The position numbers and the translations under genes were made by a program. Under the pieces are notes generated by a model. The model had not been told where the DNA came from. It was given only the letters and a program-made list of their open reading frames with translations, and made no database searches. From NCBI RefSeq assembly GCF_026283965.1, contig NZ_JAPDPD010000031.1, positions 1 through 33,333 on the forward strand: a stretch of DNA of 33,333 nt. Direction: 5' to 3'. Below, one piece after another: positions 1 through 33,333 of this stretch (its first letter is position 1; the number at the start of each line of letters is the position of its first letter). This stretch comes from Dyella subtropica. Its GTDB lineage: Bacteria; Pseudomonadota; Gammaproteobacteria; Xanthomonadales; Rhodanobacteraceae.

Positions 1-77
1 TGGCCGCCAGGTGGCAGCGCGCGGCTTGGCCTGGCAACCAGCCAGGCGCTGCGCCACGCACTGCCACCTGGCGGCCA
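1..77. repeat. Long palindrome at the left window edge
   Basis: Bases 1-17 (TGGCCGCCAGGTGGCAG) are the exact reverse complement of bases 61-77, and the enclosed 43 bases pair partly again (TGGCCTGG against CCAGCCA). It lies just downstream of the minus-strand PEBP-like gene that ends at 129. It has no T-run on either side, so it is more like a REP-type palindrome than a simple intrinsic terminator, although it could block 3' exonucleases. The repeat may continue beyond the window edge. The pairing is directly seen; the role is inferred. Confidence 0.7.
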
Positions 78-128
78 CTCAACGGCAACGTGGGCTACGA
101 AAAGATATTGAACAGGCTCTCAGGGGAT

Positions 129-656
129 TCAGCGACCGAAACGCAACGTGGTTTCCGCCTTGCCGACGCTGTGCTGGCGAAACATGGCACTGGCCTTTGC
201 GGCGGAGGCATCGACGGGCAGACCCAGGCTGGGAACATCCAGTGCGTAGACGGTGAACACATAGTGGTGCGGCGGATCGCCGGCCGGCGGGCAAGGTCCA
301 CCCCAGCCGACATCGCCGAAATCGTTGCGCAAGGCGTGTGCACCTAGGGGCAACGCGCCGCCCTGCGGTAATCCTATGCTCGTCACCGGCAGATCGATCG
401 CCACCCAGTGCCACCAGCCGCTTCCGGGCGCGTCGGGGTCGTACACGGTCAGCGCCAGGCTCTTTGCGTTGGCCGGCACGTTTTGCCATTGGATGGCGGG
501 GGCGATGTTCTGGCCGGTGCAGCCGAAACCGTTATAGGTGTGACGCGCCGCGATCATGCCTCTGGCATCGGTAGCGTCAACGTGGATGCTGAAGTTGCCG
601 GCATGCGTGGCAGTGGTCGCGGCAAAGAGCAGGGTGGTGGCGGTGATTTTCAGCAT
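129..656 (-). CDS. YbhB/YbcL-family (PEBP / Raf kinase inhibitor-like) exported protein
   Basis: The 175-residue product begins with a clear signal peptide (hydrophobic residues 2-15, cleavage near THAG at 17-20), so it should act in the periplasm. The mature part carries the hallmarks of the phosphatidylethanolamine-binding protein fold: the VYDPDAP motif followed by WWHWVAIDLP, then GDPPHHYVFTVYALD, which line the anion-binding pocket in this family. The length matches bacterial YbhB/YbcL proteins, whose physiological ligand is not well established. The ATG at 654-656 is preserved by the signal peptide that follows. The gene stands alone, with repeat-rich spacers on both sides, and is co-oriented with the agmatine deiminase gene about 230 bases upstream. 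Family assignment is secure; function is open. Confidence 0.9.
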   Translation of the reverse strand: MLKITATTLLFAATTATHAGNFSIHVDATDARGMIAARHTYNGFGCTGQNIAPAIQWQNVPANAKSLALTVYDPDAPGSGWWHWVAIDLPVTSIGLPQGGALPLGAHALRNDFGDVGWGGPCPPAGDPPHHYVFTVYALDVPSLGLPVDASAAKASAMFRQHSVGKAETTLRFGR

Positions 657-756
657 GGGGTGTCTCCCGAGGCATGCCGTGCATCATGCGCCGCTGCGTG
701 TGATGCCCATGTCCCGATACGCTCAAACACCCTGCCGAAACACTTCAGGACTTCGT

Positions 757-868
757 TGTAGGAGCGCACCCTGTGCGCGAATCGGCCCGGAAGGGCCGGG
801 TTCAACCCGGCGCAGAGCAAAACAGGCTCCGCTTTGCGGAGCTTTCGCCCACCGGGTGGGCTCCTACA
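757..868. repeat. REP-like palindromic element (TGTAGGAGC family)
   Basis: The outer arms TGTAGGAGCGCACCC (757-771) and GGGTGGGCTCCTACA (854-868) are inverted with one mismatch. Nested inside are further short hairpins: GCGCA/TGCGC (765-779), GGCCC/GGGCC, CGGGTT/AACCCG and GCTCCGC/GCGGAGC (about 829-846). This architecture matches the intergenic repeats with TGTAGGAGCGC ends that I know from Xanthomonadales and Pseudomonas genomes. It fills most of the spacer between the agmatine deiminase and PEBP-like genes. Confidence 0.75.
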
Positions 869-887
869 GGAAGCTTGCGGGGTAGTC

Positions 888-1925
888 TCAGTGCGCGATG
901 CCGGCAGGCAGCTGCATGGTGATGCAGTGCAGGCTGCCGTTCTGCCAGATCAGCGGGCGGCAGGGCACCTGCACGATCTCGCGACCCGGATGCGCCTGGC
1001 CTATGATCCGCGCGGCTTCCTCGTCGGCCTTGTCGCCATACGCAGGCACCAGCACAGCACCGTTGACGATCAGGTAGTTGGCGTACGAAGCGGCTAGGCG
1101 GCGCCCCTCGTCGACAATTGGCTGAGCCCATGGCAGCGGATAGAGCTGGTAGGGCTTGCCCCCGGGCGTGCGCAGCGCGGCCAGCTCCGCCGCCATCTTC
1201 TGCAGCTCGTCATGGTGCGGATCGCTGGTGTCGTCGCACGCCTGGAACACGATGCGCTCGCCTGGTGCAAAGCGGGCGAGGGTGTCGATGTGGGCGTCGG
1301 TGTCGTCGCCTTCCAGATAACCATAGTCCAGCCACAGCACACGCTTGGCATGCAGGCTGTTGCGCAGGATCTCGCTCATCGCTTCACGCGACTGTTCCGG
1401 ATGGCGCTGGGTGAGGCAGCGCCAGGTGGTGAGAACGCTGCCTTCGCCGTCGCTTTCGATACCGCCGCCTTCCAGCGCCCAGTCGATGCGCTTATGCGCC
1501 GCCTGTCCGAATACGCCCGCCTGCACCAGGCCGGCGATCAAGGCGTCGTCCTGCTCCGCGCCGAACTTGCCACCCCAGCCGGTGAAGCGGAAATCGGTGA
1601 GCTGGAAGGCGCCGTGGCCGTCATTCAACGTGATCGGGCCGGAGTCGCGCAGCCATGTGTCGTCGTAAGGCAGTTCAACGAAGCGAATTCGGGACGGATT
1701 CACGCCCGCAGCACGCAGCAATACTTCCGCATGAGCGCGTAGTTCGGCATCGGCTACAACGATGATCAGCGGCTGGAAACGGGTGACCGCACCGGTCAGG
1801 GCTACATAGGTGGTTTCCACGTCGGCAAGGCGCTCGGCCCAGTCGGTATCGGCGTGCGGCCAGGCGATCAATACCGCCGCCTGCGGCTCCCATTCAGCGG
1901 GTAGGCGCAGCGTGTGGTTAGTCAT
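888..1925 (-). CDS. aguA: Agmatine deiminase / peptidyl-arginine deiminase family protein
   Basis: The 345-residue product is a full-length member of the guanidino-modifying (pentein) superfamily. Agmatine deiminases hydrolyse agmatine to N-carbamoylputrescine and ammonia, on the arginine decarboxylase route to putrescine. Visible family motifs are the start MTNHTLRLPAEWEPQ with AWPH, the EGGGIESDGEGS stretch, GDDTDAHIDTLARF with its catalytic Asp/His, and the C-terminal GSLHCITMQLPAG, whose Cys334 is the expected nucleophile. No signal peptide is present, so it is cytoplasmic. The partner gene for N-carbamoylputrescine amidase, often adjacent in related bacteria, is not found in this window. 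Substrate is inferred from family similarity; other pentein deiminases are a less likely alternative. Confidence 0.92.
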   Translation of the reverse strand: MTNHTLRLPAEWEPQAAVLIAWPHADTDWAERLADVETTYVALTGAVTRFQPLIIVVADAELRAHAEVLLRAAGVNPSRIRFVELPYDDTWLRDSGPITLNDGHGAFQLTDFRFTGWGGKFGAEQDDALIAGLVQAGVFGQAAHKRIDWALEGGGIESDGEGSVLTTWRCLTQRHPEQSREAMSEILRNSLHAKRVLWLDYGYLEGDDTDAHIDTLARFAPGERIVFQACDDTSDPHHDELQKMAAELAALRTPGGKPYQLYPLPWAQPIVDEGRRLAASYANYLIVNGAVLVPAYGDKADEEAARIIGQAHPGREIVQVPCRPLIWQNGSLHCITMQLPAGIAH

Positions 1926-2025
1926 TGCGGTCGAATTCCATGCATCAAAAAGAGGCCGCCGAGGCTATGGCTGGCGGGCAAGGATGCAAAGTGTAGACGA
2001 TGGCCACGCTGGGCCGGAAACGACA

Positions 2026-2053
2026 ACGCGGCCCCTGTTGCCAGAGGCCGCGT
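2026..2053 (-). terminator. Probable terminator of the small exported-protein gene
   Basis: On the minus strand, 18 bases beyond the stop at 2071, a 12-bp stem (bases 2042-2053 pairing with 2026-2037, one G-U pair) closes a 4-base loop and is followed by a moderately T-rich stretch (TTGTCGTTT). The stem is strong and the T tract is weak. Confidence 0.6.
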
Positions 2054-2070
2054 AGATCATCAGCCAACGG

Positions 2071-2412
2071 TCAGTTGACCGAGGCGGGATTCGTATTGTT
2101 GCCTGCTGGCGTATTGAGCACCGCGTGAATCACGTGGCTGTGCTCGAAGTACACGATGAAGTTCGAGTAGTCCCAACGGTTGATCACCGGATGCTTCGCG
2201 CTGTCTCCGCCGCGGGGCGACAGCTTGCGCTGCGGCGCGCCGTACTTCTGCTCCACCTGTGACATGCTCATGCCACGTATGGGCAGGTTCATGTCCTTTT
2301 CCTGCTGCACGCGGTTGATCAGCAGGTTCTCCGCATGAGTCGCCTGCGGCGCGGAAAGGCCGGCCGAGGCCAGCAGCACGATCATCGGCAGGCTGATGTT
2401 GAGCTTGTACAT
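2071..2412 (-). CDS. Small exported protein of unknown function
   Basis: The reading frame is open up to 2568, but the start chosen is the ATG at 2410-2412. It has a strong ribosome-binding site (GGAGAGGGGA) just upstream and is followed directly by a signal peptide (hydrophobic LPMIVLLASAGLSAP, cleavage near THAE). The product is 113 residues, mature about 87. It contains RGMSMSQVEQKYGAPQ, reminiscent of the short helix-turn segment of small outer-membrane SmpA/BamE-like proteins (MsxxxVxxxxGxP), then a WDYSNFIVYFE strand. A periplasmic or envelope role is likely; the SmpA/BamE resemblance covers only a short motif. A terminator hairpin follows at 2026-2053. Confidence 0.8.
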   Translation of the reverse strand: MYKLNISLPMIVLLASAGLSAPQATHAENLLINRVQQEKDMNLPIRGMSMSQVEQKYGAPQRKLSPRGGDSAKHPVINRWDYSNFIVYFEHSHVIHAVLNTPAGNNTNPASVN

Positions 2413-2610
2413 GGTCCCCTCTCCACGCTGGCAGGGCGCAGTCCAAGCTACGCCTCCGCACGTTAATCCAGTGTGCCGAATAGTGTCCCCAAGTGGCAGC
2501 GAGGGGATGAGCCCCGCAACACCGCACAGTGCGGCGTCGTTGTAGCAGAAGTGTTTCAGCGATGCCATGCGCTAGCGCTGTGACTGCGATGGGGTGGGCA
2601 TTTGTTAGGA

Positions 2611-2692
2611 GCAGTAAGGGGTGAGAAGTAAGTAGTAAGGGCGCAAGCCCGGGTGTTTGCCCCCTTACTCCTTACTTTTTACCCCTCGCTGC
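2611..2692. repeat. Large imperfect inverted repeat upstream of the ABC-F gene
   Basis: Arms of 37 bases (2611-2647 and 2656-2692) match in inverted orientation at 30 of 37 positions around a CCCGGGTG centre. The arms are built from purine-rich AGTAAGG/GAGTAAGG units that themselves repeat. It lies between divergent genes (small exported protein on the minus strand, ABC-F gene on the plus strand), so it is not a shared 3' terminator. It looks like a decayed mobile palindrome or a long 5' UTR hairpin. The structure is seen; the role is unknown. Confidence 0.65.
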
Positions 2693-2748
2693 TCGCTATC
2701 ATGTCCGGCTGCGGGCGGCTGGACGCTCGGCAAGGATACGTTTCGCCC

Positions 2749-4668
2749 ATGATTGCTTTTCGCCATTTCGCCCTGCGCCGCGGCAGCCGGCTGCTCCTTT
2801 CCGACATCGACCTGGTGATCCAGAGCGGGTGGCGGCTGGGTGTGATTGGCCGCAACGGTTGTGGCAAATCCAGCCTGTTCGCAGCCCTGCAGGGCCAATT
2901 GGAGGGTGATGCCGGCGAGCTGGACATGCCGTCCAAGTTGCGCCTGGCCTCCGTGGCGCAGGAAACCCCGGCCTTGCCCGACCCGGCCATCGAATACGTG
3001 ATGGGCGGCGATGTGGAGCTGGCTGCCGCCCTGCGCGACGAGAACGACGCCGATGCCCGTGGCGACACCGAGGCCATGGCCAAGGCCCATCACCGCATCG
3101 AGGAACTGCACGGCTACGACGCCCGTGCCCGCGCCGGCCGTTTGCTGCATGGCCTGGGCTTTTCAGCGGACACGCACGAACGTGCCGTCAAAGAGTTCTC
3201 CGGCGGCTGGCGCGTGCGCCTCAATCTGGCCCGTGCGCTGATGGCGCCGTCCGAACTGCTGCTGCTTGATGAGCCGACCAACCATCTCGACCTGGACGCG
3301 GTGCTGTGGCTGGAAGAATGGCTGCGCCGCTACCAGGGCACGCTGCTGATCATTTCGCATGACCGCGAATTCCTCGACGGCGTCATCACCCATACGATGC
3401 ATCTCAACGATGGCGGCGCCAAACTCTATACCGGCAACTACAGCGCCTTCGAGCGTCTGCGCGCCGAGCAGTTGCGCCAGAAGCAGATCGCCCATGAGCG
3501 TGAGCAGGCCGAGCGTGCCCATCTGCAATCCTTTATCGATCGCTTCAAGGCGAAGGCCAGCAAGGCCAAGCAGGCGCAGTCGCGCATGAAGCGGTTGGAG
3601 AAGATGGCGGGCACTGAGGCGGTGCGCGCCGAGCGCCCGTTCCACTTCCAGTTCGCCGTGCCGGATCGCTTGCCCGATTCGATGCTGCAGCTTGAAGAGA
3701 TCGAGGCCGGCTATCCCGGCGAGAACGGCGCCGACACCGTCACCATTCTTCGCGACGTGCGCTTCCGCCTCGAAGCCGGCGAGCGTATCGGCCTGCTGGG
3801 TCCCAATGGTGCCGGTAAATCGACCCTGGTGAAGACCCTGGTCGGCGAGCTGGAACCGTTGGGCGGCGAGCGCAAGGCGCACAAGGATCTCAAGATCGGC
3901 TACTTCGCCCAGCACACGGTCGAAAGCCTGCGTGAGGGCGCCAGTCCGTTCGATCACCTGCAGGACAAGGCGCCGGGCGTTAGCGCGCAGGCGATGCGGG
4001 ATTTTCTCGGTACGTGGAATTTCGCCGGTGATCGCGCCTTCGAATCCGTCGACGGTTTTTCCGGTGGCGAACGCGCACGTCTCGCGCTCGCCTTGATCGC
4101 CTGGGACAAGCCCAACCTCCTGCTGCTCGACGAACCGACCAACCATTTGGATCTGGACATGCGCGAGGCACTCGCCGATGCGTTGTCCGATTTCGATGGT
4201 GCGCTGGTGCTGGTCTCGCACGATCGGCACTTACTGGGCATGGTCTGCGACAGTTTCTGGCGCGTGGCTGATGGTGTCGTCGAAGGATTCGATGGCGATC
4301 TGGACGACTATGCGCGCTGGTTGCGCAGCCGTGGCTCGGCCAACAAAAAGGCAGACAAGAAGGCGAAGGCCGCTGCCGACAGCAAGCCCGTGGTGCTGGT
4401 CGAAACGCCCGAAGAGCGCCGTCGGAACGCCGTCGCGGACCGAGAGAATGAGAAGGCCGCCCGTCAGCGCGTCAAGAAGATCGAAACACGCGTCGCCACC
4501 ATCGAGACCGAACTCACGACGCTGGAGAGCAAGCTCGCCGATCCAGCGACCTACAACGGCTCCACATCCGAGCTGATGAAACTCAGCCAGCGCCAGACCG
4601 AACTGCGCCGCGAGAAGGAATCGCTCGAAGGCGAGTGGCTGGAGCTCTACGACCAACTGGAAGCCTGA
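2749..4668 (+). CDS. yheS: ABC-F family ATPase, YheS type
   Basis: The product from the ATG at 2749 is 639 residues, matching E. coli YheS end to end. The open frame extends upstream to a GTG at 2653, but that part lies in the inverted repeat and lacks family similarity. Two ABC domains are present without membrane segments. The first has Walker A GRNGCGKS (residues 34-41), signature FSGGWRVRLNLARAL and Walker B LLLLDEPTNHLDLDAV. Between them lies a Lys/Arg/Ala-rich helical arm (P-site tRNA interaction motif region). The second has GPNGAGKS, FSGGERARLALALI and LLLLDEPTNHLDLDMR. A charged coiled-coil tail closes the protein. ABC-F proteins of this type act on the ribosome near the E site during translation. 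The stop is 2 bases before the next gene, indicating an operon with the RpfE-like gene and recJ. Confidence 0.95.
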   Translation: MIAFRHFALRRGSRLLLSDIDLVIQSGWRLGVIGRNGCGKSSLFAALQGQLEGDAGELDMPSKLRLASVAQETPALPDPAIEYVMGGDVELAAALRDENDADARGDTEAMAKAHHRIEELHGYDARARAGRLLHGLGFSADTHERAVKEFSGGWRVRLNLARALMAPSELLLLDEPTNHLDLDAVLWLEEWLRRYQGTLLIISHDREFLDGVITHTMHLNDGGAKLYTGNYSAFERLRAEQLRQKQIAHEREQAERAHLQSFIDRFKAKASKAKQAQSRMKRLEKMAGTEAVRAERPFHFQFAVPDRLPDSMLQLEEIEAGYPGENGADTVTILRDVRFRLEAGERIGLLGPNGAGKSTLVKTLVGELEPLGGERKAHKDLKIGYFAQHTVESLREGASPFDHLQDKAPGVSAQAMRDFLGTWNFAGDRAFESVDGFSGGERARLALALIAWDKPNLLLLDEPTNHLDLDMREALADALSDFDGALVLVSHDRHLLGMVCDSFWRVADGVVEGFDGDLDDYARWLRSRGSANKKADKKAKAAADSKPVVLVETPEERRRNAVADRENEKAARQRVKKIETRVATIETELTTLESKLADPATYNGSTSELMKLSQRQTELRREKESLEGEWLELYDQLEA

Positions 4669-4670
4669 GC

Positions 4671-5588
4671 ATGGACAATGCCGCGAGGCCGTTGGAACTT
4701 TGGCTGCCCGACCTGCCGCGTTTCGACCCGTCGCATCCGCTGCGCACGCTGCTTGCCCGCGCCGATCGCATCGAGGATGGCGCCAAGGGTTATCTCGCGG
4801 GTCTCGCCAGTTACTTCAGCTGCGCCGGCGACTTTTCTCCCGCCGCGTTGACTCGCGAACTCATCGCTGGCGATGCTGCGGACGCCGCCTGGCTATGTGC
4901 CGATCCGGCCTGGATTCAGCCCGATCTCAACGGTGCCCGTTTGCTGGCTTGTGGCCAGTTGCAGCTGAGCGCGGAAGACGCCCAGGCGCTGGCGCGCCCG
5001 TTGAAGCCGGTGTTCGGCGATGCGGGCATGATCCTCGAGGTGACCTCACCGGATCGTTGGCATGTACGCCTGTCGCCGAACAGTCCTGTGCCGGAATTCG
5101 CCGCGCCCGAGCAGGCACTGGGCGAAGACCTCTACCAGCATCTACCCCAGGGTGTGGATGGCCGCCGTTGGCGTGCTCTGCTCACCGAGGTGCAGGTGTT
5201 GCTGCATCAGCACCCGCTCAACGCCGAGCGTCGTGCGCGCGGCTTGGCTCCCGTCAACAGCCTTTGGCTATGGGGCGGCGGCCGGTTGCCGACTCGGGTG
5301 ACTAGTGGTCTTGCTGCGGTGGTGGGTGACGATGTGTTGCTGAGTGCGCTGGCTCGACGCGCAGGTGTGACGGCGCTGCCGCGCACGCCAGCGAGCGTCG
5401 GCCAAGCGCGACCCGGTTGGCTGATCGACCTGCAGGATCTTCCTGTCGACGACATCGCACAATCATGGTGGCCGCTGCTGCAACCGCTGGTCGCAAAGCA
5501 ACCGATGCAACTCAGCTTCGCCAGTGGCGAGCGTTGGCTGTATCGCCCATGGCACCGCTTCCGCTTCTGGCGCGGTGGCGGACGATGA
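4671..5588 (+). CDS. rpfE: RpfE-like conserved protein (annotated elsewhere as cofactor-independent phosphoglycerate mutase-like)
   Basis: The 305-residue product starts at the ATG at 4671, two bases after the ABC-F stop; the open frame runs 12 codons further into the preceding gene. It shows the family landmark VNSLWLWGGGRLP in the middle, a PVFGDAGMILEVTSPDRWHVRLS segment, and a C-terminal FASGERWLYRPWHRFRFWRGG. I recognise it as the family called RpfE in Xanthomonas, encoded next to recJ there and in other proteobacteria. The biochemical activity is not established, and the phosphoglycerate-mutase label rests on distant alkaline-phosphatase-fold similarity. It overlaps recJ by four bases (ATGA), so the two are translationally coupled. 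It has no signal peptide or membrane segment. Confidence 0.8.
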   Translation: MDNAARPLELWLPDLPRFDPSHPLRTLLARADRIEDGAKGYLAGLASYFSCAGDFSPAALTRELIAGDAADAAWLCADPAWIQPDLNGARLLACGQLQLSAEDAQALARPLKPVFGDAGMILEVTSPDRWHVRLSPNSPVPEFAAPEQALGEDLYQHLPQGVDGRRWRALLTEVQVLLHQHPLNAERRARGLAPVNSLWLWGGGRLPTRVTSGLAAVVGDDVLLSALARRAGVTALPRTPASVGQARPGWLIDLQDLPVDDIAQSWWPLLQPLVAKQPMQLSFASGERWLYRPWHRFRFWRGGGR

Positions 5589-7300
5589 GTCGCCTGGATC
5601 TGCGCCGCCGAGTGCTGCAAGGCACACCCAGCGGCTGGAGCGATGCGGTGCATCCGGTGCTGCAGCAGATCTATGCCGCGCGCGGTGTGCTCACACCGGT
5701 TCAGGCGGATCACCGGCTCGCTTGCCTGCTGTCGCCGCAGCAATTGGGAGGCATGGAGCGTGCCGTCGAATTGCTGCTCGAGGCGATCCACGACGACTGG
5801 TCCATCCTCATTGCCGGCGATTACGATTGCGATGGCGCCACCGGCACGGCTGTTGCCGTGCGCGGCTTGCGACTGCTTGGCGCTCAGCGGGTCGACTATG
5901 CCGTGCCGAATCGTTTTATCCACGGCTATGGTCTGAGTCCCGCACTGGTCGATTCGTTGCAGCCGAAGCCGCAGTTGATCATCACCGTCGACAACGGTGT
6001 GGCTAGCGTGGCTGGCGTCGCCACGGCACAGGCGTTGGGCATGCGCGTCATCGTCACCGATCACCATCTGCCCGGCGAGCAATTGCCTGCGGCGGATGCG
6101 ATGGTGAATCCGAATCTTGCGGGTGACCATTTTCCGAGCAAGGCATTGGCCGGCGTGGGTGTGATGTTCTACCTGCTGCTCGCCTTGCGTGCTCGCTTAA
6201 GAGAGCAGGGCGCTTTCGGCTCTGCGAAAGAACCCGATCTCTCGGTGCTGCTGGATCTGGTAGCGCTCGGCACCGTGGCGGACCTAGTGCCGCTGGATTA
6301 CAACAATCGCGTGCTGGTCGAGGCGGGCCTCAAGCGCATTCGCAGCGGGCGTGCCTGCCCGGGCATCACCGCACTGGTGGAATCGGGCAAACGCAGCCTG
6401 GCCACGCTATGCGCCAGCGATCTCGGTTACGCCGTCGGCCCTCGCCTGAATGCGGCAGGGCGTCTGGAGGACATGCGCCTTGGCGTCGAATGTTTGCTGA
6501 CCGACGATGCCGCCAAGGCGCGGCGTTACGCCGAACAACTCAGCGCCATCAATCAAGAGCGCCGCGAACTGCAGGCGGCGATGGTAGCCGAGGCGGAAGT
6601 GATGGTGGGCCTGGCCGCGAGCAGCGACGCCGTGGGTGTGGCCTTGTTCGAACCCTCCTGGCATGCCGGCGTGGTCGGTCTGGTGGCCTCCAAATTGAAA
6701 GAGCGATTGCATCGCCCCGTGATTGCCTTTGCTCCGGCCAGCGAAGACAACGCTGAAGACTTGCGCGGCTCCGCACGCTCCATCGCCGGGTTCCATATTC
6801 GCGACGCACTTGCCGCCATCGATGCGCGCCAGCCTGGCCTGATCGAACGCTTCGGCGGTCACGCCATGGCCGCCGGCCTGAGTCTCAAAGCCTGCGACTA
6901 CCCGCGCTTCGCCGATGCCTTCGATGCCATCGCTCGCGAATGGCTGGACGAAGAACGCCTGCAAGCCGTGCTCTACACCGACGGCGAATTGCCGCCCGGT
7001 GCCGCCACCCTCGAACTGGCCCGCCAACTGCGCTACGCCGGCCCATGGGGCCAGGCCTTTCCCGAGCCGCTGTTCGACAATGAGTTCGAATGCGCCAGCT
7101 GGCGCGTGATGGGCGAAAACCACCTGCGCCTGAGCCTGAGCGACCCGCGCGACGGCAGCCTCATCGACGCCGTAATGTTCAACGCCTACATCGGCCAGCC
7201 CCCGCCGCCACGCCTGCGCGCGGTCTACGAGCTGACTATCAACGACTGGCAGGGGCGCGAGACGCCACGCCTGCTGTTGCGTCACATCGAGGCCCTGTAG
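5585..7300 (+). CDS. recJ: Single-stranded-DNA-specific exonuclease RecJ
   Basis: The 571-residue product from the ATG at 5585 has the usual RecJ length. RecJ degrades single-stranded DNA 5' to 3' in recombinational and mismatch repair. The DHH-superfamily metal-binding motifs are intact: DYDCDG (residues 79-84), VDNG (Asp136), DHH (159-161), a later LDLVALGTVADLVPL, and the DHHA1 motif GGHAMAAG near residue 424. The C-terminal oligonucleotide-binding part ends in LLLRHIEAL. The upstream extension of the frame to 5417 lies inside the RpfE-like gene and is out of frame with it, so it is rejected. The ATG overlaps the upstream stop (ATGA), so expression is probably coupled to that gene. Confidence 0.96.
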   Translation: MSRLDLRRRVLQGTPSGWSDAVHPVLQQIYAARGVLTPVQADHRLACLLSPQQLGGMERAVELLLEAIHDDWSILIAGDYDCDGATGTAVAVRGLRLLGAQRVDYAVPNRFIHGYGLSPALVDSLQPKPQLIITVDNGVASVAGVATAQALGMRVIVTDHHLPGEQLPAADAMVNPNLAGDHFPSKALAGVGVMFYLLLALRARLREQGAFGSAKEPDLSVLLDLVALGTVADLVPLDYNNRVLVEAGLKRIRSGRACPGITALVESGKRSLATLCASDLGYAVGPRLNAAGRLEDMRLGVECLLTDDAAKARRYAEQLSAINQERRELQAAMVAEAEVMVGLAASSDAVGVALFEPSWHAGVVGLVASKLKERLHRPVIAFAPASEDNAEDLRGSARSIAGFHIRDALAAIDARQPGLIERFGGHAMAAGLSLKACDYPRFADAFDAIAREWLDEERLQAVLYTDGELPPGAATLELARQLRYAGPWGQAFPEPLFDNEFECASWRVMGENHLRLSLSDPRDGSLIDAVMFNAYIGQPPPPRLRAVYELTINDWQGRETPRLLLRHIEAL

Positions 7301-7383
7301 GAGCCCGTCTTCACACACTCTCGCTTGCAAATGGCCGTCCGTGGCGTATGCACTAGGCTGACATTGACGAGCGAGGTATCGCC

Positions 7384-7749
7384 ATGATCGTGCAGATGAC
7401 TGGCCTGCCGCCCGGGGTGCTCGGCTTCACCGCTCACAACCAGGTCACCGCCAAGGATTACGAGCAGGTGATCGTGCCGGATATCGAAGCGGCGTTTGCC
7501 ATCAATCCCAAGCTGCGGGTGATGTTCCATACCGACGAGGATTTCACCGGTTTCGACGCCGGTGCGATGTGGGACGACGCCAAGCTGGGTTTCCGCCATT
7601 TCAGCGGCTGGGAGCGCGCAGCGCTGGTGACCGATGTCGGCTGGATACGGACGCTGGCCAGGGCGTTGGGGTTCCTCTCGCCCGGTCAGTTCCGGCTGTT
7701 CCACAGCGCGGAACTGGACGATGCCAGGGCCTGGGTCTGCACCACCTGA
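7384..7749 (+). CDS. SpoIIAA-like (STAS-fold) protein
   Basis: The 121-residue product opens with MIVQMTGLPPGVLGFTAHNQVTAKDYEQVIVPDIEAAF and contains HTDEDFTGFDAGAMWDDAKLGFRHFSGWERAALVTDVGWIR, the pattern of the SpoIIAA-like family of proteobacterial and cyanobacterial proteins with a STAS-type fold. Their role is unclear; anti-sigma-antagonist function is not demonstrated and the usual phosphorylatable serine region is not obvious. The protein is cytoplasmic with no signal or membrane segment. It lies 83 bases after recJ in the same direction and directly upstream of the asnB leader, with no obvious terminator between, so some read-through into the leader is possible. Confidence 0.85.
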   Translation: MIVQMTGLPPGVLGFTAHNQVTAKDYEQVIVPDIEAAFAINPKLRVMFHTDEDFTGFDAGAMWDDAKLGFRHFSGWERAALVTDVGWIRTLARALGFLSPGQFRLFHSAELDDARAWVCTT

Positions 7750-7762
7750 TCCTAATTTCCGC

Positions 7763-7791
7763 TTGCGTGTAGCCGCGGGCTGTGCTTAAAG
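7763..7791 (+). promoter_or_regulatory. Candidate promoter of the asnB leader transcript
   Basis: A TTGCGT -35-like box (7763-7768) and a CTTAAA or TTAAAG -10-like box (7785-7791) are spaced 16-17 bases apart. Transcription would start around 7797-7800, at or within a few bases of the leader-peptide ATG at 7800, giving a leaderless or nearly leaderless message. No Shine-Dalgarno sequence precedes that ATG, which fits. The prediction is by eye only. Confidence 0.45.
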
Positions 7792-7799
7792 TCGCGGCC

Positions 7800-7931
7800 A
7801 TGACTGCTTTTCCTATTGCCCATCTGCGCACGTTCTACGCCGCTTCCGCGGCGAGCGTCTGCATGGCTGCGAACGGCCTGAACAATAACGCCAATAACAA
7901 TCTCCGCTTCGACGGGTGGGCCGGCGTGTAG
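7800..7931 (+). CDS. Asparagine-rich leader peptide of asnB
   Basis: This 43-codon frame is too short for routine gene calling. Residues 25-34 read NGLNNNANNN: seven asparagine codons (AAC or AAT at 7872, 7881, 7884, 7887, 7893, 7896 and 7899) in ten positions, directly before an intrinsic terminator and the asparagine synthetase gene. This is the signature of an attenuation leader peptide that measures charged tRNA-Asn by ribosome stalling. The stop TAG (7929-7931) places a non-stalled ribosome over the antiterminator arm at 7915-7922. The ATG at 7800 has no Shine-Dalgarno sequence; an in-frame ATG at 7863 would keep all Asn codons. A perfect 6-bp hairpin (7838-7853) inside the frame could act as a pause site. 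The sequence is seen; the regulatory role is inferred from the classical his/leu/thr leader model. Confidence 0.85.
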   Translation: MTAFPIAHLRTFYAASAASVCMAANGLNNNANNNLRFDGWAGV

Positions 7932-7988
7932 ACACGAAAAGTCTCCAGATTTCACGCAAAGGGCCCGCCAACCGCGGGCCCTTTTTTT
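7915..7988 (+). promoter_or_regulatory. asnB attenuator: competing antiterminator and terminator
   Basis: Arm 7915-7922 (GGTGGGCC) pairs with 7962-7969 (GGCCCGCC), 8 bp including one G-U. It is extended inside by GCGTG (7924-7928) with CACGC (7953-7957) and AGAC (7930-7933) with GTCT (7941-7944). This antiterminator consumes the left arm of the terminator at 7961-7981. A protector pairing, CGGCC (7874-7878) with GGCCG (7919-7923), would free the terminator when no ribosome covers the Asn codons. Stalling at the Asn run masks 7874-7878 and favours the antiterminator; a ribosome reaching the stop codon at 7929 covers 7915-7922 and favours termination. All three alternative pairings are present in the sequence; the energetics were not computed. 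Confidence 0.8.
7958..7988 (+). terminator. Intrinsic terminator in the asnB leader
   Basis: GGGCCCGC (7961-7968) and GCGGGCCC (7974-7981) form a perfect 8-bp GC-only stem with a 5-base loop, extended by AAA/TTT, and a run of seven T follows (7982-7988). It lies 27 bases after the leader-peptide stop and 52 bases before asnB, with asnB the only gene it can control. Confidence 0.93.
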
Positions 7989-8039
7989 GTTTCAGCGCGC
8001 TGTTTTGCGCGTCATCAACCCTTCGAGGAGTGCAAGACC

Positions 8040-9722
8040 ATGTGTTCCATCTTCGGCATGTTCGACCTGCAGCCCGGTGACGACTTGGCCGCGCTACGCC
8101 GCCAGGCGCTGGAGCTGTCGCAGCGCCAGCGTCATCGTGGTCCCGACTGGAGCGGCGTGTTCGTCGATGCCGGCGTGATCCTGGTGCACGAGCGTCTGGC
8201 CATCGTGGACCCGGCCAGCGGTGCGCAGCCGCTCCGTTCGCGCGACGAGTCGCTGGCCCTGGCGGTGAACGGCGAGATCTACAACCACCGCGAGCTGCGC
8301 GCGGCCAGCGATTACGACTTCACCACCGGCTCCGATTGCGAGGTGATCAACGCGTTGTATCGCGAGCAAGGGGCGGCCGAATTCATCAAACATGGCCTGC
8401 CGCAGCTCAACGGCATCTTCGCCTTTGCGCTCTGGGACAGTGAGGCACAGCGCTACCTCATTGCACGCGACCCTCTCGGCGTTTGCCCGCTGTATTGGGG
8501 GCACGATGGAGAAGGACGCCTGTGCGTGGCATCGGAGATGAAGGCCTTGGCGGGGGTGTGCGCGGATGTCGATACGTTCCCGCCCGGCCACGTCTACGAC
8601 AGCGCCACCGGCGAACTGACCCGTTACTACCACAAGCGCTGGCGCGACTATGAGGCAACGCGCGGACACGACATCGCACCCGCCGCATTGCGCGAAGCCT
8701 TCGAACAGGCCGTGCATCGCCAATTGATGACGGACGTGCCTTACGGCGTGCTGCTCTCGGGCGGTTTGGATTCGTCGCTGGTGGCCGCCTGCGCCGCCCG
8801 ATTCGCTCGCGAACGGATCGAGGACGACGATCGCACCGAGGCCTGGTGGCCGCGTCTGCATTCTTTTGCCATCGGGCTGGAAGGTTCGCCCGACCTGGCC
8901 GCCGCCAAAGTTGCCGCCGACGCGCTGGGCACCGTGCATCACGGCTTCGTCTACACCTTCTGGGAGGGGCTGGATGCGTTGCCCGAAGTGATCCGCCACA
9001 TCGAGACCTACGACGTCACCACCATTCGCGCCTCCACTCCGATGTACCTGTTGGCTCGCCGTATCAAGGCCATGGGCGTGAAGATGGTGCTATCGGGCGA
9101 GGGCTCGGACGAGATCTTTGGTGGCTACCTGTACTTCCACAAGGCGCCTTCCGCCGAAGCCTTTCACGAGGAAACCGTGCGCAAGCTCGACGCGTTGCAC
9201 AGCTACGACTGCCTACGTGCGAACAAGGCCATGATGGCCTGGGGCGTGGAGGCTCGCGTGCCGTTCCTCGATCTGGAATTCATGGATGTGGCAATGGGCC
9301 TGGACGCCAAATACAAAATGGCCGGGCAGGGCCGCATCGAAAAGGCGGTGCTGCGTGAGGCTTTCCAAGGCGCATTGCCGGATTCGATTCTGTGGCGCCA
9401 GAAAGAACAATTCAGCGACGGCGTAGGCTATGGCTGGATCGATGGATTGAAAGCACATGCGGAGCAGGCCATCAGCGATCGCGAATTCGCCGCGGCGGCC
9501 ACGCGTTTCCCCCACAACCCACCGGCCACCAAAGAGGCCTACCTGTACCGCCGTATCTTCGAACAGCACTTCCCGGGAGCGGCTTGCGCAGCCACCGTAC
9601 CTGGGGGCAAATCGATCGCCTGTTCCTCGCCGGCTGCGCTGGCCTGGGACCCGGCCTTTGCCAACGCGGCAGATCCTTCGGGGCGCGCGGTGCGTGGCGT
9701 GCACCAGCAAGCGCTGGCGTAG
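8040..9722 (+). CDS. asnB: Asparagine synthetase B (glutamine-hydrolysing)
   Basis: The 560-residue product has the two-domain architecture of AsnB. The N-terminal class II glutaminase starts MCSIFGMF, whose Cys2 becomes the N-terminal nucleophile, with RHRGPDWSG, LAIVDP and NGEIYNH. The synthetase domain carries the pyrophosphate loop LLSGGLDSS (about residues 238-246) and GEGSDEIFGGYLYFHKAP. It makes asparagine from aspartate, ATP and glutamine in the cytoplasm. Length is close to E. coli AsnB (554). The ATG at 8040 is preceded by a good ribosome-binding site (GAGGAG at 8024-8029). The upstream leader at 7800-7988 predicts control by asparagine supply through attenuation. It is monocistronic, facing a convergent gene across a 130-base spacer. 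Confidence 0.97.
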   Translation: MCSIFGMFDLQPGDDLAALRRQALELSQRQRHRGPDWSGVFVDAGVILVHERLAIVDPASGAQPLRSRDESLALAVNGEIYNHRELRAASDYDFTTGSDCEVINALYREQGAAEFIKHGLPQLNGIFAFALWDSEAQRYLIARDPLGVCPLYWGHDGEGRLCVASEMKALAGVCADVDTFPPGHVYDSATGELTRYYHKRWRDYEATRGHDIAPAALREAFEQAVHRQLMTDVPYGVLLSGGLDSSLVAACAARFARERIEDDDRTEAWWPRLHSFAIGLEGSPDLAAAKVAADALGTVHHGFVYTFWEGLDALPEVIRHIETYDVTTIRASTPMYLLARRIKAMGVKMVLSGEGSDEIFGGYLYFHKAPSAEAFHEETVRKLDALHSYDCLRANKAMMAWGVEARVPFLDLEFMDVAMGLDAKYKMAGQGRIEKAVLREAFQGALPDSILWRQKEQFSDGVGYGWIDGLKAHAEQAISDREFAAAATRFPHNPPATKEAYLYRRIFEQHFPGAACAATVPGGKSIACSSPAALAWDPAFANAADPSGRAVRGVHQQALA

Positions 9723-9783
9723 CGCGGGGGCATCCCAGCGCACCTGATGGGTGTCGAACCCCAGCTACGCAAGCCATTGGCTA

Positions 9784-9818
9784 CCCCCTGTTTGTCCCTT
9801 TTCGGAACAGGCAGGGGG
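9784..9818 (+). terminator. Hairpin between convergent genes, probable asnB 3' end
   Basis: CCCCCTGTTTGTCCC (9784-9798) pairs with GGAACAGGCAGGGGG (9804-9818) at 14 of 15 positions counting two G-U pairs, in plus-strand RNA. It lies in the 130-base spacer between the convergent asnB and protease-like genes. No T-run follows, so it may stabilise or end the asnB message with help from other factors. Confidence 0.5.
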
Positions 9819-9852
9819 AGGGGTAGAAGCAGCGCCTGCGAGAGGACGGTGG

Positions 9853-11133
9853 TCACCGCAGATTGTTGTGCAGCAGCAGGCAGGTGTTGTGCCGATCGAA
9901 GTCGAAGAAGAAGTCCATATCGCCGAGTGACCCGCTGCCGAGGATGTAGTCCCACGGCATGTCGACATCACGGAACACGCCGAACGTCATCTTGATGGGC
10001 TGGCCGGAGACGATCACATCAGCGGTGGCCTGGCTGACGCGTGCCGCATGCGTGGCGCCGATGTCGCTCAGATGCAAGCGGCGGTTGTAGATGACGCCAA
10101 CCTGTTCTGCTGCCGCCTGGTTGCCGTTGAGGTAGAACGCGCTGCCGCTGTCCAGCAAGGTGGTGCGCAGGGTGCCGTCGATGGAAAGCGCGGTCACCGC
10201 GCGCACACTGTTGCCCCATAGGCTGGTCGAAACGAGCATCGGTTGGTCGCAAACAGGACGCGTGCTGGTCTTGCTGTAGATGTAGAGATTGCGTTTGGTC
10301 AAATGGAACGCGCCCAGGTGACGCAACACATCCATGCCGATCAGGCGACGATGGGCCTGGACGACCTCCACCGGTACGTTCTCGAGCGTGATGCCGCCGA
10401 ATGTTGCCTTATCGAGGACACCCTGCTGTGTTGGCACGCCTTTCGAAAGGAGTCCGCCGATCCGTCCGTCGATGCCGGTCAGGCGCACACCCAGCTTTTT
10501 TGCGGTGTCTTCGTCCAGCACGACGGGGCCGGCGCCAGTGTCCAGAATCATCCGGCTGGATTCGCCGTTGGCCTCTAGCGTCACCTCGCCGCGATCGTCG
10601 CCGTATGCCTTAGTCAGCGGGATAGTGACGACACTCTCTGGCCTGGACAGCTGGAACTCGGGCAGGCCGCGGCGTTGTTCCACGAAGCTGCTCAGCGCGT
10701 CGAGATCGGCCTGCGGCACGCGTCCCTGAAATCGTCGCAAGATGGCCAGCGCGTCGGCCTCAGCCGCTTTGGAGCCTTTGGAAAGGCGCAGATTGCCGTT
10801 GGCAAAGCCCGCGCAAAAAAAGGCGACCTGAGGACGCTTGTCGAGCAACTCCTTTTCGCACAGAAGGGCATCCTCGCTGGACTTGCCCAGGTTGAAATGG
10901 ATGCGCTCCAGGGTCATCGCGGCAAGCACGCGGACGACCGGATCAGGGTTCTGCTGATACAGCTCGGCCATGGCTGGCACGTCGACACGCGACAGCGCCA
11001 GCGATACCGTCTTCATCGCCTGGGGCGCTGTCATGGCAGCGGGCGCGGGCGGAGGGGCATCAGCCGCGGAAAGGTCGTTCGCGCCTGCCATCAAGAATGC
11101 CGCCAGGCTCCATGCCGCCAATCTCGATCTCAT
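9853..11133 (-). CDS. Exported retropepsin-like aspartyl protease family protein with two lobes
   Basis: The start chosen is the ATG at 11131-11133: it is preceded by AAGGA and opens directly into a signal peptide (residues 2-24, AWSLAAFLMAGA, cleavage near LSAAD). Upstream codons to 11292 look like random sequence. The 426-residue product has a helical, possibly TPR-like segment (about 45-150), then two retropepsin-like half-domains. The first has ILDTGAGPVVLDEDTAKKLGV (catalytic-type Asp198) and the flap-like LIGMDVLRHLGAFHL; the second has TTLLDSGSAFYLNG (Asp328). Clan AA proteases normally pair two such lobes, here apparently fused in one chain. The second motif is DSG rather than DTG, as tolerated in this clan. 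Predicted periplasmic; substrate unknown. It is divergent from prfB. Confidence 0.85.
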   Translation of the reverse strand: MRSRLAAWSLAAFLMAGANDLSAADAPPPAPAAMTAPQAMKTVSLALSRVDVPAMAELYQQNPDPVVRVLAAMTLERIHFNLGKSSEDALLCEKELLDKRPQVAFFCAGFANGNLRLSKGSKAAEADALAILRRFQGRVPQADLDALSSFVEQRRGLPEFQLSRPESVVTIPLTKAYGDDRGEVTLEANGESSRMILDTGAGPVVLDEDTAKKLGVRLTGIDGRIGGLLSKGVPTQQGVLDKATFGGITLENVPVEVVQAHRRLIGMDVLRHLGAFHLTKRNLYIYSKTSTRPVCDQPMLVSTSLWGNSVRAVTALSIDGTLRTTLLDSGSAFYLNGNQAAAEQVGVIYNRRLHLSDIGATHAARVSQATADVIVSGQPIKMTFGVFRDVDMPWDYILGSGSLGDMDFFFDFDRHNTCLLLHNNLR

Positions 11134-11294
11134 CCGTTGCGTCCTTGCCGGGAGGGGAGCCGAGTATAGAGAGCCGTTGGCGACGATTTCATGTTTTCCG
11201 TCCGGTCGTCCGTGCAGCGCCACGCCGTCCCGCCCATCCCCAGCCGTTCTCGCTCTGTTACCATGTACGGCCGTTTTCTCATGATTTTCCATCC

Positions 11295-12420
11295 ATGATC
11301 GAAACCAATCCGATCCTCGCGCAGATCGCGGACCTCCGGGGCCGCGTCGAGTCGCTTAGGGGGTATCTTTGACTACGCCACCAAGCGTGAGCGTCTGGAA
11401 GAAGTAAGCCGCGAACTGGAAAGCCCCAACGTGTGGGACGACCCGCCGCGCGCGCAGGAACTGGGCCGCGAACGCGCCCGCCTGGACACCATCGTCAGCG
11501 GCATCGACTCGCTGACCGCCGGCCTGACCGACGCCAGCGAGCTGCTGGAGATGGCCGCCGCTGACGGCGACGAAGAGACCATCAACTCCATCATCACCGA
11601 CCTCGGCAAGCTCGATGCCCAGGTGAGCAAGCTGGAATTCCAGCGCATGTTCTCCGGCAAGATGGACGCCAACAACGCGTTCGTCGATATCCAGGCCGGT
11701 GCCGGTGGCACCGAGGCCCAGGATTGGGCCGAAATTCTGCTGCGCATGTATCTGCGCTGGTGCGAGTCGCGCGGCTGGAAGACCGAACTGCTGGAAGTCA
11801 GCGGCGGCGAAGTGGCTGGCATCAAATCCGCCACCTTCCGCGTCGAGGGCGACTACGCCTACGGCTGGCTGAAGACCGAGATTGGCGTGCATCGCCTGGT
11901 GCGCAAATCGCCGTTCGACTCCGACAACCGCCGCCACACCAGCTTCACCTCGGTGTTCGTGGCGCCGGAAGTGGATGACGACATTGACATCGACATCAAC
12001 CCGGCCGACCTCAGGACCGACGTGTATCGCTCGTCCGGCGCCGGTGGTCAGCACGTCAACAAGACCGAATCGGCCGTGCGTATCACGCATGTCCCGACCA
12101 ATACGGTCGTGGCCTGCCAGACCGAGCGCAGCCAGCACGCCAACCGCGACCGCGCCATGAAGATGCTGGCTGCCAAGCTGTACGAACTGGAGCTGCAAAA
12201 GCGCAATGCCGAGAAGGATGCGCTGGAAGCTTCCAAGTCCGACATTGGCTGGGGCAGCCAGATTCGCAACTACGTGCTGGACCAGAGCCGCATCAAGGAT
12301 CTGCGCACCGGCATCGAACGCTCGGACACGCAGAAAGTGCTGGACGGTGACCTGGACGAGTTTGTCGAGGCGAGCTTGAAATCCGGCCTGGATGCGGGTG
12401 CCAAGCGCATCGACGCGTAA
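11295..12420 (+). CDS. prfB: Peptide chain release factor 2, with programmed +1 frameshift
   Basis: RF2 recognises UAA and UGA and releases the finished peptide on the ribosome. The gene is in two frames: codons from the ATG at 11295 run to an in-frame TGA at 11370-11372, and the remainder continues in the +1 frame from GAC at 11371 to 12420, giving 374 residues. This is the conserved RF2 autoregulatory frameshift. The product shows the SPF tripeptide used for UGA recognition ([15 protein letters not shown]) and the GGQ catalytic motif ([20 protein letters not shown]). The length agrees with E. coli RF2 (365). It is followed within 41 bases by the small repeat protein and then lysS, in the same direction. 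prfB and lysS are neighbours in many proteobacteria. Confidence 0.97.
11354..11373 (+). promoter_or_regulatory. prfB: Programmed +1 frameshift site of prfB
   Basis: The string CTTAGGGGGTATCTTTGAC (11355-11373) is the well-known RF2 recoding signal. It has an internal Shine-Dalgarno-like AGGGGG (11358-11363), three bases of spacer, then the slippery CTT codon (11367-11369) and the TGA stop followed by C. When RF2 is scarce the ribosome slips from CUU to UUU and reads GAC, producing more RF2. Confidence 0.97.
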
Positions 12421-12460
12421 CCTGTCCGTCATCGTTCCCCATCAACGACAAGGTGCCTCC

Positions 12461-12790
12461 ATGAACAGCAGCAGGATTGTCCGGATTCTGATCGTCTGCG
12501 CGGTGTTCACGGCTTTGAGCGACACGGCGGGCGCGCAGCAGGAAAACTCCTCCGGCCAGGGCATCAAGCAGGATGCGAAAGCCGCCGGCAGGGCTGTCGG
12601 CGATGCCGGCCGCGACGTCGGGCATGCGACGCGGGATGCGGCCGTCAAGGTGGGGCACGGTGCACGCGATGCAGGCGTCAAGGTTGGGCATGGTGCGCGC
12701 GACGCAGGCAAGGGCATCGGCCACGGCGCGCGCGAGGGCTGGGACGCCACCAAGCACGCAGTCAAGCACGTGTTTGGCAAGGACGATTGA
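12461..12790 (+). CDS. Small exported protein with 11-residue LEA-like repeats
   Basis: The 109-residue product starts at the ATG at 12461 (AAGGTG ten bases upstream), with a signal peptide ending near SDTAGAQ (residue 25). The rest is low-complexity and made of 11-residue units: [33 protein letters not shown] and [11 protein letters not shown], then [18 protein letters not shown]. This is the period of group-3 LEA-like and apolipoprotein-like amphipathic helices, rich in Ala, Gly, Lys, Asp and His. A periplasmic stress or desiccation-protective role is conceivable, but nothing in the sequence proves it. The repeats are also near-perfect at DNA level, suggesting recent unit duplication. It sits between prfB and lysS, possibly in the same transcript. 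Confidence 0.82.
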
Positions 12791-12897
12791 CGAACGGCGC
12801 TGGCAAGCAACATGCCCGGTCCGCTGATCTAAATCCCGATGATCTAAACGATAAAACGCGCCGGCCGACTGCGGGCGCCAGCAGCTACGGAAACCTC

Positions 12898-14418
12898 ATG
12901 AGCGAAACGACCGATACCCTGCCCATCGACGAGAACAAGCTGATCGCCGAGCGCCGCGAGAAACTGAAAGCGTTGCGCGGGCAGGGCATCGCCTTCCCGA
13001 ACGACTTCAAGATCGACGCCTTCGTCGGCGACCTGCAGGCCGAGTTCGAGGATAAGGACGTCCATACGGCCGAAGTCATCGAGGCCGCCGCGCGCCGTGT
13101 CAAGGTGGCCGGTCGCATCGTGCTCAAGCGCGTGCAGGGCAAGGTCAGTTTCGTGCAGATGCAGGACATGACTGGCCGCATTCAGCTGTTCATCCACCAG
13201 GGCACGGTGGGAGAGGCAACCTACGAAGCCTTCAAGGGTTGGGACGCGGGCGACATCGTCGGCGCCGAAGGCGTGCTGATGCGCACCAAGACCGGTGAGT
13301 TGTCGGTGAAAGTGGGCACGCTGCGCCTGCTGACCAAGAGCCTGCGCCCGTTGCCGGACAAGTTCCACGGCCTGGCCGATGTGGAGCAGCGCTACCGCCA
13401 GCGCTATGTCGACCTGATCGTCACTGAAGAGGCGCGTCGCACGTTTGCACAGCGCTCGCGCATCATCGGCTTCATCCGCAAGTGGCTGGAGGCCGAGCCG
13501 CGCCGCTTCATGGAAGTGGAAACGCCGATGATGCATATCATCCCCGGCGGCGCTACGGCCAAGCCGTTCGTCACCCACCACAATGCGCTGGATATGGACT
13601 TGTACCTGCGCGTGGCGCCGGAGCTTTACCTCAAGCGCCTGGTGGTCGGCGGTTTCGACCGCGTCTACGAGATCAACCGCAATTTCCGCAACGAGGGCGT
13701 GTCCACCCGGCACAACCCCGAGTTCACCATGCTGGAGCTGTATCAGGCGTACGCCACTCACACCGAGATCATGGACCTCACCGAGGAAGTGATTCGCGAG
13801 TCGGCCAAGGCGGTTATCGGCACGACCCAGCTGCAATGGGATGGCGCGGACATCGACGTTGGGCCGGCCTTCCGTCGCTGGAGCATGGAAGACGCGGTGC
13901 TGGAGTTGAACCCGGAGATTCGCCGCGAAGAATTGCGCGACCGCGAAGCACTCGCCGCGCACTGCAAGCGGCTGGGTATCTACATCAAGGGCGAAGCCGG
14001 CTGGGGCCGCCTGCTGCTGGAAATCTTCGAGAAGACGGTGGAGCACACCCTGGTGCAGCCCACTTTCATCACCGATCATCCGGTGGAAATCTCGCCGCTG
14101 GCCCGCGAGAGCGACACCAAACCCGGCATCACCGACCGCTTCGAGCTGTTCGTCAACGGCAAGGAACTGGCCAACGGCTTCTCCGAGTTGAACGACCCGG
14201 AAGACCAGGAAGCCCGCTTCCGCGCCCAGGTAGCCGCCAAAGATGCCGGCGACGACGAAGCCATGCACTTCGACGCCGACTACATCCGCGCGCTGGAAGT
14301 GGGCCTGCCGCCGACCGGTGGCCTCGGCATCGGTATCGACCGTCTGGTGATGCTGCTGACCGGTGCCGCGTCGATCCGCGACGTGTTGCTGTTCCCCTAT
14401 ATGCGTCCGGAGGCCTGA
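12898..14418 (+). CDS. lysS: Lysyl-tRNA synthetase (class II)
   Basis: The 506-residue product starts at the ATG at 12898; the frame is open upstream to 12787, but that part has no family similarity and the ATG is followed by the typical [23 protein letters not shown]. It charges tRNA-Lys. The OB-fold anticodon-binding domain (about 60-160) includes [21 protein letters not shown]. Class II motif 1 lies around [21 protein letters not shown], motif 2 is [24 protein letters not shown], and motif 3 is [12 protein letters not shown]. Length matches E. coli LysS (505). It ends the prfB-lysS group and is followed by a repeat-filled, gene-free stretch. Confidence 0.97.
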
Positions 14419-14485
14419 GCATTCCGTTGCACGCTGGCCCGGTTGCTCTGGTGCGACCGGGGACGCGTGCATGTGCATGCTTCTG

Positions 14486-14524
14486 TTCCCTCTCCCTGTC
14501 GGGGAGGGGGTTGGGGTGAGGGGC
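14486..14524. repeat. CCCTCTCCC/GGGGAGGGG palindromic repeat
   Basis: CCCTCTCCC, a TGTC centre, then GGGGAGGGG and a G-rich tail form an imperfect hairpin about 70 bases after the lysS stop. Elements of this type are common between genes in Xanthomonadales. It could serve as an mRNA 3' end. Confidence 0.55.
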
Positions 14525-14550
14525 GGGTGCTCGGCTCACCGTCTTTATTT

Positions 14551-14885
14551 CGTCATTCCGGCGTAGGCCGGAATCCAGTGACTTAGCGCTTCGGTTATCG
14601 CGCTGTCGCGACCTGGCTCGCCTGCCGCGGGCTTTCGAACCGCTGCCGCGGTCCGAGTCACTTTTCTCTGTTTGGCCAGAGAAAAGTAACCAAAAGAGAG
14701 GCCACCCCGGTTTCGCGCTCTACGGGCTTCGCCCTCCGAGTCCATGAGGTCTGGCCGGGCTTTTCGACACGACGTCCCTGTCGTGTCGAAAAGGCATGGG
14801 CATCCATGCCCATGCCCCTGCGGGCCTGATCGTCCAGCCCTCACCGCTCCACAGGGGCCCCCAAGATCAAGAGCAAACCCTCGCT
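14551..14885. repeat. Composite multi-hairpin intergenic repeat
   Basis: This block fills most of the 550-base gap between lysS and the ccdA-like gene and has no convincing gene. It is a string of strong hairpins: ATTCCGGC/GCCGGAAT (14555-14574); ACTTTTCTCTG/CAGAGAAAAGT, 11 bp perfect (14660-14687), followed by AACCAAAAGAGAG; CTTTTCGACACGAC/GTCGTGTCGAAAAG, 14 bp perfect (14760-14793); and GCATGGGCAT/ATGCCCATGC, 10 bp (14794-14815). I recall the AAAAGTAACCAAAAG segment and the TTTTCGACACGAC hairpin as recurring together in intergenic regions of Xanthomonadales genomes, so this is probably one copy of a dispersed family. The bases from 14886 to 14968 show nothing recognisable. Confidence 0.7.
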
Positions 14886-14968
14886 TATCTGGAGGTAGCC
14901 ATATCCACATGGGTCGAAAGAGCACAGCTCCATGCAGACGCGATATGTGTGCAGGAGACAGGGCTTTC

Positions 14969-15694
14969 TCAGAGCGACGTACTGAGATTCGTCAACCAGT
15001 CCGGCAGGATGCCGATGATGATGCTTTCGAGTACGTGATCGGCGCCCGTCACGATCAACAGGCCGACGATGATGAGGAGCGCGCCGAGCATTTTTCGGCC
15101 GCGGCTACCAGCATTCATCATCCGGCTCCGCCAGCGCGATAGGACACCGCGTGTGGCCATGGCGATGGCCAGCAGCACCGTGGCGATGCCCAGGCCAAAC
15201 GCGGCCATGACCAGCGCCACCTGCGCCAGGTTTTTCCCTTGCGCGGCCAGCAGCGTCGCCGCGCCCAGCGTCGGTCCGACGCAGGGGCTCCAGACCAGAC
15301 CCAACAGCACACCGATGCCCGCCTGACCCGAGAGGCCGAAGCGATCCAGCCTTGCTTGCCGTTCCCCTGCCCAGGTAGCGAGCGGCCCGGCCGCCTTCTC
15401 GAACAGCAGCTCCACCTTCGGCAAAAGCAGGATGGCGCCGACCAGGATCAGCAGGATCGCGCTCCAGTGGCGGAGGGTGGTACCGTCCAGTCCGGTGGAG
15501 GTACTGGTCGCCGCGATGGCGAAACCGGTGAATGTAAACGAGATGACCAGCCCCATCGCGAGCGCCAGCGGCCCCCATCGGTGGCGTTGTGCTGCGCTGC
15601 CGAGCACGATGGGGACGAGTGGAAGTACGCAGGGCGAAAGAATCGTCAGCGCACCCGCCGCGTAGGCGAAGAGAGGATTAAGGTCAGTGCTCAT
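14969..15694 (-). CDS. CcdA-family membrane thiol-disulfide electron carrier
   Basis: The 241-residue product is the minimal six-helix CcdA/DsbD-beta type. It has two membrane-embedded cysteines in the expected motifs, LSPCVLPLVP (Cys in the first helix) and WSPCVGPTLGAA (Cys in the fourth). Such proteins carry electrons from cytoplasmic thioredoxin across the inner membrane to periplasmic thiol proteins, for cytochrome c maturation or disulfide reduction. There is no attached periplasmic domain, so it needs a separate partner. The exported thioredoxin at 15839, transcribed divergently from 144 bases away, is the obvious candidate. The symbol is left open because ccdA and scsB/dsbD-like paralogues cannot be separated here. 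Confidence 0.9.
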   Translation of the reverse strand: MSTDLNPLFAYAAGALTILSPCVLPLVPIVLGSAAQRHRWGPLALAMGLVISFTFTGFAIAATSTSTGLDGTTLRHWSAILLILVGAILLLPKVELLFEKAAGPLATWAGERQARLDRFGLSGQAGIGVLLGLVWSPCVGPTLGAATLLAAQGKNLAQVALVMAAFGLGIATVLLAIAMATRGVLSRWRSRMMNAGSRGRKMLGALLIIVGLLIVTGADHVLESIIIGILPDWLTNLSTSL

Positions 15695-15838
15695 GGCAAT
15701 GTTTCGCAGGGAAGGGCTGTCTGGTTACGCCTAGAAACCGGCCTGTGGGTCACTGGCCATGGCGGCACGTAAGGTGGTAACCGCCAGTCTCGCCGTAGCG
15801 AATAAACCGTGGTATCGGACACTCAAGGGCTCGCCGTC

Positions 15839-16234
15839 ATGTTCGTTTCACGCTTGCTTAGCGCATTTTCGCTGGTGTTGGCCTTCGCTGTGGCGTCGCC
15901 GGCCATGGCCCAGCCGGTCCAGCCATTCACCATCGCAGCGCTGCATGCGGCTCAGGCGGCCGGTAAGCCGATATTGGTCGATGCCTATGCCGACTGGTGC
16001 CCCATTTGCCGCAAACAGGCGCCAACGATCGCGGCCATCGCCGCCGATCCCGCTTTTTCGAAACTGGTCATCCTGCGGCTCGACTTCGATACCCAGCAGG
16101 CCGAAAAGCGCCTGCTGGGCATCCTCCAACAAAGCACATTGATTGCCTATGACGGCACCAAGGAAACCGGACGGCTGGTGGGGGTGACCGACCCGGCCCA
16201 GATCAAGGCGCTCGCGTCGAGCGGCATTCGTTAG
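15839..16234 (+). CDS. Exported thioredoxin-fold protein with WCPIC active site
   Basis: The start at 15839 gives a 131-residue product with a signal peptide (MFVSRLLSAFSLVLAFAVASPAMAQ); an in-frame start ten codons upstream is possible but would put extra residues before the signal. The mature domain contains ILVDAYADWCPICRKQAP, whose CPIC pair is the redox site, and a typical thioredoxin continuation with LRLDFDTQQAEKRLLGI. The usual cis-Pro region is replaced by STLIAYDGTKETGRLVG, so the C-terminal half is atypical. It probably works in the periplasm and may be kept reduced by the divergent CcdA-like protein. It is followed after four bases by the HEXXH protein, implying co-transcription. 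Confidence 0.88.
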   Translation: MFVSRLLSAFSLVLAFAVASPAMAQPVQPFTIAALHAAQAAGKPILVDAYADWCPICRKQAPTIAAIAADPAFSKLVILRLDFDTQQAEKRLLGILQQSTLIAYDGTKETGRLVGVTDPAQIKALASSGIR

Positions 16235-16238
16235 GGGT

Positions 16239-17204
16239 ATGGAGCGGCGGCGCTTCCTGTACGCGATCGCTGGCGGCCTGGCGCTCGGCGCGTGGCTGCC
16301 CGACGCGCTGCTGCAGCGCGACTATGACGATGCCGCTTCACTGTATGCCGCGCTAAGAGATCAGCCACATCAGCGCCTGTCCATTGGCGGTGGGGACCTC
16401 GACGTAGTCTTTGCCGATGGCGCACCCGGTCTCGATCATGATCGCGTGATCCGCTGGATTCGAAAGAGCGCTACGGCGGTCGTGACTTATTTCGGCCGAT
16501 TCCCAGTCAAGCATGTTGGCCTGCTGGTCATCGCCGGAGCGAGCAACCGCATCGGACCGGCAACGACCTATGGCTTCGCGGGTTCGGCGATTCGCCTTTA
16601 TGTGGGCCGCGACGCCGCCGACGATGCGTTTCTTGAGGACTGGATGCTGGTCCACGAGATGATCCACCTGGCCTTGCCCGAGGTCCCCCGTCAAAGCGCG
16701 TGGCTGCTGGAGGGCAACGCGACCTATATCGAGCCGATCGCACGCGCCCAGGCCGGCCAGCTCAGCCCGGAGATCGCGTGGCGCTGGTCGGTCGAAGACA
16801 TGCCCAAAGGGCAGCCCATGCCCGGTGATCTCGGACTGGACCACACCCATACCTGGGGGCGTACCTATTGGGGCGGAGCCGCGTTCTGGCTCCTTGCGGA
16901 AGTCGCGATCTACGAACAAACCGACGGACGCCGAAGCCTGCAAGATGCACTACGCGCCATCAACCGGGACAGTAGTGGCAATGGCGTGACGTGGTCCGTC
17001 GACAAGGTATTGGCGTCCGGCGATGCGGCGACCGGTACCGGCGTGCTGACAAAACTCTATGCCGAGATGAAGGACAAGCCGGTTCGGGTCGACCTGGAGG
17101 GGCTGTTCCGCAAACTTGGTGTTGCCGAGGAACAGGGGAGCATCGTGTTTGATGACCGTGCACCCCTGGCGCGCCTGCGCATGCGAATCACAAAGGGGCG
17201 TTGA
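16239..17204 (+). CDS. Tat-like exported HEXXH (gluzincin-like) putative metallopeptidase
   Basis: The 321-residue product starts MERRRFLYAIAGGLALGAWLPDAL, where a twin-arginine-like RRRFLY precedes a hydrophobic segment, suggesting export by Tat. A zinc-binding HEMIH lies at residues 139-143 (LVHEMIHLALPEV), followed by LLEGNATYIEP with Glu158 at a spacing suitable for a third ligand, as in gluzincins. The rest has no motif I recognise. The function is presumably a periplasmic metallopeptidase, with activity untested and substrate unknown. The start codon has only AGGGG immediately upstream, overlapping the preceding stop, so translation may be coupled to the thioredoxin gene four bases upstream. 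The pairing suggests the thioredoxin serves this protein or a shared client. Confidence 0.82.
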   Translation: MERRRFLYAIAGGLALGAWLPDALLQRDYDDAASLYAALRDQPHQRLSIGGGDLDVVFADGAPGLDHDRVIRWIRKSATAVVTYFGRFPVKHVGLLVIAGASNRIGPATTYGFAGSAIRLYVGRDAADDAFLEDWMLVHEMIHLALPEVPRQSAWLLEGNATYIEPIARAQAGQLSPEIAWRWSVEDMPKGQPMPGDLGLDHTHTWGRTYWGGAAFWLLAEVAIYEQTDGRRSLQDALRAINRDSSGNGVTWSVDKVLASGDAATGTGVLTKLYAEMKDKPVRVDLEGLFRKLGVAEEQGSIVFDDRAPLARLRMRITKGR

Positions 17205-17255
17205 TGGGCGGCGTAGTCAGTTAAAATCGCCGATTCGATCTGCGCGGAGTCTCTT

Positions 17256-17561
17256 ATGTGGTTTGCGATTATTGGTCAGGACGTTCCGGATTCGCTGGAA
17301 AAGCGCAAGGCCGCCCGGCCGGCGCATATCGAGCGCCTGCAGAAGCTGCTGGATGAGGGTCGACTGCTGGTGGCTGGTCCGTTTCCCGCGATCGAGTCGG
17401 AAGACCCGGGTCCGGCCGGGTTTACCGGCAGCTTGATCCTGGCTGAGTTCCCTTCACAGGCAGAGGCCGAAACCTGGGCCAACGCTGATCCGTATGTGGC
17501 GGCCGGTGTCTACGTCAGCGTCAGCATCAAACCGTTCCGCAAGGCGTTGCCGCCGGCATGA
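17256..17561 (+). CDS. yciI: YciI family protein
   Basis: The 101-residue product is a typical YciI-like dimeric alpha/beta-barrel protein: [44 protein letters not shown], including the conserved R..HI segment and the later [10 protein letters not shown]. The biochemical role of the family is not settled. GGAG lies six bases before the ATG, and a weak promoter-like pair, TTGATG (17201) and TAAAAT (17222, spacer 15), lies just upstream. The stop overlaps the start of the bolA-family gene (ATGA), so the two form an operon, a pairing also seen in other gammaproteobacteria. Confidence 0.93.
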
Positions 17562-17821
17562 ACAGGCCGATGGTTGATCAGATCCGCGAGCGCCTGCAGT
17601 TGGCGCTCACACCGGTCGAGCTGGAAGTATTGGACGAGGGCCACAAGCACGCTGGCCATGCCAACGAGGGCAAGGGGCATTTCCACGTACGTATCGTCAG
17701 CGCCGCCTTCGCTGGCCAGTTGCCGCTCAAGCGGCATCGGATGATTTATGCGGCGCTGGAAGGGCTGATGGACAACGGTATCCATGCCCTGTCCATCGAT
17801 GCGCGAGCGCCGGATCGTTAA
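17558..17821 (+). CDS. BolA family protein
   Basis: The 87-residue product shows the BolA/IbaG pattern: an N-terminal helix with [26 protein letters not shown], then [43 protein letters not shown]. The HKHAGH loop and the conserved RHRMIY helix are intact, and His residues in these positions bind Fe-S clusters shared with monothiol glutaredoxins. BolA proteins work in iron-sulfur trafficking and morphology/stress regulation. The fold is class II KH-like, cytoplasmic. The start overlaps the yciI stop by four bases. Between BolA and IbaG subtypes the sequence looks closer to BolA, but not decisively. Confidence 0.93.
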
Positions 17822-17962
17822 ATTCCTTTCATAACAGTGGTATAGGCTTTACTCTTAAAGCTATATCCATATGTCAGGCGCGTTGCGGCTCCGGCCCGCG
17901 TTTGGCACAGTGCCTCGTCGCCCATCGCCATGGGCACTCCCTGCTGACTTGCCGATGCCCGC

Positions 17963-20900
17963 ATGCGCCTGACCACGATCAAACTCGCCGGTTTCAAATC
18001 CTTCGTCGACCCGACCACCCTGCATTTGCCGACCAATATGACTGGCGTGGTGGGTCCGAACGGTTGCGGCAAATCCAACATCATCGATGCGATCCGCTGG
18101 GTGATGGGCGAGAGCGCCGCCAGCCGCCTGCGCGGCGATTCGCTGACCGACGTGATCTTCTCCGGCTCCAATTCGCGCAAGCCAGTCGGGCAGGCGACGG
18201 TCGAGCTGATCTTCGACAACAGCGACGGCACCATCCAGGGCGAGTACGGCCAGTACGCCGAGATCTCGGTGAAGCGCCAGGTGACGCGCGATGGTCAGTC
18301 CGCGTACTTCCTCAATGGTGCCCGTTGCCGTCGTCGCGACATCACCGATCTGTTCCTCGGCACCGGTCTGGGTCCGCGCAGCTACTCGATCATCGAGCAG
18401 GGCATGATCAGCCAGATCGTGGAAGCCGCGCCGGAAGAGCTGCGCGTCCATCTGGAAGAAGCCGCCGGCATCTCCAAGTACAAAGAGCGCCGCAAGGAAA
18501 CCGAGAGCCGCATCAAGTCCACCCGCGAAAATCTCGATCGCGTGAAAGACGTGCGCGATGAGGTGGACAAGCAGCTCGAACACCTCAATCGCCAGGCCCG
18601 CGCGGCCGAGCGCTGGAAGGCGCTGAAAGAAGAACAGAACCGCAAGGAAGCCGAGCTGCGCGCACTGGAATACCGCGGCATCAAGGGTCAGCACGATGGC
18701 GAAGGCGCGGGCCTTTCCGCCGCCGAGGTCGAGATCGAGAAACACGTGGCCGAGCAGCGCCACGTCGAAGCCCAGCTGGAAAGTGTGCGCGAACGCCACA
18801 CCTCGGCCAGCGAGCATTTGAACGTTGTGCAGGGCGAGGTCTACAAGGTCGGCGCCGAAATCGCCCGCGTCGAACAGCAGGTGCGCTTCAACCGCGAAAC
18901 CGCGGATCGTCTGACGCGCGCTCATGCCGATACCGAACGCGAGCACGCCGAGCTGGCCGCGCACATCGCCACCGACCGCGATCAGATCGAAACCCTGCGT
19001 ATGGCGCTGGCCGAAGGCGAGCCCAAACTGGAAGCCCTGCAGCAAATGCAGGACGACACCGCCGACGCGCAACGCGACACCGAAACCAAGCTCGCCGATT
19101 GGCAGCAACGCTGGGACAGCTACACGCGCACCGCCGGCGAAGCCAGCCGCGCCGCCGAGGTGGAGCGCACCAAGCTCGCCTACCTCGACCGCCAGTCGAT
19201 CGACCTCTCCAAGCGCCGCGAGGCGCTGGAGGCGGAACAGAAAGCCACCGACGTCGCCGCGCTCGACGCCGCGTCGGAACAGCTGCACCTCGAACACGAC
19301 ACCCAGCGCGAGCGCGTCGAATCGCTCGGCAGCCTGCTCGATCAGCACAAGCTGAGTCACGAGAAGGTGCTGGACGAAGAGCGCCAGGTGCAATCCACGC
19401 TCAACGAGGCGCGTCAGCAACTGCAGACCGCACGCGGCCGTCAGGCTTCGCTGGAAGCGCTACAACACGCCGCGCTGGGCCAGGAAGAAAGCGCCGCCAG
19501 CGGTTGGTTGGCGCGCCTGGGTCTGGACAAGTCGCGCCGTCTCGGCGAAGCGTTGCAAGTGGAAGCGGGCTGGGAAACCGCCGTGGAAACCGTCCTGGCC
19601 GGCTTCCTCGACAGCGTGCTGGTGGATAGCTCGCACGCGCTGGCCGCAGAGTTTGGTGGCGTAGAAAACGCCGACATCGCCTTGCTCGATGCGGCCGAGG
19701 GCGGCGTCAATACCGCCGGCACGCTTGCCGCGCATGTGCGCGGCCCGGCGGCAGCCGTAGCCATCCTCAGTCACGTGCTTACCGCAGAGCATTTGCAGGA
19801 AGCCCATCAGCGCGTCGCTTCACTGTCGGCGCTTGCGCCATACCAGTCGGTGATGACGCGCACCGGTGAATGGCTGGGGCCGGGCTGGGCGCGTGTGCGT
19901 CGCGCGCAAGGCAACCAGGTCGGCGTACTGGCTCGCGAACGCGAGATGCGCCTGCTGGCCGAGCAGATCGAAACGCTGGAAGCACGCATCGAGGAAGCCA
20001 CCGGCCAGCTCGACGACCTGCGCACCCGCAAGTTCGAAGCCGAGCGTGCGCGCGACGATGCACAACGCGAGCTCTACAACGCTCATCGCCGCCAGTCGGA
20101 ACTGGCCGGTCAGCTGCAAAGCCATCGCGGCAAGATGGAAACCGCGCGCGCTCGCTCTGAAAAGGTGGCCGGCGAACTCAGCGACCTGATCAATCAGCTC
20201 GACGAGCTGCAGGGACAGATACGCGAGGCGAGGGCACGGCTGGACGAGTCCGTCGGCAACATGGGCGACCTCGAAGACCAGCGCCGCGAACTGGAAAACG
20301 AGCGGCGCGCCTTGCTGGAAGCCCGCGAAGAAGCTCGCATGAACGCGCGTGAGGCGGCCGACCAGTCGCACGCACTCGCCTTGGGTCTGGAATCCAAGCG
20401 GTCCGCGCTGAGCTCGCTGGAGCAGTCGCTATCGCGCATGGACACGCAGATCCGCCAGATCGAAGCGCGCCGCACCGAGATCACCGAACAGCTGGCCGCC
20501 GGCTCCGATCCTATTGCGGAGCTGGAAGCCGAGCGCCAGACCTATCTCGATCAGCGCCTGTTGGTCGACAAGCAACTGGTCGAGGCGCGCCGCGCCTTGG
20601 AAGACTGCGACGCCGAGTTCCGCCGCCTGGAACAGGAGCGTCAGCGCACCGAGCAAAGCCTCAACCGCCTGCGCGAAAGCCTGTCAGAGAAGCGCCTGGC
20701 CGCGCAGGCTCTGCACCTGCGTGCACAGCAGCTGGCCGAAGCCATCACGGCGTCCGGCCTGGAGCTGGAACCCTTGCTGGCCGAACTCGCTGAAGACGCC
20801 GACGCGGGCCAGTGGCGTTCGCAGCTGGGCGACATTGCGCAGAAGATCCAGCGTTTGGAACCGGTGAACCTCGCTGCGATCCAGGAGCATGCCGAGCAGA

Positions 20901-21472
20901 GCGAGCGTAAAAACTACCTCGACAACCAGCTGGCCGACCTGACCAGCGCGATGGAAACGCTGGAGGGCGCGATCAAGAAGATCGACCGCGAGACCCGCCA
21001 GCGTTTCAAGGAAACCTTCGACCGCGTCAACGCCGGTGTGCAGGAACTGTTCCCGCGCCTGTTCGGTGGTGGCCATGCCTATCTGGAACTCACCGGCGAC
21101 GATCTGCTCGATACCGGCGTGGCCATCATGGCGCGTCCGCCCGGCAAGCGCGTCTCCAACATCACGCTGCTGTCCGGCGGCGAGAAAGCGCTCACCGCGG
21201 TGTCGCTGGTGTTCGCCATCTTCGGCCTCAACCCCGCGCCGTTCTGTTTGCTGGACGAGGTGGACGCGCCGCTGGACGAGGCCAACGTGGGCCGCTTCTC
21301 CAACATGGTGAAGGAGATGAGCGAGAAGGTGCAGTTCATTTTTGTCAGTCACAACAAGGCCACCATGGAGGCGGCCTCGCAGCTTTGCGGCGTGACCATG
21401 CGCGAACCGGGCGTGTCGCGTCTGGTGCAGGTCGACCTGGCCGAAGCCGCTAAACTCGCTGGCGCAGCCTGA
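17963..21472 (+). CDS. smc: Chromosome segregation protein SMC
   Basis: The 1169-residue product is a full-length bacterial SMC, the core ATPase of the condensin that compacts and segregates the nucleoid. The N-terminal head has Walker A GPNGCGKSN (residues 31-39) after the invariant MRLTTIKLAGFKSF. Two long coiled-coil arms flank a hinge of roughly residues 510-660 (GLDKSRRLGEALQVEAGWETAVETVLAGFLDSVLV). The C-terminal head has the signature LLSGGEKALTAVSL and Walker B FCLLDEVDAPLDEAN, ending in FVSHNKATME. The presence of SMC rather than MukBEF fits Xanthomonadales. An AT-richer stretch at 17822-17880 may hold its promoter, but no clear box pair is seen. zipA follows after 11 bases. Confidence 0.97.
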   Translation: MRLTTIKLAGFKSFVDPTTLHLPTNMTGVVGPNGCGKSNIIDAIRWVMGESAASRLRGDSLTDVIFSGSNSRKPVGQATVELIFDNSDGTIQGEYGQYAEISVKRQVTRDGQSAYFLNGARCRRRDITDLFLGTGLGPRSYSIIEQGMISQIVEAAPEELRVHLEEAAGISKYKERRKETESRIKSTRENLDRVKDVRDEVDKQLEHLNRQARAAERWKALKEEQNRKEAELRALEYRGIKGQHDGEGAGLSAAEVEIEKHVAEQRHVEAQLESVRERHTSASEHLNVVQGEVYKVGAEIARVEQQVRFNRETADRLTRAHADTEREHAELAAHIATDRDQIETLRMALAEGEPKLEALQQMQDDTADAQRDTETKLADWQQRWDSYTRTAGEASRAAEVERTKLAYLDRQSIDLSKRREALEAEQKATDVAALDAASEQLHLEHDTQRERVESLGSLLDQHKLSHEKVLDEERQVQSTLNEARQQLQTARGRQASLEALQHAALGQEESAASGWLARLGLDKSRRLGEALQVEAGWETAVETVLAGFLDSVLVDSSHALAAEFGGVENADIALLDAAEGGVNTAGTLAAHVRGPAAAVAILSHVLTAEHLQEAHQRVASLSALAPYQSVMTRTGEWLGPGWARVRRAQGNQVGVLAREREMRLLAEQIETLEARIEEATGQLDDLRTRKFEAERARDDAQRELYNAHRRQSELAGQLQSHRGKMETARARSEKVAGELSDLINQLDELQGQIREARARLDESVGNMGDLEDQRRELENERRALLEAREEARMNAREAADQSHALALGLESKRSALSSLEQSLSRMDTQIRQIEARRTEITEQLAAGSDPIAELEAERQTYLDQRLLVDKQLVEARRALEDCDAEFRRLEQERQRTEQSLNRLRESLSEKRLAAQALHLRAQQLAEAITASGLELEPLLAELAEDADAGQWRSQLGDIAQKIQRLEPVNLAAIQEHAEQSERKNYLDNQLADLTSAMETLEGAIKKIDRETRQRFKETFDRVNAGVQELFPRLFGGGHAYLELTGDDLLDTGVAIMARPPGKRVSNITLLSGGEKALTAVSLVFAIFGLNPAPFCLLDEVDAPLDEANVGRFSNMVKEMSEKVQFIFVSHNKATMEAASQLCGVTMREPGVSRLVQVDLAEAAKLAGAA

Positions 21473-21483
21473 GGAGAATCATC

Positions 21484-22488
21484 ATGACCCAGCAACCCAT
21501 GCTTGCTTTTGCCTGGAACCCTGCGGTGGGCATTCCGCTGCTGATTGTCGGCGCCATCGTGCTCGCCCTGATCTGGCTGTTTGGCCAGCCGAGGAAAGAG
21601 CAGGGCAAGCGTCGCGTTATGCCTGGAACGGGCAGTGAGGAACGCCGCGAGCCGACCTTCGGCGATGCCGAAGTGACCGGCGACGAACCCTCTTTCAGCG
21701 CACGCGATGATTTTCGCCTCGATGTCTTGAGCGAGCCCACGCCGCAGCAAGGTGAGCTGGATATGGGGCTGCGCCAGGAACTCGAGCGCCTGGGCGCTAC
21801 GCTTTCCGGCGAGCGGGTTGCGCCGGCACCGCTGGGTAAGCCATCAGGCACCGCCGCGTCGATCGTCGAAGCCCTGCGCGCGCCGCCGGAGCCATTCCAC
21901 GCTGACTCGCTTGGCGCATCGGTGCCGGCGAAAACCGCGCCTATGCCGGAGCCGGTGGCGCGCATTTCCGCACCTGCTCCCGCACCGGCTGCACCGCGCG
22001 TGCCGCCGCGCTCCGACCTCGGCCGTCGCCCGACCCAACTGCCGGTCGAACGCATCGTCACCTTGTTCGTGGTGGCCCGCGAAGGTACGGCGTTCAACGG
22101 CGCCGACTTGATCGTGGCGGCGGAAAAGGCCGGCCTGGAATTCGGTGACATGGGCATCTATCACCGCCTGGTCGACGGCAAGCGCGAGCAGGGGCCGATC
22201 TTCAGCGTCGCCAATATGCTCAAGCCAGGCAACTTCGACCTGAGCCGTCTCGACACCTTGCGCACGCCTGGCCTGAGCTTCTTCATGACCCTGCCAGCAC
22301 CCATCCCTGCACTCGATGCCTGGGATGCCATGCTCCCCACCGCCCAGCGTCTGGCCGAGCTGCTGGATGGCCAGGTGCTGGACGAAGAGCGCAACGCCCT
22401 GGGCCGTCAGCGCATCGCTCATATCCGCGACGAACTGCGCGGTTGGGACCGCGACCACGAAGGCAAAGAGATCATTTTCGGCCGCTGA
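21484..22488 (+). CDS. zipA: Cell division protein ZipA
   Basis: The 334-residue product has the ZipA layout: a short N-terminal periplasmic/membrane part (PLLIVGAIVLALIWLFG, about residues 19-35), a charged then Pro/Ala-rich linker (about 40-190), and a C-terminal FtsZ-binding domain. That domain includes RIVTLFVVAREGTAFNGADLIVAAEKAGLEFGDMGIYHRLV, GPIFSVANMLKPGNFDL and TPGLSFFMTLP. It anchors the FtsZ ring to the inner membrane. The gene is 11 bases after smc, probably in one transcript. In many gammaproteobacteria ligA follows zipA; here it does not. A 12-base tandem repeat (GATTTCGGTCCG twice, 22487-22510) begins at the stop codon. Confidence 0.95.
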   Translation: MTQQPMLAFAWNPAVGIPLLIVGAIVLALIWLFGQPRKEQGKRRVMPGTGSEERREPTFGDAEVTGDEPSFSARDDFRLDVLSEPTPQQGELDMGLRQELERLGATLSGERVAPAPLGKPSGTAASIVEALRAPPEPFHADSLGASVPAKTAPMPEPVARISAPAPAPAAPRVPPRSDLGRRPTQLPVERIVTLFVVAREGTAFNGADLIVAAEKAGLEFGDMGIYHRLVDGKREQGPIFSVANMLKPGNFDLSRLDTLRTPGLSFFMTLPAPIPALDAWDAMLPTAQRLAELLDGQVLDEERNALGRQRIAHIRDELRGWDRDHEGKEIIFGR

Positions 22489-22510
22489 TTTCGGTCCGGA
22501 TTTCGGTCCG
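22487..22510. repeat. 12-base tandem duplication at the zipA stop
   Basis: GATTTCGGTCCG occurs twice without a gap, the first copy overlapping the TGA of zipA. The second copy also creates the palindrome TTTCGGTCCGAAA (22501-22513). It is probably a small slippage duplication. Confidence 0.7.
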
Positions 22511-22588
22511 AAAGGGCGGGGTAACCCCGAAAGATGAAAAAAACCCCTAAAAAACCCATGCCAGAAGGCACATTTGTGCGTTAGCGTC

Positions 22589-22617
22589 TTGGCGTTATCG
22601 CTCGCTTGCCATACATT
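22589..22617 (+). promoter_or_regulatory. Candidate sigma-70 promoter of the HU gene
   Basis: TTGGCG (22589-22594) and TACATT (22612-22617) are separated by 17 bases and lie 57 bases before the HU start codon. The call is by eye. Confidence 0.45.
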
Positions 22618-22674
22618 CCACCTGCCGAGAGGCATGCCGGTAAACCCAACCCAACCAATAACTACGGGGAACGT

Positions 22675-23055
22675 ATGGCCAAGACGCAGAAAGCCGCCAA
22701 GAAGACCACCGCCAAGGCTGCCGCCAAGCCGGTGGCGCCTAAACCGATCAAGGATGCTCTGAGCAAGTCCGGGCTGGTCGCCCACATCACCGAAGCCAGC
22801 GGTGTCGTGGCCAAGGATGTGCGCGCCGTGCTCGCTGCGCTCGAACACGCAGTGGCCGGCTCGATCCACAAGAAGGGCGCCGGCTCCTTCACGCTGCCGG
22901 GTCTGCTGAAGATCTCGGCGATCAGCGTGCCGGCCAAGCCGAAGCGCAAGGGCATCAACCCCTTCACCAAGGAAGAGCAGTGGTTCGCTGCCAAGCCTGC
23001 CACGGTGAAGGTGAAGATCCGTCCGCTGAAGAAGCTGAAGGACGCCGCTGCCTAA
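22675..23055 (+). CDS. HU-family DNA-binding protein with Lys/Ala-rich N-terminal tail
   Basis: The 126-residue product starts at the ATG at 22675 (GGGGA upstream). A basic tail (residues 1-25, AKTQKAAKKTTAKAAAKPVAPK) precedes an HU/IHF fold: SKSGLVAHITEASGVVAKDVRAVLAALEHAVAGSIHKKGAGSFTLPGLLKISAI, then the DNA-embracing arm with GINPFTKEEQWFAAKPATVKVKIRPLKKLK. The family binds and bends DNA in the nucleoid. At 126 residues it is longer than canonical HU (about 90) because of the histone-H1-like tail, a form I know from Xanthomonadaceae. It is monocistronic, with its own candidate promoter and a strong terminator. Confidence 0.92.
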   Translation: MAKTQKAAKKTTAKAAAKPVAPKPIKDALSKSGLVAHITEASGVVAKDVRAVLAALEHAVAGSIHKKGAGSFTLPGLLKISAISVPAKPKRKGINPFTKEEQWFAAKPATVKVKIRPLKKLKDAAA

Positions 23056-23070
23056 TGGGCGGTTGCGAGA

Positions 23071-23101
23071 ACGCGGCGGCGAAAGCCGTCGCGTTTTTTT
23101 T
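23071..23101 (+). terminator. Intrinsic terminator of the HU gene
   Basis: ACGCGGCGGC (23071-23080) and GCCGTCGCGT (23085-23094) form a 10-bp stem with one G-U pair and a GAAA tetraloop, followed by eight T (23094-23101). It begins 16 bases after the HU stop. Confidence 0.93.
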
Positions 23102-23175
23102 GTGCCTGTGGATGCGAAAAGCGTGGTTTTCATTGTGTCAGGGAACGACTACACCCTATAGCGCCTCTCCGCCGC

Positions 23176-23203
23176 TTACGGTCGAGTAGGGCGGGCTTAT
23201 AGT
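23176..23203 (+). promoter_or_regulatory. Candidate promoter of the response regulator gene
   Basis: TTACGG (23176-23181) and TATAGT (23198-23203) are spaced 16 bases apart, 33 bases before the start codon. The -10 box is good and the -35 box weak. Confidence 0.4.
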
Positions 23204-23236
23204 CAAAGCTCGTGCACGGCAGGCTGTAGTTCCCGC

Positions 23237-24040
23237 ATGGAAAGAAACGTTGTCGGTTCGAATTCAGCGTCACCGCAGACATGGCGCGTCCTGGTGCTCG
23301 AAGACGACGAAGTCCAGCGCGAACAGGTTCTGATTCCGGCCCTCGCCGAATACGGTTTCGACGTCACCGGCGCGCGCACCTGGGCCGATCTCTACAGGCA
23401 CATGCTTTCCAGCCAGTACGACATCGCGCTGCTGGACATCGACCTGCCCGGCGAAGACGGCATCACCGTGGCGCAGTATCTGCGCCAGTTGTCATCCATG
23501 GGTATCGTCATACTCACCGAGAGTCACGAACGCAGCGATCATGTGCGCGCGCTCGCCGCGGGTGTGGATACCTACCTGTCCAAGCCAGTCGACATCGACG
23601 TGCTTGCCGCGAGCTTGCGTAGCCTTGCGCGCCGGCTGCAAACATCGGCGGTGGCGTGCGAGGAAGACAACGCCACGTACGACCTGGCCCCGCCGCGTGG
23701 GGAGTGGCGCCTGGAGAAGGACGACTGGTGCCTGATGACGCCCCGAAACGTCACCATCGCGCTCTCCAGCTCCGAGCGCTGCGTATTGCGGCAACTGATG
23801 ATGGCGAAAGGCGCGGCCGTTCCCCGGGAAGAGCTTATCGCCGCCCTTTGCCAGGACATCTACGACTTCGACCCACATCGTTTGGAGATGCTGGTGTACC
23901 GCTTGCGCCGGAAGGCCCGGGAGCATGGCGATGCGGTGCCGCTGATGACTGTGCGCGGTATCGGCTACGCCTTCAGCATCGACCAGAGCGATGCGAGCGA
24001 CCGTTTGATCCATCGGCCTCTAAAGGGTTTCTCCGCATAG
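23237..24040 (+). CDS. OmpR/PhoB-family response regulator (orphan)
   Basis: The 267-residue product has a 15-residue N-terminal extension, then a receiver domain: acidic pocket LEDDE (Glu22-Asp24), phospho-acceptor Asp67 in ALLDIDLPGEDG, a conserved Thr in VILTES, and Lys in YLSKPVD. After a linker (about 145-165) comes a winged-helix domain: RNVTIALSSSERCVLRQLMMAKGAAVPREELI, then HRLEMLVYRLRRKAREHGDAVPLMTVRGIGYAFS, whose recognition helix is LEMLVYRLRRK. It should bind DNA as a phosphorylation-controlled dimer. No histidine kinase gene is adjacent, so its partner lies elsewhere. Its target is unknown; the sulfate operon downstream is one possibility. A 7-bp inverted repeat (GCCTCTA/TAGAGGC, 24016-24044) spans the stop. 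Confidence 0.93.
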   Translation: MERNVVGSNSASPQTWRVLVLEDDEVQREQVLIPALAEYGFDVTGARTWADLYRHMLSSQYDIALLDIDLPGEDGITVAQYLRQLSSMGIVILTESHERSDHVRALAAGVDTYLSKPVDIDVLAASLRSLARRLQTSAVACEEDNATYDLAPPRGEWRLEKDDWCLMTPRNVTIALSSSERCVLRQLMMAKGAAVPREELIAALCQDIYDFDPHRLEMLVYRLRRKAREHGDAVPLMTVRGIGYAFSIDQSDASDRLIHRPLKGFSA

Positions 24041-24435
24041 AGGCAGGAGCCCGTCCGGGGTCGCCATGTCAAGAAGAACGGAGCCTTTGGTAGATCGGAA
24101 GCATCCTCCGCCGCATCGAGCCATCTAAACGGCCAAAGTGCATATGCATATGCCCATCCATCATTTCTGTGACGAAAAGGTGGCGGGCAACCTACTGGAG
24201 CCAGCAGGTATCTCAGGGAACACCTGAAATGCCAGGCCAGCCACGTCCGAGCGTCCAGCGAGCGGCGCCATGTGCGGGTGGCCCCGCCTATCGCCGACAT
24301 GCGTGCACAGCTGAGCTTCTAACGCGCTGACGACATTCTCCGAATGAAGCGCATGGTAAGCGCATAGGTAAGGACACGGGGTGCAGCCCGAGAGTCCGCC
24401 ACATCCACCCCGGTGCTGAGGACTGGAGCAAGCGA
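24041..24435 (+). other. Gene-free spacer upstream of the sulfate import operon
   Basis: No convincing gene is seen in this 395-base stretch. It holds a perfect 14-base palindrome GCATATGCATATGC (24140-24153) and a direct repeat AAGCGCAT at 24347-24354 and 24358-24365. That period is 11 bases, about one helical turn, and the repeat lies 71 bases before the sbp start, a plausible operator spacing. In proteobacteria such operons are usually controlled by the LysR-type regulator CysB, but no CysB motif can be asserted by eye. GGAG precedes the start codon. Confidence 0.5.
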
Positions 24436-25443
24436 ATGAGACGATTTCCACTGATAGTGTTCTTGGCCTTGGGCGCTGTGTTCTACGGCGTGGCTGCACA
24501 GGCGCAGGACCATCGCCTGCTCAATGTGTCGTTCGATCCCACGCGCGAGCTTTACAAGGAGGCGAATACCGCCTTTGCTGCCTCCTGGAAGCAGCAGACC
24601 GGCAAGGACGTGCGTGTAACCACTTCCAACGGCGGCTCAGGCAAGCAGTCGCGCGCGGTGCAGGACGGCCTGGAAGCGGACGTCGTTACGCTTGCCCTGG
24701 CCTGGGATATCGACGTTTTGGCCGATCGCGGCCTGCTGGCCAAAGATTGGCAATCGCGGCTGCCCGATCACAGCACGCCGTACACCTCGACCGTAGTGTT
24801 CCTGGTGCGCAAGGGCAATCCCAAGCAGATCCACGACTGGCCAGATCTGGTGCGCGAGGGCGTGCAGGTGATCACGCCCAATCCCAAGTCTTCCGGTGGG
24901 GCGCGCTGGAATTTCCTGGCGGCGTGGGGCTGGGCGCTGCGCCAGCCGGGCGGCAACACGGATAAGGCGCGCGCCTATGTAACCCAGCTGTACCTCCACG
25001 TGCCCGTGCTCGATGCCGGCGCGCGCGGCGCCACCAATACTTTCGTCCAGCGCGGCATCGGCGATGTACTGATCGCCTGGGAGAGCGAGGCGCTGCAATC
25101 GCAGCAGGAGCTGGGCAAGGACAAGTTCGACATCGTGGTGCCTTCGTTGAGCATCCTGGCCGAGCCGCCAGTGGCGGTGGTCGACAAGGTGGCCGACAAG
25201 CACGGCACCCGCCAGCTGGCCGAGGCCTATCTGAAGTTCTTGTACACGCCGGAAGGGCAGGATCTGGTGGCGCGCCATTTCTATCGGCCACGGCTGCCCG
25301 CCGTCACCGAGAAGTACGCCGCCCAGTTCGCGCCGGTGAAGACCTTCACGCTGGCCGAAGCGTTTGGCGACTGGCGCCAGGCGCAAGCCACGTACTTCGC
25401 CGACGGCGGCGTGTACGACCAGATCAGCGAAGCGGGGCATTGA
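24436..25443 (+). CDS. sbp: Sulfate/thiosulfate ABC transporter substrate-binding protein
   Basis: The 335-residue product begins with a signal peptide ([24 protein letters not shown]). The mature protein follows the Sbp/CysP family: [80 protein letters not shown], then [22 protein letters not shown]. It captures sulfate or thiosulfate in the periplasm and delivers it to the CysT/CysW channel. Sulfate and thiosulfate preference cannot be decided from sequence by eye. First gene of a four-gene operon; cysT begins 4 bases after its stop. Confidence 0.96.
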
Positions 25444-25447
25444 ACTC

Positions 25448-26272
25448 ATGCGCAACCGCGCCATGCCAGGATTTGGCTTGAGCCTGGGCATCACGCTGGC
25501 CTGGCTGGGCGGCATAGTGTTGCTGCCCTTGTCCGCATTGGCGTGGAAGGCCGGCAGCGTGGGGGCGTCGACGTGGTGGGCGCAGATCGGCAGCCGCCGC
25601 GTGCTCTACGCCCTGCAACTCAGTTTTGGCGGCGCGCTGGTGGCCGCTGCGATCGACGTGCTGCTGGGCCTGCTGCTGGCCTGGGTGCTGGTGCGTTACC
25701 GTTTTCCGTTGCGCCGCGTGTGCGATGCCCTGGTCGACTTGCCGTTCGCCCTGCCCACCGCGGTGGCCGGCATTGCCTTGACCGCGCTGTACGCACCGAA
25801 TGGTTGGATCGGACGTCTATTGCAGCCGCTGGGTGTGCAGGTGGCCTACACCCGCCTTGGGGTGCTGCTGGCGATGGTCTTCGTGGGCTTGCCGTTTGTG
25901 GTACGCACCTTGCAGCCGGTGCTGGAAAGCCTGGAGCACGAAGTGGAAGAGGCCGCCCGCACGCTCGGGGCGAGCCGGTGGCAAAACTTCCGCCGCGTCC
26001 TGTTGCCGATGTTGATGCCCACCTTGCTTACCGGTTTCGCCCTGGCGCTGGCACGCGCGGTGGGTGAATACGGTTCGGTGATCTACATCTCCGGCAATCT
26101 GCCGATGCGCACGGAGATCGTGCCGCTGCTGATCGTGCAGAAGATCGACGCGGGCGGCGATACCGGTCCAGCCGCGGTGCTGGGCGCCGTGATGCTGGCG
26201 GCTTCGCTGCTGGTGTTGCTCACGGTGAGTCTGTTGCAGCGTTGGAACCGTCGCTGGATGGAGGTGGGCTGA
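25448..26272 (+). CDS. cysT: Sulfate/thiosulfate ABC transporter permease CysT
   Basis: The 274-residue product starts at the ATG at 25448, four bases after sbp; the longer open frame lies inside sbp. It is a six-helix inner-membrane permease with the family motifs VDLPFALPTAVAGIALTALYAPNGWIG and the EAA loop EVEEAARTLGASRWQNFRRVLLPMLMPTL, which contacts the CysA ATPase. Near the C-terminus GEYGSVIYISGNLPMRTEIVPLLI matches the usual CysT sequence. It forms a heterodimeric channel with CysW, whose start overlaps the CysT stop by one base (TGATG). Confidence 0.96.
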   Translation: MRNRAMPGFGLSLGITLAWLGGIVLLPLSALAWKAGSVGASTWWAQIGSRRVLYALQLSFGGALVAAAIDVLLGLLLAWVLVRYRFPLRRVCDALVDLPFALPTAVAGIALTALYAPNGWIGRLLQPLGVQVAYTRLGVLLAMVFVGLPFVVRTLQPVLESLEHEVEEAARTLGASRWQNFRRVLLPMLMPTLLTGFALALARAVGEYGSVIYISGNLPMRTEIVPLLIVQKIDAGGDTGPAAVLGAVMLAASLLVLLTVSLLQRWNRRWMEVG

Positions 26273-27150
26273 TGGCCACACTCGACAGTCATGCCACGTA
26301 TCGCCCCCGCGGGCTGGGCGTATCCGTGGGGCAGGGCGTGCTGATCGCGCTGGCGTTGCTATGCGTGGCCGGCCTGCTGTTGCTGCCGCTGCTGGTGGTC
26401 TTCGCCGAGGCGTTTGGCAAGGGTTGGGCGGTGTTCGTTGCCGCTATCGCCGATCCCGATGCGCGCACCGCCGTGTGGCTGACGCTGACGGTCGCCGCCA
26501 TCGCCGTGCCGGCGAACATGGTGTTCGGTCTGGCCGCGGCCTGGCTGATGACGCACTACGACTTTCGCGGCAAGCAACTGCTGGGCGCACTGATCGACCT
26601 GCCGTTCTCGGTTTCGCCGGTGGTAGCCGGTCTCGTCTGCGTGCTGGTGTATGGCGTAAACGGCTGGTTCGGCGGGTGGCTCGATGCGCATGGCGTGCGG
26701 GTGATCTTTGCGGTGCCGGGTTTGGTGTTGGCCACGGTGTTCGTCGCGTTTCCTTTCGTGGCGCGTGAACTGATTCCGTTGATGCAGACGCTAGGCAACG
26801 AAGAGGAGCACGCCGCCCGCACGCTCGGTGCGAGTGGCTGGCAGATTTTCTTCCGCGTGACCCTGCCCAAAGTGCGCTGGGCACTGCTCTACGGTGTGTT
26901 GCTGAGCAACGCCCGCAGCATGGGCGAATTCGGCGCGGTGTCGGTGGTATCGGGCCATTTGCCCGGTCTCACCAACACCTTGCCGCTGCAGGTGGACCAG
27001 GTCTACAACGGTGGCAGCGCCAGCGCGATCGCCGCAGCCTTCGCACTGGCGTCACTGCTGGCCTTGCTCACTCTGTTGACCTTGCTGATCAAGCGGCTGG
27101 TGGAATGGCGGCATGGGGGTGAGTTGGCGCACCCGGTACGACGGCATTGA
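26272..27150 (+). CDS. cysW: Sulfate/thiosulfate ABC transporter permease CysW
   Basis: The 292-residue product starts at the ATG at 26272, sharing one base with the CysT stop; ten further in-frame codons upstream lie inside cysT. It has six membrane helices, with LLLPLLVVFAEAFGKGW early, LIDLPFSVSPVVAGLVCVLVYG in the middle and the EAA loop EEEHAARTLGASGWQIFFRVTLPKVRWALLYGVLLS. NARSMGEFGAVSVVSGHLPGLTNTLPLQVDQVYN is the characteristic CysW stretch. It pairs with CysT. A 12-base gap separates it from cysA. Confidence 0.96.
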   Translation: MATLDSHATYRPRGLGVSVGQGVLIALALLCVAGLLLLPLLVVFAEAFGKGWAVFVAAIADPDARTAVWLTLTVAAIAVPANMVFGLAAAWLMTHYDFRGKQLLGALIDLPFSVSPVVAGLVCVLVYGVNGWFGGWLDAHGVRVIFAVPGLVLATVFVAFPFVARELIPLMQTLGNEEEHAARTLGASGWQIFFRVTLPKVRWALLYGVLLSNARSMGEFGAVSVVSGHLPGLTNTLPLQVDQVYNGGSASAIAAAFALASLLALLTLLTLLIKRLVEWRHGGELAHPVRRH

Positions 27151-27162
27151 GACGGTAATCGC

Positions 27163-28320
27163 ATGAGTATTTCCATTAATGGCCTGACCCGCCGCTACGG
27201 CTCTTTCAGCGCACTGGAACGCGTGTCGCTGGATGTCGCCGAAGGCGAGTTTGTCGCGCTGCTGGGCCCGTCTGGTTCGGGCAAGAGCACACTGCTGCGC
27301 ATCCTTGCCGGCCTCGACGATCCCGATCAGGGAAGCGTGCTGCGCGACGGTGAAGACCTGCTCGCCCTGGATGCCCGGCAGCGCCGCGTCGGCCTGGTGT
27401 TCCAGCACTACGCTCTGTTCGCCCACATGACCGTGACCGAGAACGTGGCCTTTGGCCTGCGCGTTCGCCCACGTGCGCAGCGGCCGTCGCGTCGCGAGAT
27501 CCTGGCGCGGGTGGACGAGTTGCTGCGCCGTGTGCAATTGGAAGGCTTGGCGCGTCGCTACCCGGCACAACTCTCCGGCGGCCAGCGCCAACGCGTGGCG
27601 CTGGCGCGCGCGCTGGCCGTGGAGCCGTCGTTGCTCCTGCTGGACGAGCCGTTCGGCGCGCTCGACGCCCAGGTGCGCGTGACCCTTCGCGGCTGGCTGC
27701 GTGAGCTGCAGCGATCGCTTGGCCTGACTACGCTACTGGTGACGCACGACCAGGACGAAGCGCTCGAACTGGCCGATCGCGTGGTGGTCATGAACCAGGG
27801 CCGCATCGAGCAGATCGGTACGCCCAGTGAAATCTATCGCGAGCCGGCGACGCCCTTTGTCTACGGTTTCATCGGACGTTCGAACCATATCGAAGGGTAC
27901 GTCGAGCGCGACCGCCTGCTGCTTGGCGGGCATGCGATACGTGGCGAGTTGCCGCCGGACCTCGGCGGTCAGCGGGTGAATGTCTGGCTGCGTCCGGAGC
28001 ATGCCGTGTTGTCATCGCGCAGCGACATCGGATGGACCGCACGCATCGTGCGCCTCGCACAGGCCGGCGGCGTGATACGCGCCACGCTGGCGATGCATGG
28101 CGAAGGCGTGCAGATGGAAGCCGAATGGACCGCCGGTGAAGTGACGGCGCGTGGCTTGGCGGAAGGCGATACGGTGACAGTGCAATTGCGCGAGCTGACC
28201 TTGTTCACCGAGGTTGGAGGCGGCCAACGTCGTGACGTGTTTCGTCCGTTTCGCGATGGCATGAGCCCTGCTTCAGGCGGTGCGATCGATATGGGGCCCT
28301 GGTTGCATCGCAAGGCCTGA
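27163..28320 (+). CDS. cysA: Sulfate/thiosulfate import ATP-binding protein CysA
   Basis: The 385-residue product powers the transporter. The ABC domain has Walker A GPSGSGKS (residues 35-42), the Q-loop VFQHYALFAHMTV, signature LSGGQRQRVALARALA, Walker B LLLLDEPFGALDAQVR and the switch His in LLVTHDQDEALELADR. After about residue 240 a TOBE-type regulatory domain follows (VNVWLRPEHAVL and TVQLRELTLF). An insertion-like stretch and a longer C-terminal tail make it somewhat larger than the E. coli protein (365). It is the last gene of the operon; no T-rich terminator is seen downstream. Confidence 0.96.
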   Translation: MSISINGLTRRYGSFSALERVSLDVAEGEFVALLGPSGSGKSTLLRILAGLDDPDQGSVLRDGEDLLALDARQRRVGLVFQHYALFAHMTVTENVAFGLRVRPRAQRPSRREILARVDELLRRVQLEGLARRYPAQLSGGQRQRVALARALAVEPSLLLLDEPFGALDAQVRVTLRGWLRELQRSLGLTTLLVTHDQDEALELADRVVVMNQGRIEQIGTPSEIYREPATPFVYGFIGRSNHIEGYVERDRLLLGGHAIRGELPPDLGGQRVNVWLRPEHAVLSSRSDIGWTARIVRLAQAGGVIRATLAMHGEGVQMEAEWTAGEVTARGLAEGDTVTVQLRELTLFTEVGGGQRRDVFRPFRDGMSPASGGAIDMGPWLHRKA

Positions 28321-28790
28321 AGAAGCCCGGCTCGTCTTCACGGCGTCTTCTCCATGCCGATTGCGCCCAGCCCTGGCGGGCAGGTCACCGATCCGCCGGT
28401 ACGTGCTGTTTCCATAGCCCATTTGGCCGTCAAGATGGCCGAATCGGCGAAAGCGGGTCAACTGGCACGTTTCTTTCATGACCCTATGTGCTAAAGACTG
28501 CATGGCCACTGACGTAGGCGTGCAGCCGTGTCAGAATGACTCGCGGATCGCTCAGCCATACCGCCTTCTGCGAGTACGGCGGAACGGCGAGCCGGGGTAA
28601 GCGTGATTTTCATCACATATTTCGACACGCCCCCTTTTGACCGGTCCATTGACGTAGCGCACAGGGTCATTACGTTCGATCATCAGCGGCAGGGGCGGTG
28701 CCCCACGCAAGAGCAAGATCCAGCGTGCAGCGAACGGAAGTCGCGGCAGACACGTGAAGGATGATGGCGACGACGGGGAGGGATGCTGTT
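28321..28790 (+). other. Gene-free spacer between cysA and the MASE1 gene
   Basis: This 470-base stretch has no supported gene. A GTG-started 78-codon minus-strand frame (28273-28509) has no ribosome-binding site and overlaps cysA, so it is not called. The region does contain a CRP/Clp-type palindrome (28602-28617) and a loose promoter-like pair, TTGACG at 28649 and TACGTT at 28671, between that palindrome and the MASE1 start. Confidence 0.6.
28599..28622. promoter_or_regulatory. CRP/Clp-type binding site
   Basis: CGTGATTTTCATCACA (28602-28617) matches the CRP-family consensus TGTGA-N6-TCACA at nine of ten specified positions, and the flanks (AAG before, TATTT after) also fit. Clp, the Xanthomonadales CRP homologue that responds to cyclic di-GMP in Xanthomonas, recognises essentially the same sequence. 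The centre is about 180 bases upstream of the MASE1 gene start. The match is seen; which gene it controls is inferred. Confidence 0.65.
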
Positions 28791-30452
28791 ATGCAGGAAG
28801 GAACGGCGCGGTTTGCATGGGTTCGCCACTTGGCTGTGGTGGTCGTTTATGCAGCTTTGTACGTAGGACTTCGTAGCGTATCGGTCTCCAACTGGAATCT
28901 GCCCGCGGGCCTCCGTCTGGCCTGCCTGTTGCTCGTGCCGTATCGGTACTGGCCGGCGCTGGTGCTCGGCGAGGCTATCCCGGTCGGTTATCAGGCCTGG
29001 CTTAACCAGGATCAATTCGGCTGGGCATGGGCCACGTTCGCGGCTTTCCCGCCCATCGTGCTGTGCGCGCCTGTCGTCGCCTGGTTCCGCCGCCATGCGC
29101 GAATCTTCCAAATGGACGGCCGGCTCGATGTGGCGCCGGTGCTCACCGTGACGCTGCTTGGCGCCGCTCTGACCGCAGCGGGCAACAGCGCCGCGCTGGC
29201 GTCGGTGCACGTTCCCGCTGGCGCGCCGGCGCAGGCCATGACAGCGCAGATCGTGTTTGGCTATTTCCTCGGCAATTATCTCGGCGCGCTCACGCTGATG
29301 CCGGCCGTGCTCGCCGTCCGTAGCTGGCTGGGCGATCGCCTGCCCAGCATGGTTCTGCCGTCGCTGGTGCGCAGCAGCTTGCTTCGCGATGGCCTTGTCG
29401 GGCTGATCCCGGCGTTGGTGGCCTTGGCCTGGGTCGGGTATGCCGGCAATCACGACATCATGCAGGTGTGCCGGATATCCATGTTCCTGCCCGTGGCGTG
29501 GCTGACCCTGCGTCATGGCTGGCGGGGCGCGGCTATTGGCGGCTGTGTCGCAAGCTGTGCCGTGGCACTCACCTCGACCATGGTCCGCGATCCTTCTGTC
29601 ATCCAGGCGCATGCCATCATCGCGTTCGCCATTTCCACCCTGCTCATGTTCGGCGCGCGCATCGTTCACCCTGTGCAGGAAGGAGACCCACGCGAGCGCC
29701 TGGACCGCCGGGAGCATGGCCTGCTGCTCGCTCAGCAAGGTCTCTATCAGGAAGAGCTGCGCATGCGGAACGCTGCCGAAGCGCTGGAGCACGTCGGCCA
29801 GTCCATGCGCGACATGCAGAATCGACTGCTGGAGCGGTTGCGCCACGTTATTCCGGCCAACGAGGAGCGCGCCTATTCCCGTCAGGCCGCGCTCGCCCAG
29901 CACGAGATGCACCGCCTCACCAATGCCCTATACCCGCGCGTCTGGCGTGAACGCGGCGAACCTTCGACGCTGCAAGAAGGGCCTGTTGCCCTCGCGGCAG
30001 CGGCGGTGGGTGCTACTTATCAATGCGATCTGGTCGGGCAGGACCTGAGCCAGCTCGCGTCTGATGTGCATTTGACGCTCTACCGCCTGGCCGGGGAATC
30101 CCTGGTCTACGCCTTGAGCCGTCAGCCGACCCGGCACGTGAACCTGGTGGTTCGCGGCGGGCATAGCCAAGGTCATCGCTGGGTGGTGATGCGGATGGAT
30201 TGCCATCGTGCGGCGGCGTCCGATGGCGGCACGCGGCTGGCGCAGGAGCAGTGGAAGAAGGCCATGTCGCTACTCGGCACCAGTGGCCTCGGCATCGACA
30301 CCATTCGCGAACGCGCGCAGATTTACGGTGGCGAAGTTCACGTACGCGAGAGTGTCGTCGGCTTGCGCGTCACCATTCTTTTGCATGACGCCCTACGTAC
30401 CACGCGACCGGCGGCAGTGAACCCGGAACAACCCCGGGTCACCGCATACTGA
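28791..30452 (+). CDS. MASE1-domain membrane sensor with degenerate histidine-kinase-like C-terminus
   Basis: The start at 28791 is preferred over the ATG at 28761 because GGGGAGGGA lies 7-8 bases before it. The 553-residue product has about eight hydrophobic helices in the first 290 residues, the MASE1 pattern (NLPAGLRLACLLLVPYRYWPALVLGEAIP; GYFLGNYLGALTLMPAVLAV). A predicted coiled coil follows (about 310-360), then a kinase-like region. LAQHEMHRLTNALYP resembles a dimerisation/phospho-acceptor helix, and LYRLAGESLVYALSRQPTRHVNLVV resembles the N box but has Tyr where the Mg-ATP-binding Asn belongs. GLGIDTIRERAQIYGGEVHV is a good G2-type box, while a DxGxG G1 box is not seen. It therefore looks like a pseudokinase or a divergent kinase. 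No response regulator is adjacent. Confidence 0.85.
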   Translation: MQEGTARFAWVRHLAVVVVYAALYVGLRSVSVSNWNLPAGLRLACLLLVPYRYWPALVLGEAIPVGYQAWLNQDQFGWAWATFAAFPPIVLCAPVVAWFRRHARIFQMDGRLDVAPVLTVTLLGAALTAAGNSAALASVHVPAGAPAQAMTAQIVFGYFLGNYLGALTLMPAVLAVRSWLGDRLPSMVLPSLVRSSLLRDGLVGLIPALVALAWVGYAGNHDIMQVCRISMFLPVAWLTLRHGWRGAAIGGCVASCAVALTSTMVRDPSVIQAHAIIAFAISTLLMFGARIVHPVQEGDPRERLDRREHGLLLAQQGLYQEELRMRNAAEALEHVGQSMRDMQNRLLERLRHVIPANEERAYSRQAALAQHEMHRLTNALYPRVWRERGEPSTLQEGPVALAAAAVGATYQCDLVGQDLSQLASDVHLTLYRLAGESLVYALSRQPTRHVNLVVRGGHSQGHRWVVMRMDCHRAAASDGGTRLAQEQWKKAMSLLGTSGLGIDTIRERAQIYGGEVHVRESVVGLRVTILLHDALRTTRPAAVNPEQPRVTAY

Positions 30453-30461
30453 CTAACTAAT

Positions 30462-30516
30462 AAGAGCCTGTCCCCACTATCTGCGCGAGCGATGCAGATA
30501 GTGAGGACAGGCTCTT
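30462..30516. terminator. 23-bp near-perfect hairpin between convergent genes
   Basis: Bases 30462-30484 (starting AAGAGCCTGTCC) pair with 30494-30516 (ending GGACAGGCTCTT) with one mismatch around a 9-base loop. It lies between the plus-strand MASE1 gene (stop 30452) and the minus-strand gene ending at 30539, so it is well placed as a bidirectional 3' end. Flanking T-runs are absent apart from short CTT/AAG ends, and its size and GAGCCTGT ends also resemble a small mobile palindrome. Confidence 0.65.
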
Positions 30517-30538
30517 GGTGTCCAGGATCAGCCTGGGC

Positions 30539-31003
30539 TCAATTTACTCGCGAACTGCACTCCACCGGATCGGTGCAGGTGGATTCCGCAGCAAAGGTCC
30601 GAATGGTGCCATTCGCTTGCGGTGCAACCAGCACCTGGACGGCATCGTCGTGATACACGATCTCCCCCGTCTTGCTGGCTGGTGCCGGCAAAGGATCCTG
30701 CGGTGTGGCCAGGCTCGCGGCATCCGCACCGATCGGCAAGACCAGGAAGTTGCCGCTGGATGCCGCGAATGCGGCGCGCACCTTGCCGTGCAAGTCATTG
30801 ATCTGGATGTAGCGAATACCATCGCGCTCGAACACGTAGACGTGCCAGCGTGGGCTCGAGCTCACGTCTTGAGCGTTGGGCCATGACTGGCCGAGGCCTG
30901 TCGTGCGATGAGCGGCCATCGCGGTGGTCGAAACCACTGCCATTCCTGCCAGCAGCGCGATCGCTGCCAGCTTCTTGAAACTCCGATTCGGCAAATGCCG
31001 CAT
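30539..31003 (-). CDS. Small exported protein of unknown function
   Basis: The start chosen is the ATG at 31001-31003, preceded by AAGGGGA, with a signal peptide (KKLAAIALLAGMAVVSTTAMA, cleavage near residue 30); the frame extends 17 codons upstream without support. The 154-residue product has a mature part with WHVYVFERDGIRYIQINDLHGKVRAAFAASSGNFLVLPIGADAASLATP, suggesting a small beta-rich domain, and two cysteines near the C-terminus (STCTDPVECSS) that could form a disulfide. It is not a family I recognise. Periplasmic location is likely. Two hairpins lie in its upstream region (31037-31088). It converges with the MASE1 gene across the 30462-30516 hairpin. Confidence 0.8.
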   Translation of the reverse strand: MRHLPNRSFKKLAAIALLAGMAVVSTTAMAAHRTTGLGQSWPNAQDVSSSPRWHVYVFERDGIRYIQINDLHGKVRAAFAASSGNFLVLPIGADAASLATPQDPLPAPASKTGEIVYHDDAVQVLVAPQANGTIRTFAAESTCTDPVECSSRVN

Positions 31004-31036
31004 ATACGTCCCCTTCGTAGCAATTCGGTCCGGGCA

Positions 31037-31088
31037 AGATGCCGTAGGCGGCATCTCATTTCAACCAGTGCCAATCCCATTGGCACTG
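31037..31088. promoter_or_regulatory. Two consecutive hairpins upstream of the small exported protein gene
   Basis: AGATGCCG/CGGCATCT (31037-31056, 4-base loop) and CAGTGCCAAT/ATTGGCACTG (31066-31088, 3-base loop) are both perfect. They lie 34-85 bases upstream of the minus-strand start at 31003. Further odd palindromes follow: GCATGAATCATGC (about 31108-31120) and CTGTGTCACAG (31138-31148). They could be 5' UTR structures or repressor operators; neither is followed by a T-run on the minus strand. Confidence 0.5.
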
Positions 31089-31285
31089 CATGTGATTTGC
31101 GCTTCTCGCATGAATCATGCAAGTGCCTTGGCGTGAACTGTGTCACAGCTAATGACGAAAGCATCGAAAGCGAGGTTATCGCAGGAGCACTGTGCTGCGA
31201 TTGAGCGGCATACGATGAAGTATGTGGATCGCCCTGTGCCTTCGACGTCACAGGCCATCGCCTTCCCCTGCCGAAGTGATCCCTA

Positions 31286-32257
31286 TCAAGATGCCTCGCG
31301 CTGCTCACCCTCGACCACTGGCAGCACATCGTGAAAAACGCCGTAGTCGATGTGGCTCATGCCGTCCTCGCCGTCGCTGACAAGATCCAGATAACGGTGA
31401 TTCCAACGCAAGGCGAGATGGCTCCACTGGCGCCGCGCCAACATCGGCTGCGAGGTGGTTTCGTCGACGCCTTCGATGGTCAGCATGATCAGTGCCTCCG
31501 AGCTTTCCAGCGTTTCGGCGGTCGCGCCGTGGAGCGGGCTGCCTTCATCGATGATGTGCATCAGGCTCCAGCTCAGCGAAAAGACTGGGTGCCGGTCGCG
31601 CATCAGTTTCATGTCGTAGATCCGACGAATCCGGAACCCTTCAGGCGACACTTCGCGCTGCAACAGATACAGCGTGGCGGACGCTTCGGCGATCACGTTC
31701 TGCCGCACATTGGCGGCGCGGATCATCAGCGTCGACTGGCCGTTGATGGTGCGGATGATCGGATGATCGGCGAATAGCATCTTGGCGCGCGGTCGCGAGA
31801 ATCGCGAAAAGATCAAACCAGTGACCAGCGCGATGCAGCCCATACCCGTAAAGATTTCCACCGTGGCTATGCAGTGTGCATAGGTCGTCTGTGGATGCAT
31901 GTCGCCATAGCCGACGGTGGCCAGGGTTTCCACACTGAAAAAGAACGCGCCGGGAAAGCCCTTGGGAAACTGGTTCGCAATGGCCTTATCGCCGAGCTGA
32001 TAGAGCAGCGCGAAGCAGGCGTTGAGGAACAGGAAGGCGGTTGCAGCCAGACCGAAGAAGACCGGCCAGCGAATCGTCAGCGCATAGTGGTAGATGTCAT
32101 CCCAGATGCGCCGCGAGAGCCCGTGGCTGACAAACAGGCGACCGCCGATTTCCATCGTGCGGAGTTTTTTCCGAAAAAATGAGCGGCGCTTGACGGCCAT
32201 GGCACGACACCATTCTGAAGCGGTGGAAGAGGGTGCCTTGAATACCACGTCTGACAT
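31286..32257 (-). CDS. Inward-rectifier-type potassium channel (KirBac family)
   Basis: The product from the ATG at 32255-32257 is 323 residues; a TTG one codon earlier and an internal ATG at 32198-32200 are alternatives. The order is that of KirBac: a basic N-terminus with a slide-helix region (SRRIWDDIYHYALTIRW), transmembrane helix 1 (about 65-86), a pore helix with selectivity filter TVGYGD (114-119), transmembrane helix 2 (about 127-150), then a cytoplasmic immunoglobulin-like domain with FSRPRAKMLFADHPII, TLMIRAANVRQNVI and LSWSLMHIIDEGSPLHG. It conducts potassium across the inner membrane with gating by the cytoplasmic domain. It stands alone and is divergent from the lipoprotein gene. 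Confidence 0.94.
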   Translation of the reverse strand: MSDVVFKAPSSTASEWCRAMAVKRRSFFRKKLRTMEIGGRLFVSHGLSRRIWDDIYHYALTIRWPVFFGLAATAFLFLNACFALLYQLGDKAIANQFPKGFPGAFFFSVETLATVGYGDMHPQTTYAHCIATVEIFTGMGCIALVTGLIFSRFSRPRAKMLFADHPIIRTINGQSTLMIRAANVRQNVIAEASATLYLLQREVSPEGFRIRRIYDMKLMRDRHPVFSLSWSLMHIIDEGSPLHGATAETLESSEALIMLTIEGVDETTSQPMLARRQWSHLALRWNHRYLDLVSDGEDGMSHIDYGVFHDVLPVVEGEQREAS

Positions 32258-32424
32258 CAAAGCTCATAGCAGGCTTGAACATCGACACCGGCCTTCTGGT
32301 GCTGACCAGGGACGGGAGGCCTGCTGCTGTCGGGCGCTACCAGTTATATTCTGAAGAGGTCCGTTTCCGACCCAGAGCGGACATAACGGTGCGCGGTGAA
32401 CTGACGTCCTAAGGGGAGAGGTTG

Positions 32425-33114
32425 ATGGGTAAAAAAGGGATGCGCTTGCAGCCGCCGCCCTATCGGATTGTGCGACGCGTTCTGCCATTGCTAGTGCTTG
32501 TTCTCGTCGCATGCCACGATCGGGACAAAAAAGTCGAGGTGCGACACGCGGATGCGCAGCGCGCGGCTGCGGCCGCCATGTCTCACGTCGAGGACCGAAC
32601 GTCGTCATTTGGTTATCAGGCCCAAACGAATGGCGTCGGTGAGAACGGGCCGGTGGTCAACGTCATTGACGTGATTCCATCCTATCGACTGGACGCCTTT
32701 GGCGGTCAATTGATGGGCGACGATCGCGGTGAATTTGGCGGCGAACTGATGTTCCGTGACCAGCAAGAGTCCACGCACTTACTCATGAAGAGAAACGTGC
32801 ATGGCATCTTCCCGATGCCATTTGGCGTGGTTGTTTTCACCGGTCTGGCGCACATGCGCAGCAACGTGGGTGGAACTTACCTTGTCACCGCTTCGCCCGG
32901 ATCGATTCCAGTGGTGACACCGTTTCGGCCGCTCCAAGGGGCGCCGGAAGAAGTGCTCCGCACGTTGTCCGGTGAGCTTGTGTTCAAGGTGTTCAATGGG
33001 CGTTTTGAAAGGAATGAGGCCGGAGAAGGGGTTGAGGCAAAGGACTGCTACTTGATGAAGAAGAGCGGAGAGATCAAGGAGCTGTCTTGCACTTCCATTG
33101 TCATTGTCAACTGA
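32425..33114 (+). CDS. Putative lipoprotein of unknown function
   Basis: The 229-residue product starts at the ATG at 32425, with AAGGGGAGAG upstream (a TTG lies one codon earlier). A basic start is followed by a hydrophobic stretch and a lipobox-like end (VLPLLVLVLVAC, Cys31), predicting lipid attachment to the inner or outer membrane. The mature part is Gly- and charged-residue-rich with SFGYQAQTNGVGENGPVVNVIDVIPSYRLDAFGGQLMGDDRGEFGGELMFRD and two later cysteines (DCYLMKKSGEIKELSCTS). No family is recognised. It is the last complete gene before the transposase fragment; its lower GC and plain codon use near the 3' end may reflect accessory status. Confidence 0.8.
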   Translation: MGKKGMRLQPPPYRIVRRVLPLLVLVLVACHDRDKKVEVRHADAQRAAAAAMSHVEDRTSSFGYQAQTNGVGENGPVVNVIDVIPSYRLDAFGGQLMGDDRGEFGGELMFRDQQESTHLLMKRNVHGIFPMPFGVVVFTGLAHMRSNVGGTYLVTASPGSIPVVTPFRPLQGAPEEVLRTLSGELVFKVFNGRFERNEAGEGVEAKDCYLMKKSGEIKELSCTSIVIVN

Positions 33115-33226
33115 TGAATGAGAGATGCTGCAACGGTATGGCGAGAGTCATTCCCGACGGACTGCGTCGGCTTGCTCACGACTAGAGAGATTGCCATGCT
33201 GAGAGTGTCCGCTTTCGACTGCGGAT

Positions 33227-33333
33227 TCAGCCGGTCGTTGCAACAGATTGATGAAACCGTTCGGCCGGTGTTTCGAAGTGTAAGGTCTTTCTCGGACGCG
33301 CATTCAACTGTCGAGCCACGGCGTTGAGCTTGG
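33227..33333 (-). CDS. IS30-family transposase, C-terminal fragment cut by the window edge
   Basis: Read on the minus strand from 33331, the frame gives 34 complete codons ending at TGA (33227-33229). It contains LNAVARQLNARPRKTL and FETPAERFHQSVATTG, the typical C-terminus of IS30-family DDE transposases (N.RPRKTL.F.TPAE). The rest of the gene lies beyond 33333. The element's terminal inverted repeat should fall between the lipoprotein stop (33114) and 33227, but its end cannot be fixed without the other side. A plus-strand open frame at 33118-33327 is a shadow of this gene. Confidence 0.85.
   Translation of the reverse strand, partial: KLNAVARQLNARPRKTLHFETPAERFHQSVATTG

Follow-up and report, generated by a model that had tools for sequence, protein, structure and literature searches.

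Upstream of the gene asnB in the Dyella genome analysed here lie a short reading frame rich in Asn codons, an intrinsic terminator and an antiterminator arm complementary to one side of that terminator. The complementary arms change together between families, the Asn codons stand shortly before the antiterminator arm, and the whole arrangement is conserved among relatives. In our judgement these elements very probably make up an attenuator of transcription that works through the ribosome, responds to the charging of tRNA-Asn and is predicted to regulate asnB. An earlier note on this DNA had read the leader in this way, and the comparisons reported below support that reading.

The window, the whole stretch of DNA that we analysed, comprises positions 1–33333 of its contig (33,333 nucleotides) in a genome of 4.95 Mb. 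Dyella is a member of the Rhodanobacteraceae, order Lysobacterales. From 5′ to 3′ on the + strand there follow one another a SpoIIAA-like reading frame (7384–7749), whose stop codon lies 50 nt 5′ of the leader, a probable promoter, the Asn-rich leader frame, a hairpin with its T run, and asnB (8040–9722, +). The product of 8040–9722 scores 855 bits with NF006949 (cut-off 499), the equivalog of glutamine-hydrolysing asparagine synthase B, and its best named relatives are from Dyella sp. OK004 (93%) and from other Dyella and Rhodanobacter. The gene behind the leader handles the same amino acid as the leader codons specify. Can the charging of tRNA-Asn report on asparagine in these bacteria? An asparaginyl-tRNA synthetase scores above the cut-off in this genome, and the same holds for 58 of 61 other members of the order; as asnS is present, charging of tRNA-Asn can track free Asn. 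For the same reason we rejected the possibility that, for want of the synthetase, Asn-tRNA is made by transamidation.

The leader frame (7800–7931, +) has 43 codons, begins at ATG 7800, ends with TAG at 7929–7931 and translates as MTAFPIAHLRTFYAASAASVCMAANGLNNNANNNLRFDGWAGV. Seven codons of ten at 7872–7901 (+), beginning at 7872, 7881, 7884, 7887, 7893, 7896 and 7899, specify Asn, just as the earlier note had described. When positions 7750–8039 were shuffled 20,000 times with dinucleotides preserved and read in the three forward frames, the maximum was 5 Asn per ten codons, reached by 6 of the shuffles, against 7 in the real sequence. The string AAYAAYAAYNNNAAYAAYAAY, in which six Asn codons enclose a single different codon, has a single occurrence genome-wide, at the leader, and its backwards control has none. 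These two results, together with the joint conservation test described next, led us to reject chance as the origin of the run.

Is the arrangement peculiar to this genome, or is it shared by its relatives? AsnB was matched in 151 of the 197 genomes of the family and in 216 of the 299 of the order. For the family designated f1, which we take to be the Rhodanobacteraceae because upstream sequences are identical in places (L003 = L032, for instance), L001, 30 loci from the search of the family, 80 named loci and 60 further stretches gave 132 distinct upstream regions; three were too short (L071, L073 and L157) and seven belonged to divergent AsnB (L165–L171, 63–67%), leaving 122 usable regions with AsnB identities of 77% or more. 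The sample of the order consisted of 40 stretches, 32 from f2 (most likely the Xanthomonadaceae), three from f3 and five from f10 (AsnB 70–72%). A set of 26 extra divergent loci (two f2, one f5, one f6, 14 f8, six f10, one f11 and one of another family) and a second batch of 17 more from f8 completed a total of 55 divergent-asnB loci, with AsnB at 61–72%; two of these have little upstream DNA (L251, 325 nt; L265, 95 nt).

A first pass that took the most Asn-rich reading frame and then looked for a hairpin favours success, and for this reason we applied one joint rule to all regions: a frame with at least three Asn in 12 codons, and a hairpin whose stem has 8 bp or more and five G–C pairs, starting 10–40 nt past the stop codon and having at least four T in 8 nt. 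A longer upstream stretch was used for L094 alone. In this loosest form the rule found the unit of leader and hairpin in 122/122 regions of f1, 32/32 of f2 and 3/3 of f3, against one of the 55 divergent loci (L238) and none of 157 shuffled f1–f3 regions. The Asn runs that the earlier note had expected of orthologous leaders are thus kept throughout f1, f2 and f3, the number of Asn varying. At four Asn the counts are 116 (f1), 30 (f2), 3 (f3), 1 (divergent) and 0 (shuffled); leaders with merely three Asn in 12 codons, which drop out at this step, number 6/122 in f1 and 2/32 in f2. With five Asn and five T required, the counts become 98, 26, 2, 0 and 0.

Four single loci may be described here. 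At L094 the attenuator is intact, and its end is separated from asnB by about 380 nt in which a tandem array of 47-nt units lies. L238 (f8, asnB 66%), one of 31 f8 loci examined, has the frame MFAIYNTINTTNNRLLRSAGSF, in which a stretch of eight codons includes four for Asn, then a terminator; its complementary strand 2 (the 5′ arm of the antiterminator) is equalled by 11 of 500 shuffles, and its ATG is farther from a promoter-like sequence than in other leaders. At L218 (f10) an unrelated reading frame more than 400 nt upstream passed the Asn threshold; the locus fails the joint test and was left out of the stem, spacing, folding and promoter analyses. At L237 (f10) asnB is preceded by a terminator, but that terminator by no Asn-rich frame.

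How far outside the order can the leader be followed? A covariance model of f1 leaders (71 rows), run against 274 genomes of the class, gave one strong match, the Dyella leader itself at 102.6 bits; the next scored 36.7 bits, and many of the matches span the terminator part only. The asnB leaders of the f2 genomes G197 and G208 are not among the matches listed, so the model is not sensitive beyond f1. A search for AsnB in 252 genomes of the class gave four matches at E 1e-100, and with so few the leader is not traceable there by its gene.

The leader peptide was compared across 156 leaders, 121 from f1 (L094 excluded) and 35 from f2 and f3 combined (f2+f3). Asn makes up 27.8% of the letters in the last 22 codons, and 29.3% in frame compared with 0.1 and 0.2% when the remaining frames are read; both codons serve, AAC 508 times and AAT 453 times. 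Among 379 close pairs of leaders, which are not independent of one another, changes inside Asn codons fall on codon positions 1, 2 and 3 in the numbers 199, 179 and 359. Over all codons the corresponding numbers, 953, 759 and 970, hardly differ, as expected because the RNA arm is constrained too. Apart from the Asn run and the end that encodes the arm, the peptide is highly variable. The leader has the form that is typical of attenuators, a short upstream reading frame with a run of codons for a single amino acid.

Where does transcription of this leader begin? A probable –35 element, TTGCGT (7763–7768, +), is indicated by the spacing of TTGC in the leaders and by the alignments, and a probable –10 element, TAAAGT (7787–7792, +), aligns with TTTAGT and similar sequences in relatives. 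TTGC stands 35–37 nt 5′ of an in-frame leader ATG in 136/156 leaders and 32–42 nt 5′ of it in 145/156, compared with 46/780 shuffled stretches at the wider spacing; the real leaders were free to use any in-frame ATG and the controls had one place each, which somewhat favours the former. A simple promoter scan of the region reported no promoter. In the alignments the –10-like element ends about 7–8 nt 5′ of the ATG, and with such a distance the usual promoter geometry lets transcription begin on the ATG or directly beside it. This would place the start at 7800 or within 1–2 bases. The leader, whose ATG at 7800 keeps a nearly fixed distance from the promoter, is probably leaderless, to judge from this spacing.

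The intrinsic terminator (7958–7988, +) lies between the leader and the gene. Its 11-bp stem joins 7958–7968 to 7974–7984, and its T run extends from 7982 to 7988; this agrees with the stem and T run that the earlier note had placed before asnB, and all of the coordinates that it gave proved correct. A terminator scan of a 501-base region found this one site (7958–7984, 11 pairs, T run to 7988), and shuffles of the region contain 0.8 such sites each (s.d. 1.0), so the scan alone is no evidence. The folding energy of 7800–7990 is –68.5 kcal/mol, at a z of –2.06, and is equalled in 7 of 200 shuffles. In f1 (71 of 121 rows) 98.3% of the cells of the stem are paired and 78 are double-change cells, a number attained by 0/500 shuffles; in f2+f3 (33 of 35 rows) the figures are 93.7%, 57 and 0/500. 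Compensatory changes in the terminator, which the earlier note had proposed as a check, are therefore present in both sets. A strict rule for the T run was satisfied by 71/132 regions of the f1 set, and looser rules were then adopted; weak T runs (4–5 T in the best 8 nt) occur in 32/121 leaders of f1 and 7/35 of the others.

The antiterminator excludes the terminator. Its 5′ arm, strand 2 (7915–7928, +), overlaps the last codons of the leader, and its 3′ arm, strand 3 (7953–7969, +), includes the 5′ arm of the terminator (7958–7968). The pairs proposed in the earlier note, 7915–7922 with 7962–7969 and 7924–7928 with 7953–7957, all form, one of them as T–G. The mean energy of strands 2 and 3 is –27.3 kcal/mol in f1 and –26.2 in f2+f3, against –16.6 and –18.9 when strand 2 is shuffled. 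When the strands were swapped between families (30 random f1 against 35 f2+f3), the energies were –19.0 and –21.1 kcal/mol, a cost of 6 to 7. Taken singly, 111/121 leaders of f1 and 23/35 of f2+f3 lie past the 5th percentile of their own shuffles; 10/121 and 12/35 do not.

Do the two arms covary? In f1 (71 of 121 rows) 87.7% of the antiterminator cells are paired, against 28.4–51.5% when the arms are slid, with no clear covariation: the double-change cells are matched by 88/500 shuffles, the paired cells by 130/500 and the covariation score by 49/500. The shared core hardly varies within f1, so covariation there neither supports nor refutes the antiterminator. In f2+f3 (33 of 35 rows) 80.3% of the cells are paired, against 31.1–43.8% when slid; the 18 double-change cells and the covariation score are each matched by 0/500 shuffles, and further pair types are fewer than in the shuffles, 500/500 of which are as high. 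RNAalifold draws only the terminator on the f2+f3 alignment. Since relatedness alone can beat shuffles, we give more weight to the shift of the arms between the groups. The f1 arms read GGTGGGCC or GGCGGGCC, matched with GGCCCGCC; in much of f2 GATGCGGG is matched with CCCGCATC, and in others CGCGGG with CCCGCG. In L205 and L208 CCTGC replaces CCCGC in strand 3 and strand 2 reads GCAGG; in L208 strand 4, the other side of the terminator, has changed too. As the terminator sequences vary by family, the antiterminator arm varies along with them. The compensatory changes looked for in the antiterminator are accordingly found between families and in f2+f3, but not clearly within f1.

Counted from the first base of the final Asn codon in the run, the arm starts after a median of 11 nt in f1 (range 3–21) and 12 nt in f2+f3 (range 9–27). 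Our own cut allowed the other end of the arm no more than 6 nt past the stop codon, and that limit has no independent evidential value. In the window, a ribosome whose A site holds the last Asn codon would reach about 7911, just before the arm at 7915, and one at the stop codon would, on the footprint that we assume, cover the arm of strand 2.

If the ribosome stands at the Asn codons, which of the two structures is formed? With strand 4 absent, the mean probability of pairing between strands 2 and 3 is at least 0.4 in 66/121 leaders of f1 and 34/35 of f2+f3; in 55/121 of f1 its mean is below 0.4. With the ribosome at the stop codon this pairing reaches 0.4 in 0/156, a result that follows by construction from the masking of strand 2 and is not independent evidence. 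In the complete RNA with the ribosome at Asn, strands 3 and 4 pair with a probability of at least 0.4 in 119/121 leaders of f1 and 31/35 of f2+f3; as soon as strand 4 exists, the equilibrium lies with the terminator for either position of the ribosome. The finished RNA favours the terminator, and the switch must therefore act by the order of folding during transcription, as is likewise assumed for other attenuators.

The earlier note had also proposed a protector, a helix of 5 bp between 7874–7878 and 7919–7923. These segments are complementary in the window; the helix is not conserved (71 rows: 51.7% of cells paired, against 52.8% in shuffles and 58.3% when slid by +3). Pairing of strand 2 with upstream RNA amounts to 0.61 in 41 leaders of f1 and 0.58 in the 35 of f2+f3, and to 0.65 and 0.57 with the upstream sequence shuffled. 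Before strand 4 and without a ribosome the antiterminator forms in 90/121 leaders of f1 and 22/35 of f2+f3. Given this and the want of a conserved protector, an untranslated leader might be read through unless it is translated at once. A leaderless 5′ end could assist immediate translation and so prevent such read-through.

We picture the switch as follows. RNA polymerase would start at about the leader ATG, and a ribosome would load on the 5′ end and follow it. With Asn-tRNA plentiful, the ribosome would reach the stop codon at 7929–7931 and cover strand 2 (7915–7928); strand 3 would then pair with strand 4, and transcription would end near 7988. With Asn-tRNA scarce, the ribosome would stall within 7872–7901 and leave strand 2 free; strands 2 and 3 would then pair while strand 4 had yet to be transcribed, and transcription could proceed into asnB. 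The start of transcription, the stalling, the read-through and the shortage of Asn as the signal are all four what we infer from the arrangement of these elements.

Must the signal be asparagine? Any ribosome stalled before strand 2 would, given the spacing, leave that strand free, and many leader codons precede the Asn run. The same attenuator might then sense a general slowing of translation, caused by antibiotics or by amino-acid shortage, with the Asn codons as a convenient place to stall. A general sensor would need no single amino acid, yet the Asn run is found in three families, in one frame only and before a gene of Asn biosynthesis; we regard this reading as improbable. Slightly less probable still is that an independent terminated unit yields a functional small RNA, the leader itself, or a functional small protein, the Asn-rich peptide, the control of asnB being secondary. 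The unit, of about 190 nt, does have its own probable promoter and reading frame, at L094 it is intact in spite of the approximately 380 nt and repeat array that separate it from asnB, and there is a precedent in rnTrpL/peTrpL of Sinorhizobium, as reported in PMC7298713. But the peptide varies much except in its Asn run and at the end that encodes the arm, and the unit precedes asnB with a matching antiterminator. Least probable by far, and in our opinion almost certainly wrong, is the view that the hairpin simply ends a transcript coming from upstream and that the Asn codons arose by chance in A-rich sequence. The SpoIIAA-like frame does end 50 nt upstream on the same strand, and shuffled versions of the region contain terminator-like sites often enough; this view is contradicted by the conservation, the shuffle controls and the single genomic occurrence of the Asn run, as well as by the probable promoter that follows the upstream gene and precedes the hairpin and by the match of strands 2 and 3. 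We conclude that the unit is real and well conserved and that it very probably functions as an Asn-specific attenuator of asnB.

Ribosome-mediated attenuators that respond to amino acids are known from the trp, his, leu, ilv, thr and phe leaders. A pause or protector hairpin (1:2) belongs to the trp and his archetypes and is not known to be obligatory. The asn genes of Firmicutes carry T-box riboswitches, which bind tRNA directly without translation; the signal, tRNA-Asn charging, is in principle the same, but the asnB leader has no T-box match, the T-box being absent among the seven Rfam matches at E up to 10 in 7700–8100. A scan of the window with Rfam gave no family at its gathering score; Trp_leader (17.2 of 41 bits) and Thr_leader (15.9 of 55 bits) both fall below the cut-off. 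The class to which we assign the asnB leader, that of the amino-acid operons of Proteobacteria, is described in PMC7298713. Like those attenuators it has a short frame in which codons for the product amino acid are clustered, an antiterminator and an intrinsic terminator that exclude each other, and a biosynthetic gene downstream; unlike them, it uses Asn and has no conserved protector stem that we could find. That paper also describes a leaderless trpL, with the ATG of the leader peptide at the RNA 5′ end. The asnB leader probably resembles it in the position of the ATG and in transcription attenuation, but trpL concerns Trp and Alphaproteobacteria, and the 5′ end of the asnB leader is deduced from promoter spacing.

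Comparison of genomes has likewise been used to predict candidate leader peptides for Trp, Cys, Leu and Ilv in Actinobacteria, other amino acids than here, according to PMC1262725, in whose text ‘asparagine’, ‘asnB’ and ‘Asn’ have 0 occurrences. In the text of the attenuator survey PMC2965389 ‘asparagine’ occurs 0 times and ‘Asn’ once, as an author's initials; in that of the Caulobacter study PMC4117421 ‘asparagine’ occurs 0 times. PMC3890552 describes leader peptides at trpE, leuA, ilvB and aroF of C. glutamicum, and in the small-RNA study PMC3771888 the passage on AsnB2 of Xanthomonas campestris pv. vesicatoria gives ratios of 1.0 and nothing on attenuation. Word searches of the open-access literature, PMC5864092 included and partly in the form of ranked extracts, found no Asn leader or attenuator for asnB; an earlier mention in Vitreschak 2004 or a T-box survey is possible. 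The mechanism of attenuation is classical, and its specificity for Asn is apparently new. We think it somewhat more likely than not that this is the first Asn-specific ribosome-mediated attenuator, an ancient control of asnB in at least three families of the Lysobacterales (Xanthomonadales), leaderless and of two states without a protector, in which the ribosome takes the role of the T-box at the asn genes of Firmicutes.

What does this attenuator imply for these bacteria? It predicts a short leader RNA that would be visible in RNA-seq. The compact unit, likely leaderless and with stems that change together, may serve as a test bed for attenuation without a pause hairpin and without a Shine–Dalgarno sequence. 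The predicted control would add asparagine to the amino acids for which translation gates the transcription of a biosynthetic gene, and would do so in three families or more, probably including that of Xanthomonas and Stenotrophomonas.

Nine loci (L239, L242 and L165–L171) come from genomes of the two leader-bearing families, f1 and f2, in which AsnB is divergent (63–67% identity). The unit, an Asn-rich leader followed by a terminator hairpin, was not found at any of these nine. We conclude that at these loci the unit tracks the AsnB lineage.

At L094 (Rhodanobacteraceae bacterium ZG21-1) a tandem array of 5.3 copies of a 47-nt unit (1121–1373, about 380 to 128 nt upstream of asnB) separates an intact attenuator from asnB. 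The window itself also encodes a peptidyl-arginine deiminase family protein (PF04371; 888–1925, minus strand) and, at 17963–22488 on the plus strand, an SMC-like ATPase with a ZipA-like ORF after it.

A possible Asn leader, MFAIYNTINTTNNRLLRSAGSF, accompanied by a terminator and an antiterminator, begins 144 nt upstream of a divergent asnB (66%) at L238 (genome G268, family f8). Since this was the only one of the 31 f8 loci examined to bear such a unit, it may either be left over from an ancestral unit or have arisen separately.
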